From contig NZ_BCWX01000008.1 of the NCBI RefSeq assembly GCF_001894805.1, forward strand, positions 1 through 64,000: a stretch of DNA of 64,000 nucleotides, given 5' to 3'. Positions 1 to 64,000 of the stretch are shown in pieces. Position 1 is the first letter of the stretch, and every line of letters begins with the position of its first letter. This stretch comes from Rhodococcus globerulus NBRC 14531 (GTDB lineage: Bacteria > Actinomycetota > Actinomycetes > Mycobacteriales > Mycobacteriaceae). The notes under the pieces were generated by a model. That model had not been told where the DNA came from, did not search any database, and saw nothing but the letters and a program-made list of their open reading frames with translations. The translations under genes and the position numbers were made by a program.

Positions 1-207
1 AACCATTCAGACGGAAGAATGAACAATCACCGACGAAAAATACTCACACCCCGAACATCAGAACCGAAACCCGAAGGCCCGGAACATCATTCGACATGTG
101 AAGTACCAAATAATTTTGGCACTGACATTCATCGACACACTGTTGAGTTCTCAAAGAACACGCGCACACCATCACCGCGACCTTCAGGCCACTCGCTCCG
201 GGGCAAC
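1..207 (-). other. rRNA operon leader, partial
   Basis: Read on the minus strand, this is the precursor leader that precedes 16S rRNA in mycolic-acid actinobacteria. It carries the boxA-like TGTTCTTTGAGAACTCAACA followed by the usual leader text (GTGTGTCGATGAATGTCAG, then ATTTGGTACTTCA). The 16S gene itself should start beyond position 1 and is not in the window. The 5' end is inferred from the promoter at 214-242. I am confident it is an rrn leader, less so of the exact start. Confidence 0.8.
141..160 (-). promoter_or_regulatory. boxA antitermination element of the rrn leader
   Basis: The minus strand reads TGTTCTTTGAGAACTCAACA. This block is nearly invariant in rrn leaders of Mycobacterium, Corynebacterium and Rhodococcus, where NusB/NusE assemble the antitermination complex. 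It lies about 47 nt downstream of the predicted transcription start. Confidence 0.75.
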
Positions 208-213
208 TTTTCC

Positions 214-242
214 AGCCTATCCGATTCTCCGCACCGGCGCAA
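214..242 (-). promoter_or_regulatory. rrn promoter (-35 TTGCGC, -10 TAGGCT)
   Basis: On the minus strand TTGCGC (237-242) and TAGGCT (214-219) are separated by exactly 17 nt, and the leader with boxA follows. TAGRCT-type -10 boxes are usual for actinobacterial rrn promoters. Further promoters may lie in 243-416, but I see none that is convincing there. Confidence 0.55.
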
Positions 243-416
243 ACCGGGCTGATCTTCATCAACTAACTGGAGTGTTCGCCAGGCACTTCGTACAACCTCG
301 TGTCACTCACCCTCGCAGGTGGGAGTCGGTGTCCGTGTCGCTCTGACCTGGAATAAGTTACGCGAAGATCAACACAACACCAAATCGCCTGGTCACAGCG
401 CTGCGCTTTGTAAACT

Positions 417-614
417 TCAGGGAACCCAGTACCTCTGCGCCAGTTCTTCGATGATCGGATCTCCCTCTTGCGCCAATTCGAGGGCTTCGAGGTCGTCCGA
501 CACCGACAACAATCGGGAATCGTCACCTTCTGCATCGTGAATCGGGCGTCGGCCATCCTCGGAGAGTTGGCGCAACAACTTCTCGCGCACGCGGGCCTTC
601 AACGAATCAGCCAT
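417..614 (-). CDS. small acidic conserved-type protein, unknown function
   Basis: A 65-residue soluble protein starting MADSLKARVREKLLRQLSE and ending EELAQRYWVP, with no membrane segment. The N-terminal half is predicted amphipathic helix and the rest is acidic and probably flexible. I do not recognise a family. It lies on the same strand as the rrn operon, just upstream of its promoter region, and follows a tiny membrane ORF. The Shine-Dalgarno is weak (GGCGG close to the ATG). An overlapping plus-strand ORF (468-734) has no comparable protein-like composition, so I prefer this frame. No function is proposed. Confidence 0.5.
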   Translation of the reverse strand: MADSLKARVREKLLRQLSEDGRRPIHDAEGDDSRLLSVSDDLEALELAQEGDPIIEELAQRYWVP

Positions 615-653
615 ACCGCCAGCATGTGCCTCAGACCAGACGATGTCGAGTAC

Positions 654-752
654 TTACTCGTCATCCTTCTTGCCGAAGACCCGTCTGGCTGTCGGGATCA
701 AGACGATCAGTGCACCGAGAAGCACGATCAGTGAGAAAACCTGCATTGCCAT
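654..752 (-). CDS. 32-residue single-pass membrane miniprotein
   Basis: A very short ORF, MAMQVFSLIVLLGALIVLI followed by PTARRVFGKKDDE. It has one hydrophobic helix (about residues 4-20) and a positively charged tail, so the N-terminus would face out and the tail would lie in the cytoplasm. A good Shine-Dalgarno (GTGAGG) sits 5 nt before the ATG at 752. It lies between the DUF2752 gene and the 65-aa gene in the same orientation. I do not recognise a family. The membrane-helix composition together with the ribosome site makes it more likely real than chance. Confidence 0.45.
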   Translation of the reverse strand: MAMQVFSLIVLLGALIVLIPTARRVFGKKDDE

Positions 753-769
753 TTCGACCTCACTCAAAT

Positions 770-1195
770 TCAGGCCGGCGCTAGCCAGCTACCCCAAGGG
801 GTGTTCCGCACAACCGTAAAGGCAACAAGCGTTCCGAGCACCGCGATTGTCATTGCCGGCGCAAGCACGATCATCCGATCGGTCAACCCGTTCCATCTGC
901 GCACAACCCACCGCCCCCACGCGACAACCAGTACCGCGATCAACGGAACGATCAACACATTGCTCGACAACGACGCACCGATATCGAGATGCGTCAGGTC
1001 GTTGACTGCTCGAAGGCCACCACACGCCGGGCACCACAGACCTGTCACCGCATACATGGGACAGACCCCGTAGCTTCCGGAATTGTGCGGATCTCGGACG
1101 TGCAAAAGCACAAAAGCCGAGACCCCCACTGCAGCGACGCCGGCCGGAGCGCTCAGCGCCCGCCAGCCCCGCACTGCGGAGGTCTCGGTCTTCAT
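770..1195 (-). CDS. DUF2752 membrane protein
   Basis: A 141-residue membrane protein of the DUF2752 family, whose hallmark is a paired-cysteine motif. Here CPMYAVTGLWCPACGGLRA is seen near residues 45-63, between a first hydrophobic segment and two later ones near the C-terminus. The biochemical role of the family is unknown. I chose the ATG at 1195 (MKTETSAV) because the longer reading to 1282 would run into the preceding RDD gene. It lies 55 nt downstream of that RDD gene on the same strand, so the two are probably co-transcribed, a common pairing of small actinobacterial envelope proteins. Confidence 0.75.
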   Translation of the reverse strand: MKTETSAVRGWRALSAPAGVAAVGVSAFVLLHVRDPHNSGSYGVCPMYAVTGLWCPACGGLRAVNDLTHLDIGASLSSNVLIVPLIAVLVVAWGRWVVRRWNGLTDRMIVLAPAMTIAVLGTLVAFTVVRNTPWGSWLAPA

Positions 1196-1250
1196 ACGAT
1201 CCACTGTAGAAGCTGGTGGCCACCGACAGCTGCGGCCACGCGAACCCGTT

Positions 1251-1856
1251 CTATCTCGCTCGAATAACGACTGAGCGAACAATCATGTCGTGCCAGCACT
1301 GGCTCTTCGAATCCCAGAGCGGCCACAAGTAGTTGAGGAAGCACGCTCCGCCGAGGATCGCTTCCAGTATCCATCGCAGGAGAGCCATGGGTGGTCCCAG
1401 CGGAACACCGTCGGACTCTCGAACCACGGAGATGCCCAGCCACTTCTTCCCCAATGACTGGCCGGTATTGCCCTGACGGAAGACGTAGTTCCAGACCTCG
1501 ATCAGGAGGGTCAGAACAATCCCGATCCCGATGACCAAGAGGCCGACCGAATTTGCACCTTCCGTAGTGACGGTTCCGTCGTCATACGTGGTGACCTCCG
1601 CTCCCGAGAACGCGATCACCGCGCCGATGATCGCGACGATCACGCCAGGTAGCGGCACGATGAGGTAATCGAGCAAATACGCGCCGACACGCGAAATCCA
1701 GGAGGCGTACGGGTAGGCAGGTTGCGGAGGCCCATATCCCTGCGACGACACGGGAGGCATCTGCCCGTACTGAGGTGGCTGTCCGTACTGCGGTTGCTGC
1801 CCGTACTGCGGTGGCTGGTTCGGCTGCTCGCCAGATCCCCAGTTCTGCTCCGACAT
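1251..1856 (-). CDS. RDD family membrane protein
   Basis: A 201-residue protein with a proline/glutamine/tyrosine-rich cytoplasmic N-terminus (repeated PPQYGQ units, residues about 13-45) followed by an RDD domain of several membrane helices. The domain begins SWISRVGAYLLDYLIVPLPG, where R and D are the family residues. RDD proteins are poorly characterised and some have been linked to ion transport. The GQxP-type tail is typical of actinobacterial copies. It is first in a probable operon with DUF2752. A 76-nt gap to the upstream tRNA terminator leaves room for its own promoter. Confidence 0.8.
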   Translation of the reverse strand: MSEQNWGSGEQPNQPPQYGQQPQYGQPPQYGQMPPVSSQGYGPPQPAYPYASWISRVGAYLLDYLIVPLPGVIVAIIGAVIAFSGAEVTTYDDGTVTTEGANSVGLLVIGIGIVLTLLIEVWNYVFRQGNTGQSLGKKWLGISVVRESDGVPLGPPMALLRWILEAILGGACFLNYLWPLWDSKSQCWHDMIVRSVVIRAR

Positions 1857-1932
1857 GGCGATTCTCCCCTGCTCAGGCGCGTGTACGCAGGATCAGGATA
1901 AACGGGGCATCGAGTATTTACCGGTAAACGAC

Positions 1933-1970
1933 AAGAGCCCCGCACCAGAATTTCCTGGGACGGGGCTCTT
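1933..1970 (-). terminator. intrinsic terminator after tRNA-Thr
   Basis: Perfect 10-bp inverted repeat AAGAGCCCCG (1933-1942) and CGGGGCTCTT (1961-1970), six bases downstream of the tRNA 3' end on the minus strand, followed by a short T-containing stretch. Confidence 0.7.
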
Positions 1971-1975
1971 GGCCG

Positions 1976-2048
1976 AGCTGCCTGAGAGAATCGAACTCTC
2001 GACCTTTTCATTACGAGTGAAATGCTCTACCGACTGAGCTAAGGCAGC
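1976..2048 (-). tRNA. tRNA-Thr (anticodon CGT)
   Basis: The minus strand folds into a full cloverleaf. The acceptor arm GCTGCCT pairs with AGGCAGC, the D-arm contains AGCTCAGTCGGTAGAGC, the anticodon stem TTTCA/TGAAA encloses loop CTCGTAA (anticodon CGT), and the T-arm has GTTCGATTC. The discriminator base is T. The 3' CCA is not encoded. It reads ACG threonine codons. Confidence 0.93.
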
Positions 2049-2078
2049 GTGCCTTTCGGCGATGGCGAGTCTAACTGG

Positions 2079-3308
2079 TCAACCCCCGGAACGCGAAAAC
2101 GGGGGTCGGAAGGCTTCGCCGATACTCGCAACCATCGCGTCGAGAGCCCACTGCAACTTGACGTTGAAATCGACGGCTTCGCGACATGCAAGCACGGCTT
2201 CGATGCACTTCAGTAGACCTTCCGGTGACGTCCGCGATGCCAGATCGGAAGCCCGCTCGGCCATATCGGGATGAGTGGACGTGGACGACGACCCCAACGC
2301 GTACGACAAGGCGTCGCGGTACATGCCGGCAAGATCGATCAGCGTCCGGTCGAGAAGATCACGCTTGGCCCGCGTATCCCTCGATTTCTGCCGCGCTTCG
2401 AGTTCCTTGATCAATCCGGCAGACCCTCGGAGCGTGCCGGCTGTGCCCTTACCGGTTCCGCCGCCGCCGAGCGAGACCTTCAGTTCTTCGAGTTCACGTT
2501 CCTTGACGTCGGTGAAGAGTGTCTTGGTTTCGGACTCGATCGACTTCACCAGATTTTCGGCTGCTTTGTACGCCGTCGATGCGGACGCGGCATCAAAGGC
2601 AAGCCGGAGCGACCGCGCACGTTCGTCCCGCGCGACATCGTCGGTAGCCAAGCGTCGCGCTCGACCGACGTGACCACCGCTGATCGATGCGGCAAATCTT
2701 GCCTGGTCGGGAGCCAATCCGTCACGCCCGATCAACACCTGGGCGATCGACTCGACAGACGGCGTCACGAGAGCCAAGTGCCGACATCGCGAACGGAGTG
2801 TGACCGACATGTCCTCTGGGTCCGTGGTGGGAGCGCAGAGCAGGATCACCGTGCGGTCCGGCGGCTCCTCGACAACTTTCAGAAGCGCATTGGCCGCGCC
2901 CTCGGTCAATCGATCCGCGTCCTCGACGACGATGACCTGCCAACGACCGGTCGTTGGCCTGCGCGACGCGATATTGACGATCTCGCGCATGCCTTTGACG
3001 CTGATGCTCAATCCGTCGGGAATGATCCGTCGTACGTCACCATGGGTTCCCGCCATCGTGGTTGTGCACGCATGGCACTGCCCGCATCCCGGTTCGCCGT
3101 CGGACGTGCACTGCAGGGCTGCGGCAAAGCACAGCGCCGCCACGGACCGCCCGGATCCGGGAGGCCCCGTGAAGAGCCACGCATGGGTCATATCGGATCC
3201 GCTGGAGTCGCCTCTGGCGGACAGCGCGGCGGCTCGCAAACTCTGCTCGACGTCGTGTTGACCTACCAGCCGACCGAACACACCACGTTCGGTCACATCA
3301 CTACTCAT
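2079..3308 (-). CDS. holB: DNA polymerase III subunit delta' (clamp loader)
   Basis: A 409-residue AAA+ protein of the clamp-loader complex that helps place the sliding beta clamp on primed DNA. The P-loop region reads WLFTGPPGSGRSVAAL (about 44-59), and a zinc-module cysteine cluster (C-x5-C-x2-C-x2-C, GEPGCGQCHAC) follows. The sensor-type SRCR is present as LRSRCRHLAL. The C-terminal collar domain is helical. It lies 36 nt behind topA on the same strand, so a topA-holB transcript is likely. In M. tuberculosis an adenylate cyclase gene separates the two; here nothing does. The length is normal for actinobacterial delta'. Confidence 0.93.
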   Translation of the reverse strand: MSSDVTERGVFGRLVGQHDVEQSLRAAALSARGDSSGSDMTHAWLFTGPPGSGRSVAALCFAAALQCTSDGEPGCGQCHACTTTMAGTHGDVRRIIPDGLSISVKGMREIVNIASRRPTTGRWQVIVVEDADRLTEGAANALLKVVEEPPDRTVILLCAPTTDPEDMSVTLRSRCRHLALVTPSVESIAQVLIGRDGLAPDQARFAASISGGHVGRARRLATDDVARDERARSLRLAFDAASASTAYKAAENLVKSIESETKTLFTDVKERELEELKVSLGGGGTGKGTAGTLRGSAGLIKELEARQKSRDTRAKRDLLDRTLIDLAGMYRDALSYALGSSSTSTHPDMAERASDLASRTSPEGLLKCIEAVLACREAVDFNVKLQWALDAMVASIGEAFRPPFSRSGG

Positions 3309-3344
3309 GCAAAAACCTTAACCGTCGGCACCGACGAGTCCGGC

Positions 3345-6272
3345 TCAGTCCTTCTTCGCCGGAGCCTTCTTGGCAGCCGCTTTCTTGGCCGGGGCCTTCT
3401 TGGCGGCGGTCTTCTTCGCAGCGGCCTTCTTCGCCGGGGCTTTCTTCGCAGCGGCCTTCTTCTTCACCGGTCCGCGGGCACGACGGTCAGCGAGCAACTC
3501 CGACGCACGAGCATCCGAGATGGATTCGACGGCATCGTCCTTGCGCAGGCTGGCGTTGGTCTCACCGTCGGTGACGTACGGACCGAAACGACCGTCCTTG
3601 ATCACCATCGGCTTCTCACTGACCGGGTCGACACCCAGCTCACGCAGCGGCGGAGTAGCCGACGCCTGACGTCCACGTCGCTTGGGCTCTGCGTAGATCT
3701 TGAGCGCGTCGTCGAGGGTGACCGTGAACATCTGCTCTTCGTCGGCCAGGGAACGCGAGTCGGTGCCCTTCTTCAGATACGGACCGTATCGGCCGTTCTG
3801 AGCGGTGATCTCTTCCTTGCTCTCGGGATCGACACCCACGACGCGCGGAAGGGACAGCAACCGAAGTGCATCCTCCAAGGTGACCGTCGCCAAGTCCATG
3901 GACTTGAGCAGCGATCCGGTGCGCGGCTTGGGGCCCGCAACCTTCTTGGCAGCCTTCTTCGCGGGAGCCTTCTTGGCTGCGGCCTTCTTCACCGCAGTCT
4001 TGGTGGTTCCCGCGCTGACCTCTTCCGGTTCCGGAACCGGCACGATGTCCGGCTCCGGCTCGGCCGGCGGTTCGGGGAGAATCTCGGTCACGTAAGGACC
4101 GAAGCGGCCCTCCTTCGCGACAATCTCGTTTCCGGTCAGAGGATCGACGCCCAGCTTGCGACCTTCTTGAGGCGTCGCGAACAGCTTCTCGGCGTACTCG
4201 GGGGTGAGCTCGTCCGGCGGCAGGTCATCGGGAAGATTGGCCCGCTGCGAGATCAGATCGCCTTCGGGATCGTCCGGATTCTGAACCATGCGCTCGAGGT
4301 ACGGACCGAATCGGCCGACACGTACGTGAACCTCACGACCCTCGGCGTCGTCGAACAGCCGGATGGAGTTGACCTCGCGGGCGTCGATCTCCTCGAGATT
4401 GACGCCGACCATCTTCTTGAGGCCGCCTTCGCGGGCGACCGAACCTTCGGCACCGTGCTCGCCACCGAAGTAGAAGCTGCTCAGCCAGTTACCGCGCTGC
4501 TCACGTCCACCGGCAATAGCGTCGAGGTCGTCTTCCATGCCTGCGGTGAAATCGAAGTCGACCAACCGGCCGAAGTGCGCCTCGAGCAGACCGACCACGG
4601 CGAAGGCAACCCACGCCGGAACCAGTGCGCTGCCCCGCTTGTAGACGTATCCGCGGTCGAGGATGGTCTTGATGATCGACGAATACGTCGACGGTCGGCC
4701 GATACCGAGCTCTTCCAGAGTCTTGATCAGGCTGGCTTCGGTGTACCGCGCCGGCGGGTTGGTGCTGTGACCGTCGGGATCGAGCTTGGTTGCCGTGACT
4801 TCCTGGCCCTTGACCAGTATCGGAAGCCTGGATTCGGCATCGTCGGACTGACCGCCTGCCTCTTCGTCGACGCTCTCGACGTAAGCCTTGAGGAAGCCCG
4901 CAAATACGATGGTGCGACCGGACGCGGAGAACGTGCAGTCCTCACCCGTGCCGGCCGTGCCGGAAATGCGAAGCGTCAGCGTGTTGCCCCGAGCGTCGGC
5001 CATCTGCGAAGCCACGGTGCGCTGCCAGATGAGTTCGTACAACTTGAACTCGTCGGCGTCGAGCTTGGAGTGCAACTGCCCCGGCGTCTGGAACACATCG
5101 CCGGCCGGACGGATTGCCTCGTGCGCTTCCTGCGCGTTCTTGACCTTGCGGGTGTACTGACGCGGCGTCGGATGGACGTACTCCGGGCCGTACAACTCGG
5201 TGGCCTGCGCACGAGCAGCAGCGATCGCCGACTCGGACAGCGTCGTCGAGTCGGTACGCATGTAGGTGATGTAGCCGTTTTCGTACAGACGCTGCGCGAT
5301 ACGCATGGCCCGCTCGGACGTGAAGCGAAGCTTGCGACCGGCCTCCTGCTGCAGCGTCGACGTCATGAACGGCGGATACGGCTTACGGGTGTACGGCTTG
5401 TCTTCTGCAGACGAAACCGTGAGGTCGACGCCGTGCAAAGCCTCGGCCAGTCGACGCGCGTACGCCTCGTCCAGCACAGTGACCGCACTGCCCTTGAGCT
5501 TTCCGTCCGGTCCGAAATCGCGACCGGAAGCAACGCGGGAACCGTCGACCGAGACAAGACGCGCACCGAAACTGCGGGGGCTGGCGTCGGCGCCGGCATC
5601 AAGCGTGGCGGAGATGTCCCAGTACGAAGCCGACTTGAACGCCATGCGCTCACGCTCACGCTGGACGATGACACGGGTAGCAACCGACTGGACGCGGCCC
5701 GCCGAGAGCCTCGGCATGACCTTCTTCCAGAGCACCGGGCTGACCTCGTAACCATAGAGACGGTCGAGGATACGGCGGGTTTCCTGAGCGTCGACGAGGT
5801 CGATGTCGAGCTCGCGGGTGTCTTCGGCAGCAGCACGAATTGCCGGTTCGGTGATCTCGTGGAAGACCATTCGACGAACCGGAATCTTGGGCTTCAGGGT
5901 CTCGAGGAGATGCCACGCAATGGCCTCACCCTCGCGGTCGGGGTCAGTTGCGAGGAAGAGTTCGTCAGCGTCCTTCAAGAGTGACTTGAGTTCGGCGACC
6001 TTGCCCTTCTTCTCCGGGCTGACGACGTAGAGCGGCTCGAAGTCGTGATCGACGTTGACGCCGAGACGGGCCCACGGCTCGCCCTTGTACTTGGCCGGAA
6101 CATCCGCTGCGCCGCGCGGCAGGTCGCGAATGTGACCGACCGATGCCTCGACTACGTAGTCCTTACCGAGGTAAGGAGCGATTTTGCGCGCCTTGGTCGG
6201 TGACTCGACGATCACGAGGCGACGAGGGTTACCGGACGCTCCCTGACCGCTGCCGTTGTCCGCTTTAGCCAC
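3345..6272 (-). CDS. topA: DNA topoisomerase I (type IA)
   Basis: A 975-residue type IA topoisomerase that relaxes negative supercoils. The TOPRIM domain has E23 (IVESPTKA) and the acidic triad in LATDPDREGEA (D110, D112, E114). The active-site tyrosine is Y337 in ITYMRTDS. After the core come four repeat modules ending in GRFGPY/GRYGPY rather than zinc fingers. A lysine/alanine tail (KKAAAKKAPAKK repeats, last about 45 residues) increases processivity in mycobacterial homologues. The start is GTG at 6272, with AAGGAAGG about 15 nt upstream. A TATAAC -10-like element lies at 6343-6348, upstream of two short palindromes in the 5' leader. holB follows closely. Confidence 0.97.
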   Translation of the reverse strand: MAKADNGSGQGASGNPRRLVIVESPTKARKIAPYLGKDYVVEASVGHIRDLPRGAADVPAKYKGEPWARLGVNVDHDFEPLYVVSPEKKGKVAELKSLLKDADELFLATDPDREGEAIAWHLLETLKPKIPVRRMVFHEITEPAIRAAAEDTRELDIDLVDAQETRRILDRLYGYEVSPVLWKKVMPRLSAGRVQSVATRVIVQRERERMAFKSASYWDISATLDAGADASPRSFGARLVSVDGSRVASGRDFGPDGKLKGSAVTVLDEAYARRLAEALHGVDLTVSSAEDKPYTRKPYPPFMTSTLQQEAGRKLRFTSERAMRIAQRLYENGYITYMRTDSTTLSESAIAAARAQATELYGPEYVHPTPRQYTRKVKNAQEAHEAIRPAGDVFQTPGQLHSKLDADEFKLYELIWQRTVASQMADARGNTLTLRISGTAGTGEDCTFSASGRTIVFAGFLKAYVESVDEEAGGQSDDAESRLPILVKGQEVTATKLDPDGHSTNPPARYTEASLIKTLEELGIGRPSTYSSIIKTILDRGYVYKRGSALVPAWVAFAVVGLLEAHFGRLVDFDFTAGMEDDLDAIAGGREQRGNWLSSFYFGGEHGAEGSVAREGGLKKMVGVNLEEIDAREVNSIRLFDDAEGREVHVRVGRFGPYLERMVQNPDDPEGDLISQRANLPDDLPPDELTPEYAEKLFATPQEGRKLGVDPLTGNEIVAKEGRFGPYVTEILPEPPAEPEPDIVPVPEPEEVSAGTTKTAVKKAAAKKAPAKKAAKKVAGPKPRTGSLLKSMDLATVTLEDALRLLSLPRVVGVDPESKEEITAQNGRYGPYLKKGTDSRSLADEEQMFTVTLDDALKIYAEPKRRGRQASATPPLRELGVDPVSEKPMVIKDGRFGPYVTDGETNASLRKDDAVESISDARASELLADRRARGPVKKKAAAKKAPAKKAAAKKTAAKKAPAKKAAAKKAPAKKD

Positions 6273-6418
6273 CTGCTGCCCGAACCTTCCTTTGGACGAT
6301 CACTGCCGTCGGCAGTTCTTCAGAACTAGACGTGTGGAGCAAGTTATACCCCGTGTCTCTCTTTACAGAGTGACATACCCGCACGACATTCGTGCAGATC
6401 AGTACAGTATGGACACGG

Positions 6419-7039
6419 TCAGATCTGTGGCCAGGCCGCTTCGAGGTCCACGTGACGGGGTGCCTCGCCCAGGTATTCGACGAGCTTGGTCAGTCGCTTC
6501 TTGCCGGCGATACGAAGCCCTGGACCGGGCGTCCGGTTGCCCAGCTGAGTAGGTGCGATACCCACTCGCATCAAGGCTTGCGCCAACGGCGCGTGAGTCT
6601 GAGTCGCGTGCGGATCGAGGCCGAAAACGAAGCGTTCGCCGTCCTCTTCCATCCTGCCGGACGAGACTGCCCAGACCCGGAGCTGGCGGGGATTCGGAAC
6701 CCATCCAGCCGGGACGGACTTCACGGCACCTTTGGTCCACTGCACGGACAGGGGCAGCAGGGCCGGCGTCGCCTGAGTTCGGACGAGCGGGCTTCCTTCA
6801 TCACTACGCGTCACTTCCGCGCCGAGTCCGCATTGCGCAATCAGCTCGGCAATGGCCTGGGCCCGCCAGTCTCGATCTACGACGATCGAGATCCGAGCAC
6901 GATCTTCGTTTGTCACCACCTGACCGTGTCCAGCCAGCATGCCGGCCAGGTCTGTCACGGCAGGGGGAATCGACTCGGCGGAGAAAAAGGACAGTTGGCT
7001 CACAGAGTGCAACGTAGGGCACGAGGACCGTTGCGGCAT
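6419..7039 (-). CDS. Rv3647c-like conserved actinobacterial protein
   Basis: A 206-residue soluble protein of unknown function. Its position between cspA and topA matches Rv3647c of M. tuberculosis, so it belongs to a conserved neighbourhood. The middle reads as alternating strands and helices (RARISIVVDRDWRAQAIAEL, then residues to ARSDEGSPLV), and the C-terminus contains ALMRVGIAPTQLGNRTPGPG. I see no catalytic motif or membrane helix. The ATG at 7039 is used. An internal start near residue 30 is possible because the first 28 residues are not clearly folded. A strong terminator behind cspA implies separate transcription or read-through. Confidence 0.75.
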   Translation of the reverse strand: MPQRSSCPTLHSVSQLSFFSAESIPPAVTDLAGMLAGHGQVVTNEDRARISIVVDRDWRAQAIAELIAQCGLGAEVTRSDEGSPLVRTQATPALLPLSVQWTKGAVKSVPAGWVPNPRQLRVWAVSSGRMEEDGERFVFGLDPHATQTHAPLAQALMRVGIAPTQLGNRTPGPGLRIAGKKRLTKLVEYLGEAPRHVDLEAAWPQI

Positions 7040-7063
7040 AAATAATGGGACCTATTACGAAAA

Positions 7064-7103
7064 GGTCTGTCCCCCATTGCGGCGAGGCAACGAGGGACAG
7101 ACC
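7064..7103 (-). terminator. Rho-independent terminator of cspA
   Basis: Perfect 10-bp stem GGTCTGTCCC (7064-7073) / GGGACAGACC (7094-7103). On the minus strand it is followed by TTTTCG. It lies 18 nt after the cspA stop codon. Confidence 0.85.
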
Positions 7104-7121
7104 GTGTCCAGCTCGGAAGAA

Positions 7122-7325
7122 TCAGACCGCGCGAACGCCTGTCGCCTGGGGCCCCTTGTTGCCCTGCCCTACCTCGAACTCCACACGCTGGTTCTCCTCG
7201 AGGGTACGGAAACCGTTGCCCTGAATCTCGGAGTAATGAACGAAGACGTCTGCGGAACCGTCTTCGGGAGCGATGAAGCCGAAGCCCTTTTCAGCGTTGA
7301 ACCACTTCACAGTGCCCTGTGCCAT
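7122..7325 (-). CDS. cspA: cold-shock protein, CspA family
   Basis: A 67-residue single cold-shock domain. The RNA-binding motifs RNP1 (KGFGFIAPE, residues 13-21) and RNP2 (VFVHYSEI, 27-34) are intact. It binds single-stranded RNA/DNA as a chaperone in the cytoplasm. The Shine-Dalgarno GAGAAGGA lies about 6 nt before the ATG. The gene is monocistronic, with a terminator directly behind it, and its long upstream region (to 7723) is shared with the divergent helicase. In M. tuberculosis the orthologue Rv3648c occupies the same position. Confidence 0.97.
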
Positions 7326-7723
7326 GCTTTTCCTTCTCTTTCTAACACCGGATTCGATGAACTGCGCTTATTCAATCCATCGGGCCCGTTCCGGCCGCAG
7401 TACCAGCTGATTTCCCCCCAGGCTTGCATCCTCGCAGGAAAGGGCAAGAGCACCACGTCCGCAACAAAAGATCCTGCGAGCGTGCACTTTCTCAAGCCTA
7501 CGAACACAGAAGCTGCGACCGGTTGTCAGTCAACCATGTTCTGCGCGTGCACAACAGTCGAAATACGTTAAGAATTTGCTACCGAATATCACCGGCTTCG
7601 ACCCGCCGCAGTCGGCCGCCACCCCGTGCCGCCACTTCCGCCAGCCGATGCGTATCATCAAAACTGCAGGTAACGGCAGTTTCGAACTGTCGGGACACCC
7701 GAACGCCGATCCCGGAGAGTCAC
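7326..7723. promoter_or_regulatory. divergent cspA / helicase intergenic region
   Basis: About 400 bases without a supported gene. It must hold the cspA promoter and probably a long cspA 5' UTR (minus) and the helicase promoter (plus). A clear inverted repeat GGTTG-tcagt-CAACC lies at 7521-7535. On the minus strand a TTGACT -35-like hexamer overlaps it, but I find no convincing -10 at the right spacing. The in-frame upstream extension of the helicase ORF (7424-7723) does not look like coding sequence. Confidence 0.45.
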
Positions 7724-10072
7724 GTGAACGCAGCCTCCCGCATTCCTGATCCCGACGCGGCGCCGAGCGAAACCTACGGACAGATGCTCCTCGGTCGCGT
7801 CGTCGCCGGCGTGAGCGGGAACGAAGATCCACTGACGTTCACCGCTCAACTACCCGCTCGCAGCGCCCGGTTCACCGAATGGCCGGAGTGGTTGCACCCC
7901 AGCCTGGTCCGTTCCCTGAACGAGCACAGTGTGACCGCTCCGTGGATCCACCAGCGCACAGCCGCAGACCTTGCACACAGCGGAAACCATGTTGTGGTCG
8001 CCACCGGCACCGCCTCGGGAAAGTCACTGGCATACCAACTCCCCGTCCTGACCGCGATGGCTTCGGACCCTCTTGCCACCGCGCTCTACCTCTCCCCCAC
8101 CAAAGCTCTCGGCAGCGACCAACTACGGGCAGTGCTGTCCCTCACCGACTTCGACGCCGAACTGCGGGGAACCAATCCGAGCGCGTACGACGGGGACACG
8201 TCACAGGAACTGCGCACATGGGCGCGCGAAAACTCCCGTTGGCTGTTCACGAACCCCGACATGCTGCACATCTCACTGCTCCGCACCCATCAACGCTGGG
8301 CGCATTTCTTCCGCAATCTGAAATACGTGATCGTCGACGAATGTCACTCCTACCGTGGTGTCTTCGGATCGAATGTCGCCCTCATCATTCGCCGACTCCG
8401 ACGCATCGCGGCCCGATACGGCGCCGAGCCCACGTTCATCCTGGCCAGCGCCACCACCGCAGACCCCGGAACAGCGGCTTCCCGGTTGATCGGGGCGCAT
8501 TGCACCGAGGTCACCGACGACGGATCACCCCACGGGCCGCGAACCGTCGCACTCTGGGAGCCTCCACTCGTGCCGGCACTCACCGGCGAGAACGGCAGTC
8601 CAGTCCGTCGCCCCGCCGGCGCCGAGGCCGCCCGGATCATGGCGGATCTGATGATCGAAGGCGCACGCACCCTCACCTTCGTACGCTCACGCCGCGGCGC
8701 GGAACTGACCGCCATGACCACCAAACGGCTACTCGCAGAAGTCGACACCGATCTGGCCGAACGAGTCGCCTCGTACCGCGCGGGATACCTCGCCGAAGAC
8801 CGCCGCGAACTGGAAGCAGCACTTGCGGACGGCACTCTGCTTGGTGCGGCAACAACCAACGCGCTCGAACTGGGCGTGGACATTGCAGGGCTCGATGCCG
8901 TTGTCGTAGCTGGTTTCCCGGGGACCGTTGCCTCGTTCTGGCAACAGGCCGGACGCTCCGGTCGACGCGGCGAGGGGTCGCTGGTGGTCCTGATCGCCCG
9001 AGACGATCCCCTCGACACCTACCTTGTTCACCATCCTTCGGCCATCCTCGAGAAACCCGTCGAGGCAACCGTGACGGACCCCGGAAATCCCTACATCCTG
9101 GGACCACAATTGCTCTGCGCAGCAATGGAACTCCCGCTCTCCGACGCCGAGGTCGACTCGTTCGGAGCCATCGACGTCCTCACCAAGCTCGCCGAAGAAG
9201 GCAAGATCCGGCGGCGCACCCACGGTTGGTTCATCACGGCAGACGCCAACCCCCACGGCTCACTGGACATCCGCGGCGGCATCGGCACCCAGGTAGCAAT
9301 TGTCGACGGCGAATCCGGGCGGATGCTGGGAACCGTCGACACCGGACGGGCACCCGCCACCGTCCACCCCGGTGCGGTCCACATTCACCAGGGCGATGCG
9401 TACGTGGTGGACGAACTCGACCTCGAAGTCGGTCTGGCACTGGTCCATGCGGAAAATCCGGACTGGACCACCTCGGCGCGCGAAACCACCGAGATCATCA
9501 TCACCGAACAACTCGAACACAAGAATTACGGCGACATCACCGTCGCACTCGTGCGCGTCGAAGTGACCCATCAGGTTGTGGGGTACCTCCGACGCCTCAA
9601 CTCCGGCGAAGTCCTCGATTCCATCGAATTGGATATGCCCGCACATACGCTCGAGACCAGGGCCGTGATGTACACGGTCACACCGGAACTGCTCGAATCC
9701 GTCGGCGTCTCGCCCGAGCGGTTCCCCGGGGCGCTGCATGCGGCAGAGCATGCAGCGATCGGCCTCCTGCCACTGGTCGCCATCTGCGACCGAGGCGACA
9801 TCGGCGGAGTGTCGACGGCAATCCACGCCGACACCGGTCTGCCCACCGTGTTCGTCTACGACGGCCACGCCGGTGGCGCGGGATTTGCCGACCGGGGGCA
9901 CAGTGAACTCTCACGCTGGCTTTCCGCAACCCGCGACGCAATTACCTCGTGCGAGTGCGCACACGGTTGCCCATCGTGCGTCTACTCCCCCAAGTGCGGC
10001 AACGGAAACGATCCACTCGACAAGGACGGCGCCGTGAAGATCCTGACGGCCGTCATCGACACCATCAGCTGA
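7724..10072 (+). CDS. YprA/MrfA-type DEAD/DEAH-box helicase
   Basis: A 782-residue superfamily 2 helicase of the Rv3649/YprA type, a 3'-5' DNA helicase group linked to repair of crosslinked DNA. Motif I is ATGTASGKSLAYQLP, motif II is VDECHSYRG (DECH), and motif VI is QQAGRSGRRGEGS. The C-terminal DUF1998-type zinc cluster reads CECAHGCPSCVYSPKCGNG, the four-cysteine site characteristic of MrfA. I chose the GTG at 7724 because GGAGAG lies 4 nt upstream, the length then matches family members, and the extra N-terminal residues of the longer ORF are not protein-like. The gene is divergent from cspA and ends directly against the convergent Tad operon. Confidence 0.92.
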   Translation: MNAASRIPDPDAAPSETYGQMLLGRVVAGVSGNEDPLTFTAQLPARSARFTEWPEWLHPSLVRSLNEHSVTAPWIHQRTAADLAHSGNHVVVATGTASGKSLAYQLPVLTAMASDPLATALYLSPTKALGSDQLRAVLSLTDFDAELRGTNPSAYDGDTSQELRTWARENSRWLFTNPDMLHISLLRTHQRWAHFFRNLKYVIVDECHSYRGVFGSNVALIIRRLRRIAARYGAEPTFILASATTADPGTAASRLIGAHCTEVTDDGSPHGPRTVALWEPPLVPALTGENGSPVRRPAGAEAARIMADLMIEGARTLTFVRSRRGAELTAMTTKRLLAEVDTDLAERVASYRAGYLAEDRRELEAALADGTLLGAATTNALELGVDIAGLDAVVVAGFPGTVASFWQQAGRSGRRGEGSLVVLIARDDPLDTYLVHHPSAILEKPVEATVTDPGNPYILGPQLLCAAMELPLSDAEVDSFGAIDVLTKLAEEGKIRRRTHGWFITADANPHGSLDIRGGIGTQVAIVDGESGRMLGTVDTGRAPATVHPGAVHIHQGDAYVVDELDLEVGLALVHAENPDWTTSARETTEIIITEQLEHKNYGDITVALVRVEVTHQVVGYLRRLNSGEVLDSIELDMPAHTLETRAVMYTVTPELLESVGVSPERFPGALHAAEHAAIGLLPLVAICDRGDIGGVSTAIHADTGLPTVFVYDGHAGGAGFADRGHSELSRWLSATRDAITSCECAHGCPSCVYSPKCGNGNDPLDKDGAVKILTAVIDTIS

Positions 10073-10423
10073 CTAGTCGACAGGGCCAGCGCGCGCCGAT
10101 GCCTCCGCATCGCCGATACCGAAGCGGGACAACAATACCGGCGCCCGCACCTGAACAATGACATCCCAGTCCTCGACAGTGCACTCCGCAAGTACTGTTC
10201 GCATCCGCGTCGCAACGTCGATTGCCGCGGCGCAGCCTGCCTCCGCGCCGCGCTCGAGCGCTCCGGCCCCCGCCAAGGCCGAGAGATCCGCAGACGACTG
10301 GGCGGTGTGACGAGCGGTGACCGCCGAACCCACGTGCAGCAGCCCACCCGTCACCGCGACGATCCCGGCCAGCGCAATACACGAAAACACTGTTGCGATA
10401 CCGTCGTCCGCCTGCAGAGTCAT
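10073..10423 (-). CDS. TadG/TadE-like pseudopilin (Rv3654c type)
   Basis: A 116-residue last gene of the Tad operon. The N-terminus ADDGIATVFSCIALAGIV has the class III signal layout: a short acidic leader, G as the cleavage-site residue, then a hydrophobic helix. A helical region with an AQSSADLSALAGA motif follows, as in Rv3654c-like helicase/secretion-neighbourhood proteins. A role as a minor pseudopilin of a Flp/Tad-type surface apparatus is inferred. Its ATG overlaps the previous stop by one base (TGATG). Its stop codon abuts that of the convergent helicase with no spacer. Confidence 0.75.
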   Translation of the reverse strand: MTLQADDGIATVFSCIALAGIVAVTGGLLHVGSAVTARHTAQSSADLSALAGAGALERGAEAGCAAAIDVATRMRTVLAECTVEDWDVIVQVRAPVLLSRFGIGDAEASARAGPVD

Positions 10424-10779
10424 CAGTCCGCTCCGGGTTCCACAGCTGCGACTGCTTCTGCGGTGATGTCCAACATCGGTAGCAAAACGCTGTCGGCGCT
10501 CACCACCGCCACGGCAAATCCGTCCACGATCTGCACGGAAATCCGGGCGTCGGAGGGTGCGATTCGGCGCGACGTGGTGACCGCGTTGTCCCCATCACCG
10601 CGGGCAGTCAATCTCGCAGCCTCACGAGCAGCATCCACACACCGAACCTGCATCGTCACCGCCAGTACCGCGCCGACGCACAGCACCACCACAGTGATCA
10701 TCGAGGCGAGTGCAATTGCTGCCTCGACCGTGACTGCACCGTCATCAGCCTCGCGGATGCTCCTCGTGGACAACATCAC
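10423..10779 (-). CDS. TadE-like pseudopilin
   Basis: A 118-residue TadE-family protein. The leader ADDGAVTVEAAIALASM carries the G-(A)-V-T-V-E signature, with glutamate at the position after the predicted prepilin cleavage that is needed for subunit alignment. The helix is followed by a small periplasmic/exterior domain containing REAARLTARGD, typical of TadE. The start is GTG at 10779 or the next codon, ATG at 10776; the overlap with the pilin stop supports translational coupling. The gene corresponds in position to Rv3655c. Confidence 0.85.
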   Translation of the reverse strand: MMLSTRSIREADDGAVTVEAAIALASMITVVVLCVGAVLAVTMQVRCVDAAREAARLTARGDGDNAVTTSRRIAPSDARISVQIVDGFAVAVVSADSVLLPMLDITAEAVAAVEPGAD

Positions 10780-10976
10780 ACAGCTGTCTTGAGCGCTTTG
10801 TCGATGATCCCGGTGAGCGCCGTGACAATGGAATCGCCGGTGACCACCGAATAGAGAACCGCTCCGAATGCCGCGGCGGCAATGGTCCCGATTGCATATT
10901 CTGCCGTGGACATTCCGTCATCCTCGGCGACGAGCAACGTCAACCTCGCTGACAACTTTCCCATCATTCCGAACAT
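10776..10976 (-). CDS. Flp-type major pilin (DUF4244)
   Basis: A 66-residue pilin precursor. An N-terminal leader of about 21 residues ends in DDG, followed by MSTAEYAIGTIAAAAFGAVL, which has the Flp consensus glutamate-tyrosine pair at positions 5 and 6 of the mature protein and one hydrophobic helix. The mature subunit would be about 45 residues. The gene sits between the platform genes and the TadE-like genes, as in the Rv3656c arrangement. No prepilin peptidase (TadV/CpaA) gene is in this window, so processing must rely on an enzyme encoded elsewhere. Confidence 0.85.
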   Translation of the reverse strand: MFGMMGKLSARLTLLVAEDDGMSTAEYAIGTIAAAAFGAVLYSVVTGDSIVTALTGIIDKALKTAV

Positions 10977-11037
10977 CGTTTTCCCCCTCCTGTAAGACCA
11001 CGACAGTTGTTCTGCCGCGGAAGAATCGCGGTTCTAC

Positions 11038-11622
11038 TCAGATAAGCCCGTCGCCGAGTACCGACGACGCCAATCCGATCACCACCGGCACTATCCCCAG
11101 CGCGAGAAACGCAGGCAGGAAACAGAGTCCGAGCGGACCACTGATCAGCACGCCCGCGCGTTCGGCGGACGCGGCAGCAACATCCTCCGCGTCATCTCGA
11201 CGGCGTTCTGCAAGTTCCGTCATCGAGACGGACAGCGACGTCCCCGACCGTGACGACCGGCGCGCCAGTCGGGCAAGTGATTCGGTGTCGGGATCCAACG
11301 CAGCTTCACCCCAGGCCACATCCGGATCGGCGCCAAGGGTGAGCAGATCCGATACACGCCGCAAAGCGGCGTCCATCGGCGCCGGCGCCGTAGCGGCAAC
11401 AGCCCCCACTGCTTCCGCAACCGGTAAACCGCCACGAAGGCATGCAGCTAGAAGGTCGAAACTTGCTGCGACTGCCAGAGGATCGCCGACCGGTGGCTCG
11501 TCCGGCCGAATTGGGTCCACAGAACCTCGGTGGAGCATTGTTGTCATGCGCGGCAGTGACATTCGCGTGTCCGGAACTATCCATAACGACATCGCGATCG
11601 TCACTACTCCCAGCCAGATCAC
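11038..11622 (-). CDS. TadC-like inner-membrane platform protein
   Basis: A 194-residue protein of the type II/IV secretion F family (GspF/TadC). A central cytoplasmic helical domain (FDLLAACLRGGLPVAEAVGA) leads to a C-terminal hydrophobic pair of helices (GPLGLCFLPAFLALGIVPVV). It partners the TadB-like protein in the membrane platform on which pilin is polymerised. The GTG at 11622 is chosen because it overlaps the preceding stop as GTGA and follows GAAGGTGA; the longer ORF start at 11655 lies inside the TadB gene. Position matches Rv3657c. Confidence 0.82.
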   Translation of the reverse strand: MIWLGVVTIAMSLWIVPDTRMSLPRMTTMLHRGSVDPIRPDEPPVGDPLAVAASFDLLAACLRGGLPVAEAVGAVAATAPAPMDAALRRVSDLLTLGADPDVAWGEAALDPDTESLARLARRSSRSGTSLSVSMTELAERRRDDAEDVAAASAERAGVLISGPLGLCFLPAFLALGIVPVVIGLASSVLGDGLI

Positions 11623-12407
11623 GAGGTCACCTTCGACGTGATCTTGTCGGTCCACAGGAGGCCGAGAGCTACCAACCCCGTTCCGACTACCAGCATCACT
11701 CCGCCGGCGCCACCCCCGAACAGCACCTGCAACGGAGCAGCCCCCATCAGCTCACCCAATCCGATGCCGAGGACCGGCAACCCTGCAAGCACCGTCGCGG
11801 TAGCTCGCGCGCCGGCCAGGCCGGCTTCGGTGCGCTGACGGAAACGGTTGCGACCCAACATATCCGTCCGCACAGCTCCTAGAAGTTCGGCCAGCGCCAG
11901 ACCGTATCGTTCAGCGACAGACCACGCTGACGCAACACGCACCAACTCCCTGTCGACGAGCGAACCACCGGATCGGAATGCATCGGCTGCACTGCCACCC
12001 AACCGAGCTCGCGCCGAACCGCGACGGAATACTTCCCCCACAGCGCCCGAGCACTCCTCACCGGCAATGGAACACGCGGACGCCGGGTGCGCACCGATCC
12101 GCAACTCTGCAATCAGGACCTCCAATCCGGCAAGCAGCAACGCCAGTTCCGACTCCCTTGCCAACGATGCCTTCGTCCGCCGAGCACGAAAGAGCACAGT
12201 TCCCACTGCAATCGCGGCGGCGACCAATGCAGAGATACCTCCGAACAACGCACCCAGTACCAGTGGCAGTGCAGCGACAATCAACGTCCACGGCACGGTG
12301 AATGATGCCTTCCCCCGCGAATCTGCGAATTCGAGGAGCCTGGAACGCGAATTCACCGTCGGAGCAACCATCACCGACAGCGCGCACAGCAGCAACGTGG
12401 CGCTCAT
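11619..12407 (-). CDS. TadB-like inner-membrane platform protein
   Basis: A 262-residue F-family membrane protein. Helices lie near residues 2-17 and 40-75, a cytoplasmic domain (LLLAGLEVLIAELRIGAHPA) occupies the middle, and a hydrophobic C-terminus follows (LGIGLGELMGAAPLQVLFGG). It is the companion of TadC beneath the ATPase. It overlaps the ATPase gene by 4 nt and the TadC gene by GTGA, so all are translationally coupled. It corresponds in order to Rv3658c. Confidence 0.82.
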   Translation of the reverse strand: MSATLLLCALSVMVAPTVNSRSRLLEFADSRGKASFTVPWTLIVAALPLVLGALFGGISALVAAAIAVGTVLFRARRTKASLARESELALLLAGLEVLIAELRIGAHPASACSIAGEECSGAVGEVFRRGSARARLGGSAADAFRSGGSLVDRELVRVASAWSVAERYGLALAELLGAVRTDMLGRNRFRQRTEAGLAGARATATVLAGLPVLGIGLGELMGAAPLQVLFGGGAGGVMLVVGTGLVALGLLWTDKITSKVTS

Positions 12408-13606
12408 GCCGGCAGCCCGTCCCGATCACTGCGCCCATCCCGATCACGGAGGCGCAGCATTCTTTCGAGTTGATCGCGCCCCGGACCCGCAGCCGGCCAT
12501 GCCTGGTTGATGTGTACGAATCCGTCTGCGCCGCGGTTGATGACCCCGATCTGCTCGAGTCGCCGAGAACCGTCGGCGGAGCGGTGCACGTGCAGAACCA
12601 CCTGGACGGCGGCTGCAAGTTGACTGTGCAACGCATGTCGATCCATTCCGCCCAACGCGGCCAACGCCTCCAACCGCGCCGGCACTTCCTCGGGTGAATT
12701 CGCGTGGATGGTGCCTGCCCCGCCGTCATGGCCCGTATTCAGGGCCGTCAGAAGGTCGATGACCTCGGCTCCCCGTACTTCGCCCACGACAATGCGGTCG
12801 GGTCGCATGCGCAACGCCTGTCGCACGAGATCACGTACCGCTACCTCGCCGACGCCCTCCACGTTCGGCGCGCGTGCGACCAGACGAACCACATGCGGAT
12901 GTGGCGGCGCCAGCTCGGCCGCATCCTCGACGCAGATGATCCGTTCCCTGGGGTCGACGGCACCGAGCGCAGCCGACAGCAATGTCGTTTTCCCCGCACC
13001 GGTGCCACCGATCACCAGAAAAGCCAAACGGCACATGATGATTCGATCAAGCAGCGCACGTGCCTCCGGTTCGATCGCTCCGCGAGCGCACAATGCGTCA
13101 AGACCTTGCGTTGCAGGTCTGAGCACCCGTAGCGACAAGCAGGTTCCCCCTTGTGCGACCGGTGCGAGAACAGCGTGCAACCTGACACCGAAATGCCCGT
13201 CGCCGACTCCGCGTAACCGGCCGTCGACCCACGGCTGTGCGTCGTCAAGTCGTCTTCCGGACGACAAGGCCAAACGCGCAGCAAGGCGTCGCACCGCTGC
13301 CTCGTCCGCAAATTTCACGCTCGTTCGTTCCAGTCCCACCCCACGATCGACCCACACCTGGTCCGGAGCAGTCACCAGGACATCCGCGACTCCTGGTTCA
13401 TGCAACAAAGACTCGAGCGGCCCGGCGCCGGTCAGCTCGGTCTGGAGAATTCGCACGACCTCGAGCAGATCTGTATCACCGAGCACTCCGGCGGACTCAG
13501 CCCGAACGGCGTCGGCGACCGTCGCCGCTGTCGGCTCAGCGGCCGTCGACGCCGCCAACCGATCACGGACCCGATCGAGCAGTTCCGCCGTGACCAGACC
13601 ACTCAT
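12404..13606 (-). CDS. tadA: TadA/CpaF-type secretion ATPase
   Basis: A 400-residue hexameric secretion ATPase that powers pilus assembly. The Walker A motif is VIGGTGAGKTTLLSA, the Asp box is ICVEDAAEL, and RPDRIVVGEVRGAEVIDLL holds the Walker B/His-box region, followed by NTGHDGGAGTIHANSPEEV. The N-terminal domain is the usual CpaF helical region. The start at 13606 (MSGLVTAEL) forms an ATGA overlap with the preceding ssd-like gene; the longer ORF to 13681 lies entirely inside it. It corresponds to Rv3659c. Confidence 0.92.
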   Translation of the reverse strand: MSGLVTAELLDRVRDRLAASTAAEPTAATVADAVRAESAGVLGDTDLLEVVRILQTELTGAGPLESLLHEPGVADVLVTAPDQVWVDRGVGLERTSVKFADEAAVRRLAARLALSSGRRLDDAQPWVDGRLRGVGDGHFGVRLHAVLAPVAQGGTCLSLRVLRPATQGLDALCARGAIEPEARALLDRIIMCRLAFLVIGGTGAGKTTLLSAALGAVDPRERIICVEDAAELAPPHPHVVRLVARAPNVEGVGEVAVRDLVRQALRMRPDRIVVGEVRGAEVIDLLTALNTGHDGGAGTIHANSPEEVPARLEALAALGGMDRHALHSQLAAAVQVVLHVHRSADGSRRLEQIGVINRGADGFVHINQAWPAAGPGRDQLERMLRLRDRDGRSDRDGLPA

Positions 13607-14709
13607 GCTGCAGCACTCCAGGAACGTGATCCCGCCGCGAGTCCGTCCAGCACCGCGTCCGCTCCGAGGGTCAGCGCGCACTTGCGTCGTAATTCCAGCC
13701 CGCCGCGTTCGAGCATCGACCCGAGCGAGCGGTGTCCCCGGACAACTGCGATCAACGGCAACCCGAGCATGGTCGCAACATCGGCCCCGCGCAGACCACC
13801 CGGAGCCGGTCCGCGCACCAACAACCCGACATTCGAATTATGTTGCGCCGCCCACATTCCCACCTTCTCCGCAGCGACGCAGGCTGCCACCGTCGCCGGA
13901 ACAACCATCACGACGGCATCCGAACCCTCCAATACGGCCTCACCCTCCAGTCCTCGACAACCGGAAACATCGCACACGACAAGACCGCCGGATCGTCGGC
14001 CGGCGTCGAGCACCGCCCCGAGCGCAGTGACCGAAGGACCACCGATCTCCCCGCGGCTGCACGAGAGCACCCGCAGGTGCTGCCCGCGAGCGGGCAGAGC
14101 ATCACGAAGCGCATCCGCCGACAAACGCCCACCCTCAACCGTCAACGCCGCCCATCGCAACCCTGGAACATTTTCGACACCGAGCACGACGTCCGCGCCG
14201 CAACCAAGTGCGTCGACGTCGACAAGCATCGTCGGGATGCGACGGGCGGCGGACGCCAAGGCGATCGCCGCGGCGCTTACCGAGGCACCAGCTCCACCAC
14301 ACGCGCCGACAACGGCGACAACTGTGCCCTCGCCACGGCTCACCAAGTGCTCGGCTAACACTGCAACCAGCGCATTCTCGTCCGCCGGCAGTGTGAATAC
14401 CGCCTGGGCGCCGATCGAGGTCGCGTATTTCCACTCGTCGAGCGTCGGTTCGGACTCACCGACAAGGAAGACGCGTGAACGCCTCGGGTTGCGGCTCGAG
14501 CACGCCTTCGCGTGTGCAATGTCCAGCACCACCGCGGATGCCCTGTTCCATTGTTGGCGCGACACCGGTTGTGGCCCCTCGTCCGCCGACTGATCAACGG
14601 CAGCCACGACGCGCCGCACGCTGGCAAGAACCAGCGGATCTTCGACCAACACAAGGACATCCGCGTCGGCATGCCCTGATTCCCCTGAAGCATTCGAGTT
14701 CATGAGCAC
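13603..14709 (-). CDS. ssd: CpaE/Ssd-like septum-site-type ATPase
   Basis: A 368-residue ParA/MinD-like protein. The N-terminal part resembles a receiver domain (DVLVLVEDPLVLASVRRVV). The P-loop region reads VVAVVGACGGAGASVSAAA, where the usual GKT lysine and threonine of the deviant Walker A are replaced by A-S, so ATP binding may be impaired. The orthologous gene Rv3660c is called ssd from work on septum regulation in mycobacteria; in Tad operons CpaE localises the pilus machinery. It is the first gene of the operon. ATG at 14709 or 14703 is possible. The 6C RNA lies upstream on the same strand. Confidence 0.85.
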   Translation of the reverse strand: MLMNSNASGESGHADADVLVLVEDPLVLASVRRVVAAVDQSADEGPQPVSRQQWNRASAVVLDIAHAKACSSRNPRRSRVFLVGESEPTLDEWKYATSIGAQAVFTLPADENALVAVLAEHLVSRGEGTVVAVVGACGGAGASVSAAAIALASAARRIPTMLVDVDALGCGADVVLGVENVPGLRWAALTVEGGRLSADALRDALPARGQHLRVLSCSRGEIGGPSVTALGAVLDAGRRSGGLVVCDVSGCRGLEGEAVLEGSDAVVMVVPATVAACVAAEKVGMWAAQHNSNVGLLVRGPAPGGLRGADVATMLGLPLIAVVRGHRSLGSMLERGGLELRRKCALTLGADAVLDGLAAGSRSWSAAA

Positions 14710-14816
14710 GAGCCTGAGCGTTGTCGCCGGTAAAGAACAGATACCCGAATCGAGCTGTGGACAACTCGGGTTCTGTGGATAACTCTCAGTTGACGAAGCC
14801 GAGTTGATGTACCCGA

Positions 14817-14911
14817 GAAAGTGGACAACCCCCGCCTGGGGGGAGGCGGGGGTTGTCTTGTCTGTTCAGCCCCGGGGGGTTGGGCTGAACACAGTCCGAG
14901 CAAGTCGAACT
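14817..14911 (-). ncRNA. 6C small RNA
   Basis: On the minus strand two GC-rich hairpins follow one another, each with six consecutive C in its loop: GTTCAGCCC/GGGCTGAAC (14864-14872 and 14882-14890) and ACAACCCCCGCC/GGCGGGGGTTGT (14825-14836 and 14845-14856). Paired C6-loop hairpins define the actinobacterial 6C RNA, a regulatory RNA (B11 in M. tuberculosis) that acts through its C-rich loops on mRNAs for replication and secretion genes. The location between ssd and the SerB-like HAD gene is the same as in M. tuberculosis. The length of about 95 nt fits. The ends are inferred from the promoter and the second hairpin. Confidence 0.88.
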
Positions 14912-14917
14912 GCCGTA

Positions 14918-14948
14918 ATCCTACACTGCAAATGTCCGGGAAATGCAA
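14918..14948 (-). promoter_or_regulatory. promoter of the 6C RNA
   Basis: The minus strand has TAGGAT (14918-14923) as a -10 element and TTGCAT (14943-14948) as a -35-like hexamer, with a slightly long 19-nt spacer. The predicted start near 14911 gives a 6C transcript of the expected size. Confidence 0.45.
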
Positions 14949-15038
14949 GCCTGAACAGCAGCGATTCGTAAGTGTCGCCGTTCATTTCCCGGTTGTGGTG
15001 ACGCAACCGAACCGACTGTCGGACTATCCTCGGTAGCT

Positions 15039-15857
15039 GTGACCGACAAGCTTGGGAATGGACTGACAACCGGGCGGACTGCCGCTTTCTTCGACCTCGA
15101 CAAAACCGTCATAGCCAAATCCAGCACGTTGGCTTTCAGCAGACCGTTCTTTGCGCAAGGATTGATCAACCGGCGCTCGGTTCTCAAGAGCAGCTACGCG
15201 CAGTTCCTGTTCCTGCTCTCGGGCGCCGATCACGATCAGATGGAGCGCTTGCGCGCACACATCACCGCGATGTGTGCCGGCTGGGATGTGGAACAGGTCA
15301 AGTCGATCGTCGCGGAGACTCTGCACGACATTGTCGACCCCCTCGTCTACGCCGAGGCCGCCGACTTGATTGCCGACCACAAGGTGCGCGGCCACGATGT
15401 CATCGTGGTGTCCGCGTCGGGCGAGGAGATCGTCGCTCCGATCGCCCGCGCACTGGGAGCAACACACTCGGTCGCGACGTCGATGAAGGAAGAGGACGGG
15501 CACTACACGGGCGAGGTCGACTTCTACTGCTACGGCCCCGGCAAAGTGGAAGCCATGGAAAAACTCGCAGCCGAGTACGGATACGACCTCTCCGCGAGTT
15601 ACGCCTATTCCGACTCGATCACCGACTTGCCGATGCTCGAGGCCGTCGGACATCCGAGCGCCGTCAACCCCGACCGCGCGCTTCGCAAGGCAGCAGCCGG
15701 AAATGGTTGGCCCATACTGACTTTCTCGAATCCGGTCTCGCTTCGCGCTCGGCTGTCAGCACAGTCGGGCACCGCTGTGGCGACTACTGCAGCGCTCGGA
15801 ATCGGAGCTGTGACAGCCGGTGTTGTGACGTTTGCACTACTTCGCCGAAAACGGTGA
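15039..15857 (+). CDS. HAD-IB family hydrolase (SerB-like, Rv3661 type)
   Basis: A 272-residue haloacid dehalogenase-superfamily phosphatase. The nucleophile motif FFDLDKTVIAKSS has the D-x-D-x-T pattern, the second motif is VIVVSASGEEIV, and the third is AYSDSITDLPML with the metal-binding aspartates. The C-terminus has a hydrophobic stretch (about 245-268) ending LLRRKR, suggesting a membrane anchor. The family is often labelled phosphoserine phosphatase-like, but the substrate is not established. The GTG at 15039 is the start. The gene is transcribed away from the 6C RNA and towards the Ms1-like RNA, a layout conserved with M. tuberculosis. Confidence 0.88.
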   Translation: MTDKLGNGLTTGRTAAFFDLDKTVIAKSSTLAFSRPFFAQGLINRRSVLKSSYAQFLFLLSGADHDQMERLRAHITAMCAGWDVEQVKSIVAETLHDIVDPLVYAEAADLIADHKVRGHDVIVVSASGEEIVAPIARALGATHSVATSMKEEDGHYTGEVDFYCYGPGKVEAMEKLAAEYGYDLSASYAYSDSITDLPMLEAVGHPSAVNPDRALRKAAAGNGWPILTFSNPVSLRARLSAQSGTAVATTAALGIGAVTAGVVTFALLRRKR

Positions 15858-15887
15858 AACTTCAAGCACACAAACAAAAATTGATAC

Positions 15888-15916
15888 TTGCTGTGAGCCG
15901 CAACACAGGGTACAAA
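15888..15916 (+). promoter_or_regulatory. promoter of the Ms1-like RNA
   Basis: TTGCTG (15888-15893), a 17-nt spacer and TACAAA (15911-15916), placing transcription start near 15923. The spacer contains TGTGA-GCCGCA-ACACA (15892-15907), one base away from the Crp/GlxR consensus. Confidence 0.55.
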
Positions 15917-15922
15917 GGAGTT

Positions 15923-16217
15923 ACGGAAGAACGGAAGGCCAGGAACGGCTCAGAAGAGAAGGACCGTTTCCCCAACCCGGATTCCCAGCACGGGCACTAG
16001 GGCACCCACGCGGAGCACAAGCCACTATAAGGGCAGAAGTGTTGTGGGCCTGCGAGATTCGTTCAATTTGAGCGAGGACTCCGCACAAGTTGCGGGGACG
16101 ACCTCAAAATGGCGATCCCTCGCCGAGGCCATCCACACAACCCACCGAGCACGCTTGGTAACGAGTAGTCCGTGCTAACGGGCGGCGAAGTCGATAATCG
16201 GCAGCGCCGCCCGTTTT
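15923..16217 (+). ncRNA. Ms1 (MTS2823-like) RNA polymerase-binding RNA
   Basis: A non-coding interval of about 295 nt directly downstream of the SerB-like HAD gene. It starts after a good promoter and ends in a strong terminator, exactly where M. tuberculosis carries MTS2823 (ncRv13661) and M. smegmatis carries Ms1, both about 300 nt. Ms1 binds core RNA polymerase, replaces 6S RNA in these bacteria and accumulates in stationary phase. No ORF in the interval looks coding. Identification rests on synteny, size, promoter and terminator; I could not compute the covariance match. The start may be off by a few bases. Confidence 0.8.
16178..16217 (+). terminator. terminator of the Ms1-like RNA
   Basis: Perfect stem ACGGGCGGCG (16178-16187) / CGCCGCCCGT (16205-16214) followed by TTT (T-run 16214-16217). 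Confidence 0.88.
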
Positions 16218-16220
16218 GTG

Positions 16221-16289
16221 TGTGGAACGAGCCCCATGTGGAACGAGCCCCATGTGGAACGAGCCCGATGTGGAACCAGCCCGATGTGG
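16221..16289. repeat. 16-bp tandem repeat, 4.3 copies
   Basis: Four consecutive copies of TGTGGAACGAGCCCCA (the first two identical, the third and fourth with one and two substitutions) plus a partial fifth. They fill the gap between the Ms1 terminator and the stop codon of the convergent gene. There are no spacers, so it is not a CRISPR array. Confidence 0.9.
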
Positions 16290-16290
16290 G

Positions 16291-17049
16291 TTAGCTCGGA
16301 CTCGCGGCGTCGGCAATCGACGTTGCCTCGCGAGCACCAGCTTCAAGCGCGCCGCAACACAGAATTACCCAACTCCCGACGCCTTCCGGACGACCGGAAG
16401 CAAATCCCGCGGCTCCATCGGCGTACGCCTGCGGCCTACGCAGCCAACTGACCTCAGGGACGCCGAGGTTGTGGGGATCCAAACCGGACGAGACTGCGAC
16501 GAGTCGGGACGCGGCGCGCGCCACAATGCCGTCGGCGGTACCGAACGGACTCAGTGCCAACAATTCGCCGTGCACGACTGCCGCAAGAACCGGAGCCGGC
16601 GCCGACGTTCCACCCGTCACCAGTTGGGCGAGAGCGTCGAGACGCTCGCCGACGCCCGGATCCATGCGAGGTCGTCCCAGTTCGTCAGGATCCTCGACCA
16701 GATCTGCCGCCGCCAGTAGGTGCAACCTGGCCAAAGCCTGCAGCGGCGCCCGTTTCCACGTGGACTCCATCAGTGGCAGACCGTCACCGTCCAGCGCCTG
16801 CGCAACCCGCAGGGCGCCGGCAAGAATCGGATCACCGGCCATCCCCTCTGCCGGCAGCTCCGTCGACCCTCCCGCCAAAGACGCCGATGCCCGAGCGGCG
16901 CGGACTGCAGCTTCGGCAGCCGTCGTCGGCCATCCGCGGCGGTTGGTTTTGTGCCGATGCACCTCACCGAGTGCGTCGCGCGCGTGATCAGCGGCGGCGC
17001 GTACGCCTGGAAGATCGACGAGGGGCTGCAAGGGGTCCGTCACGATCAA
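16291..17049 (-). CDS. Rv3662c-like protein with degenerate Fic-type motif
   Basis: A 252-residue, mostly helical soluble protein equivalent in position to Rv3662c. Residues 167-178 read SPFGTADGIVAR. They align without gaps to the Fic/Fido core H-P-F-x-x-G-N-G-R-x-x-R: PF, the second G and the last R are kept, but the catalytic H is S, the first G is A, N is D, and the first R is I. The preceding helix (AAVVHGELLAL) also resembles that of Fic domains. If related, it would be a catalytically dead member. This is my inference, not an established family assignment. It lies 50 nt behind dppD on the same strand. Confidence 0.7.
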   Translation of the reverse strand: MIVTDPLQPLVDLPGVRAAADHARDALGEVHRHKTNRRGWPTTAAEAAVRAARASASLAGGSTELPAEGMAGDPILAGALRVAQALDGDGLPLMESTWKRAPLQALARLHLLAAADLVEDPDELGRPRMDPGVGERLDALAQLVTGGTSAPAPVLAAVVHGELLALSPFGTADGIVARAASRLVAVSSGLDPHNLGVPEVSWLRRPQAYADGAAGFASGRPEGVGSWVILCCGALEAGAREATSIADAASPS

Positions 17050-17099
17050 CGACGGTACCCTTGCAGCCCCTCTGTGGACTTGCCTACCTACCTGTTGCG

Positions 17100-18833
17100 T
17101 CAGCTTCCCAGCTTGATGGACCCACCGGGAATCGCGTCGAGCAACTTGCGTGTGTAGTCCTGCTGCGGATTGCCGAACACGTCGTCGATCGGCGCCGATT
17201 CGACGATCGAGCCACGCGACATCACCAACACGTTGTCCGCGATCTGACGGACCACGGCCAGGTCGTGCGTGATGAAGAGGTACGTCAACCCGAACTCTGC
17301 CTGCAGGTCGTTGAGCAGGGTCAAGATCTGATCCTGTACGAGCACGTCGAGAGCGGACACCGCCTCGTCGCAGATCACGACCTCCGGCTGCAAGGCCAAC
17401 GCTCGCGCAATTGCGACGCGCTGACGCTGTCCACCGGACAGCTCGTTCGGGAACCGTCGCATGACCGACTGGGGCAGACCGACCTTGTCGAGAAGTTCGC
17501 GGACGCGAGCCTCACGCTCGGCTTTGGTCCCGACCTTGTGGGTACGCAGCGGCTCTTCGATCGTGCGGTAGATCGAGTACATCGGGTCGAGCGTGCCGTA
17601 AGGGTTCTGGAAGATCGGCTGCACTCGGCGACGGAACGCAAAAGTTTCCTTCGCACCGAGTTCGGACACGTCCTGACCGTCGAAGACCACGTTGCCTGCA
17701 GTGGGCTCGAGCAAACCGAGAACCATCTGCGCGACCGTCGACTTACCGGAACCCGATTCGCCGACGATCGCCGTGGTGGTTCCGCGGCGGACCTTGAAGG
17801 ACACGTCGTTCACAGCTGTGAAGTCGGTGGTCTTGCGGAAACCCTTGCGCAGCTTGAACACCTTGGTCAGATGATCGACAACAAGAACGTCGTCGGTCGC
17901 CTTGCCGAAGGACTCTGCCGTACTTTCCTCGGCCTTGACCGCTTCGGCGACCTCTTCCGCCTGTTCCCGAATCTCGGCGCGGGCCACCGACGAACTGAGC
18001 CGCTTCGACGCCAACGACGGCGCAGCAGCGACCAGCTTCTGCGTGTACGGGTGTTGCGGTCGCTTCAGAATCTCCAGTGCCGGACCGGATTCGACGATGC
18101 GACCCTTGCTCATCACGATCAGGTGCTCGGCACGCTCGGCGGCCAACCCCAGATCGTGGGTGATGAGCAGAACGGCGGTGCCGAGTTCCGTTGTCAGACC
18201 GTCGAGGTGGTCGAGAATCTGACGCTGAACCGTGACGTCGAGCGCCGACGTCGGCTCGTCCGCGATCAGGAGTTTCGGACGAGCTGACAATCCGATCGCG
18301 ATGAGCGCACGCTGACGCATACCGCCCGAGAACTCGTGGGGGTACTGCCCCAGCCGGCTCTCGGCGTCAGCGAGACCTGCCTCCTCGAGCAACTCCGCGG
18401 CGCGAACCTTGGCTGCCTTGCCCTTGGCGATCCCGTTGGCGACCAGTGCTTCCTCGATCTGGAAGCCCACTTTCCACACCGGGTTCAGATTCGACATCGG
18501 GTCCTGCGGAACCAAACCGATCTGGCTGCCCCGGATGTGGACGAAGTCCTTCTCCGAGACCTTCGAGATGTCCTTGCCGTCGAAGATGATCTCGCCTGCC
18601 GTCACCTTGCCGGTGCCGGGAAGCAGATTGATGATCGAGTGCGCGGTAGTGGACTTACCCGAACCCGATTCGCCGACGATGGCGACCGTCTGACCCGGAT
18701 AGACAGTCAGGCTGACGCCTCGAACTGCCGGAACCGGACCGGAATTGGACTGGAACGACACCTCGAGATCACGAATCTCGAGCAGCGGAGTTTCCTCCGA
18801 GGTGAGAGTTTCCTTGGTGGTCATCGTGCTCAC
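17100..18833 (-). CDS. dppD: dipeptide ABC transporter ATP-binding protein (fused)
   Basis: A 577-residue protein with two complete ATPase modules in one chain, replacing the separate DppD and DppF. Walker A motifs are GESGSGKSTTAHS (about residue 55) and GESGSGKSTVAQM (about 350). The signature motifs are FSGGMRQR and LSGGQRQR, and each half ends with the oligopeptide-transporter tail (RPQHPYTQKL, NPQQDYTRKL). It hydrolyses ATP in the cytoplasm for peptide uptake. The start is GTG at 18833, overlapping the dppC stop as GTGA. The fused arrangement and gene order match Rv3663c of M. tuberculosis. Confidence 0.94.
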   Translation of the reverse strand: MSTMTTKETLTSEETPLLEIRDLEVSFQSNSGPVPAVRGVSLTVYPGQTVAIVGESGSGKSTTAHSIINLLPGTGKVTAGEIIFDGKDISKVSEKDFVHIRGSQIGLVPQDPMSNLNPVWKVGFQIEEALVANGIAKGKAAKVRAAELLEEAGLADAESRLGQYPHEFSGGMRQRALIAIGLSARPKLLIADEPTSALDVTVQRQILDHLDGLTTELGTAVLLITHDLGLAAERAEHLIVMSKGRIVESGPALEILKRPQHPYTQKLVAAAPSLASKRLSSSVARAEIREQAEEVAEAVKAEESTAESFGKATDDVLVVDHLTKVFKLRKGFRKTTDFTAVNDVSFKVRRGTTTAIVGESGSGKSTVAQMVLGLLEPTAGNVVFDGQDVSELGAKETFAFRRRVQPIFQNPYGTLDPMYSIYRTIEEPLRTHKVGTKAEREARVRELLDKVGLPQSVMRRFPNELSGGQRQRVAIARALALQPEVVICDEAVSALDVLVQDQILTLLNDLQAEFGLTYLFITHDLAVVRQIADNVLVMSRGSIVESAPIDDVFGNPQQDYTRKLLDAIPGGSIKLGS

Positions 18834-19786
18834 CGCTTCCGCGACTTGGGATCGAGGGCGTCGCGCAGCGCGTCACCCATCATGATGAATCCGAGGACGG
18901 TGATCGCCAAAGCCGTTGCCGGGTAGAACAGAATGGTCGATCCCTGACGCAGCGTCACCTGAGCGTTGCTGATGTCACCGCCCCACGAAACCTCGGTGGA
19001 CGGGAGCCCGATACCGAGGAAGGACAGCGTCGCCTCGGCAACGATGTACGTGCCGAGCGAGATGGTGGCCACCACGATGATGGGAGCCAACGAGTTCGGG
19101 ATGACGTGGCGAATCAGGGTCTTGAGCTTCGAGACACCCAACGCTTCCGAAGCCATGACGTAATCGTTGTTCTTCGCCGAAATCACCGCACCACGAGCAA
19201 TTCTTGCCATCTGCGGCCAGCCGAAGAGCGCCAGGACGCCGACGACGGTCCAGATGGTGCGATCGGTGAACAGCTGCATCAGAACGATGGCAGCGAGGAT
19301 CAGCGGGATACCGAAGAAGATGTCGGCGACACGGGAGAGAATCGAATCGGTCCAGCCCCCGTAGAACCCGGACAGTGCACCGAAGATCACTCCGATCACC
19401 AGCACCGACGCCGTGACGCCGACGCCCACGAGTACGGATGCGCGAGCACCGTAGATGGTGCGCGAGTAGACGTCACAGCCCTGACGATCGAAACCGAACC
19501 AGTGCCCTGAGGTCGGCCCCTGCATGCTGTAGGTCAGATCGCAGAACCGCGGATCGGTGCTCGTGAACAAGCTCGGAAACGCTGCGATGACGATGACCGC
19601 GAGGATGATGATCGTCGAGATGATGAACAGGGGACGCTTGCGCAGATCGCGCCACGCGTCGGTCCACATGCTTGTCGGCGCCTGATCGAGCTTGACGGCG
19701 TCCGTCTCCCCCGGTGCCGCAACTTCGGGCGGTGCCACGAAATGACTTTGCCGGACTGCACGTCCGGTCTTCACGGTCTCAGACAT
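18830..19786 (-). CDS. dppC: dipeptide ABC transporter permease DppC
   Basis: A 318-residue permease with an N-terminal cytoplasmic stretch of about 50 residues, a first helix (LFIISTIIILAVIVIAAF), and the BPD-type domain with the EAA loop (SEALGVSKLKTLIRHVIPNS). It pairs with DppB to form the channel for di- or oligopeptides. It overlaps dppB by 8 nt and dppD by 4 nt. It corresponds to Rv3664c. Confidence 0.93.
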   Translation of the reverse strand: MSETVKTGRAVRQSHFVAPPEVAAPGETDAVKLDQAPTSMWTDAWRDLRKRPLFIISTIIILAVIVIAAFPSLFTSTDPRFCDLTYSMQGPTSGHWFGFDRQGCDVYSRTIYGARASVLVGVGVTASVLVIGVIFGALSGFYGGWTDSILSRVADIFFGIPLILAAIVLMQLFTDRTIWTVVGVLALFGWPQMARIARGAVISAKNNDYVMASEALGVSKLKTLIRHVIPNSLAPIIVVATISLGTYIVAEATLSFLGIGLPSTEVSWGGDISNAQVTLRQGSTILFYPATALAITVLGFIMMGDALRDALDPKSRKR

Positions 19787-20705
19787 AGCGGATCCTCGGA
19801 TCGAGCGCGGCGTACAAGAGGTCGACGAGCAGATTCGCGATCAGGTAGATCACGATCAGGATGGTGACAAACGAAACCACCGTCGGCGCTTCACCTCTGG
19901 TCACCGCCTGGTAGATCGTGCCGCCGACGCCGTTGATGTTGAAGATGCCCTCGGTGACGATGGCGCCGCCCATCAACGTCGCGAGGTCGGCACCCAGGAA
20001 GGTGACCACGGGGATCAGCGAGTTGCGCAACACGTGCACGCGAACCACTCGTCCGCGGGAAAGTCCCTTGGCGGTGGCTGTTCGCACGTAGTCGGCACTC
20101 AGGTTCTCCGCCACGGACGTTCGGGTAAGTCGCAGTACGTAGGCAAACGAGACCGAACCCAGAACCAGGGCGGGGAGCAGGAGATTCTTGAAGCTGGTGT
20201 TGCCACCGACCGTCGGCGGGACGATGCCCCATTTGACGCCGATGAAGAACTGAGCCAGGAAGCCGATCACGAAGATCGGGATGGCGATGAGAACGAGGCT
20301 GAACAGCAGGACGGTGCTGTCGAAGAATCCGCCCTTACGCAGGCCGGCGATGAGGCCGAAGCCGACACCGAAGACCGTCTCGACGATCAGTGCCATGAAG
20401 GCAAGTTTCATCGTGATCGGAAATGCCTGTGCCAGAACTTCACTGACAGGCCGTCCGGAGAACGACGTGCCGAAGTCCAGCGTGAAGATGCCCTTCAAGT
20501 ACAGCAGGTACTGCTGATAGAAGGGGAGATCGAGGTGGTAGCGCTCCCGAAGCTGCTGTGCAACAGCCGGACTGAGCGCCTTGTCGCCCGCCAACGCGGC
20601 AATCGGATCACCGGGAAGCAAGAAGACCATGGCGTAGATCAGAAGAGTGGCCCCGAGAAAAACCGGGATCATTTGAAGCACTCGGCGACCGATGTACCAG
20701 AGCAT
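19779..20705 (-). CDS. dppB: dipeptide ABC transporter permease DppB
   Basis: A 308-residue permease starting MLWYIGRRVLQMIPVFLGAT, the standard DppB/OppB opening, with the conserved LPGDP segment and the EAA loop (RTATAKGLSRGRVVRVHVLR). The start at 20705 is fixed by a near-perfect Shine-Dalgarno (AAGGAGGTGATCCG then ATG); a longer ORF to 20804 adds residues unlike the family. A strong hairpin separates it from dppA. Confidence 0.94.
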   Translation of the reverse strand: MLWYIGRRVLQMIPVFLGATLLIYAMVFLLPGDPIAALAGDKALSPAVAQQLRERYHLDLPFYQQYLLYLKGIFTLDFGTSFSGRPVSEVLAQAFPITMKLAFMALIVETVFGVGFGLIAGLRKGGFFDSTVLLFSLVLIAIPIFVIGFLAQFFIGVKWGIVPPTVGGNTSFKNLLLPALVLGSVSFAYVLRLTRTSVAENLSADYVRTATAKGLSRGRVVRVHVLRNSLIPVVTFLGADLATLMGGAIVTEGIFNINGVGGTIYQAVTRGEAPTVVSFVTILIVIYLIANLLVDLLYAALDPRIRYV

Positions 20706-20761
20706 CGGATCACCTCCTTGTCGATGATCGTGTCCGTCAGCGGACAATCCGACGTGAACAC

Positions 20762-20802
20762 GAGTTCGGGGCGGCAGGCAGAGCGCCTGCCACCCCGAAC
20801 TC
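20762..20802 (-). other. long hairpin between dppA and dppB
   Basis: Nested perfect inverted repeats, GAGTTCGGGG (20762-20771)/CCCCGAACTC (20793-20802) outside and GGCAGGC (20773-20779)/GCCTGCC (20785-20791) inside. On the minus strand no T-run follows, so this is probably a 3' stabiliser or partial attenuator that favours dppA over the permease genes rather than a full terminator. Confidence 0.7.
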
Positions 20803-20830
20803 ACGTTTCAGATGCGAATCGTTCTACGCG

Positions 20831-22447
20831 TCAGTTCTTTTCGATGTCTTCGTAGACCGGAATACCATTCCAGCTGATGGTGACGTTGGAGACGTTCTCC
20901 GACCATCCACTGGCTGCGTTGCGGTACCACGTCGGAACTGCAGGCAGGTCCTTGAGCAGGACTTCCTGAGCCTGGTCGAGCAGTTCCTGAGCCTTCGCCT
21001 GATCGGTCTGGCCGGCCGATTCGCGCAGGAGGCGGTCGAACTCGGGGTTGGAGTAGTCACCGTCGTTGGAGCTGCCACCGGTCTGGTAGTTCTGCGCCAG
21101 GAAGCCGTACTGCTGCGGGTAGTCACCCTGCCAGCCGGCACGGAATGCACTCTGGATGGTGCGGTTGGTGGCTTCGGTACGGATCTGAGCAAAGGTGGGG
21201 TACTGCTTGCCCTTTGCGTCGATGCCGAGGGTGTTGCGGATGCTGTTCGACGTGGCGTCGACCCATTCCTGGTGTCCACCATCGGAGTTGTACGCGATCT
21301 CGAAGCTGCCCGACCACGGAGCAATTGCATCGGCCTTCGCCCAAGCAGCCTTGGCTGCCTCGGGATCGAACTTCACGTTGCCGTTTCCGGTCAGCGAGTC
21401 GTTCCAACCCTCGATTGCGGGACTGGTGAAGTCGAGCGCAGGCGTCCTGGTCTTGTTGTAGATCTGCTGCGTGATCTGATCGCGGTTGATCGCCATCGAG
21501 ATCGCCTGACGGCGGAGCATGCCCTCTTCGCCGCTGAAGTGCGGCAGGCGCCCCGGGATCGTGACCAATTCGATGGTTGCCGACGGCTGGTTGACCGTGC
21601 GTCCGGGCAGGTCCGACTCGAAGGTCGTGACCGCGCTCGGCGGAACCTGGTCGAGAACATCGACATTGTTGGCCAGGAGATCGGTGTACGCCGTGTCGAG
21701 GCTGTTGTACATGATGAAGTCGACGCCGGCGTTCTTCGGCTTGCGGTTGCCGTTGTAATCCGGGTTCACGACCGTGTCGATACGGACGTTGTGCTGCCAC
21801 GCACCCGTTCCGTCGAGCTTGTACGGACCGTTACCGATCGGATTCTCACCGAACGCGGTCATGTCCTGGTAAGCGACCTCAGGCAGCGGGTAGTACGCCG
21901 AGTGGCCGAGGCGGTCGGGGAACGCCGATTCGGGCTGCTTGAGTTCGATCGTGAAGGTGGAGTCGTCCACTACCTTCAGACCCGACATCGTCTGCGCCGT
22001 CGGGACCTCGGCTGCAACTTCGTCGAAGCCCTTGATCGGATCGAAGAACGAAGCCTGAATCTGAGCATTGGTGGAGAGAGCGCCGTAGTTCCACGCGTCG
22101 ACGAACGACTTCGCGGTGACCGGGGTGCCGTCGGTGAAGGTCCAGCCCTCCTTGAGCTTGACGGTGAAGTTCTGACCATCCGTACTGTCGATGGACTCGG
22201 CCACCTCGTTCTCCGTGCCACCAGCGGCGGTGTACGAAACGAGGCCGGCAAATACGGCGTCGACGACGCGGCCGCCCATGTTCTCGCCCGTGTTCGTAGG
22301 GATCAACGGGTTCTGGGGCTCGCCCGCCCAGGCGTTGACGACCCCGCTGGACGATCCGCCCGACGAATCGTCGGACGAACATGCCGTGATCAGCACTGCC
22401 GTCATTCCGAGCGCGACCGCACCGGTCGCTATGCGTGAGATACGCAA
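20831..22447 (-). CDS. dppA: dipeptide-binding lipoprotein DppA
   Basis: A 538-residue extracellular solute-binding protein of family 5. The signal peptide RISRIATGAVALGMTAVLIT is followed by the lipobox cysteine (ITAC-SSDDSSGG), so the protein should be lipid-anchored on the outer face of the membrane. It captures peptides for DppBCD. I prefer TTG at 22447 because AAGGA lies 5 nt upstream and the basic residues then begin the signal peptide; an ATG at 22462 would add MEGTP. It is the first gene of the operon, equivalent to Rv3666c. Confidence 0.92.
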   Translation of the reverse strand: MRISRIATGAVALGMTAVLITACSSDDSSGGSSSGVVNAWAGEPQNPLIPTNTGENMGGRVVDAVFAGLVSYTAAGGTENEVAESIDSTDGQNFTVKLKEGWTFTDGTPVTAKSFVDAWNYGALSTNAQIQASFFDPIKGFDEVAAEVPTAQTMSGLKVVDDSTFTIELKQPESAFPDRLGHSAYYPLPEVAYQDMTAFGENPIGNGPYKLDGTGAWQHNVRIDTVVNPDYNGNRKPKNAGVDFIMYNSLDTAYTDLLANNVDVLDQVPPSAVTTFESDLPGRTVNQPSATIELVTIPGRLPHFSGEEGMLRRQAISMAINRDQITQQIYNKTRTPALDFTSPAIEGWNDSLTGNGNVKFDPEAAKAAWAKADAIAPWSGSFEIAYNSDGGHQEWVDATSNSIRNTLGIDAKGKQYPTFAQIRTEATNRTIQSAFRAGWQGDYPQQYGFLAQNYQTGGSSNDGDYSNPEFDRLLRESAGQTDQAKAQELLDQAQEVLLKDLPAVPTWYRNAASGWSENVSNVTISWNGIPVYEDIEKN

Positions 22448-22778
22448 AGGAGTTCCTTCCACATCTAATAGACCCCGAGCATGCTCGTGGCCTGCCGACA
22501 GCCGTAACTGCCGGCGTCGTGTCGCCTACAACTGAAGATGAACGTAACTTCGAGTTGCGGTCGAATAATGGTTTGACAATAGACACATCAACCTCGAAGT
22601 GCGCACCGCACCCATTGTTGGAAATTTGGGGGTAATTCAATTCGGACACATTCATTCGTCGTCGGAAGCGACCACCCGTCGCATCGATTCGACCGATCGT
22701 CGCAGGACAACGAGTTGCAACGTGATGCAACGGTGCGTTTGCGCGAGCTTGTGACTACCCTCACACGGAGTCAGAAAA
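22448..22778. promoter_or_regulatory. divergent dppA / acs control region
   Basis: About 330 bases holding the divergent promoters of dppA and acs. It contains an inverted repeat of ACTTCGAGTT (22547-22556) with AACCTCGAAGT (22590-22600) and, near the acs start, a perfect Crp-type palindrome (given separately). A TTGACA at 22573-22578 on the plus strand has no matching -10. No gene is supported here. Confidence 0.5.
22750..22765 (+). promoter_or_regulatory. Crp/GlxR binding site upstream of acs
   Basis: TGTGA-CTACCC-TCACA is a perfect match to the Crp-family consensus TGTGA-N6-TCACA. It ends 13 nt before the GTG start of acs, so it overlaps the promoter or leader. The window also encodes the Crp/GlxR regulator. 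Control of acetate activation by cAMP-Crp is common in actinobacteria. Confidence 0.8.
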
Positions 22779-24743
<1,965 letters not shown>

Positions 24744-24757
24744 GGCCTGCGGCCCCC

Positions 24758-24797
24758 GTGCGCCTTTCTGGTAGTCCCCACTACCGGAAAGGCGCAC
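24758..24797. terminator. bidirectional terminator between acs and the MHS transporter
   Basis: An 18-bp stem GTGCGCCTTTCTGGTAGT (24758-24775) / ACTACCGGAAAGGCGCAC (24780-24797) with one G-T pair and a 4-nt loop, placed between two convergent genes. Confidence 0.85.
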
Positions 24798-24802
24798 AGG
24801 GG

Positions 24803-26188
24803 CTACGCCCCTACATCATCGAGCGATTCGTCCTTCGTCTCACGCATGACGAGCAATGCAACAAACGTCAGAGCCGACGCGACGAGTAGGTAGATCCCGA
24901 CCCAGCCGACGCCGTAGTGGTCGACCAGGTAGACCGCGATGAACGGCGCTACTGCCGCACCGAGGATGCTTGCGGTGTTGTAGGCGATACCGGAGCCCGT
25001 GTACCGGACGTTGGTCGGGAACAGTTCCGGGAGAACAGCACTCATCGGTCCGAAGGTCAGGCCCATGAGGATCATGCCCACAACCAGGAAGGCCAGCATG
25101 CGACCGTCACTCATACCGTCGGTGTGCAGGAAGAGTCCGAATGTGAGGCCGAACAGCATCATTGTCGCGGTGATGACGAGCAGCGTGATCCGTCGACCGT
25201 AGCGGTCGGCCAGCCACCCGGACACCGGGACCGCAGCTGCGAAGAACACGACCGCAATGAGCTGCAGGACAAGGAAATCGGTGTACTTGAAGCCCGCTCC
25301 CGTACCGCCGTCCGCAGCGGTTTTGCCGATTCCGTAGCTCAGGACCCACGTGGTCATGAGGTAGAACAGCGTGTAGGTGGCGAGCATGACGAATGTGCCG
25401 ATGATCAGCTGACGCCAGCTTGTCTTGAATACCTCGGCGAGGGGTGTCTTGACCTTCTCGCCGCGCTCGACGGCGCGCGCGAACACCGGCGTTTCTTCGA
25501 GCCGCAGACGCACGTACAGACCGATCATCACCATGATTGCGCTGAGCAGGAACGGAATTCGCCAGCCCCACGAGAGGAACGCGCCATCGAGGTCCGGGTT
25601 GGCGCTGTCGTGGTCCATCATCAACGAGATGGTCAGGAACAGTCCGTTGGCAAGGAAGAAGCCGATGGGTGCACCCAACTGTGGCCACATGGCCGCCCAG
25701 GCCCGTTTGCCTTCCTTTGCGGTTTCGGTGGCGAGCAGCGCTGCTCCGGACCATTCACCGCCGAGGCCGAGGCCCTGACAGAAGCGCATCAGCGCGAGTA
25801 GCGCAGGCGCGAGCAGCCCGACTTGTGAATAGGTCGGCAGGAGGCCGATGAGGAAGGTTGCGACGCCCATCGTCAGGAGCGAGCCGACGAGGGTCGCTTT
25901 ACGTCCGACCCGGTCGCCGAAGTGACCGAACAGAATCGACCCGAGCGGACGCGCCACGAATGCCAGACCGAATGTCGCCAGCGACGCGAGGAGCGCGGTG
26001 GTGTCGTTGCCTTTGGGGAAGAACAGAAGCGGGAAGACCGACACCGCTGCCGTTGCGTAGATGTAGAAATCGTAGAACTCGATCGACGTGCCGATCATGC
26101 TCGCGACAACGATTCGACGGCGAGGTACGCCGCCGACGGTTTCGCCGCCGGCCGGCGTCGGCGGGTTCTTACTCAGTGACGTGCTCAC
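24803..26188 (-). CDS. MFS transporter, metabolite:H+ symporter (MHS) family
   Basis: A 461-residue, 12-helix major facilitator of the ShiA/KgtP/ProP type. The family loop GHFGDRVGRKATL lies between helices 2 and 3, and RIPFLLSAIMVMIGLYVRLRL follows the MHS-specific W-G-W-R motif. Substrates in this family are organic acids or osmolytes; the neighbouring acs suggests, but does not show, a carboxylate. It replaces Rv3668c in the syntenic position. It shares a terminator with acs and lies divergent to nhaA. Confidence 0.85.
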   Translation of the reverse strand: MSTSLSKNPPTPAGGETVGGVPRRRIVVASMIGTSIEFYDFYIYATAAVSVFPLLFFPKGNDTTALLASLATFGLAFVARPLGSILFGHFGDRVGRKATLVGSLLTMGVATFLIGLLPTYSQVGLLAPALLALMRFCQGLGLGGEWSGAALLATETAKEGKRAWAAMWPQLGAPIGFFLANGLFLTISLMMDHDSANPDLDGAFLSWGWRIPFLLSAIMVMIGLYVRLRLEETPVFARAVERGEKVKTPLAEVFKTSWRQLIIGTFVMLATYTLFYLMTTWVLSYGIGKTAADGGTGAGFKYTDFLVLQLIAVVFFAAAVPVSGWLADRYGRRITLLVITATMMLFGLTFGLFLHTDGMSDGRMLAFLVVGMILMGLTFGPMSAVLPELFPTNVRYTGSGIAYNTASILGAAVAPFIAVYLVDHYGVGWVGIYLLVASALTFVALLVMRETKDESLDDVGA

Positions 26189-26416
26189 TCGTGGTGCTCC
26201 TGCAGCTGTACGAACATTGCGCTATACGAACATTGCCCAATTGGTGGGATGAATCTCAGTCAGTAGGAATTGAACACCCTGCGCGTTTTCTCGCGCAAAT
26301 TCGGGTTCTGGACCGAATCCGCGATAAAATTCCGTAAAGGTGAGCCGGGAAGTCTGGTCGGCACGTGATTCGTCGCGTCCACATGTCTGCAAACCGAACA
26401 AAGGCGTTGCTCCCGC

Positions 26417-27664
26417 GTGATCTCCACAATGCGTTCCGAACTGTCCCGATACCTACGCACCGAAACCGTTGGCGGCTCTATCCTGCTGATCGCCGCTGCC
26501 ATTGCTCTGATCTGGGTGAATTCACCACTCGGCGACAGTTACATCGCGCTGCGCGACTTCCAGATCGGACCGTCGGCGCTGCACCTGAACCTCAGTCTCG
26601 GCACCTGGGCGCAGGACGGTCTGCTGGCCATTTTCTTCTTCGTGGCCGGCCTCGAGCTCAAGCGCGAACTGGTTGTCGGAGAGCTCTCCGATCGCAAAGC
26701 TGCAGCGCTTCCGATCATCGCGGCATGTGGCGGAGTTCTCGTTCCCGCGCTCATCGCGGCGTCGATCGGCTTCGGCACTCCTGGGATGGACAAGGGTTGG
26801 GCGATCCCCGTTGCCACCGACATCGCGTTTGCCCTCGGCATCCTCGCCCTGACCGGTTCCCGGATACCGGCCAGCGCCCGCGTGTTCCTACTCAGTCTTG
26901 CGGTAGTCGACGACCTCCTGGCCATCATCTTGATCGCGGTGCTCTTTACCGCGTCGATCGCGATGTTGTGGCTGCTCACCGCCGCTGCGGCGCTTGCGGT
27001 GTACGCCTACGCCCAACACAAACGCATCACGACGCCGTTCCTCTACGTGCCACTTGCCCTGCTCACCTGGTACTCGATGCACGAGGCCGGTATCCACGCC
27101 ACGCTCGCCGGCGTCGCGCTCGGCCTGCTCACCCGAGTTGTCCGCGACAAGGACGAGGAATACGCCCCCGGCACCCGACTCGAACATCGCATCCAGCCGT
27201 ACTCTGCCGGCTTCTGCGTTCCGGTCTTCGCACTGTTCGCGTCCGGCGTTCCCATCAACGCCGAGGTACTCGGCGACATCTTCACCGACCCCGTCGGGCA
27301 ATCGGTCTTTGTCGGCCTCCTCGTCGGAAAAACTGTGGGAATCTTCGGAATTTCCCTGCTCGCGATCAAATTGGGCATAGCCACGAAGCCCAAGACACTC
27401 GAACGCAGAGACATGTTTGCCCTCTCAGTGCTCGGCGGCATCGGGTTCACCGTTAGCCTGCTTGTAGCAGACCTCGCACTGGACGGGGTCGGCGATGGCA
27501 GCGAGGCCGAAATAGCGAAGGCCGCAGTTCTCGTGACATCGTTGATAGCGTCGCTGATCGGATCAGCGCTGCTGTGGCGACGTGGACGGGTTCATGCGGC
27601 GCGAGCTGAAGCCAATGCCATAGCCACAGACGCGAGAGAACTACCTGGAGAGGTCGACAAGTGA
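26417..27664 (+). CDS. nhaA: Na+/H+ antiporter NhaA
   Basis: A 415-residue NhaA-family antiporter that exports Na+ in exchange for protons. The functional aspartate pair is in LSLAVVDDLLAIILIA, and the family motif FFFVAGLELKRELVVGEL is at about 70-90. The N-terminus RTETVGGSILLIAAAIAL is typical. The start is GTG at 26417 or ATG at 26429. It is translationally coupled (GTGA overlap) to the next gene. Confidence 0.93.
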   Translation: MISTMRSELSRYLRTETVGGSILLIAAAIALIWVNSPLGDSYIALRDFQIGPSALHLNLSLGTWAQDGLLAIFFFVAGLELKRELVVGELSDRKAAALPIIAACGGVLVPALIAASIGFGTPGMDKGWAIPVATDIAFALGILALTGSRIPASARVFLLSLAVVDDLLAIILIAVLFTASIAMLWLLTAAAALAVYAYAQHKRITTPFLYVPLALLTWYSMHEAGIHATLAGVALGLLTRVVRDKDEEYAPGTRLEHRIQPYSAGFCVPVFALFASGVPINAEVLGDIFTDPVGQSVFVGLLVGKTVGIFGISLLAIKLGIATKPKTLERRDMFALSVLGGIGFTVSLLVADLALDGVGDGSEAEIAKAAVLVTSLIASLIGSALLWRRGRVHAARAEANAIATDARELPGEVDK

Positions 27665-28170
27665 GCGTGACCAACGGAGAGAGCCAACGCTTCACCGGAG
27701 ATGGGGTGCCGAACACGGTGTCGTCCATTCCTCTCACCGACGTAGACGCCCGAACACCGGCTGAAGCCTCGATCGGTGCACTGGTCAGGGATGCGACGGC
27801 TCAGGTTTCGACACTGGTGCGTGCCGAAGTCGAGCTTGCCAAGGCCGAAGTCACCGGTGAGGTCAAGAAGGGGCTGCAGGGCAGCGTCTTCTTCATTCTG
27901 GCCTTCACTGTTCTGCTGTTCAGTTCATTCTTCTTCTTCTTTTTCCTGGCGGAATTGCTCAGCGTGTGGCTCGAGCGTTGGGCCGCTTTCCTGATCGTGT
28001 TCCTGATCATGGTGCTGACCACCGCAGTACTCGCACTTCTCGGTTATCTGCGGGTTCGCAAGTTGCGGGCTCCCGAGAAGACGATCGAATCGCTCAGAGC
28101 CGCAAAGAGCGTCATTCCCGGCAGCCACGACGACACAAAGCCGTCGGTCGACTTCAACGCGCGCAGGTAA
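27661..28170 (+). CDS. phage-holin-like membrane protein (DUF1469, Rv3669 type)
   Basis: A 169-residue member of the Phage_holin_3_6/DUF1469 family. An N-terminal amphipathic segment (LVRDATAQVSTLVRAEVEL) is followed by two hydrophobic helices (about 80-105 and 112-135), the first with a run of phenylalanines (FSSFFFFFFLAEL). The name is historical; these actinobacterial proteins are chromosomal membrane proteins of unknown role, not lysis holins. It overlaps nhaA and lies 10 nt before ephE, matching Rv3669-Rv3670. Confidence 0.85.
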   Translation: MSVTNGESQRFTGDGVPNTVSSIPLTDVDARTPAEASIGALVRDATAQVSTLVRAEVELAKAEVTGEVKKGLQGSVFFILAFTVLLFSSFFFFFFLAELLSVWLERWAAFLIVFLIMVLTTAVLALLGYLRVRKLRAPEKTIESLRAAKSVIPGSHDDTKPSVDFNARR

Positions 28171-28180
28171 CGAAGCAGCT

Positions 28181-29113
28181 GTGTCAGCCCCAGATCCATC
28201 CACCGTCAGATTCGACGGCCCCTGGATTCACCGGGACATTCATGCCAACGGCATCCGGTTTCACGTCGTCGAGGTCGGCGACGCTGATCCGGATGCCCCG
28301 TTGGTGGTTCTCCTGCACGGTTTTGCCGACTTCTGGTGGTCATGGCGCCACCAGTTGACGGCACTGTCCACGCAGGGTTTCCGAGTGGTTGCCATTGATC
28401 TACGCGGCTACGGTGACTCCGACAAACCGCCCCGCGGATACGACGGTTGGACGCTGGCCGGCGACGTGGCCGGACTGATCCGGGCGATGGGATTCGGCAA
28501 GGCCACGCTGATCGGTCACGCCGACGGCGGCCTGGTGTGCTGGGCAACCGCGATCCTGCACCCGCGACTGGTGCGGTCGATCGCTCTGGTGTCGTCGCCG
28601 CATCCGCATGCGCTCAAACAATCCGTCCTCCGCGACCGCTACCAGCGCAAGGCACTCTTCCCGTCGTTCCTGGCGAACCAGCTTCCGTTCCGCCCGGAAC
28701 GGCGTCTGACTGCCGACAACGGCGCCGAAGTGGAGCGTCTGGTGCGCTCCCGCTCGGGTCCTGCGTGGCCCGAGCAGGCCGAGTTCGGTGACGTTGTCTC
28801 CAAGTTACGTTCAGCGATCCGCATTCCGGGGGTCGCTCATTCGACGCTGGAGTACCAGCGGTGGGCGTTCCGAAGTCAGCTTCGCACCGAGGGGCGCCGG
28901 TTCATGCGTCTGATGGATCAGACACTGCACATTCCGATCCTGCAGATACACGGCGAACTCGACCCGTACATTCTCACGCGGACAATACGACGCGGTCGGC
29001 GTTGGGCGCCCGGCGAACAGTTGCACCCCGTCTCCGGAGTCGGTCATTACGCCCATTGGGAAGCCCCACAGCGCGTCAACGACGCGCTCCGGGACTTCCT
29101 GGCAGCCGACTAG
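28181..29113 (+). CDS. ephE: alpha/beta hydrolase, EphE-type epoxide hydrolase
   Basis: A 310-residue alpha/beta hydrolase. The oxyanion region is LLHGFADFWWSWRHQL (HGFP-type) and the nucleophile elbow is LIGHADGGLVCW, with aspartate in the G-H-x-D-G-G-L pattern typical of epoxide hydrolases rather than serine. The acid and base lie in HGELDPYI and GVGHYAHWEAP. The likely reaction is hydrolysis of an epoxide to a diol; the substrate is unknown. The start is GTG at 28181. Orthologous in position to Rv3670; it converges on marP with a 4-nt gap. Confidence 0.88.
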   Translation: MSAPDPSTVRFDGPWIHRDIHANGIRFHVVEVGDADPDAPLVVLLHGFADFWWSWRHQLTALSTQGFRVVAIDLRGYGDSDKPPRGYDGWTLAGDVAGLIRAMGFGKATLIGHADGGLVCWATAILHPRLVRSIALVSSPHPHALKQSVLRDRYQRKALFPSFLANQLPFRPERRLTADNGAEVERLVRSRSGPAWPEQAEFGDVVSKLRSAIRIPGVAHSTLEYQRWAFRSQLRTEGRRFMRLMDQTLHIPILQIHGELDPYILTRTIRRGRRWAPGEQLHPVSGVGHYAHWEAPQRVNDALRDFLAAD

Positions 29114-29117
29114 CTAC

Positions 29118-30308
29118 TCAGAGAATGCAGACGCCGGTGGAGACCGGCGTCGACGCGCTTTCCGCCATGGCGAGTTGGCGCGACACCTCATTGGCAGTGA
29201 GGACGAACCCGGTGTCGGTGTCGTCGATGGCGGCACCGAACACGACACCGAGCACCTCACCCTGATCGTTGACCATGGGCCCACCGGAATTGCCCTGTCG
29301 AATCGATCCACGAACGGTGTACACCTCACGCTGTGTGGTGCCGGCTTTGTAGATGTCAGGACCGTTGAGGTTCAGGATTTCGCGAACACGAGCCGCGCTG
29401 GCCGTGTACGGACCTCCACCCGGATATCCGAGCACCAGTGCGTTGTCCCCCGTTTGAGCGGGCTGAGCGGCAAACGGCAGAACCGGCGCCTCGAGTCCGG
29501 GCACCGCGAGGATCGCGATGTCGACGGCCGAGTCGAAGAGCACAACCTGGGCGGGTAGTGCACCTTGCATCGTGTCGACGGTGATGCTCTCGGTACCCGC
29601 CACGACGTGTGCGTTGGTCATGACACGCTCAGGCGCGACGATGAACCCGGAACCTTCGAGCGCGCGCTGGCAACTCGGCGCGACGCCGTTGATGCGCAGA
29701 ACGCTCGGACGCAACTGCGCGGCCAGCGGGCTCGCCAGAACACTCGCGTCCGGCGCTTCCACTTCGGTGATGGGTGTGCGGCCGAACGGACCGATGACAT
29801 CGGGCAATCCCGAGGTGTCGAGCAGCGCCGAGAATTCCGTCGGAATCTGCCGCAACCATTGCGGCGCGAGGTCGTCGACACCGGCCAACACGTTCGACCC
29901 TCGGACTGCTGCTGCGACGTTGGGCTGAGACGACGACGTCAGCGGAATTGCCAAAAGCCACGCGGCAACCACCACGGCCACTGCTTGAAGCCCTGCACCG
30001 ATCACGCTGTCCACTGATCTTGCGGCCGGAGAATGCATACCGCTGCGCGCGGCTCGGCCCAGAACCATGCCGGCAACTTCGCCGATGATCACCAACACGA
30101 CGATCAGTGAGATGCCGGCGAGGATGCGCAGCTTGCCCTCGGTCACATGCACCAGAACATGCGGTGCCAGCAGAATTCCGGCGACAGCACCCAGAATCAC
30201 ACCGACAAAAGCCAACGCCGACGCTACCGCGCCCTGACGCCATCCCGATGTCGCGGCGATGAGAGCCACCACCACGATCGCAAGATCGACCCACCGCGAA
30301 CCTGTCAT
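29118..30308 (-). CDS. marP: membrane-anchored serine protease MarP
   Basis: A 396-residue protease with four N-terminal membrane helices (within residues 1-125, CvpA-like) and an extracytoplasmic chymotrypsin-like domain. The catalytic triad is H234 (TNAHVV), D263 (SAVDIAIL) and S341 (RQGNSGGP). Cysteines 213 and 394 correspond to the regulatory disulfide of the M. tuberculosis enzyme (Rv3671c), which protects against acid and oxidative stress by processing peptidoglycan hydrolases. It is the last gene of a four-gene operon and overlaps the nudix gene by 4 nt. Confidence 0.94.
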   Translation of the reverse strand: MTGSRWVDLAIVVVALIAATSGWRQGAVASALAFVGVILGAVAGILLAPHVLVHVTEGKLRILAGISLIVVLVIIGEVAGMVLGRAARSGMHSPAARSVDSVIGAGLQAVAVVVAAWLLAIPLTSSSQPNVAAAVRGSNVLAGVDDLAPQWLRQIPTEFSALLDTSGLPDVIGPFGRTPITEVEAPDASVLASPLAAQLRPSVLRINGVAPSCQRALEGSGFIVAPERVMTNAHVVAGTESITVDTMQGALPAQVVLFDSAVDIAILAVPGLEAPVLPFAAQPAQTGDNALVLGYPGGGPYTASAARVREILNLNGPDIYKAGTTQREVYTVRGSIRQGNSGGPMVNDQGEVLGVVFGAAIDDTDTGFVLTANEVSRQLAMAESASTPVSTGVCIL

Positions 30309-31024
30309 CGGGGAACCGCCGAATCTTCGATGTCTTCGCCCAGTTCTGCGAGCGCTGTGTCCAGATCACGCACGTCGTGATGATCCCAGGGGATTTCCCA
30401 ACCGGACACCTCGAAGAGTCCGGCCAGTATTCCGGCAGTGAAGCCCCACACGAGCATGCCGTCGGCCAAAAACGCCGGACCTTGGTATCCGGCCTGGTGA
30501 CGCACCTGGAAGCGGTTGTCGGGGTCGAGCAGAGTGCGCAGCGGAACCCGCGCGACACGGCCGACCTCGCCGGAATCCTGGATGCCCACCGAGACCGGGT
30601 CTTCCCAATAAGCGATCACCGGGGTCACGTCGAATCCGGACGGTGGAATGAAGATTTCGGGCAACGTCGCCAGCGGGAGCACACCGCGCGGGTCGAGACC
30701 TGTTTCTTCGTGCGCCTCGCGCAGCGCTGTGCCGATCGGACCGTCGTCACCGTCGTCGGCGGCACCGCCGGGGAAAGCGACCTGTCCACTGTGCTGGCGC
30801 ATAGTCGACGCGCGTTGTGTCAGTAGTACGTCAGCGTCGTCCGGCATCCCACCGAGGCACATGGGATCAGCCTCTCGGGATCCTCCGAAGAGGACGAGCA
30901 CCGCGGCTGGCCTGGTGGTCGTCCCGCGCGGCGGGCGACGGTCGAGCACGGGGTTGAGTCGATGTGGATCAGTGGGTTGGGTGCTGGCTACAGCACGTAA
31001 CCATTCGGGAACGGATGAGCTCAT
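30305..31024 (-). CDS. Nudix hydrolase (CoA pyrophosphatase-like)
   Basis: A 239-residue Nudix protein. The Nudix box reads GGAADDGDDGPIGTALREA then HEETGL, the G-x5-E-x7-R-E-U-x-E-E-x-G-U pattern with an altered first segment (D where E is usual). The preceding LTQRASTMRQHSGQVAFPGG resembles the UPF0035 signature of CoA pyrophosphatases, so cleavage of a CoA-type nucleotide is the best guess. It overlaps both neighbours by ATGA. It matches Rv3672c. Confidence 0.87.
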   Translation of the reverse strand: MSSSVPEWLRAVASTQPTDPHRLNPVLDRRPPRGTTTRPAAVLVLFGGSREADPMCLGGMPDDADVLLTQRASTMRQHSGQVAFPGGAADDGDDGPIGTALREAHEETGLDPRGVLPLATLPEIFIPPSGFDVTPVIAYWEDPVSVGIQDSGEVGRVARVPLRTLLDPDNRFQVRHQAGYQGPAFLADGMLVWGFTAGILAGLFEVSGWEIPWDHHDVRDLDTALAELGEDIEDSAVPR

Positions 31025-31683
31025 ACGACAACTCCCAAATACTGCGCCGTGGCGGCAGCTATCTCATCCGCACTGCGGAACGGTTGAGGCAACACCTTCG
31101 CGACGGTTCCGTCGGGACGAATGAGCACAGAGACCGGCAGCACAGGTGGCGCGCCGACGGCAATCTGCACCTTGCTCGAACCGTCCTGAACTCCGGGTAG
31201 TCGAACGGAATAGTCGATCAGTCGGGTCAAAGCGTTTTCCTGGTTCGGATCGGAATGCACGGTCAGCACAGTGATACTGTCCCCCGCGCGATCCGCAAAT
31301 TCCTGCAAATGCGGCAGTTCTTCGGCGCATGGCGCGCACCAGTACGCCCACAAATTCAGCAGCGCGGGCTTACCTCCCAGCGCGGCAGCAAGATCGACCG
31401 AGCTTCCGTCTGCAACACAGTCGAGCGTGATCCCAGCGAGTGCGGCGCCGGCCGGAGCTTCGGTGGTAGGCGTCGGGCACGCTGTCAGTCCGGCTTGCCC
31501 ACGAAGCTGATCGAGCGATTCGGTCGACGGGGTGAACGTCGGCGGCCGATAGGCGGACGTCGAGGAACCGCCAGCCGAAACCGGGGTGTCATCTCCCCCG
31601 CGCGGCCAGATCGCAACAGCGAGCGCAACGACAACCGCAAGCACAACAAGGGACCACCGAGCAGCATTGGACATCTGGGTCAC
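31021..31683 (-). CDS. TlpA-like membrane-tethered thioredoxin
   Basis: A 220-residue redox protein. The N-terminal anchor [19 protein letters not shown] (about 10-28) is followed by a Pro/Ser-rich linker and a thioredoxin domain. The active site is [17 protein letters not shown] (C-x-x-C). The cis-proline region is in [11 protein letters not shown]. It probably reduces or forms disulfides on the outer face of the membrane; a link to the MarP disulfide in the same operon is attractive but inferred. Position matches Rv3673c. Confidence 0.9.
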
Positions 31684-32456
31684 AACCCGGCCAGAGCAAG
31701 CAGATGCTCCGTCTCCGGGCCCTTCACCAGCGCAGCAGCTTCAGTTTTGTCGGTAGGACCAAGGCCGTAGGACGGGCAGTCCTTGGCCAGAACGCACACT
31801 CCGCACGCCGGCTTACGCGCGTGACAGACGCGTCGTCCGTGGAAGATCACACGATGTGACAGCAGGGTCCATTCCTTACGTTCGATCAAAGCCCCGACAG
31901 CATGTTCGACCTTGACGGCATCTTCTTCGTCCGTCCACTTCCACCGACGTACCAAACGCCCGAAGTGGGTGTCGACGGTGATTCCCGGGACGTCGAACGC
32001 ATTCCCCAGAACCACGTTGGCTGTCTTGCGACCGACTCCCGGCAACGTCACGAGGTCTGCAAGTTTGTTCGGCACTTCGCCGTCGTAACGCTCGAGCAGC
32101 GCCTGACCCAATCCGATCAGCGAGTTGGCCTTGTTCCGGTAGAAGCCCGTTGACCGGATGTACTCCTCGAGCTCGGTCCGGTCGGCTTCGGCGTAAGCCT
32201 TGGCGTCGGGATAACGGGCGAACAACGCCGGGGTGACCATATTGACGCGGACGTCGGTGCACTGTGCCGACAGAATGGTCGCCACCGTCAGCTCGAGGGG
32301 CGTCGTGAAGTCCAGTTCGCAGTACACATGTGGGAAGGCAACGGCTAGTTTCCGGTTCATCCGACGCGCGCGACGGACCAGCGCGAGATGGGATTCCTCG
32401 TCGCGAGCGCCGGCAGACCGGCGGGTCGCTGAGCGCTCGGTCGGGGTGGTCTGCAC
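31680..32456 (-). CDS. nth: endonuclease III
   Basis: A 258-residue base-excision repair glycosylase/AP lyase for oxidised pyrimidines. The helix-hairpin-helix reads [19 protein letters not shown] with the catalytic lysine after the second G-x-G, and the essential aspartate lies in [14 protein letters not shown]. The four-cysteine 4Fe-4S loop is [18 protein letters not shown]-x6-C-x2-C-x5-C. The N-terminal extension of about 30 residues is usual in actinobacteria. It is the first gene of the nth-tlpA-nudix-marP operon, in the same order as Rv3674c-Rv3671c. Confidence 0.95.
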
Positions 32457-32536
32457 TCAGACAACTGTACGGATACTCCCCGACATGACATTTGGTCGTG
32501 TCGATTCCGAGATGTTGGCCGTGTTTACTCTCCTCT

Positions 32537-32800
32537 ATGCAAGGACTCGCCGTGATTCTCTTCCCAGTGCTGTTGATGCTTTTCGCGCTGGCCATGGAAC
32601 GGGTCGAACGGAGACTGCGTCGACTCTCGGTCAGGGAGAACGAGGTGGCGGAGTTCCTCGACCAGGCTGGTCCCGACGACGTCGCGTCGCTGGCGACCGA
32701 TGGGTTCCCGCATGCGTTTGCCCGCTTCCACCTGCGCCGGAAGGGTCGACCGGCCATCGCTCCGCGGCAATCGGGCGCAGAAGAACTGCCCACTCGCTAA
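32537..32800 (+). CDS. small membrane protein (Rv3675-like)
   Basis: An 87-residue protein with one N-terminal helix (LAVILFPVLLMLFALAMERV) followed by a charged cytoplasmic region (RRLSVRENEVAEFLDQAG). It occupies the place of Rv3675, between nth and crp. Function is unknown. The ATG at 32537 (MQGLAVIL) is preferred over an upstream start at 32492, whose extra residues are not hydrophobic in a useful way. Confidence 0.72.
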   Translation: MQGLAVILFPVLLMLFALAMERVERRLRRLSVRENEVAEFLDQAGPDDVASLATDGFPHAFARFHLRRKGRPAIAPRQSGAEELPTR

Positions 32801-33080
32801 GGCGATCGAAGAGGCATACAAGGTAGTCAATTTTATTCGCCATCAGGATAATTTCGACGCTTTCGTGGCATCAATCACTCGTGCCGAGCGCGTGGGACGT
32901 AGACTTCGATGCCGTACCTGTTGTATTCAACACGGACTGTGTCTGACGCAGCGTCTCGCTCGCACGAGTGAAGGCCTGCGTCTGGGCGGTTCGTGCGTAC
33001 AAACCAAGCACAACCGGGTACAAAGTTAGATAGCGCAAAAAATGACACCACAAACGAACAAATCCCAACAAGGAGCGCAC

Positions 33081-33755
33081 GTGGACGACGTCCTGGCAAG
33101 AGCCGGCATCTTCCAAGGAGTCGAGCCCTCAGCGGTAGCGGCGCTGACCAAGCAGCTGCAACCCGTCGACTTCCCCCGTGGACATGTCATCTTCAACGAG
33201 GGTGAACCCGGTGACCGCCTGTACATCATCGTGTCCGGCAAGGTGAAGATCGGTCGACGCTCACCTGACGGTCGCGAGAACCTGCTGACGATCATGGGTC
33301 CGTCCGACATGTTCGGCGAACTGTCCATCTTCGACCCGGGTCCCCGCACCTCGACGGCCACCACCGTCACCGAGGTTCGTGCCGTGAGCATGGACCGCGA
33401 CGCTCTCAAGGCTTGGATCCAGCAGCGCCCCGAAATCGCCGAGCAGCTGCTCCGCGTTCTCGCACGTCGCCTGCGTCGTACCAACAACACGCTCGCCGAC
33501 CTGATCTTCACGGACGTTCCCGGCCGTGTCGCCAAGGCACTGCTGCAGCTCGCACAGCGCTTCGGCACCCAGGAAGGTGGCGCGCTGCGCGTCACTCACG
33601 ACCTCACCCAGGAAGAGATCGCCCAGCTGGTCGGCGCTTCCCGTGAGACCGTCAACAAGGCCCTGGCCGACTTCGCTCATCGCGGATGGCTGCGCCTCGA
33701 AGGCAAGAGCGTCCTGATTTCGGATTCCGAGCGTCTCGCGCGTCTCGCACGCTAG
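33081..33755 (+). CDS. crp: cAMP receptor protein (Crp/GlxR)
   Basis: A 224-residue global regulator. The N-terminal cyclic-nucleotide-binding domain has the phosphate-binding cassette [14 protein letters not shown] (about 77-90), and the C-terminal winged helix has the recognition element [20 protein letters not shown]. It is nearly identical in text to M. tuberculosis Rv3676. The GTG at 33081 with AAGGAG 5 nt upstream gives the canonical 224-residue length; an ATG at 33042 would add 13 residues. A GGGTACAAAG -10-like element lies near 33012-33024. It may act at the perfect site before acs. Confidence 0.97.
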
Positions 33756-33773
33756 TTCTACCGTCTCGACTCT

Positions 33774-33807
33774 TTCGGCCGCTCCCACATCGGTGGGGGC
33801 GGCCGAA
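33774..33807 (+). terminator. terminator of crp
   Basis: Stem TTCGGCCGC (33774-33782) / GCGGCCGAA (33799-33807), extended inside by TCCCAC/GTGGG, 19 nt after the crp stop. Confidence 0.8.
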
Positions 33808-33917
33808 GTCGTTTCCGACGCTCGGCGCGACGGGTATAGCGCGCAACCACATAGGCATTTGTGTCACGTGCGAGCGCTGGCATGCTCGTTGGAACAGCCA
33901 CGACTCCAAGGGGATGC

Positions 33918-35195
33918 ATGTCCGAGATAATCGCTTCCGCTGCTGCGGGGAAGTTCCGCGGCATCCGACGCGACGGTTCGTTGTATTTCGGCGCGATCCG
34001 CTACGCAACCGCGGCCAGATTCCAACGGCCCGAACCTGCCGCGTCTCATACCGGCATTCTCGACGCCACCATGCCAGGCACCGTGTTTCCTCAACCACCG
34101 TCGCGACTCGAGCGTGTCATGGGGGCGCCGCACCCCGAGCCTGAGCAGAGTGAGGACAGTTTCACCGTCACAGTCACGACGCCCTCGTTGTCCGGTAGCC
34201 GGCCCGTCATGGTGTGGCTGCACGGCGGTGGATACTCCAGCGGCGGAGGTTCACTGGCGTGGTACGACGGCGGCGCGTTGTCGGCCGAAGGCGATGTCGT
34301 GGTCGTATCGGTCAACTATCGCGTAGGCGTACTCGGCTATCTCCTCCTCGAGGGCGTCAGCGAGGGCAACCTCGGCGTCCACGATCAGATCGCGGCCCTC
34401 GAGTGGGTACGCGAGAACATCGCGGGATTCGGTGGTGATCCCAATTCGATCACCGTGTTCGGCCAGTCCGCCGGCGCTCATTCCATCGTGAACCTGTTGA
34501 ACAGTAATAACTCTCGGCCTTTGTTCCACCGAGCAATTCTGCAAAGCACCCCGCGGCTGGACCTCAACTTAACCAGGACCGCTGCGATCGAGAACGGCGA
34601 GACCTTTGCCCGACTGCTCGACGGCGATCCGAATACCGCTCCCCTCCCCCTAATCCTGGACGCCTTCCGCGCCACAGCCGTCGAGTTCGGCAGACGGTCT
34701 GAAAATGTTGTTCAGCCACCCTTTGCCCCGATATCCGACGTTGCACCACTTACCGGAAGCGCCGACAGTGGCGTGACAGAAGTAGTCATCGGATATACCC
34801 ACGACGAGGGATCTGCCTTCGTTCGCGGGCTCCCCGGCGGCTCCATGGCCGACGAAACCACGTTGACGCAGAACATGTTTGCCGAGACGGTCGCAGAACT
34901 GGCCGATACCTTCACTCAGGCGGGTACCTCGGTCTACACCTACCGATTCGACTGGACACCTCCCGAGAACATCTTCGGTGCTACGCATTGCATCGAACTT
35001 CCGTTCATCCTCGGCACCGAAAAGTCTTGGCACGGTTCACCCATGCTGGGCATAGCCGACTGGACCACCGTCGACGAAATGGGTAGACGCATCCGCACGC
35101 TCTGGACTTCGTTTGCACATAACGGAAGTCCGGACAACGAGAACACCTGGAAGAAGTTCTCGCCCGACGAACCGATCGGAATCACCTTCACCTGA
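33918..35195 (+). CDS. type-B carboxylesterase
   Basis: A 425-residue alpha/beta hydrolase of the carboxylesterase type-B family. The oxyanion motif is VMVWLHGGGYSSGGG, the nucleophile elbow FGQSAGAHSIVNLL (G-x-S-x-G with S in GQSAGA), and the catalytic histidine is probably in GATHCIELPFI. It cleaves carboxylic esters; the substrate is unknown. The start at 33918 (MSEIIASAA) follows AAGGGGATGC. It is the first gene after crp in a stretch that does not belong to the mycobacterial gene order. It lies 37 nt before the LysR gene and is probably co-transcribed with it. Confidence 0.88.
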   Translation: MSEIIASAAAGKFRGIRRDGSLYFGAIRYATAARFQRPEPAASHTGILDATMPGTVFPQPPSRLERVMGAPHPEPEQSEDSFTVTVTTPSLSGSRPVMVWLHGGGYSSGGGSLAWYDGGALSAEGDVVVVSVNYRVGVLGYLLLEGVSEGNLGVHDQIAALEWVRENIAGFGGDPNSITVFGQSAGAHSIVNLLNSNNSRPLFHRAILQSTPRLDLNLTRTAAIENGETFARLLDGDPNTAPLPLILDAFRATAVEFGRRSENVVQPPFAPISDVAPLTGSADSGVTEVVIGYTHDEGSAFVRGLPGGSMADETTLTQNMFAETVAELADTFTQAGTSVYTYRFDWTPPENIFGATHCIELPFILGTEKSWHGSPMLGIADWTTVDEMGRRIRTLWTSFAHNGSPDNENTWKKFSPDEPIGITFT

Positions 35196-35232
35196 GCAAC
35201 TTCGGGCGGCAATCCCCGCTAGGATTGCAGAT

Positions 35233-36159
35233 ATGGACATGCCCAAGCTCCTCGACGGGCGACTCAAACTTCGCCACCTGCTTCTGGTCGACGCCCTGAG
35301 CCGTCAGGGCAGCGTGGTCGGCGCCGCTGCCGCACTGCACATCACACAACCTGTGGCAACCCGCAGCCTCCACGACATAGAGTCCATCCTCGGCGTCTCC
35401 CTGTTCGATCGCGGACCACGCGGCATCACCCCGACAATATTCGGCGAGGCCTTCACCACCCACGCTCGGGCGGTTATCGCTCAGCTCACCGAAGCGGGCC
35501 GACACGTCGTCGAATTGGCCGACGCACACCGCGGAACCGTCATCGTGGGAACACATCTCGCCGGTTCCAACGTCTTGCTGCCCGGCGCCATTGCGCGGCT
35601 GAAAGTTCAGCATCCGCTACTGACCGTGATCGTCCGCGAAGGCACTCCGGAGCAGTTACTCACCGACTTGGAGGCCGGTCGTATCGACCTCATCGTCGGC
35701 CGACTCACAGCACCGACAGACGACCGCGCCGTCAGACGCAATCTCTACGCCGAGTCAGTTGAACTTGTTACCCGCGTGGATCATCCACTGACCAACCGTG
35801 ACGAGGTGCAGCTCGACGAACTCCGCGAGTTCCCCTGGATCCTGCCCGGCGTCGAAACGGTGCTCCGACGCGAACTCGAGGAGTTCTTCGCCAGGAACGG
35901 TCTCCCCTTACCCGAGAACCGGGTAGAGGCAACGTCTTTCCTCACGGTGCGACAGCTCTTGCTGGAAACCGACATGATCGCTGTCCTTCCGAGTCTGATT
36001 CATCGCGACGACACCCGCTTGACCACACTCCCGATCACCCTGGATCCCATCGGTCACAGCGTCGGTCTCACATCGTCGGCGACGAGGACGTCCAGTCCGT
36101 CGGCACAGGCACTTATCGCGTCGTTGCGCAGTTTCGCGGAAGAACTCATGAACCAGTAA
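35233..36159 (+). CDS. LysR-family transcriptional regulator
   Basis: A 308-residue LysR regulator of the GbpR/PcaQ-like type. The winged helix-turn-helix reads LLLVDALSRQGSVVGAAAAL then HITQPVATRSLHDIE, and the effector domain starts at about residue 95 (GTVIVGTHLAGSNVLLPGAI). The ATG at 35233 (MDMPKLLDG) gives the standard family N-terminus. It is convergent with the MHS transporter and not next to the promoter of the catabolic operon; control of that operon is plausible but inferred. Confidence 0.88.
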   Translation: MDMPKLLDGRLKLRHLLLVDALSRQGSVVGAAAALHITQPVATRSLHDIESILGVSLFDRGPRGITPTIFGEAFTTHARAVIAQLTEAGRHVVELADAHRGTVIVGTHLAGSNVLLPGAIARLKVQHPLLTVIVREGTPEQLLTDLEAGRIDLIVGRLTAPTDDRAVRRNLYAESVELVTRVDHPLTNRDEVQLDELREFPWILPGVETVLRRELEEFFARNGLPLPENRVEATSFLTVRQLLLETDMIAVLPSLIHRDDTRLTTLPITLDPIGHSVGLTSSATRTSSPSAQALIASLRSFAEELMNQ

Positions 36160-36162
36160 ACG

Positions 36163-36200
36163 TTCGAAAGCCCGCTCCCGGAGCGGGAGCGGGCTTCGAA
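36163..36200. terminator. bidirectional terminator between LysR and MHS genes
   Basis: A near-perfect inverted repeat: TTCGAA-A-GCCCGCTCCCG (36163-36180) pairs with CGGGAGCGGGCTTCGAA (36184-36200) with a single bulged A. It lies between convergent genes. Confidence 0.85.
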
Positions 36201-36212
36201 TATCGTTACACG

Positions 36213-37559
36213 TCAGGCGTTTTCTGCCACCCGCTGCTCTTCGTGCTGCAATCCCCGCGATGAGTCGGGCACCACCTTGAACAGCGCTATCGCGCCAACC
36301 AGACTGATCGAGCAGATCGACGCCAGGTACCACGTCACGCCCACAGATGATCCCGTGGCGTCCAGCAGAGCCGTCGCAATCATCGGAGCCAATCCGCCGC
36401 CCAGAATTGCACCACTCTGCAGAATCAACGACGAACCCGAGTATCGAACCTTGGCCGGGAACGTGTCGGCAATGATGCTTCCCTGGACACAATGAGTCAC
36501 CGGAATGATCAGTCCCATTCCCAGGAACGCCACAACTGCAACGACCTTGTTCTCGGTGTTCAGCAGCGGGAAGAACGCGATGCACCACAACAGGATTGCG
36601 GCGGATCCTCCGATGAACATGTGCCGTCGACCGTACTTGTCGGCCACCTTGGTCCAGATCGGGATGGAAAGGAACCACAGGACCGCTGCCGCGGTGACAC
36701 TGAGCACCAGGAATTGTTTGTCGTAGCCCAGATGCTGAGTTCCGTACGACAGAGTGAACACCATGAAGGCATATGCCACGGCGGAGTTCGCCAAACACGC
36801 GGCCAGCGTCAGTGACAACCGGGGGAACCCGACCTTGAGCGACTCACGCAGCGGGAACCGGACTATCTCGCCCTTCTCCATGATCCCGGCAAACGAGGGC
36901 GATTCGGTAACCCGCAACCGGATCACCAGACCGATCGCCACCAGAACGAAGCTGAGCAGGAACGGTATGCGCCAACCCCACGATTGGAAGGCCGAGTCCG
37001 ACATCAATGCACTGGTGGTCAGGAAGATGCCATTGGCCAGAACAAGTCCGGCGGGGGTGCCCATCTGCGGGAAACCCGCATACAGGTTCTTCTGCCCGGC
37101 TGGTGCGTGCTCCATCGACATCAGCGTGGCACCGGCGCCCTCACCGCCGAGGCCGATACCCTGGACAACTCTCATCGCCACCAGAAGTACCGGCGCCCAG
37201 AAACCGATGGAATCGTAATTCGGAATGAGTCCGATCAGTGTGGACCCGACTCCCATCATCACCAGAGACACCACAAGCGTCGCCTTGCGACCGATCCGGT
37301 CACCGAAGTGCCCGAACACCAAGCCGCCGACGGGCCTGGCGATGAACCCGACCGCAAAGGTGCTGAAGGCTGCGAGGGTGCCGGCGGTCGGACTCAGACT
37401 CGGGAAGAACTGCTTGTTGAAGATCAGCGCTGCGGCTGTTCCGTAAAGAAAGAAGTCGTACCATTCGAGGGTTGTGCCGGCGAGGGTTGCCATGGCAACC
37501 CGGCTGCGGGCAGCTTTCTCCGGCAACGGCTTTCCGTCACTGGTTACGCTTGTGGTCAT
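36213..37559 (-). CDS. MFS transporter, MHS family (aromatic acid uptake candidate)
   Basis: A 448-residue 12-helix MHS symporter with the GHFGDRIGRKATLVVSL loop and the W-G-W-R-I-P-F-L-L motif, related to the transporter at 24.8 kb. It lies 158 nt downstream of the five-gene 3-hydroxyanthranilate operon on the same strand, so it may import the aromatic precursor (for example an anthranilate-type acid). That role is inferred from context only. Confidence 0.87.
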   Translation of the reverse strand: MTTSVTSDGKPLPEKAARSRVAMATLAGTTLEWYDFFLYGTAAALIFNKQFFPSLSPTAGTLAAFSTFAVGFIARPVGGLVFGHFGDRIGRKATLVVSLVMMGVGSTLIGLIPNYDSIGFWAPVLLVAMRVVQGIGLGGEGAGATLMSMEHAPAGQKNLYAGFPQMGTPAGLVLANGIFLTTSALMSDSAFQSWGWRIPFLLSFVLVAIGLVIRLRVTESPSFAGIMEKGEIVRFPLRESLKVGFPRLSLTLAACLANSAVAYAFMVFTLSYGTQHLGYDKQFLVLSVTAAAVLWFLSIPIWTKVADKYGRRHMFIGGSAAILLWCIAFFPLLNTENKVVAVVAFLGMGLIIPVTHCVQGSIIADTFPAKVRYSGSSLILQSGAILGGGLAPMIATALLDATGSSVGVTWYLASICSISLVGAIALFKVVPDSSRGLQHEEQRVAENA

Positions 37560-37717
37560 CGCGGATACCTATCGATTGGATGAGTGGCAGTACGGTACGG
37601 TGAAATCTGTTTTTGCCGAGCATGTTTCAAAGGTTGCCTGAATTATGCTCATTAGAGACATGACTCACAAATGCCGAAATCACCGTGCGGCATACCGGAA
37701 ATGGTATAGCTGAAGGA

Positions 37718-38713
37718 TCAGCCGATCCCCAAGAAGCGTTCCGCATTTCCCCGCGAGATCAGTTGGCGTGCAGTCTCGTCCAAGAACTCACTCTTGCGCA
37801 CCACCTCACCCACCGGTCGCTCGCCGAGGGGATACGGGTAATCGCTTCCCACCATCACCCGGTCAACGCCCACTGTGTCGACCAGTAGTCGCAATGCGCG
37901 TTCGTCGAAGACGACAGAATCCACGTAGAACCGGCCCAGATAGTGCGACGGCGGGAATTCCGATGTACCGATAATGTCGTTGCGGCCGTGCCAGGCGTTT
38001 TCCATCCGGCCGAGCCAGAACGCGAAGGATCCGCCGCCGTGGGCAAATCCGATCTTGAGTCGGTCGTCGATCTTGTCGAACACGCCGCCGAGAATCAGCG
38101 CGAGTATCGACAGATGCGTTTCTGCGGGCATTGCGGTGAGCCACTGCGCCATCCACCGATCCAGGCGCGGTGAGGACGCCATGTCCCACGGGTGCACGAA
38201 GACCGGAACATCCAGTGACGCGCAGTGCTGCAGGAATGTCACGACTCCTTCGCTGTCGAGATCGAGGTCGCCGACGTGATTGCCGATCTCGACGCCTCGG
38301 TGCCCGTTGGCGATGCATCGTTCGAGTTCGCGGCACGCAGCATCGGTGTCCTGCAACGGAACCTGACAGAACGGGATAAGTCGATCTTTTGCCGGTTCGA
38401 CGATCTCGAGCGCCAGGTCGTTGAAGATCCGAGAGATACGACTGGCCTGCTCGCCTGTTCGGCCGTAGTTGAAGAATGCCGGTGTCGGCGAGACGACCTG
38501 GGTATGGATACCGTCGGCATCCATGTCACGCAGGCGCACCTCGGCGTCCCAGGCGTCGGACTGGATCCGTCGGAACTCCTTGGTGCCCATCATGATCATG
38601 GCTTCGGTTTCCGACTCCACTTTCAGCCACGGCGCATCCGGGCCGGCATCAGCCGTGAGATCGGGCCACCCGTTGGGCACGTAGTGGGTGTGGATGTCGA
38701 TCATGTTGCTCAT
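37718..38713 (-). CDS. nbaD: 2-amino-3-carboxymuconate-6-semialdehyde decarboxylase (ACMSD)
   Basis: A 331-residue amidohydrolase-superfamily decarboxylase. It removes CO2 from 2-amino-3-carboxymuconate semialdehyde to give 2-aminomuconate semialdehyde before it cyclises to quinolinate. Zinc ligands are visible as H8 and H10 (DIHTH), H174 (FVHPWDM) and D291 (GSDYPYPLGE), with the catalytic H225 in FAHGGGSF, all matching bacterial ACMSD. It follows the dioxygenase gene after 3 nt. The length is typical. Confidence 0.92.
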   Translation of the reverse strand: MSNMIDIHTHYVPNGWPDLTADAGPDAPWLKVESETEAMIMMGTKEFRRIQSDAWDAEVRLRDMDADGIHTQVVSPTPAFFNYGRTGEQASRISRIFNDLALEIVEPAKDRLIPFCQVPLQDTDAACRELERCIANGHRGVEIGNHVGDLDLDSEGVVTFLQHCASLDVPVFVHPWDMASSPRLDRWMAQWLTAMPAETHLSILALILGGVFDKIDDRLKIGFAHGGGSFAFWLGRMENAWHGRNDIIGTSEFPPSHYLGRFYVDSVVFDERALRLLVDTVGVDRVMVGSDYPYPLGERPVGEVVRKSEFLDETARQLISRGNAERFLGIG

Positions 38714-38716
38714 CGC

Positions 38717-39238
38717 TCAGCCCTTGCCGGGATGGAGCGTGCCGCACTTGTCACACGTGCGGGCGTCTTCACTCTCGTAGAACGTGACAAAGACGGGCGG
38801 AAGGTCGGCCACGATGTCGCGCACCTGAAGTTCGACTTCGTAGATCTTGTGATTGCACTCCAGGCAGTACCACTGGAAGTGCTCCAATGTTCCTTCCTGT
38901 CTCACTCTTTCGATCACCAGGCCGATCGATCCCGAGGTGGGGCGCTGCGGTGAATGCGGCAGGTTTCCCGGCAGCAACCAGCTCTCGCCCTCGCGGATGT
39001 CGACCCGCACCGGTCCGTCTTCGGTCATGACGTTGACGTGGATGTCGCCCTCGACCTGGTAGAACCACTCCTCGTACGGGTCGAGGTGGTAGTCGGTCCG
39101 CTGGTTGGGCCCACCGACAACCTGCACGATGAAGTCGTCTCCGAGTGCCATCGTCTGGTTGTTGACCGGTGGCTGCAGCAGGTGGCGGTTGTCGTCGATC
39201 CATTTCTTGAAGTCGATGACGGGAGGAATAGTGGTCAT
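38717..39238 (-). CDS. nbaC: 3-hydroxyanthranilate 3,4-dioxygenase
   Basis: A 173-residue cupin dioxygenase that opens the ring of 3-hydroxyanthranilate. The iron ligands H51, E57 and H95 and the substrate residues R47, R99 and E110 all fall at the positions known from the Cupriavidus enzyme. The C-terminal rubredoxin-like site has C125, C128, C162 and C165 (CLEC, CDKC). It overlaps the RidA gene by 4 nt and precedes the ACMSD gene. Confidence 0.95.
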
Positions 39239-39717
39239 GATGGGTTCTCCGTGTTCTCGATTGACAGCCGTCGGGCGGCGGGGTTCTCGATTGACAGCCG
39301 TCGGGAGGCAGGCACGTAGGCCACACCGGAAATCTCGATGAGCAAGTGCGGGTGGGGCAATTGGTGAACTGCCACTGTGGTTCTCGTCGGACCGTTTTCA
39401 TCGAATAGTTCGGCGTAGACCTCGTTGTATCCGCCGAAGTCGTTCATCGACACCAGGTATGACGTGACCTGAACCAGATCACGCAGTTCACCACCCACCT
39501 CGGCGAGGATCGCCGCGATGTTCTCGATGACGGCACGTGTCTGCGCGCGAATGTCGAGCGCCGTGGTGCCCATCTCGTCGACCTCCACGCCCACAAACGT
39601 ATTGTCGGGCCGACGTGAACTGGTACCGGAGACGTAGACGAAGTCACCTACCACCTTGACGTGCGGGAACTTTCCGCGCGGCTTTGCCATCTTCTCGATG
39701 ACCTGCGCCCCACTCAT
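39235..39717 (-). CDS. nbaF: 2-aminomuconate deaminase (RidA/YjgF family)
   Basis: A 160-residue RidA-fold protein. The family signature is seen in [20 protein letters not shown] with the substrate arginine, followed by [16 protein letters not shown]. In this operon it should release ammonia from 2-aminomuconate to give 4-oxalocrotonate. The start at 39717 overlaps the preceding stop (ATGA). The C-terminus carries a 10-residue duplication ([10 protein letters not shown] then [12 protein letters not shown]) produced by a 30-bp direct repeat, so the last 20 or so residues are unlike the family. Confidence 0.88.
39253..39305. repeat. 30-bp in-frame direct repeat at the 3' end of the deaminase gene
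   Basis: GTTCTCGATTGACAGCCGTC (and the following GGG) occurs at 39253-39275 and again at 39283-39305, a period of exactly 30 bases. It duplicates 10 codons just before the stop codon and close to the dioxygenase start. Confidence 0.95.
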
Positions 39718-40487
39718 CGCCGTACACCATTCACCGAGACGGTACCCAGTCCGTCGATGCTGCACTGTGCGACTCCCTCGTCGAGTCGCACGGCAGCAGT
39801 CGCTGCGCCGGCCAGAATCACGTAGCCGGCCCGGAGCGGAATGTGCCGACGGCGGGCGATATCCACCAGGGCATGCAACGCGTGCACGGGATCTCCGAGG
39901 ATTGCTGCCGTGGAACCGGTTACCGTTTCGCTTCCTACCTCCATGCGCACCACCAAGTTCGCGGCACTGCGCATCGACTGCCACGGGCCGATGACATATC
40001 CGGCGGCACTGGTGTTGTCGGCGACAACGTCGGTGTAGGTGAAGCGGAAGTCGCGGTAGCGCGAATCGATGATCTCCATCGCCGGAGCAACCGCGTCGAC
40101 GCAGGATTCGATGTCCACGCTCGGGTCGTCGAGATCGACGTCCTTCGACAGCCGGTACGCGACTTCGGGTTCGATCTTGGGGTGGATGAACGTCGATAGT
40201 TCCAGGTCACCGCCGTCCGTCACCGCCATCGCGTCGGTCAACTGCCCGACGATCACTTCGGAGACACCCATCTGCGCCATCTTCGCTTGGCTGGTGAAGC
40301 CGAGCTTGATGCCCACCACCGATTCGCCACGGGCAGTGCGTCGTTCGATGAGTTCGTTCTGAATCCGGTAGGCGTCGTCGATATCGATAGTGTGATCGTC
40401 GGCGAGGCTCGGAGTGTCGGTGCGACTCTGCGCAGCGTCGTCGAGGCGACGCGCGAGCGCGGATACGGTGTCTTCTGGGGCTGTCAT
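39714..40487 (-). CDS. nbaG: 4-oxalocrotonate decarboxylase
   Basis: A 257-residue member of the hydratase/decarboxylase family. The text [19 protein letters not shown], the following [11 protein letters not shown], and [14 protein letters not shown] with [10 protein letters not shown] resemble DmpH-type 4-oxalocrotonate decarboxylases (K-M-x-Q-M-G-V) more than DmpE-type hydratases. It would convert 4-oxalocrotonate to 2-oxopent-4-enoate. The ATG at 40487 follows GAGGCGTG; the longer ORF runs into the dehydrogenase gene. Confusion with the paralogous hydratase cannot be excluded by eye. Confidence 0.8.
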
Positions 40488-40530
40488 CACGCCTCGCTCA
40501 TTTCTCTGGAACTTCCTGCGGTTTCGATGT

Positions 40531-42006
40531 TCACAGTTGCACACACACATTTGTCGGTTCGGTGTAGAAGTGCAGCGAGGACTCGCCACCCTCACGCCCG
40601 ATGCCGGACAGGCCCATGCCGCCGAAGGGAGACCGCAGTTCACGGGTGAACCACGTGTTGACCCAGGAGATTCCGACGTTCATCTTCTGGGCGACGCGGT
40701 GTCCGCGACGCAGGTCGTTGGTCCACACGGAGGCCGCCAAGCCGTACTCGGTGTCGTTTGCCAAGGCGATCGCTTCTGCCTCGGTATCGAACGGGATGAG
40801 TGCTGCGACGGGTCCGAAGATCTCCTCGCGCACTACGCGATTCTTGTTGGTCAAGCCAGTCCACAGGGTGGGTTCGATCCACGATCCACCGGACAAATCC
40901 TGCCCGAGATCCGGAATTCCGCCACCGGTAAGAACTTTCGCGCCCTCCTGCTCGGCGATCTCGAAGTAGTCGAGAACCTTCTTCCGGTGCGCCTGCGAGA
41001 TGAGCGGGCCTGTCGTCGTCGCAGTGAGCGTCGGGTCACCCAGACGCAATCCTGCTGCCCGCTCGACAAGTCCACCGGCGATGTCGTCGAAAATGCTGCG
41101 GTGCACGTACACCCGTTCGGTGCACAGGCAGACCTGGCCTGTGTTGGTGAACACCGATTTGGTCAGACCCGTCAACGCTTCGTCGATGTCGACGTCGTCG
41201 AACACGATCGCGGCGTTCTTGCCGCCAAGCTCGAACGAGACCGGACGCACCCGTGGTGCAACGGTTTTCATCACGTGCGAGCCGGTTACCGAAGATCCGG
41301 TGAAGGTGACACCGTCGATACCGGGGTGGGTGGTGAGGAACTCGCCCGCAGAATTCGCACCGAATCCGTGCACGACGTTGTAGACGCCGGCAGGCAGGCC
41401 GACTTCTTCGAGCACCTCGGCCAGCAACGACGCCGTCGCCGGCGTCTCTTCGGAAGGCTTGACCACCACGGAGTTTCCGCACGCCAGAGCGGGCGCCACC
41501 TTCCAGGTCAGGAGAAGCAGCGGCAGGTTCCACGGCACGATGACCGCAACCACACCGAGCGGCTTGCGGATCGCGTAGTTCAGCGCCTGCTTGCCGCCGG
41601 CCAGATCCGTGACAAACGATTCCTGCCCCGCTGCGGCGACGATGTCGGCAAACGTACGGAAGTTCGTCAGGGCGCGAGCAACGTCGAGTTCGCGCGCCTG
41701 CGTGATCGGCTTGCCCGTATCCGCCATCTCCGCGGCGACAAATTCCTCGAACCGCTCCTCGATCCGATCCGCGGCGCGTCGTAGCAGCGCCGTCCGCTCA
41801 CGGACCGGCGTATCGGCCCAACCGTTGTCCAGAGCACGTCTGGCCGAGGTCACAGCCCGATCGACCAGGGCCTTGTCGGCCTCATGGACCTTGGCAAGAA
41901 CACGGCCGGTTGCGGGGTCCACCTGGTCGAAGCTCGACGACGCGTCGGGTTCGACATAGGAGCCATCCACGTAGTTGCGGATCCATCCGTCGCATTGTGA
42001 GGTCAT
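40531..42006 (-). CDS. nbaE: 2-aminomuconate-6-semialdehyde dehydrogenase
   Basis: A 491-residue aldehyde dehydrogenase of the hydroxymuconic/aminomuconic semialdehyde group. Catalytic residues are N160 (VPWNLP), E259 (SFELGGK) and C293 (NTGQVCLC), with the 34-residue E-C spacing of the Pseudomonas enzyme. It oxidises 2-aminomuconate semialdehyde to 2-aminomuconate with NAD+. It is the first gene of the catabolic operon; 43 nt separate it from the decarboxylase gene. Confidence 0.92.
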   Translation of the reverse strand: MTSQCDGWIRNYVDGSYVEPDASSSFDQVDPATGRVLAKVHEADKALVDRAVTSARRALDNGWADTPVRERTALLRRAADRIEERFEEFVAAEMADTGKPITQARELDVARALTNFRTFADIVAAAGQESFVTDLAGGKQALNYAIRKPLGVVAVIVPWNLPLLLLTWKVAPALACGNSVVVKPSEETPATASLLAEVLEEVGLPAGVYNVVHGFGANSAGEFLTTHPGIDGVTFTGSSVTGSHVMKTVAPRVRPVSFELGGKNAAIVFDDVDIDEALTGLTKSVFTNTGQVCLCTERVYVHRSIFDDIAGGLVERAAGLRLGDPTLTATTTGPLISQAHRKKVLDYFEIAEQEGAKVLTGGGIPDLGQDLSGGSWIEPTLWTGLTNKNRVVREEIFGPVAALIPFDTEAEAIALANDTEYGLAASVWTNDLRRGHRVAQKMNVGISWVNTWFTRELRSPFGGMGLSGIGREGGESSLHFYTEPTNVCVQL

Positions 42007-42048
42007 GGACTAACTATTGGCCCCGAACCCATATCAAACAAATGCAAA

Positions 42049-42120
42049 AACTGCCGCCAGCTATACCTCAATTGGCATAACGGGCACATCCCCGTCGCTT
42101 CGCTCGCCCCGGCGGCAGTT
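42049..42120 (-). terminator. terminator behind the Rv3677c-like gene
   Basis: Inverted repeat AACTGCCGCC (42049-42058) / GGCGGCAGTT (42111-42120). On the minus strand the distal arm runs into GTTTTTGC. The 52-nt loop contains smaller GC-rich pairing. It separates the conserved block from the inserted catabolic operon, whose promoter must lie between about 42048 and 42006 or in the loop. Confidence 0.65.
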
Positions 42121-42132
42121 CCGCAACACAGT

Positions 42133-42918
42133 TCAACGACGCAGATACGCCAACTGCACATTGACCGATTTTTCTGCCACCGGCCAGAGTTTCGGATCGA
42201 CATCCGAATAGACGTGCTCGACCACGTCGCGTACCGACGCGGAATCGCCGAGCGAGACCAATGCCGCTCGCACCTGATCGAGCCGTTCTTCGCGATGCGC
42301 GAGGTAGTGCTTCGAAATCTCCTGCAGGTCAGGCAATTCCGGGCCATGCCCAGGAAGAACGGTTCGCCCGTCACCGAGTTCGATGAGCGCACGCAGCGAT
42401 GCGAGGTAGTCCCCCAGATCGCCGTCCGAATCATCGAGAACCGTTGTGCCACGGCCGAGTATCGTGTCACCGGTCAGCACACTGCCCTCGTTCTCGATGA
42501 CGATCGAGACGGAGTCCGCGGTATGACCAGGAGTTGCCACGATACGCAGGCGCAGCCCGGCAACCTCGATGAGTTCACCGTCGACAAGCGTCGTACCGCT
42601 GCCGCGCAGAAACTCGGGAGAAACGGAACGCACTGGCGCCGAGGTCAATTCGTGAAAACGGCTCACTCCGCCGGTGTGATCGAAGTGCCGATGCGTGATC
42701 AGGACCAACGCCACCGCGCCGACTCCGGCCACTCGCTGCAGATGTTCTTCGTCGTTGTCACCGGGATCGACAACTACAAACTCGTCACTGCCCGGCGCTC
42801 GCAGAATCCAGGTGTTGGTGCCGTCGAGCGTCATCATGCCCGGGTTGTTCTCGAGCATGACCGACGCGATGTCGGTGACGCGGCGAAACTGCGCGTATGC
42901 GGGATGAACCGTTGTCAT
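42133..42918 (-). CDS. metallo-beta-lactamase-fold hydrolase (Rv3677c-like)
   Basis: A 261-residue MBL-fold enzyme. Metal ligands are in ITHRHFDHTGG (H-x-H-x-D-H), ATPGHTADS and VLPGHGPEL. A C-terminal helical extension (EERLDQVRAALVSLGD then residues to LWPVAEKSVN) is the MBLAC2/LACTB2-type winged domain, so nuclease-like or thioester hydrolase activity is possible; no substrate is established. It overlaps the RidA-like gene by one base. In M. tuberculosis the orthologue lies next to crp. Confidence 0.88.
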   Translation of the reverse strand: MTTVHPAYAQFRRVTDIASVMLENNPGMMTLDGTNTWILRAPGSDEFVVVDPGDNDEEHLQRVAGVGAVALVLITHRHFDHTGGVSRFHELTSAPVRSVSPEFLRGSGTTLVDGELIEVAGLRLRIVATPGHTADSVSIVIENEGSVLTGDTILGRGTTVLDDSDGDLGDYLASLRALIELGDGRTVLPGHGPELPDLQEISKHYLAHREERLDQVRAALVSLGDSASVRDVVEHVYSDVDPKLWPVAEKSVNVQLAYLRR

Positions 42919-43388
42919 CAGCGAACTTCTACGATCAGTTCCACCTCGACAGCGGAGCCGAGGGGAAGTTCTGCAACACCGACAGCGGAGCGAGCGTGAA
43001 TGCCTGCGTCGCCGAAGACCTCGACGAGGAATTCGGACGCGCCGTTGATCACGCCGGGCTGACCGGTGAAGCCTTGCGCGGAGGCGACAAATCCGACGAC
43101 CTTGACCACCCGAACCAGGTTGTCGATGCCAACCAGGGCGTTGATCGCGGCAAGAGCGTTGAGCGCGCAGACACGCGCGGCGGCCTTTGCGTCAGCATCC
43201 GACGCGTCCGCGCCTAGCTTGCCCGTCAGCGACAGCTTTCCGTCGACAAAAGGCAACTGGCCCGAGGTGTAGACGTGATCGCCACTACGAACCGCAGGGA
43301 CATAGGCAGCGACCGGCGCCGCAACCGCGGGCAGTTCGATGCCGAGTTCCGCGAGACGCGCTGACCAGGTCTGTGTTGTTTCGGTCAT
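42918..43388 (-). CDS. RidA-like endoribonuclease L-PSP family protein (Rv3678c-like)
   Basis: A 156-residue YjgF/RidA-superfamily protein of the long YabJ-like branch, opening WSARLAELGIELPAVAAPVA and containing GDHVYTSGQLPFVDGKL. The catalytic arginine of canonical RidA is not evident near the C-terminus, where ARSAVGVAELPLG occurs instead. Function is unknown. The ATG at 43388 overlaps the DUF4177 stop (ATGA), so the three genes DUF4177, RidA-like and MBL are coupled. Confidence 0.85.
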   Translation of the reverse strand: MTETTQTWSARLAELGIELPAVAAPVAAYVPAVRSGDHVYTSGQLPFVDGKLSLTGKLGADASDADAKAAARVCALNALAAINALVGIDNLVRVVKVVGFVASAQGFTGQPGVINGASEFLVEVFGDAGIHARSAVGVAELPLGSAVEVELIVEVR

Positions 43389-43558
43389 GCGCCTGCAACC
43401 TTCGGACGCTTGAGGTATGCGACGTGCTGTTCGCCCGACGCGCTCGGAAGAACCGTCACCAGCTCCCAACCGTCGACGCCCCAATTGTCGAGGATGGCCT
43501 TCGGGTTGTGGACCAGCAACGGAGTAACGGTGTATTCCCAGGAAGTCAATTCACTCAT
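43385..43558 (-). CDS. DUF4177 family small protein
   Basis: A 57-residue protein beginning MSELTSWEYTVTPLLVHNP and containing ILDNWGVDGWELVTVLPS, the W-G-x-D-G-W-E-L-V signature of DUF4177. It ends YLKRPKVAGA. It is the first gene of the DUF4177-RidA-MBL operon and overlaps the next gene by 4 nt. M. tuberculosis carries an equivalent small gene, Rv3678A. Function is unknown. Confidence 0.88.
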   Translation of the reverse strand: MSELTSWEYTVTPLLVHNPKAILDNWGVDGWELVTVLPSASGEQHVAYLKRPKVAGA

Positions 43559-43611
43559 GTGGTGAGCCTATCCCGCGCACATCTTCGGCCCCAGACTTAT
43601 AGGCTCGCGGT

Positions 43612-44628
43612 GTGGTTGCATCCCAAGATGAGCTGAGCAAGAGCTGGCCGGAGTCCGCATCGAAGGCCCGCCTGCATTTTGTGTCGGGAAAAGGCGGGAC
43701 CGGTAAGTCGACGGTAGCCGCCGCCTTGGCGCTCGCGTTAGCCGAAGGCGGCCGACGCGTTCTGCTGGTGGAAGTGGAGGGCCGCCAGGGAATTGCGCAG
43801 CTCTTCGACGTGCCACCGCTACCCCCACAGGAAACGAAAGTCGCAGCTGCCGAGGGTGGCGGTGAGGTGATGGCGTTGGCCGTCGATATCGAGACGGCTT
43901 TCCTCGAGTATTTGGAGATGTTCTACAACCTGGGCTTCGCGGGCCGCGCGATGCGCAAGTTCGGCGCCATCGAGTTCGCCACGACCATTGCACCTGGCCT
44001 GCGTGACGTACTGCTCACCGGCAAGATCAAGGAGTGCGTCATCCGCACTGATCGGACCGGGAAACGGGTGTACGACGCCGTTGTCGTCGACGCCCCGCCG
44101 ACGGGCCGGATCGGCAGTTTCCTCGACGTCACGAAGGCTATGGCCGATCTCGCCAAAGGTGGGCCGGTGCATTCGCAGAGTGAGGGCGTCGTGCGACTGC
44201 TGCACTCGCCGGAAACAGTGGTGCATCTGGTGGCGCTACTCGAGGCTCTGCCCGTGCAGGAAACCGCGGATGCCGCCTTGGAATTGGCGCGCGACGAGCT
44301 CAATCTCGGCGCGATCATCGTCAACCGCACCAGCCCGAAGTTCTTGCCGGAGGGCACTCTGGCGGGTGCTGCGGCCGGAGAGATCGATGCCGCGTCCATT
44401 CGATCCACGCTCACGGATGTCGGCCTCGAACTGTCGGACGACGACTTCGCCGGACTGCTGACCGAAACCATCGAGCACGCGTCTGTTCTCGAAGCGCAGG
44501 AATCCAGTTCGGAGAAACTGCAGGAGATCGACGGCGCCCGACTGCACTTGCCGGCTCTGGCCGACGGCGTCGATCTGGGTGGCCTCTACGAACTGGCCGA
44601 ATACCTCATGGAACAGGGTGTCCGATGA
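43612..44628 (+). CDS. ArsA/Get3-like ATPase, first subunit (Rv3679-like)
   Basis: A 338-residue deviant P-loop ATPase with [20 protein letters not shown] (signature lysine present). [15 protein letters not shown] is the switch region. With the next gene it forms the heterodimeric Rv3679-Rv3680 pair, reported in mycobacteria as a Get3-like BagA/BagB complex needed for tolerance to certain carbon sources and stress. GTG at 43612 is the start. It overlaps the second gene by 4 nt and is divergent from the DUF4177 operon. Confidence 0.9.
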
Positions 44629-45818
44629 CCGAAACCACCGAAAACGCGGTCCCTGACAATGTCATGGTCGGCAGTTCCAGAACCGGCCGCCGCAGTGCTC
44701 CGGTACTCGACATCTCGGCGATCATCAACGATCCGACCGCACGAATTGTGGTGTGTTGCGGCGCGGGCGGCGTCGGCAAGACCACCACGGCGGCATCGCT
44801 GGCGTTGCGGGCGGCCGAGCAGGGCCGACGCGTCGTCGTTCTCACGATCGATCCGGCGAGGCGGCTGGCTCAGGCTCTGGGCGTCGCGGAACTCGACAAC
44901 ACACCACAACCGGTGAAACTCGGTCCGGAAGCAACGGGCGAGTTGCACGCGATGATGCTCAACATGCGGCGCACGTTCGACGAGATGGTGCTCGAGCACT
45001 CCAGCCCCGAGAAGGCTCAGCAGATCCTCGCGAACCCCTTCTACCAAACCGTTGCCACATCGTTCTCCGGAACTCAGGAATACATGGCGATGGAGAAGCT
45101 GGGACAGCTTGCGTCGAACGACAAGTGGGACCTGGTGATCGTGGATACGCCGCCGTCCCGGAACGCACTCGATTTCCTGGACGCTCCGCAGCGACTGGGA
45201 ACCTTCCTCGACGGCCGGATGATCCGGTTGCTCTCAGCTCCGGGGCGAGGTTTGACCAAGCTTGTTGCCGGCGCGATGGGATTGGCGCTGAAGGGTGTGT
45301 CGACGATCGTCGGAAGCGCGATGCTCGCTGACGCATCGGCGTTTGTTCAGTCGCTCGATTCGATGTTCGGTGGCTTCCGCGAGCGCGCAACCAAGACGTA
45401 CGAACTCCTGCGTCAGCCAGGCACCCATTTTCTGGTGATCGCTGCTGCGGAACCTGACGCGTTGCGGGAAGCGGCGTTTTTCGTGGACCGCCTGGCCGGA
45501 GATTCGATGCCGCTGGCCGGGTTGGTGTTGAACCGAACACATCCGACTCTGACCGCGCTGCCGGCTGATCACGCGGCAACGGCTGCGGACAAACTCTCAG
45601 CCAAGGAGAATCCGACCGACGCCGAGGCGCTGACGGAGGCGGTACTTCGCATTCATGCTCACCGCGCAGCAATCGCCAAACGTGAAGTGGCGCTGCTGAG
45701 CCGGTTTACCGCAGCTCATCCGAGGGTGCCGCTGATCGGCGTTCCGTCACTGCCGTTCGAGGTATCGGACCTCGAGGCACTGCGCGCTGTGGGCGACCAG
45801 CTCACTCGGAAGGGCTAG
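44625..45818 (+). CDS. ArsA/Get3-like ATPase, second subunit (Rv3680-like)
   Basis: A 397-residue deviant P-loop ATPase. The P-loop reads [20 protein letters not shown] (no signature lysine, A in its place), and the switch is [17 protein letters not shown]. It partners the preceding Rv3679-like subunit. The C-terminal region ([20 protein letters not shown]) is helical. It ends 32 nt before the whiB4 stop, tail to tail. Confidence 0.9.
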
Positions 45819-45849
45819 ATCAGGAAAGGCTAGACCAGAAAAAGCTAGG

Positions 45850-46176
45850 TCAGACAGCAGTTGACTGCTGGTGGCGTCGGTCCTCGAAGAATTCGGACCA
45901 CGAGTCGACGTCGGGGTGCTGCTTGAGGAGAGCGCGTCGCTGGCGTTCGGTCATACCGCCCCACACTCCGAATTCGACGCGGTTGTCGAGAGCGTCGGCG
46001 CCGCACTGCATCAGGACCGGGCAGTGTCGGCAGATTGTTGCTGCCTTACGTTGCGCGGCACCTCGAACGAAAAGCTGATCCGGATCTACTTCGCGGCAGC
46101 GCGCCTGTGTTACCCAGGCGATGCGAGCCTCTGCTTGTTCGACATCCAAACGGCTACTCGGGGTGGCTGTGTACAT
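45850..46176 (-). CDS. whiB4: WhiB4-like iron-sulfur regulator
   Basis: A 108-residue WhiB-family protein. Four cysteines that would bind a 4Fe-4S cluster lie in ARCREVDPDQLF and ATICRHCPVLMQCG (C-x2-C-x5-C). The turn GVWGGMTERQRRALL is the sigma-A-binding G-[VI]-W-G-G motif with the basic tail. It senses redox state and regulates with sigma A. The ATG at 46176 follows AGAGGGGA; the longer ORF to 46377 is not protein-like. Location between the Rv3680- and ponA2-like genes identifies it as WhiB4. Confidence 0.92.
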   Translation of the reverse strand: MYTATPSSRLDVEQAEARIAWVTQARCREVDPDQLFVRGAAQRKAATICRHCPVLMQCGADALDNRVEFGVWGGMTERQRRALLKQHPDVDSWSEFFEDRRHQQSTAV

Positions 46177-46458
46177 TCTCTGGTCCCCTCTACAAAGTAT
46201 GTCCGTCGCCTCGAGGGCGAGCAGCACAACATCTCTGCTTCCGTCGCGGGATATCACGACGAAAGCTGAGACACATTCGTGATCGAGTGTTATGTCAATC
46301 ACACCGTTCACACAATTTAGGTAAAGAAACGCCCAGACGCAAGACGGGCGTCCACCTTTTTTGGTACGGCAGTACAAACCGGGTGTTCAGGACGTTTTAT
46401 TCGGCACGAATTCTTCGCGTGCCACGTCCATGGGGTGCGCACACGTACTCTGTAGATC

Positions 46459-48819
46459 GTGTCGATTGCAAAAACAGTGGCGAAGCTCGCCGGAAGCTCT
46501 GCCTTGGCCGGTGTCCTCGTTGCCGGAGTGATGTTTCCGCTGGCAGGCGGACTCGGATTCGCATCCAATCGAGCCGCGGACACGGTCGACAACGTTTCAG
46601 CGGAGTTGGTCGACGGCACGGTCCCCGCGGTATCGACGATGGTCGATTCGGCGGGCAATCCCATCGCCTGGCTGTACGAGCAGCGCCGGTTCGAAGTCCC
46701 GAGCGACCAGATCTCGAACAACATGAAGTTGGCGATCGTCTCCATCGAGGACCGTCGATTCCCCGATCACAAGGGAGTGGACTGGCAGGGAACGCTGCGC
46801 GCCTTCCTGACCAACACCACCTCCGGTGAGGTCCAGCAGGGTGCGTCGACGCTCGATCAGCAGTACGTGAAGAACTACCAACTGTTGGTCGTCGCAAAAA
46901 CCGATGCCGAGCGCCGCGCCGCGATCGAGACCACTCCGGCTCGCAAGATCCGCGAAATCCGGATGGCGCTCACCCTGGACAAGGAACTCACGAAGGACGA
47001 GATCCTCACCCGCTACCTGAACCTGGTGCCGTTCGGTAACGGTTCCTTCGGAATCCAGGATGCCGCTCAGACGTACTTCGGCATCGACGCCAAAGACTTG
47101 AGCGTTCCGCAGTCCGCGATGCTCGCCGGCATGGTTCAGTCGAGTTCGGCCTTGAACCCGTACACCAACGTCGAAGGTGTCACCGAGCGCCGCAACACCG
47201 TGCTCGACACCATGATCACCAACATTTCCGACCGGGCCAACGAGTTCCGGGCGGCCAAAGACGAACCGTTGGGTGTTCTACCCACCCCAAATACGCTCCC
47301 GCGCGGATGCATCGCGGCCGGTGACCGCGGATTCTTCTGCGACTACGCACTCAAATACCTCTCGGACGCCGGGATCAGTCGCGAACAGATCAATGAGGGC
47401 GGCTACCTCATCAAAACCACGCTCGACCCGGCGGTGCAGGCATCCACCAAGGCTGGTCTCAATGCAAACGCCAAGGCGGACCTCGACGGCATCGCCAACG
47501 TCATGAGCGTGATTCGGCCCGGCCAGGACTCGCACAAGGTCGTGGCGATGGCCAGCAGCCGCACGTACGGTCTCGACGCCGACGCCAGCGAAACCGTCCT
47601 GGCTCAGCCGTATTCACTGTCCGGTGACGGTGCAGGCTCGGTGTTCAAGGTCTTCACGACCGCCGCCGCCATGGAGAAGGGCCTCGGCATCGACGCGATG
47701 CTCGAGGTTCCCCGCCGCTTCGACGCAAAGGGCTTCGGTAGTGGCGGCGCGGCGGGATGTCCGGTGTCCACGTACTGCGTCGAGAACGTCGGTAACTATC
47801 CGGCGACGATGTCGGTGACGGATGCTCTCGCGCAGTCGCCCAACACCGCGTTCGTGAAGCTCATCGCAGCAACCGGTGTGACGCCGACAGTCGATATGGC
47901 CGTGCGTCTCGGCCTGCGTTCGTATGCCGAGCCCAATACATCGGGCTTCGACGATCGCAGCATGGCCGACTTCCAGAAGGAACAGAATCTCGGCTCGTTC
48001 ACGCTCGGCCCGACCTGGATCAATCCGCTCGAACTGTCGAACGTCGCGGCAACATTGGCGTCGCACGGCAAGTGGTGCCCGCCCAGTCCGATCGATTCCG
48101 TCGTCGACCGCAACGGCAAGCCGGTGACGGTCACGGAACAGGGCTGCGAGCAGGTAGTCGAGCCCGGATTGGCCGATACCCTCGCCAATGCGCTCAGCCG
48201 CGACGACGTGGGTGCAGGTACATCTGCGGGTGCCGCAGGCAGCGCTGGATGGTCTCTGCCGATGTCCGGTAAGACCGGTACCACGGAGACCCACAAGTCT
48301 TCGGCGTTCCTCGGCTTCACGAACAATCTGGCCGCCGCCGTCTACATCTTCGGCGACTCCCCGACTCCGGGTGAGATCTGCTCGACTCCGCTTCGCCCGT
48401 GCTACAGCGGAAACCTGTACGGCGGTACCGAACCGGCTCGGAGCTGGTTCGCCGCGATGATGCCGGTTGCCAACAATTTCGGTCCGACGGCGCTTCCGCC
48501 GATCGATCAGAAGTATGCACGTGGCTCGCAGAACGGACAGGTTCCCGAGGTTGTCGGATTGAGCCAGTCCGCTGCCACGTCCCGCCTGCAGGAGTCGGGA
48601 TTCACCGTCAACGCGGTGACGTCCGCATCGGGCGCGCGTGCCGGAACTGTCACCGGCGCATCTCCGTCCGGCTCGGCGATACCGGGTTCCACCATCACGA
48701 TCTACATCAGTGACGGGTCGGTACGCGCACCGGCGGCACCGGCGGCACCGGACGGCTCACCTGCTCCGGCCTCACCGGCACCCGATTCGCCGGCACCCGG
48801 AGCGCCACAACCGCGCTAG
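46459..48819 (+). CDS. ponA2: bifunctional penicillin-binding protein PonA2
   Basis: A 786-residue class A PBP. A membrane anchor (about 13-38) precedes the GT51 glycosyltransferase domain with SIEDRRFPDHKGVDWQGTLR and GASTLDQQYVKN. The transpeptidase has SVFK (S-x-x-K), SPN and SGKTGTTE. A C-terminal PASTA domain (VPEVVGLSQSAATSRLQESG) and a Pro/Ala-rich tail follow. It builds and crosslinks peptidoglycan outside the membrane. It is divergent from whiB4, as Rv3682 is from Rv3681c. A GTG at 46459 is the start. Confidence 0.96.
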   Translation: MSIAKTVAKLAGSSALAGVLVAGVMFPLAGGLGFASNRAADTVDNVSAELVDGTVPAVSTMVDSAGNPIAWLYEQRRFEVPSDQISNNMKLAIVSIEDRRFPDHKGVDWQGTLRAFLTNTTSGEVQQGASTLDQQYVKNYQLLVVAKTDAERRAAIETTPARKIREIRMALTLDKELTKDEILTRYLNLVPFGNGSFGIQDAAQTYFGIDAKDLSVPQSAMLAGMVQSSSALNPYTNVEGVTERRNTVLDTMITNISDRANEFRAAKDEPLGVLPTPNTLPRGCIAAGDRGFFCDYALKYLSDAGISREQINEGGYLIKTTLDPAVQASTKAGLNANAKADLDGIANVMSVIRPGQDSHKVVAMASSRTYGLDADASETVLAQPYSLSGDGAGSVFKVFTTAAAMEKGLGIDAMLEVPRRFDAKGFGSGGAAGCPVSTYCVENVGNYPATMSVTDALAQSPNTAFVKLIAATGVTPTVDMAVRLGLRSYAEPNTSGFDDRSMADFQKEQNLGSFTLGPTWINPLELSNVAATLASHGKWCPPSPIDSVVDRNGKPVTVTEQGCEQVVEPGLADTLANALSRDDVGAGTSAGAAGSAGWSLPMSGKTGTTETHKSSAFLGFTNNLAAAVYIFGDSPTPGEICSTPLRPCYSGNLYGGTEPARSWFAAMMPVANNFGPTALPPIDQKYARGSQNGQVPEVVGLSQSAATSRLQESGFTVNAVTSASGARAGTVTGASPSGSAIPGSTITIYISDGSVRAPAAPAAPDGSPAPASPAPDSPAPGAPQPR

Positions 48820-48831
48820 CATCCACACGAA

Positions 48832-48869
48832 AGAACGGCCGCACCCTCACACGAGGTTGCGGCCGTTCT
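48832..48869 (+). terminator. terminator of ponA2
   Basis: Stem AGAACGGCCGCA (48832-48843) and TGCGGCCGTTCT (48858-48869) followed by CTTTTG. Confidence 0.88.
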
Positions 48870-48873
48870 CTTT

Positions 48874-48925
48874 TGTCGGTGGAGCTGACAAGCGCTGTCG
48901 GTGGAGCTGACAAGCGCTGTCGGTG
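48874..48925. repeat. 22-bp tandem repeat, about 2.4 copies
   Basis: TGTCGGTGGAGCTGACAAGC (plus GC) occurs at 48874-48895 and 48896-48917, with a partial third copy (TGTCGGTG). It fills the gap between the ponA2 terminator and the stop of the YqeY gene. Confidence 0.9.
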
Positions 48926-48929
48926 ACGC

Positions 48930-49406
48930 CTACAGGCGAGACTTCACGGCAGCGGAGATACGCGCGCCGTCAGCCTTACCCTTGGCCAAAGCACTGGCGG
49001 CCTTGATGACCTGACCCATCTGACGCATACCCGGACGCTCGCCGAGCTCCTCGGCTACCTGCGCCATCGCCGTGTCGACGACGTCGACAAGTTCTGCGTC
49101 GGTCAACGGCGTCGGCAGGTACTCGTCGATGATCTGCGCTTCGGCGCGCTCTTTCGCGGCAAGTTCACCACGGCCGTTCTCGGTGTAGATTTCGGCGGAT
49201 TCCCCGCGCTTCTTCGATTCCTTGGCAAGAACCTTGATGATTTCTTCGTCGGTGAGGACTCGCGCTTCCTTACCGGCAACCTCTTCGGTCTGAACTGCTG
49301 CGATGAGCATCCGGAGGGTGCCGGTGCGAAGCGGATCCTTGGCCTTCATGGATGCGACCATGTCGGAACGGAGTTTGTCTTTGAGCGTTGCTGTCGTGTC
49401 GGACAT
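48930..49406 (-). CDS. GatB/YqeY-domain protein
   Basis: A 158-residue YqeY-family protein, related to the tRNA-binding tail domain of the GatB amidotransferase subunit. The opening TLKDKLRSDMVASMKAKDPL and the tail GKADGARISAAVKSRL are characteristic. Its precise role is unknown. It is divergent from the phosphoesterase gene with a 57-nt gap that must hold both promoters. Confidence 0.87.
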   Translation of the reverse strand: MSDTTATLKDKLRSDMVASMKAKDPLRTGTLRMLIAAVQTEEVAGKEARVLTDEEIIKVLAKESKKRGESAEIYTENGRGELAAKERAEAQIIDEYLPTPLTDAELVDVVDTAMAQVAEELGERPGMRQMGQVIKAASALAKGKADGARISAAVKSRL

Positions 49407-49463
49407 GGGGGAAACGCTACGCGCACGCCCCGCCTCCCGTCCCCTTAGTTATATCCTTGACTG

Positions 49464-50432
49464 GTGTCTGACCAGTTCCGCACCAACCTGACCCGCACCG
49501 CACTTGGTGCCGCGGGCGTCGCTGCACTCGGAATCGGGTACGCATCCGGCATCGAACGCAATGCTTTTACGTTGCGCGAGGTGACGATGCCCGTACTCGA
49601 GCCGGGGTCGTCGTCGTTGCGGGTTCTCCACCTCAGCGATCTGCATATGATGCCTAACCAGCGATTGAAGCAGAACTGGTTGCGTGAGCTCGAAAGCCTC
49701 GACCCGGATCTCGTGGTGAACACCGGCGACAACCTGTCGCACCAGCGCAGTGTCCCCGCAGTTGTCCAGGCACTGGGCGACCTGCTCGCACGCCCCGGTC
49801 TATTCGTGTTCGGCAGCAACGACTACTTCGCTCCGAAGCCGAAGAACCCGTTGAGCTACCTCTTCGACAAGAAGAAGCGCATCACGGGCGATCCGCTGCC
49901 GTGGGGAGACCTGCGGGCTGCATTTACCGAGCGTGGTTGGCTCGACGTGACGCATGTACGACGCGAACTCGAGGTGTCTGGCATCAAGATCGCGACGGCC
50001 GGCGTCGACGATCCGCATCTCAAGCGCGATCGTTACGACACCATCGCGGGCCCGCCCAATCCCCTGGCTCAGCTCAAGCTCGGTTTGACGCACTCCCCCG
50101 AACCCCGGGTGTTGGATCGGTTCGCCGAGGACGGCTACGACCTTGTTCTCGCCGGCCATACACACGGCGGGCAGCTGTGCCTGCCGTTCTACGGCGCGCT
50201 TGTCACCAACTGCGAGTTGGACCGCTCCCGCGTGAAGGGCCCGTCCAAGTGGGGTGCTCACACACAGCTTCACGTGTCTGCCGGCATCGGAACCTCGCCG
50301 TGGGCTCCGGTACGTTTCTGCTGCCGCCCCGAGGCAACCCTGTTGACGTTGGTGCCGTCTACCGGCCGCGAACCGGAGCACTCCACCGAGCGCGGTTCCG
50401 CTCACTCAGCTGCGCCGGTTTTACGCAACTGA
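49464..50432 (+). CDS. metallophosphoesterase (Rv3683-like)
   Basis: A 322-residue calcineurin-type phosphoesterase. Metal-binding motifs are VLHLSDLHMMP (D-x-H), VNTGDNLSH (G-D-N), VFGSNDYF (G-[SN]-N-[DH]) and VLAGHTHGGQLCLP (G-H-T-H). An N-terminal hydrophobic segment (TALGAAGVAALGIGYASGI) may anchor it. The substrate is unknown; YkuE-like lipid or nucleotide phosphodiesters are possible. The GTG at 49464 is the start. It ends the mycobacterial-type gene order in this window. Confidence 0.9.
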   Translation: MSDQFRTNLTRTALGAAGVAALGIGYASGIERNAFTLREVTMPVLEPGSSSLRVLHLSDLHMMPNQRLKQNWLRELESLDPDLVVNTGDNLSHQRSVPAVVQALGDLLARPGLFVFGSNDYFAPKPKNPLSYLFDKKKRITGDPLPWGDLRAAFTERGWLDVTHVRRELEVSGIKIATAGVDDPHLKRDRYDTIAGPPNPLAQLKLGLTHSPEPRVLDRFAEDGYDLVLAGHTHGGQLCLPFYGALVTNCELDRSRVKGPSKWGAHTQLHVSAGIGTSPWAPVRFCCRPEATLLTLVPSTGREPEHSTERGSAHSAAPVLRN

Positions 50433-50486
50433 CCTGCGGATTTAATGCCTGCCGACTTCGTGCTGTAAGCTAACCGAGGTTCGACA

Positions 50487-50560
<74 letters not shown>

Positions 50561-50576
50561 CAGTGAAGAACTTGAA

Positions 50577-50614
50577 GAAGGCACTTTTTCCTCGCGGAGA
50601 AGGTGCCTTCTTTT
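50577..50614 (+). terminator. terminator of tRNA-Pro
   Basis: GAAGGCAC (50577-50584) / GTGCCTTC (50603-50610) followed by TTTT, 16 nt after the tRNA. Confidence 0.85.
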
Positions 50615-50646
50615 GTTGTACCGTGCTCTCCAGGAGGTGGTTACCC

Positions 50647-50970
50647 ATGGGCAAGAACGAGGACTTCGCGCACAACGACATCGCCAGTCGCAGTCGACAT
50701 GAGAAGGCGGTGGGTCTGGCCAAGTTCGCATGGAATCGTGGGATCACCGCCGCCGAACTACTCGACATGCCCGACGATCGACTGCGCAAACTCGCGCGTG
50801 CCGCCGACGCGAATCCCCCGAGCACCCGGGAGACCTGGACCATCGCAGCCGGTCTCATCGACGAGAAGGATCAGTGGGCAGCGGCGCATCCTGATCGCGC
50901 TGAGGCGCAGCGCACGCACGCCGACGAGAAGATCATGTGGGTGAAGAAGCCTATCGAGCCGTGGCTTTAG
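50647..50970 (+). CDS. small hypothetical protein
   Basis: A 107-residue soluble protein opening MGKNEDFAHNDIASRSRHEK and containing RGITAAELLDMPDDRLRKLARAAD, which reads like a small helical domain. No family recognised. A strong Shine-Dalgarno (AGGAGGTGG) precedes the ATG at 50647. The longer ORF upstream runs through the tRNA and is not real. Its 3' end overlaps the tail of the convergent acyltransferase gene by 20 nt. Confidence 0.7.
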   Translation: MGKNEDFAHNDIASRSRHEKAVGLAKFAWNRGITAAELLDMPDDRLRKLARAADANPPSTRETWTIAAGLIDEKDQWAAAHPDRAEAQRTHADEKIMWVKKPIEPWL

Positions 50971-52264
50971 TACTTCGTTCCTCGAGGCACGCCAGGACGC
51001 GGGCCGCGTTCTTCTCCAGGACAGCCGCGTAGATATCGATGTCACCGCTGTCCGGGGTTCCGCTGAGTACCGAGATCGCAAGCACGTCACCCACCGAGTA
51101 GATCCCGTGATTGAACGGGCTCCGCGGCGACACGTACGGAAATGACGTGGTCGAAACGATTCTTGAATCGCCGAGAGTCATGACGGCCGGTCCACGATTG
51201 ACGCTGCTCGCTACAGTTCCCAGTTTCGGATCCGATGACAATTCAGGTTTGACCGCAATAGCCGGAAGTTCGTATTGCAGCGCACGTACGGCCCGGTATG
51301 CGTCAGGATATTCCGCTTTGCCGTGGTTGTTGTTTGTGGTGATCGCGGCAAGTCGTTCCGCAATATCTTGTTTATCCATCGCCAGATCGACGTGATAGCA
51401 ACCCATGTGATTTTGTCCGCGCACCTCTGCCCCTACGGGGGCGCCGGACATCACCTGCATCGAGCGTGGACTCTTGTCACCAAAATGTTCTTCCAGTGAT
51501 AACGAGATGATCGTCTGGGCGATAGCCGTCACTGTCACGCCTGGCCACATTTTCTTGGCTTCTCGAATCGCCACCAGATCGAGCATGATGGCGGCAGCCG
51601 ACCGCTTGCCCGTAAAGGTCACGGCACCACCGCCGGAATCCGGTGCGTCGTATTTCCGGGTTTCCGGCAGAGCACGAAATGCGCGGACATACCGGCGCGG
51701 AGTTCCGAGGAGTCCTTTGACGGACGACCACCACGGGTTCGGCGCCGTGAGTTCCGGAATGAAGTCGGGTAAATGCTTCGACGAGAACAGGTCGTGAACA
51801 ATCGCGTTGTACACATGCCCGTCACCTAATGCATGCGAGCCCTTGAGGATCACCACCGTTGCTTCACCCTGCACCCCTGGGGCATCACGAACACCTCGAA
51901 CAACGTGCAACCGCCACAGACATTCGTAGGGATCGACGATCCGTGCGGCAATGTCGGCGAAGTATTCGAAAACACCTTTCCACGAGGATATTTCGACATT
52001 GTCTTCGACATGCTTGGTGATATCGAAGGGTGCGGAGTCGATCCAATAGGGAAACCCGAACCCGCCGGGAACTGTGGTCACGGTCCACCGCAATTGTGGG
52101 ATCCTCGACGCGCGTGCACCGAGGAACTCGAGTAGTTCCTTCTTGTCGAGCGGAGTCGAGTCACCCGAATCGAACAGGAAAATCGTCAGGACATCAGTGG
52201 AGCGGGTTTCCATATTTGCGGGAATCAATTCGAAATCCACTGAGGTCAGTTGTTTGGCAGGCAC
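50951..52264 (-). CDS. wax ester synthase/DGAT-like acyltransferase
   Basis: A 437-residue member of the WS/DGAT family, which makes wax esters or triacylglycerol from acyl-CoA. The N-terminal LTSVDFELI corresponds to the family opening L-[ST]-x-x-D. The condensation-type motif reads SHALGDG at 143-149: H144 and D148-G149 of HHxxxDG are kept, the first H is S. The C-terminal block with PVGAEVRGQNHMGCYHVDLA and the following AKPELSSDPK is shorter than in storage-lipid enzymes. I chose GTG at 52264 with GGAG 7 nt upstream. It is the last of three co-oriented genes (fadD, SIR2, this one). Confidence 0.8.
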   Translation of the reverse strand: MPAKQLTSVDFELIPANMETRSTDVLTIFLFDSGDSTPLDKKELLEFLGARASRIPQLRWTVTTVPGGFGFPYWIDSAPFDITKHVEDNVEISSWKGVFEYFADIAARIVDPYECLWRLHVVRGVRDAPGVQGEATVVILKGSHALGDGHVYNAIVHDLFSSKHLPDFIPELTAPNPWWSSVKGLLGTPRRYVRAFRALPETRKYDAPDSGGGAVTFTGKRSAAAIMLDLVAIREAKKMWPGVTVTAIAQTIISLSLEEHFGDKSPRSMQVMSGAPVGAEVRGQNHMGCYHVDLAMDKQDIAERLAAITTNNNHGKAEYPDAYRAVRALQYELPAIAVKPELSSDPKLGTVASSVNRGPAVMTLGDSRIVSTTSFPYVSPRSPFNHGIYSVGDVLAISVLSGTPDSGDIDIYAAVLEKNAARVLACLEERSTKATAR

Positions 52265-52323
52265 GACAAATCTCCGATCCAGCCTAATCGAGACAAAGCG
52301 GGCATGAAAAGGGTAAACAACCA

Positions 52324-53877
52324 CTACCCGCTTCGCGAAATGTTCGCCCGATCGTTTACACCCCGGCGACGACGCATAGGCCGCGTTTCCGCACCCAACC
52401 TGTGCAGCGTCGCTTCCAGAACTCCCCATCGTTCGCGACTTGATTCCGGCAGAGAACGAACGATCTTGGCAACTTCGCGCAAGGAATCTGCAAGTGCGAT
52501 CTCTTCACCATCGAGCAACCCGCTGTAGTTCACATCCAAGAGATACGGCGTGTCGACGGTTGTCAGAATTGCAAGGTTGTCGAGAAATATCTCGAGATCG
52601 CGAGCGGCAGCAGAGTCGTTATCTGCTTCCGACGCCGCGACATAGTCGAAGTCATTCTTCCATAATTCAGTTCGCAGATTGTCTTGGCGCAGAGTTATCA
52701 CTGTTCCGATCTTTCTCTGTCGACCGTTATGTTCGTCGAGAGCGAGCACCTCGTGAGCAAGCCTGAGCACGTTGTCATCGGTCATTGAAGCCCCGACAAC
52801 AACCAGGTGACCAGTAGCCATGAGGGACTGAACAATTGATCCCAGCGGGCGCCGCTCTGCGTCGTATCTGACGAAATCTCGTCTGCTCAGCACGATACTG
52901 TCCGGGTCTCCGCTGTCGCCATGCATCTTGAGTATCCAGGGGCGGCTTGCGGTTGCTTCCTCCCTTGGGAGCACCGCTATCGAACCTCGGCCGTGAGCAG
53001 ATTCGAAAGCTTTCTCGTAGAGCGAGTCGTAGTTGGTGGTGACCACTTTGGTCACGCCCAGTGAAGCAAGTAGGCAATGAGACAGCGTCGGCTTGGCGCC
53101 ACCCCCGGTCAACTCGACAACGCTGGCGCCCAATCCTTGAGGATGCAATGCCTTGGACAGCAGTTGTGCGCGATCCAAAACTCCGAGACCGGAGAACAAT
53201 TCGGCATCGATAGACGGAAGCGCTTCGCTTCGAATCCGGTCAAGGAGACTGTCCCACGAAGGCAATCCGGCCGGAATACTGACTCCCGCACCCAACAACA
53301 ACGAGACGTCACCGGCACGCAGTCGATCTGCTAGCTGCTGGACCTGCGGAGGTACTCCGGCGCTACACAGATGCCCACGCCGAACAGATTGGTAGGCAGC
53401 ATAATCGGCGGCATTGGCAACGACAAATGCTATATCGAAGTCGTATTTGTCGGCGCACACTGCTGCGGCGTCGATCAGTGCCTTGATTACGTGGCCGCGT
53501 ACTCCACCCTGGCCACCCAAGCCCACTCCGAACGTCGGCAACGCAACGAGCGGTTTGACTCGGCTACCGCCCGGCTGAATTCCAGTTCTGGCGATCACGT
53601 CAAGGACTTCGTAGACGCCCTCCACCAACCAGTCCACCGAAATCCGCGACGCGACATTCAACAGCCAAGCTGGACGCCCCTCCTTCGGAAAGGACCGAAC
53701 CCGACCAGCGCCGGCCGGTGCGAAGTCCAACTGTGCAGTGAGTCCAAGCACAGGCCACCAGTGCTCGCGTGGTAGGAAACTACCGCTCGTCGAGACGACA
53801 GCTGCGTCCCAGTCAACCGATTCGAGCCGTCCGCGAACAACAAACACATGCCCTGCACCTGCATCGTTCCCAGCCAC
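52324..53877 (-). CDS. SIR2-domain protein with macro-like N-terminal domain (candidate defence NADase)
   Basis: A 517-residue two-domain protein. Residues about 10-165 (VFVVRGRLESVDWDAAVVST then PTFGVGLGGQGGVRGHVIKA at 114-133) resemble a macro/ADP-ribose-binding fold. Residues about 175-440 are a SIR2_2-type domain with GAGVSIPAGLPSW (196-208), TTNYD (280-284), KMHGD (317-321) and VGASMTDDNV (361-370), the NAD-binding and catalytic motifs of anti-phage SIR2 proteins such as ThsA and Dsr. There are no zinc-finger cysteines, so a protein deacetylase is unlikely; NAD+ cleavage on infection is inferred. GTG at 53877 (GGGAG 6 nt upstream) is chosen; longer frames lie inside fadD. GC is low (about 58 of 120 bases at 52561-52680). 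Confidence 0.78.
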   Translation of the reverse strand: MAGNDAGAGHVFVVRGRLESVDWDAAVVSTSGSFLPREHWWPVLGLTAQLDFAPAGAGRVRSFPKEGRPAWLLNVASRISVDWLVEGVYEVLDVIARTGIQPGGSRVKPLVALPTFGVGLGGQGGVRGHVIKALIDAAAVCADKYDFDIAFVVANAADYAAYQSVRRGHLCSAGVPPQVQQLADRLRAGDVSLLLGAGVSIPAGLPSWDSLLDRIRSEALPSIDAELFSGLGVLDRAQLLSKALHPQGLGASVVELTGGGAKPTLSHCLLASLGVTKVVTTNYDSLYEKAFESAHGRGSIAVLPREEATASRPWILKMHGDSGDPDSIVLSRRDFVRYDAERRPLGSIVQSLMATGHLVVVGASMTDDNVLRLAHEVLALDEHNGRQRKIGTVITLRQDNLRTELWKNDFDYVAASEADNDSAAARDLEIFLDNLAILTTVDTPYLLDVNYSGLLDGEEIALADSLREVAKIVRSLPESSRERWGVLEATLHRLGAETRPMRRRRGVNDRANISRSG

Positions 53878-53930
53878 ACACGACTCCCAGCGATCTCCAG
53901 CACAGGTGTCCGCAAACCGCTGCGCGGCGC

Positions 53931-55499
53931 TTACACCCCAGCGACGGTTTCCTTGGCCCAACGGTAATCCGCTTTTCCGCTCGGTGAGCGGAGGATCGCC
54001 GGTACAAGAACGATCGAACGGGGAATCTTGTACCCCGCCACATGAATCCGGCAGTGCTCGGACAGGGCATCTGGTTCCACATCTTCGAACCCAGGCCTGA
54101 TCTGGACAACCGCAGCCACTTTCTCCCCGAACCGCGCGTCGGGTGCACCCGCCACGAGGGCGTCGAAAACCGCTGGGTGAGTCTTGAGCGCCTGTTCCAC
54201 CTCTTCGGGATACACCTTCTCTCCGCCCGAGTTGATGCACATGGAACCGCGTCCGAGCAGCACGATCGTGCCGTCCACTTCCATCGTTCCCATATCGCCC
54301 AGGACTGCCATCCGTACACCGTCGACAACGGGGAACGTCGCGGCTGATTTCTCCGGATCGTCGAAGTAGGCCAGTGGCACATGCCCCGCTCGTGCGATGT
54401 AGCCGACGGTATCCGAGCCCGGTTCGATCCGACGGAATTCCTCGTCGACCAGAATCATGTTGGGGTTGGAGCGAATTCGCTTCGTTCCGTCCTCGCCGAA
54501 TTCGACGACGCCGTCGTTACCGGATTCGGAGGCACCGAACGCATCTTTGATCACCAACCCGGGAATTCGAAACTTCAACTCTTCCTTGAGGTTCGGCGAG
54601 AACAGCGCGCCGCCGGATCCGATCAGTTTCAACGAGGAGATGTCGTACTTACCGTCGGCCGCGGCGATCGCATCGGCGATCGGACGGGCGATCGCGTCGC
54701 CGACAACAGTGATGCCGGTGATCTTCTCGGCCTCGACGAGCCTGAGCACGTCGAGGGGGTCGAAGCTCCGGGTCAGGACTCGCGGCGCTCCCATCAGAAA
54801 GGCAGTGAGCAGCGAGTAGATGGCAGCGCCATGCATGAGCGGTGGAATGAGCAGCAGCACAGTGGGATTGGTATTCGCAATCGCAGCGTCGACCACTTCT
54901 TCGAGACTACGACGCGGCGGCCCGCTGAGGTTGGCTCCGGACAGAGCAGCGAAGAAGAAGTCTTCGTGGCGCCAGACAACGCCTTTGGGCATACCCGTAG
55001 TTCCGCCGGTGTAGATGATGAAATGGTCATCGTCTGAGCGAGTCTCGAAATCCCGGACGTCGGACGCTGCGGCCAGTGCAGTTTCGTACTCGTCGCCGAC
55101 GATGAGAACGTGGTCGATCTCGGGGCACTGCGGTACAACGCCCAATGCAATCTCCGCGAATTCATCCTCGACCAGTAATGCCACCATCTTCGAGTTGGTA
55201 TAGACGTACGCAAGTTCGACGTCGGTGTAGCGGAAGTTGACGTTGATCGGAACGGCCCTGATCTTCATGCAGGCCAGTAGCGCTTCCACATATTCAACGC
55301 AGTTCCTCATGTGGATTCCGACGTGCTGCCCCGGTTTGACGCCGACGGACTGAAGGTGGTGCGCCAATCGGTTGGACCGTAGTTCGAGTTCCCGATAAGT
55401 GAGACGCCTTTCCTCGAGAATCAGCGGTGTTCGATCGGGAATCGCATCGGCAACGGCCTCGAACAGATCGGCAACGTTCAGGGTCATCGGGTTCCTCAC
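53931..55499 (-). CDS. acyl-CoA synthetase (FadD-like)
   Basis: A 522-residue AMP-binding ligase. The P-loop is IIYTGGTTGMPKGVVW, the A5 motif is KDAFGASESGNDG, and the ATP/hinge motif LLGRGSMCINSGGEKVYPEE is followed by the C-terminal lysine in SPSGKADYRW. It activates a carboxylic acid, probably a fatty or aromatic acid, to its CoA thioester. It lies 53 nt upstream of the SIR2 gene. Together with the WS/DGAT-like enzyme it could supply acyl-CoA for esterification. Confidence 0.9.
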   Translation of the reverse strand: MRNPMTLNVADLFEAVADAIPDRTPLILEERRLTYRELELRSNRLAHHLQSVGVKPGQHVGIHMRNCVEYVEALLACMKIRAVPINVNFRYTDVELAYVYTNSKMVALLVEDEFAEIALGVVPQCPEIDHVLIVGDEYETALAAASDVRDFETRSDDDHFIIYTGGTTGMPKGVVWRHEDFFFAALSGANLSGPPRRSLEEVVDAAIANTNPTVLLLIPPLMHGAAIYSLLTAFLMGAPRVLTRSFDPLDVLRLVEAEKITGITVVGDAIARPIADAIAAADGKYDISSLKLIGSGGALFSPNLKEELKFRIPGLVIKDAFGASESGNDGVVEFGEDGTKRIRSNPNMILVDEEFRRIEPGSDTVGYIARAGHVPLAYFDDPEKSAATFPVVDGVRMAVLGDMGTMEVDGTIVLLGRGSMCINSGGEKVYPEEVEQALKTHPAVFDALVAGAPDARFGEKVAAVVQIRPGFEDVEPDALSEHCRIHVAGYKIPRSIVLVPAILRSPSGKADYRWAKETVAGV

Positions 55500-55637
55500 G
55501 TGTCTTCGCTCACAATTGGCAGGTCTTTCGCGAAGCTAACACTTTTACCGAGTCGCCGAATGCAAAATGCGGAGTAGGTTCCGTTAGTCGGGATCAGCAA
55601 TGTTCGCCCCGAGACCAGCTAAAAGTGCCCAATACCA

Positions 55638-55656
55638 CAAGCGTAGCCTTGCCTAA
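55638..55656 (+). promoter_or_regulatory. IdeR/DtxR-type iron box
   Basis: The minus strand of this 19-mer begins TTAGGCAAGGCTACGC and matches the actinobacterial iron-box consensus TTAGGTTAGGCTAACCTAA at about 13 of 19 positions. It ends exactly at the ATG of the siderophore-binding lipoprotein. A TAGCCT -10-like element (55644-55649) lies inside the box. Confidence 0.6.
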
Positions 55657-56687
55657 TGCTCACTCGTACTTCATTCCGGACCCGCACATCGGTCCGGATC
55701 GCCATGGTTGCGCTGGCGACAGTATTTGCAGCAACAGCCTGTGGAACTTCCGACGCCGGAAGTAACGCCAACGGAAACACCGACGTCGCGACCGGCGGCA
55801 AGCTGTTCAGCACCGCCGACACGGAAACCGCGAAGCTCGGTAGTGACTCCGCTCCCGGCGAGTTCCCGCGCACCGTCACACATGCACTGGGCGAGGTCAC
55901 ACTCGAGACCAAGCCGACCCGAGTCGTCGTCCTGGACAGCGGAGAGTTGGACGAAGTCCTCTCACTCGGCATCACCCCGGTCGGTATCGCCAGCCCGGAA
56001 AGCGCAGCCGGCCAGCCGTCGTACCTCGCCGACAAGTTGGTGGGCGTCCCCGATGTCGGCACCACCAACAATCTCAACCTCGAAGCCATCACTGCCCTGA
56101 AGCCCGATCTGATTCTGGGCAGCAAACTGCGCCAGGACAAGCTGTACCCGCAGCTGTCCGCGATCGCGCCGACGGTCTTCAGCATCCGTCCCGGATTCCC
56201 GTGGAAGGAGAACTTCCTCCTTGCCGGTGACGCACTGGGTGAAGAGACGAAAGCCGAGCAGATCCTCAACGACTACCAGGCCCATGCCGACGAGGTCCGC
56301 GCGTCGATCGACGGTTCCCCGACCATCTCGCTGGTCCGCTTCATGTCCGGCAAGCTGCGTCTGTACGGAAACCTGTCCTTCATCGGCGTCATCCTGAAGG
56401 ACGTCGGACTCCCCCGTCCGGCAATCCAGGACATCGACGAACTGGCCGTCGAGGTTAGCCCGGAAACGATCACCCAAGCCGAGGGCGATCAGATCTTCTA
56501 CTCCAGCTACGGAAGTCCCGCTGACACCGGTCAAACCACCGTCACCGCCGGCCCCTTGTGGGCAACGATGGACGCCGTCAAGGACGGTCGCGCCAGCGAA
56601 GTCAGCGACGAAACCTGGTTCCTGGGTCTCGGCCCGACAGGCGCCAACTTGGTTCTCGAGGACCTGCAGGCCAAGCTCGGAAAGTAG
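55656..56687 (+). CDS. iron-siderophore ABC transporter substrate-binding lipoprotein
   Basis: A 343-residue FepB/FecB-type binding protein. The signal peptide (SVRIAMVALATVFAATAC) ends at a lipobox cysteine. The mature domain has TRVVVLDSGELDEVLSLGI and a C-terminal lobe with TWFLGLGPTGANLVLEDL. It captures Fe3+-siderophore outside the cell for import. No permease or ATPase gene is nearby, so it probably works with an importer encoded elsewhere. An IdeR box overlaps the start, so iron repression is expected; transcription may be leaderless. Confidence 0.9.
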   Translation: MLTRTSFRTRTSVRIAMVALATVFAATACGTSDAGSNANGNTDVATGGKLFSTADTETAKLGSDSAPGEFPRTVTHALGEVTLETKPTRVVVLDSGELDEVLSLGITPVGIASPESAAGQPSYLADKLVGVPDVGTTNNLNLEAITALKPDLILGSKLRQDKLYPQLSAIAPTVFSIRPGFPWKENFLLAGDALGEETKAEQILNDYQAHADEVRASIDGSPTISLVRFMSGKLRLYGNLSFIGVILKDVGLPRPAIQDIDELAVEVSPETITQAEGDQIFYSSYGSPADTGQTTVTAGPLWATMDAVKDGRASEVSDETWFLGLGPTGANLVLEDLQAKLGK

Positions 56688-56699
56688 TTACGACAGAAG

Positions 56700-56738
56700 A
56701 CGGCGAGGGGAATTGCTATTTCCCTCGCCGTTTTTTTT
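56700..56738 (+). terminator. terminator of the siderophore-binding gene
   Basis: ACGGCGAGGG (56700-56709) pairs with CCCTCGCCGT (56722-56731), followed by a run of eight T. Confidence 0.93.
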
Positions 56739-56765
56739 GATTCGGCCGATGGCTACAGTGTTCTC

Positions 56766-57332
56766 GTGCCTCTTCTCGGTCCAGAAGATCGCTTGCCCGG
56801 ATGCCCAAAGCGCATTCTCGTAGCGGGAACATCCGGTTCCGTAAAAACGACCTTGGCCTCCCGAATTGGAACGCTTCTCGGCATCGAACACGTCGAGATC
56901 GACGGTCTCTATCACGGCCCGAACTGGACACCGCGAGAGCAATTCCTGTTCGACGTCACAACATTCAGTTCGGCGCCGCGGTGGGTGACGGAATGGCAGT
57001 ACCGGTCCGTTCGCGATCTACTCGCCGATGAAGCGGATCTTCTTGTGTGGCTGGACCTGTCGCGCTGCACCGTGATGCGCCAGGTTATCGTTCGGACGGT
57101 ACAGAGGCGGCTGGGGCGAAAAGTCTTGTGGAACGGCAATATCGAGCCACCACTACACACGTTCTTCTCCGACCGAGATCACATCGTTCGCTGGGCCTGG
57201 AACACGCACCGTACGAGTGCACTCCGGATCGCGGCACTGCGAGATCGGCGACCGGACCTCACGATTGTCTGCCTACGGACCCATGCCGACATCGAACGGT
57301 GGATCGCGGGACCGCTGCAAACTAGGGCGTGA
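56766..57332 (+). CDS. P-loop kinase-like protein with altered Walker A
   Basis: A 188-residue AAA/topology-modulation (FlaR/adenylate kinase-like) protein. The P-loop reads ILVAGTSGSVKTTLASR: at residue 26 a valine replaces the last glycine of G-x4-G-K-T, so nucleotide binding may be weak or lost. Downstream motifs IDGLYHGPNW, DLLVWLDLS (Walker B) and WAWNTHR are those of the family. Start GTG at 56766. Substrate unknown. It is monocistronic between the lipoprotein terminator and the MarR gene. Confidence 0.8.
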   Translation: MPLLGPEDRLPGCPKRILVAGTSGSVKTTLASRIGTLLGIEHVEIDGLYHGPNWTPREQFLFDVTTFSSAPRWVTEWQYRSVRDLLADEADLLVWLDLSRCTVMRQVIVRTVQRRLGRKVLWNGNIEPPLHTFFSDRDHIVRWAWNTHRTSALRIAALRDRRPDLTIVCLRTHADIERWIAGPLQTRA

Positions 57333-57368
57333 ACCGGTCGACTCTCCGGAGTCGAGCGGCATTTTTGT

Positions 57369-57845
57369 TCAGCGATTGTCTTGCTCGAGGTGTTCGTTCA
57401 TCGTCGAGTGCAGGTCGACGAGAAATTCCTCGAATCGACTGAGCAGTTCAGGCGGGTATTTCTCCATCATGGCGTCGAGTCGTACGGCGAGTGGTCCGAA
57501 GAACTCGTCAGCCAGGTCCTGCACATGCGCACTGCTGTGCAGCGTGACCACTCGACGGTCTGCATTCTCGCGGGTCCGGACGATATGTCCCGCCTTTTCC
57601 AGGCGGTTGAGCAACGCGGTAGTGGCGCCCGACGTCAGTGAGATCCGCTCTCCAAGACGTGCGGGTGAGAGCGGCGCACCTTTCTCCTCAGCCGCGGTGA
57701 TTTCCATCAGAGCAGTTGCGTCGGTGGAATGCAGACCAAGCCACGACGCGAATCGATGGCTGAATTCGGTGAACGTCGCACCGTACGCGCGGAATTCATC
57801 CATCAGCCGCTCCCGCTCCGCGGAGATGTTGCGCGGTGCTTCCAC
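57369..57845 (-). CDS. MarR-family transcriptional regulator
   Basis: A 158-residue winged-helix repressor. The DNA-binding region reads GERISLTSGATTALLNRLEK then AGHIVRTRENADRRVV (wing). It is divergent from an EmrB/QacA-type efflux gene, with a palindromic operator between, so it probably represses that pump and possibly itself until a lipophilic ligand binds. It ends with its tail facing the kinase-like gene. Confidence 0.9.
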   Translation of the reverse strand: MEAPRNISAERERLMDEFRAYGATFTEFSHRFASWLGLHSTDATALMEITAAEEKGAPLSPARLGERISLTSGATTALLNRLEKAGHIVRTRENADRRVVTLHSSAHVQDLADEFFGPLAVRLDAMMEKYPPELLSRFEEFLVDLHSTMNEHLEQDNR

Positions 57846-57925
57846 CTCGGTGATCCCACCTTTCCTGTGCCAGATGGCGGCCGGTCGAGCCCAGCGCGCA
57901 CATTGACAACTTACCGCCCCAAATA

Positions 57926-57944
57926 TACCTTTATCATAAAGTTA
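57926..57944. promoter_or_regulatory. MarR operator palindrome
   Basis: TAC-CTTTAT-C-ATAAAG-TTA: a 6-bp perfect palindrome around a central C (57929-57941) with partly matched flanks, in the 120-bp gap between the MarR and efflux genes and 22 nt before the pump ATG. AT-rich dyads of this size are typical MarR sites. Confidence 0.75.
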
Positions 57945-57965
57945 CTTCACAATGGAGGTTTATTC

Positions 57966-59582
57966 ATGAACATCTCACCCACCACCCGCAAGTGGTTGGG
58001 CCTGATCGCCATTGCACTCGGCGTGGCACTGATCGTCGTCGACACCACCATCGTCAACGTCATAGTCCCCTCGATCATCGAAGATCTCGGAATCAATTCC
58101 GTTCAGGCTCAATGGATCCAAGAGTCCTATGCAATCGTGTTCGCGGCACTCCTGCTTCTGGTCGGCAGAGTTGCCGACCTGGTCGGCGCCCGTCGCGTCT
58201 TCATCGCCGGTGTCGTCGTGTTCGGCGCAACGAGCCTGCTGGCCGGACTGGCACCGAACGGCGGCCTGCTCATCCTGGCGCGATTCCTGCAGGGCGCCGG
58301 CGCGGCCATGATCCTGCCCACTTCACTGTCGCTTCTGAACGCGATGTTCACCGGCAAAGCCCGCGGCCAGGCCTTCGCAGTGTGGGGTTCCACCATCGGT
58401 GCAGCTTCCGCCCTCGGCCCATTGCTCGGCGGCTGGCTTGCCGAACACGCTTCGTGGCGTTGGGCATTCGGGATCAACATTCCGCTTGCTGCGCTCATTC
58501 TCATCGGCGCAGTGCTGTTCATCGCGCCCTCACCCCGCACCGCTGGGCGCATCGACGCCACCGGAGCGGCACTGTCCATCGCCGGCCTGGGCCTGCTGGC
58601 CTTCGGCCTCGTCGAGGGACGTACGTACGGGTGGCTGACCACGAAGCAGCCCTTCGAACTGTTCGGCCTGTCATGGTCCAGCGGACCGTCACCGGTTCTG
58701 ATCGCGCTAGTTCTCGCCGTCATCTCGCTCGGCGCATTCGCCTACCGGCAAACCATGCTCACCCGTAGTGACGATCCGTCGCGGGCACTGATGGACGTGC
58801 GGTTGTTCTCCATCTCGTCGTTCCGCAACGGCAACATCGCGACGCTGATCATCGGACTCGGTGAGTTCGGAATCGTTGCGGTGCTTCCACTCTGGCTTCA
58901 GTTCACGCTTGGATACAGCGCACTCCAAGCCGGACTCGCCCTGGTCCCCATTGCCATCGGCAGCTTTGTCGCCAGTGGCGCCAGTTTCGGACTGGCATCG
59001 AAGGTCTCGCCGTTGGGCTTGGTCCGTATCGGTCTGGCTCTCGAAGCGCTCGGCCTCGCTGGTCTCGGATTCATCGCTGCGACAGACAGCCCCTGGTGGA
59101 CCATTGCCGCAGTGCTGTTCTTCTACGGCATCGGCGTCGGATTCGCGACGGCGCAGGTAACCAACGTCGTGCTCGAGGAAATTCCCGAACAGAGCGCCGG
59201 TCAAGGCTCCGGCATTCAGAGTGCGTTCCGCCAACTCGGATCCGCACTGGGTATCGCCATCCTCACCACGGTCTTCTTCAGCACTCTCAATTCCACTCTG
59301 AACAACGACCTCACCGAATCCGGTGTCGACCAAGCTCAGGCCGATCAGTTGACGCGGGCGGTCACCGACAGCGCCGGCGCGGCCATCGACTCGCTGGCCG
59401 GCTCGCCGAGCACTGCCTTCGTTGCCGACGCAGCCCAATCCGCAATGACACATGGCATCACACTCGGCGGATACCTTGCGGCCGGATTTGTTGTAGTTGG
59501 CCTGATCGCCACGGCACTCATCCCGAACAAGCCGTTCTCGTCACCCGAGCAGGAAACGAAGGCAGCAGCGGACGTCGGCTGA
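57966..59582 (+). CDS. DHA2-family multidrug efflux MFS transporter (EmrB/QacA type)
   Basis: A 538-residue, 14-helix drug:H+ antiporter. Family motifs include VDTTIVNVIVPSI in helix 1, RVADLVGARRVFIAGVVVFG (motif A) and the motif C stretch SALGPLLGGWLAEHASWRWA. It should expel hydrophobic compounds. The ATG at 57966 with AATGGAGG upstream is used; the longer ORF from 57729 overlaps the MarR gene in the opposite direction and is not real. Regulated by the neighbouring MarR protein (inferred). Confidence 0.92.
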   Translation: MNISPTTRKWLGLIAIALGVALIVVDTTIVNVIVPSIIEDLGINSVQAQWIQESYAIVFAALLLLVGRVADLVGARRVFIAGVVVFGATSLLAGLAPNGGLLILARFLQGAGAAMILPTSLSLLNAMFTGKARGQAFAVWGSTIGAASALGPLLGGWLAEHASWRWAFGINIPLAALILIGAVLFIAPSPRTAGRIDATGAALSIAGLGLLAFGLVEGRTYGWLTTKQPFELFGLSWSSGPSPVLIALVLAVISLGAFAYRQTMLTRSDDPSRALMDVRLFSISSFRNGNIATLIIGLGEFGIVAVLPLWLQFTLGYSALQAGLALVPIAIGSFVASGASFGLASKVSPLGLVRIGLALEALGLAGLGFIAATDSPWWTIAAVLFFYGIGVGFATAQVTNVVLEEIPEQSAGQGSGIQSAFRQLGSALGIAILTTVFFSTLNSTLNNDLTESGVDQAQADQLTRAVTDSAGAAIDSLAGSPSTAFVADAAQSAMTHGITLGGYLAAGFVVVGLIATALIPNKPFSSPEQETKAAADVG

Positions 59583-59607
59583 CGCAGAAAAACTTGCACG
59601 GTGAGAC

Positions 59608-61386
59608 TCAGGCAGACGGCATGAACCGGTCGATGAAGGTGTTGCTGAAGACTCGGTGCGGATCGTATTTGTCGAAGGTCGCGAGGGCGGCGTCCCAATT
59701 TCCGTCACCGCCCGCCCGGAAGGTGGCAGGGATTGTGCGCGTGAGGAATTCGTCGTCCTGATAGGCGGCGTCGTTGGTGAATGCCCAACCCTTCGACCAT
59801 TCGGGCCGGAAGGTGGCGTAATCACCGGAGTAGTTCGCGACCATCCACCGTTCCATATCCCGAAGGAACGCCGGCAAACCCGGAGTTCCGGGAATGGACA
59901 CCACATTCATCCAGATGGCGGTGTCCCAGTCGTCGCGATCCGACCGCGGCCGCACCGCCGATAGATCCGGCACGCCGGCACTGTCCACCAGGACTTCGCC
60001 GTTGTCGTCGACGCCGCACAGGCGCACTTCGAAGGGCATGTTCACGGGATACTGCCCCATCGATGCGAGGTGCGTCATCCGCTCGTTCAACCACGTTGTC
60101 ATCTCGTGGATGACACGGGCGATGTTGGAACGCTTCGTGATGACCGCACCGCCGCCCGCGACAACTCGCACCGTGGTGTGTCGCAGATAGAACAGCACGT
60201 CCTTGGACCAGCCCCACAGGTCGTCGGTGTCCGTGAGCACCAATCCGGCTGCAACGGCGCCGAACTGGGAAGCGCCGAACAGCGGCGTAGCCGCTTGCAA
60301 TCCCTTGGCCACCATCCCGAGTGGGGTGGTGACTGCTTCGGGGAGTGCATCGGAGAAGAAGTAGTTGTACGGGCCGTGCACTTCCCTCGACTCGGGCGGT
60401 TTGACCGGCGTCGGTGTCCAGATTTTCAGCCACGGAGTGGACGTGAAGGGGAACCAGATAGCTTCGACGCGTCCGGACGCTTCGACAAAGCTCGCGTAGG
60501 TGCGACCCGGTGATCCTGGCGGCGCAAAGAGTTCCTGCCACGGGATATCGGTGAAACTCTGGCAGCGCAGCCGGTAGTTCTCGCCGGCTTGCAGGGTGAC
60601 GGAGGTGACGAATGTGCGCCCGAGATGGGTCAGAAATGCCGTGCTCTCGACATCGGAGCGGGCGAATTCGCGGAGCGTGTAGCTCCCCGAACTGCTGTCC
60701 CACACCACGACGGTCATGGCCGTGATCAGGTTGCTCAGTGATCCGAACGACTGTCCGGGGGTAATGGTTTCTCCCGCTGCAGGATAGGTTGCGCCGTGGG
60801 CTCCGATTGCGAGCGCGCCGGCAATGGACAGATCCCCGATGGCCGGAGAGTTGGCCCAACCCAAGCCATGGTCCTGCAGCGCCGTGAGGATCGACTCGAT
60901 GCTGGCACCGGCACCGGCGGTTACGACGGATTGCTCTCCGTCGCTGTGCACCTCGACGGAATTCAGGTGAACCATTGTGTCCACCAACAGCACTCGATCC
61001 ACTGGTGCACCCGGGACCACTGTCAGCGGGCTCCACCCGTGCATCGTGCCGCGAGCGCGGACGGTGTACCCGTTGCGGTGCGCCCAGTTGGCAAGGGTCA
61101 CCACGTCATCGGAGCTGCGAGCCGTTGCCGTCCACACGTGATCGAGAACGATCTCCTTGGACCAGTTGGCGTAGGCCTGCTGGGAAAGCGGGATACCGGC
61201 CGGGAAGTCGGGCGGCGGGGCGAGGGTGGATTGTGGGCCCCATGGCACCGCTCCGGCCGGCGACCAGGTCAGCCCTGCGAGCGCAGCGGCGCCGACACCG
61301 GCCGCCAGGAATCCCCGCCTGCTGACGGATCCGGCGTTGGATGGTCGATCCACTGCGCTTTGATCTGCTGAACCGCTGCGTTCCAC
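59608..61386 (-). CDS. class II (covalent FAD) cholesterol oxidase-like enzyme
   Basis: A 592-residue FAD-linked oxidase. A Tat signal (SRRGFLAAGVGAAALAGL, residues 22-39) predicts export of the folded flavoprotein. The FAD-binding PCMH domain contains RARGTMHGWSP; H116 corresponds to the histidine that links FAD covalently in the Brevibacterium enzyme. The C-terminal substrate-binding domain ends YDPHRVFSNTFIDRFMPSA. It should oxidise and isomerise 3-beta-hydroxysterols to 4-en-3-ones with O2. No steroid-degradation genes are adjacent. Confidence 0.85.
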   Translation of the reverse strand: MERSGSADQSAVDRPSNAGSVSRRGFLAAGVGAAALAGLTWSPAGAVPWGPQSTLAPPPDFPAGIPLSQQAYANWSKEIVLDHVWTATARSSDDVVTLANWAHRNGYTVRARGTMHGWSPLTVVPGAPVDRVLLVDTMVHLNSVEVHSDGEQSVVTAGAGASIESILTALQDHGLGWANSPAIGDLSIAGALAIGAHGATYPAAGETITPGQSFGSLSNLITAMTVVVWDSSSGSYTLREFARSDVESTAFLTHLGRTFVTSVTLQAGENYRLRCQSFTDIPWQELFAPPGSPGRTYASFVEASGRVEAIWFPFTSTPWLKIWTPTPVKPPESREVHGPYNYFFSDALPEAVTTPLGMVAKGLQAATPLFGASQFGAVAAGLVLTDTDDLWGWSKDVLFYLRHTTVRVVAGGGAVITKRSNIARVIHEMTTWLNERMTHLASMGQYPVNMPFEVRLCGVDDNGEVLVDSAGVPDLSAVRPRSDRDDWDTAIWMNVVSIPGTPGLPAFLRDMERWMVANYSGDYATFRPEWSKGWAFTNDAAYQDDEFLTRTIPATFRAGGDGNWDAALATFDKYDPHRVFSNTFIDRFMPSA

Positions 61387-61475
61387 GGACTACTCGTCTC
61401 TGCCGAATCGGACTTACGTTAGAGATGAACCTAGAACAAGTTCCATTACGATGCCAGTGGTTCCGTAATAAAAAG

Positions 61476-62276
61476 TTACGGAGTCGGTGAGAACACCGCA
61501 TAGATGGCTTCGGACGCACCGTCGAACGCACCGACGATCAGCCAGACAGTGAGGAGCGTGAGCGCCGGGCCGATCAACACCTTTTCGAGGTTGCCACCCG
61601 CGCGGATCGACAGGAACGACGGAAGTCGCTGTTCCCACCACCGTTTGCCACCCAACGGAATGAGCGGCGCAAGAAACGGCACGCCTTCCTTGGTGATGGC
61701 ATCACCCAGACAATGCGTCGCACATCCGAGCGCAACTGCGACGCCCAATCCAGTGGACCCAGCCTCGCTCGGATACTGCTGCCACGTCACCGCAGACAGG
61801 ACCAGCGCCAACGCGGAGACGACCAGCCAGCCCTTGTCCTTCGCAAAGTCCCCCGCCAGACCGCGAATCGCCAACCCCAGACAGAAGAACAACGTGATGA
61901 TGATTGCGGGCTTTCCGAACTGGACAACCAGCGCGGAAACGCCGGCGCCCAACCCGGCCGCAAACAAAGCCGTGTGGGTGAGTGTCCGGTGACCACCACG
62001 CCGCTTACCGTCCTTCTTGCCTTTGGTGATCCGATAGAAGGCAACCGATATCGCGTCCACACCCTGTGCCAGCGCCTTGCTCAGTGGTCCGAACGACCGG
62101 GAAACCGTCGACTGGCTCGTGTCGAGATCCGGAAGCAACGCAGCACCCGCGCACACCCCGGCAAACGTCAGGGTTTCGGCAGTGGAGGTAGGCCCACCCC
62201 AGTCGAGGGGCAAGAGTTCGGCAACCACCAGACCCACAGCAGCACCGGACATCGCGTGGGTGGGGCCCATGACCAT
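61476..62276 (-). CDS. YdjM/DUF457-like membrane-bound metal-dependent hydrolase
   Basis: A 266-residue integral membrane protein. The motif GPTHAMSGAAVGLVVAELL at the N-terminus and HRTLTHTALFA and ATHCLGDAITKEGVPFLAPL inside carry the H-x4-H and H-C-x-G-D residues of the YdjM family, thought to bind a metal. Several helices surround them. The reaction is unknown. ATG at 62276 is preferred (AAGGTG 9 nt upstream); the next ATG is two codons downstream. The longer ORF to 62390 adds residues that are not conserved-looking. Confidence 0.85.
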   Translation of the reverse strand: MVMGPTHAMSGAAVGLVVAELLPLDWGGPTSTAETLTFAGVCAGAALLPDLDTSQSTVSRSFGPLSKALAQGVDAISVAFYRITKGKKDGKRRGGHRTLTHTALFAAGLGAGVSALVVQFGKPAIIITLFFCLGLAIRGLAGDFAKDKGWLVVSALALVLSAVTWQQYPSEAGSTGLGVAVALGCATHCLGDAITKEGVPFLAPLIPLGGKRWWEQRLPSFLSIRAGGNLEKVLIGPALTLLTVWLIVGAFDGASEAIYAVFSPTP

Positions 62277-62404
62277 GAAACACAACACCTTTCGAAACGC
62301 GCCCTGGGTCGAGTCCATCGGACTCGACACAAGACACCACACACATGACGCCGACGGCGACGGCCTCGGCATGCTCGCCGAGACCGCCACGAACGTAGCA
62401 AGTG

Positions 62405-62476
62405 CTACCGACAGACTTCACCGTCGTCGTTCTCGAGTTCAGTACGGTCGTACCGTTCCCGGTCAAAACGGTTCAT
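62405..62476 (-). CDS. possible 23-residue leader or miniprotein
   Basis: A short ORF, MNRFDRERYDRTELENDD followed by GEVCR, highly charged. A strong Shine-Dalgarno (AAAGGAG) lies 6 nt before the ATG at 62476, which is the main reason to list it. It lies 128 nt upstream of the YdjM-like gene on the same strand and could be a translated leader of that mRNA. Chance is not excluded. Confidence 0.3.
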   Translation of the reverse strand: MNRFDRERYDRTELENDDGEVCR

Positions 62477-62487
62477 GCGTAGCTCCT

Positions 62488-62562
62488 TTCACGTGTTACC
62501 CCGCTGAGTCCCTTCGCGTGTCACCCCGCTGAGACCTTTCGCGTGTCACCCCGCGGCGACAG
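62488..62562. repeat. 25-bp imperfect tandem repeat, three copies
   Basis: Units beginning TTC[AG]CGTGT[TC]ACCCCGC at 62488, 62513 and 62538, period 25. The third copy is degenerate and runs into the stop region of the secreted-protein gene. Confidence 0.85.
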
Positions 62563-63010
62563 CGCAAGACAGAGCAACCCCTTCAACCAGCGGAGCGACG
62601 CCCGCCACGTCGAGTACTTCTGCCGGAACACCCTCGATCGTCGGGGCCCACTCGACGGTCGGCAGCGCCGGCATTCCCTCACGTGCAATGAAGATCGCAG
62701 CTTCGCTCGGTACTTCAATCGTGAGCGCCGCTGTACCGGCCTCCTCCGCGCGCACAACCTTGCCCTCGTCGATGAGCTTCTGCAGCTCCTCGTCGGAAAT
62801 CGGCGTCGCGGCACCGCACGCTACTTCCGCTGCCACACCGGCCTCGGACGGAGCAGTCGCGATGGATCGCACGGCCACCGGCGATCCATCGGCAATGGGG
62901 TTGGAAGCCCAGGCGATTCCCGGAGTCACGGCCAGCCCGAGTACCGCCATGGATGCCACCACCACACCGGTCCGCCTGGCCCGCTTGCCGTTCACTGTCA
63001 ATCGCGTCAT
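62546..63010 (-). CDS. secreted protein of unknown function
   Basis: A 154-residue exported protein. The N-terminus is basic (TVNGKRARR), followed by a hydrophobic core TGVVVASMAVLGLAVTPGIA and a signal-peptidase-like WASNP. The mature part is acidic and alanine/valine-rich (SDEELQKLIDEGKVVRAEEA) with three cysteines or fewer. No family recognised. The ATG at 63010 follows AAGGAG; a longer start at 63058 would put 16 charged residues before the signal. It is divergent from the response regulator gene. Confidence 0.72.
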   Translation of the reverse strand: MTRLTVNGKRARRTGVVVASMAVLGLAVTPGIAWASNPIADGSPVAVRSIATAPSEAGVAAEVACGAATPISDEELQKLIDEGKVVRAEEAGTAALTIEVPSEAAIFIAREGMPALPTVEWAPTIEGVPAEVLDVAGVAPLVEGVALSCAVAAG

Positions 63011-63177
63011 CGTTGTTCTCCTTGATCGAACGTCCTCGAATTCTCGGCGCGGTCGCATCCGAGAAACCCGAGGCTATGAAGCCAACCCTGCAGATCTGTT
63101 GTCGGTTTCTTAGGAGTTGATGAGAATGCGGTGGCGCTCGCTCGGCGCGAGACCGTCGACCGAAATCCGGTGGCACT

Positions 63178-63882
63178 ATGGCTGGGGTGAGTACACGCGA
63201 GCGCATCCTGATCGTTGACGACGACGCAAAGGTACTGAATTCGCTCGAACGTGGACTGCGACTGTCCGGCTTCGACACGGCAACAGCGGTAGACGGCCGT
63301 TCTGCCTTGGCCTCGGTGAGCAAGCAGTGCCCGTCGGCCCTCGTTCTCGATGTCAATATGCCCGGCCTTGACGGTGTCGGGGTAGTGACAGCCTTGCGGG
63401 CGATCGGCAACGACGTTCCGATTTGTGTACTCAGCGCCCGAAGTTCGGTGGGCGATCGCATTGCCGGGTTGGAGGCGGGCGCCGACGACTACCTCACCAA
63501 GCCTTTCGAGTTGGCGGAGCTTGTTGCCAGACTGCGCGCCTTGCTACGACGCACGACGCGAAGCGCCCCGACTCTCGATCACCCGATCACAGTGGGACCT
63601 CTGACTGTGGATCTCCGCGGTCATCGCGCCCATATCGGCGGCCGGCGAATCGAACTCACCAAACGAGAATTCGACCTGTTGTCCGTCCTCGCCGAGCATG
63701 CCGGCGTGGTGCTGAACCGCGCACAACTCCTGCGACTCGTCTGGGGCTACGATTTTGCCGCCGACACCAATGTCGTCGATGTGTTTGTCACCTACCTACG
63801 CAAGAAACTCGAGATCGACGGTGCACCTCGGGTAATCCACACAGTCCGCGGGGTCGGCTTCGTCTTGAGGGCCGAACGGTGA
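63178..63882 (+). CDS. prrA: PrrA-like response regulator (OmpR family)
   Basis: A 234-residue two-component regulator. The receiver has [11 protein letters not shown], the phosphorylatable aspartate in [12 protein letters not shown] (about residue 60) and the lysine in DDYLTKPF. The OmpR winged helix ends [18 protein letters not shown] and [10 protein letters not shown]. The text is very close to M. tuberculosis PrrA (Rv0903c). The start is ATG at 63178, or GTG at 63187 ([10 protein letters not shown]). It is coupled to the kinase gene by a GTGA overlap. Confidence 0.92.
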
Positions 63883-64000
63883 AGCGGCCGCTGTCACTGC
63901 AGACCCGAGTAGCCATCGCGTCGGGTCTGGCCGCCGGCATCGTCATTGCCGCGATCGGAATTGCGTTTGCGGTCTTCCTGCGCGTGGGCGGCTCCGAACA
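63879..64000 (+). CDS. prrB: PrrB-like sensor histidine kinase, N-terminal fragment
   Basis: The first 40 codons only; the gene runs off the right edge. The visible part, starting [19 protein letters not shown] with [17 protein letters not shown], is a cytoplasmic start and the first membrane helix of a sensor kinase. GTG at 63879 overlaps the regulator stop. Identity as PrrB follows from its partner gene. Confidence 0.75.

Follow-up and report, generated by a model that had tools for sequence, protein, structure and literature searches.

The SIR2 domains of defence NADases come with a variety of partners: DSR2 has a large C-terminal part made of helices, KomC works with other proteins and SIR2-pAgo with an Argonaute. 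ThsA of Thoeris loses NAD+ cleavage when a single asparagine is lost (N112A; PMC7272460), other ThsA effectors carry nucleotide-binding macro domains (PMC11204291), SirTM-macro pairs link the activity of a sirtuin with that of a macro domain (PMC9503650), and sets of ARG, ARPP and Nudix-regulator genes have been proposed to counter ADP-ribosylation as an anti-phage system (section 3.8 of PMC9503650). The initial annotation of our locus had remarked that macro is not a well-described partner of SIR2, which holds, although the legend to Extended Data Fig. 2 of PMC12700824 already lists Macro among the domains of SIR2_2 proteins. Our literature search (titles, abstract openings and the matches listed, with few subscription journals) returned no functional account of a macro-SIR2 fusion. 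The parts are known, and the pairing is in print as a legend label.

Here we consider such a fusion in the window, by which we mean the whole 64,000-nucleotide stretch of Rhodococcus DNA that was analysed. The gene (52324..53877, minus strand) encodes 517 residues from a GTG start with GGGAG directly upstream. Its dN/dS against two Rhodococcus orthologues is 0.10-0.11 (dS ~1.6, with synonymous sites near saturation), and it is therefore under purifying selection; between those two orthologues themselves, dN/dS is 0.19. At the position of this start codon, the orthologue in G004 has ACG (L003 1498-1500), compared with GTG in the window and ATG in G021. The GC content is 0.580; segments of 1554 bases taken in 100-base steps average 0.621 (SD 0.019), and 2.9% of them are as low. 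The remark that GC lies clearly below the surroundings is a fair one in these terms, but the downstream acyltransferase gene, at 0.567, is lower still.

The C-terminal two thirds of the protein hold a SIR2_2 NADase-type domain (52570..53355, minus strand; about residues 175-436), which is identified by Pfam, PADLOC and PDB profile matches. Pfam SIR2_2 (PF13289) matches with 86.3 bits (E 2.8e-24), above the gathering cut-off of 24.5 bits, and the motifs lie where they had been placed: GAGVSIPAGLPSW at residues 196-208, TTNYD at 280-284, KMHGD at 317-321 and VGASMTDDNV at 361-370. N282 of TTNYD (codon 53032..53034, minus strand) aligns with the asparagine that ThsA needs to cleave NAD+, and H319 of KMHGD (codon 52921..52923, minus strand) with the histidine changed in PDB entry KomC(H146N); both are among the thirty residues invariant in all 40 aligned proteins. 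Cysteines occur at just three positions (141, 171 and 268), too few for a four-cysteine zinc ribbon, which agrees with the initial annotation and sets the protein apart from the canonical zinc sirtuins. PADLOC gives ThsA as its best match (E 2e-25), and this match covers residues 179-382 only. When an 18-row family profile was compared with the PDB, 17 distinct sequences matched at E <= 1e-5, those of DSR2, KomC and SIR2-pAgo type over the SIR2 part only. Fourteen matches with E from 3.4e-35 to 1.7e-24 comprise ThsA, DSR2, KomC, DSR2-length SIR2-like proteins, 7uxt (labelled USG protein, which we take to be a ThsA) and 9v0g/9v12 (labelled NAD-dependent protein deacetylase); for example, 7uxt matches at 3.4e-35, ThsA 6lhx at 5.5e-33, KomC 8zsf at 8.6e-28 and DSR2 8wyb at 5e-26, with the asparagine and the histidine aligned. 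A Sir2 superfamily protein in three entries (8in8, 8jkz and 8jl0; presumably SIR2-pAgo) matches at E 1.3e-8. Scores of 35.2 bits for Dsr2 and 17.3 bits for Dsr1, against an NCBIfam cut-off of 1400 bits, place the protein outside DSR1/DSR2. The Pfam and PDB matches to SIR2_2, ThsA, DSR2 and KomC, together with the missing zinc ribbon, bear out the description of this domain as one of the defence-NADase type, and homology along with the invariant N282 and H319 suggests that it hydrolyses NAD+. A conserved C-terminal tail with an LLDxxY motif (52393..52569, minus strand; about residues 437-495) is seen in the alignment; the Pfam scan gave no match there.

What, then, is the N-terminal domain (53368..53853, minus strand; residues 9-170)? 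In a PDB search with a 19-row profile of this domain, macroH2A1.1 matched at E 1.1e-6, followed by another four constructs of macroH2A (0.0015-0.01); the 18 sequences found up to E 10 include nine macro domains, among them PARP14 twice, PARP15 and TTHA0132 (in our understanding a macro domain), and nine non-macro proteins, the best of these at E 0.048. A profile of 16 canonical macro domains, drawn from related genomes, was then compared with the profile of this domain; 147 columns aligned, between columns 4 and 161 of 167, at E 1.5e-4, 51% probability and 16% identity, whereas none of the 19 controls (17 unrelated families, together with the SIR2 half and the profile in reverse) exceeded 1% probability. 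As single sequences, none of 19 members matched Pfam Macro, and the N-terminal scans gave chance-level matches only. Because of the PDB profile matches and the profile-profile alignment with its clean controls, we regard the domain as macro by descent, at a profile probability of only 51%. It is also an atypical macro domain, divergent where the ligand is usually bound. The aspartate of a GD motif and an NAAN motif have roles in ADP-ribose binders. In the window protein the GD aspartate is R17; across the clades of the tree described below, this position is R in all three Rhodococcus proteins and S or T in all six of clade B, whereas all 17 clade A proteins and 8 of 14 others retain the aspartate. 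The NAAN position holds PTD, PTG, STD, STS or similar; a glycine-rich loop is largely kept, but not the GGG loop of canonical macro domains. Residues H10, F12, D24, G122, G128, D148, V152 and R166 are invariant in the macro part. Given the R in Rhodococcus and the S/T in clade B, the ligand may not be ADP-ribose, and binding cannot be assumed. Of the initial proposal of an ADP-ribose-binding macro fold, the macro type stands by profile, and the assignment to ADP-ribose is qualified by R17.

The macro-SIR2 fusion recurs in Actinobacteria and in one Acidobacteria MAG. Matches over the whole length of the protein, or nearly so, at E below 1e-60 are present in 12 of 201 related genomes, our own included; across the phylum, 7 of 396 sampled genomes, again including our own, carry the fusion (one as two matches in one frame) and 16 have any match at E <= 1e-10. 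The N-terminal domain is found in 40 of 298 genomes of the order, and the named relatives include Williamsia, Cellulomonas, Nocardioides and one Acidobacteriaceae MAG. SIR2 is also present in 93 of 96 ORFs bearing the N-terminal domain, a count in which the examined loci overlap and genes are counted repeatedly; of the other three, two are fragments in separate frames close to one contig end and the third is the copy in G010, which is split by a frameshift in its macro part. In a tree made by a quick method with SH-aLRT support only, the window protein groups with clade B, L072 and the Williamsia, Kitasatospora, Cellulomonas and Acidobacteria rows (99), with clade A apart (100); several long branches make the deeper joins unsure. 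The row named Kitasatospora (L026) comes from a record that has 61% GC at this locus and neighbour families common to the Williamsia loci, possibly a case of contamination or gene transfer. The Nocardioides copy (L027 near 11114) has its frame broken in the SIR2 part and adjoins PglW- and PglX-like genes. Searches of mobile elements gave four matches in 50,697 phage records and 33 in 72,556 plasmid records, none over 80% of the protein, and those listed fall between residues 167 and 411; in viral contigs, with 16 loci, no match reaches below query residue 139.

Within Rhodococcus, the gene is optional. It lies 53 nt from an upstream gene for an AMP-binding enzyme of the acyl-CoA synthetase type (53931..55499, minus strand) and is followed by a gene for a WS/DGAT-like acyltransferase (50951..52429 as the ORF is listed, minus strand), the probable start of which, by comparison with G021, is GTG 52264. 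The fusion gene is present in four of 28 genomes of the genus (two further matches are SIR2 only), one of the four copies being the frameshifted one of G010, and all four carriers have the same flanks, with the fusion gene between synthetase and acyltransferase. The flank matches of G003 are 108 bp apart with no fusion gene between them, as opposed to 1685 in the window; G017, G009 and G014 lack both the fusion gene and the acyltransferase at the locus and have 435-581 bp instead. All told, the eight Rhodococcus genomes examined show three arrangements of the slot between the acyl-CoA synthetase and the nearby tRNA-Pro region. From this patchy presence, the empty site in G003 and the differing arrangements, the slot is a variable one and the fusion gene optional, and since G003 has the same locus minus just this gene, its description as a single-gene unit is supported. 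The surroundings in the window are ordinary: Pfam assigned a family to nine of ten neighbours scanned, all ordinary genes, and the acyltransferase, the one window neighbour put to PADLOC, had no match there.

Several relatives, in clade B and among the scattered copies, have defence genes as neighbours (Druantia, Pgl/BREX and type IV restriction). Nine of 14 large neighbours, from the loci of nine relatives, match a PADLOC family at E < 1e-40 (TmtA, HmaA, PDC-S37 twice, DruE, PglW, PglX, type IV restriction and MkoA); the other five comprise three weaker PADLOC matches and two without a match at the cut-off used. In G746, a DruE gene lies about 28 bp upstream of the fusion by our own gene calls. 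The same search on ten neighbours at clade A loci gave none at E < 1e-40 and one weak match (3.6e-15), a contrast that is biased because the 14 were chosen for size and the ten controls are mostly smaller. Additionally, a Nudix-NrtR gene lies near all six clade B copies (L068, L070, L139, L140, L145 and L147), with ARPP-1 near five, a NERD-helicase near five and an ADP-ribosylglycohydrolase-phosphatase near three, and parts of this set of genes are also found near L075 and L076. The published ARG-centred search (PMC9503650) targeted sets without coupled sirtuins, so the clade B linkage to macro-SIR2 may extend the ARG-centred set.

These observations lead us to lean towards a self-contained, nucleotide-gated, NAD+-depleting defence effector made of one protein, a reading that we judge somewhat more probable than not. 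In this mechanism, the SIR2_2 domain would hydrolyse NAD+, and the macro-type domain would act as its gate through a bound nucleotide that phage infection produces or alters, most likely an ADP-ribose-related molecule; activation would deplete NAD+ and phage growth would be stopped by abortive infection.

The strongest reason for doubt about a defence role is clade A. All 17 examined genomes with the fusion at one conserved locus, from five genera of family f16, fall into this single clade, and its neighbours are DUF1206, thiolase, SDR, P450-like and helicase genes (as seen in one representative each). In 10 of 16 clade A loci (L069, L071, L130-L138, L141-L144 and L146), the next gene downstream is P450-like and has the same orientation as the fusion. 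With both locus types counted, the fusion is present in 67 of 112 f16 genomes (63 of 96 of good quality) and in 25 of the 26 genomes of genus g63, which is unlike a typical mobile defence gene; has a defence become fixed in this clade, or does the clade do something else? The candidate anti-phage role put forward initially gains indirect support from the nine PADLOC matches among the 14 large neighbours of relatives and is weakened by this near-universal presence at an ordinary locus; that no phage or plasmid record matches over 80% of the protein also counts against it. One could argue that the protein is instead a housekeeping or stress regulator of NAD+ and ADP-ribose, domesticated in some lineages, as both clade A and the NrtR-type Nudix, ARPP-1 and ADP-ribosylglycohydrolase genes near clade B would suggest. 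We consider this unlikely, if the most serious of the alternatives, for in Rhodococcus the gene is patchy, one site being empty and one copy frameshifted, and the NAD/ADP-ribose set near clade B is itself a predicted conflict system (PMC9503650 section 3.8).

Another alternative is that the protein is a ThsA-like Thoeris effector that needs a TIR protein elsewhere for its signal. ThsA is the best PADLOC match and is among the best PDB matches, other ThsA effectors have nucleotide-binding macro domains (PMC11204291), and the carriers G172, G196 and G582 have TIR genes elsewhere in their genomes. However, the window genome has no TIR_2 match at E <= 0.001, no TIR genes were found in the carriers G064 and G135, and none of 42 neighbourhoods contains a TIR by a model that detects strong TIR_2 matches (its half-version recovered 11 of 11 held-out TIRs) and by which divergent TIRs could be missed; there was likewise no TIR-domain ThsB gene near the fusion in the window genome or these neighbourhoods, which also held no canonical macro gene. 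Furthermore, the protein gave no Pfam match to STALD (SLOG), and its likeness to ThsA extends over residues 179-382 rather than the full length. The lack of a TIR in the window genome and the 42 neighbourhoods makes the Thoeris reading improbable. We also give little credence to a SirTM-like enzyme that would ADP-ribosylate proteins and use a macro domain of its own to take the modification off again: although SirTM-macro pairs couple sirtuin and macro activities (PMC9503650), the SIR2 similarity here is to NADases, SirTM is described as a subfamily separate from SIR2_2 (PMC12700824 section 7), and the NAAN motif and canonical GGG loop are not kept. A sirtuin deacylase regulating the adjacent acyl-CoA synthetase, which the gene order in four Rhodococcus genomes and the CobB regulation of an acyl-CoA synthetase (PMC7272460) might bring to mind, is very improbable for a SIR2_2 protein without zinc cysteines whose relatives sit in unrelated contexts, and we dropped it because G003 has both flanks without the SIR2 gene.

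Returning to the one-protein effector, a more specific version, which we offer tentatively and regard as doubtful, is that the divergent macro domain senses an NAD+ or ADP-ribose metabolite altered by phage and switches on the SIR2 NADase without a TIR signal maker, and that in one lineage the gene has become fixed, as a permanent part of immunity passed on vertically, in a genus and its neighbours. The Rhodococcus presence/absence pair and the clade at a conserved locus would allow direct genetic tests of an NADase defence becoming a standing part of the genome.

How does the fusion compare with the systems already described? It resembles the SIR2-SLOG form of ThsA in its SIR2_2 NADase domain with the same asparagine and histidine and in having a possible nucleotide sensor as its second domain, but here the second domain is N-terminal and of macro type, with neither a SLOG match nor a detectable TIR partner. 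It shares a macro-type domain within the effector protein with the TM-macro form of ThsA, which differs in having a transmembrane-helix effector and TIR proteins, where the fusion has a SIR2 effector. A SIR2 defence NADase domain is also common to DSR2, KomC and SIR2-pAgo; these have other partners, and the matches cover the SIR2 part only. Genes of the kinds that make up ARG-centred systems (PMC9503650) lie near clade B copies and are absent among the window genes scanned. The Macro-labelled SIR2_2 proteins of PMC12700824 (Extended Data Fig. 2) have apparently the same domain pair, going by the legend label. If the one-protein reading is true, macro sensing and SIR2 killing, which are split between two Thoeris classes, can also work in one polypeptide without TIR.
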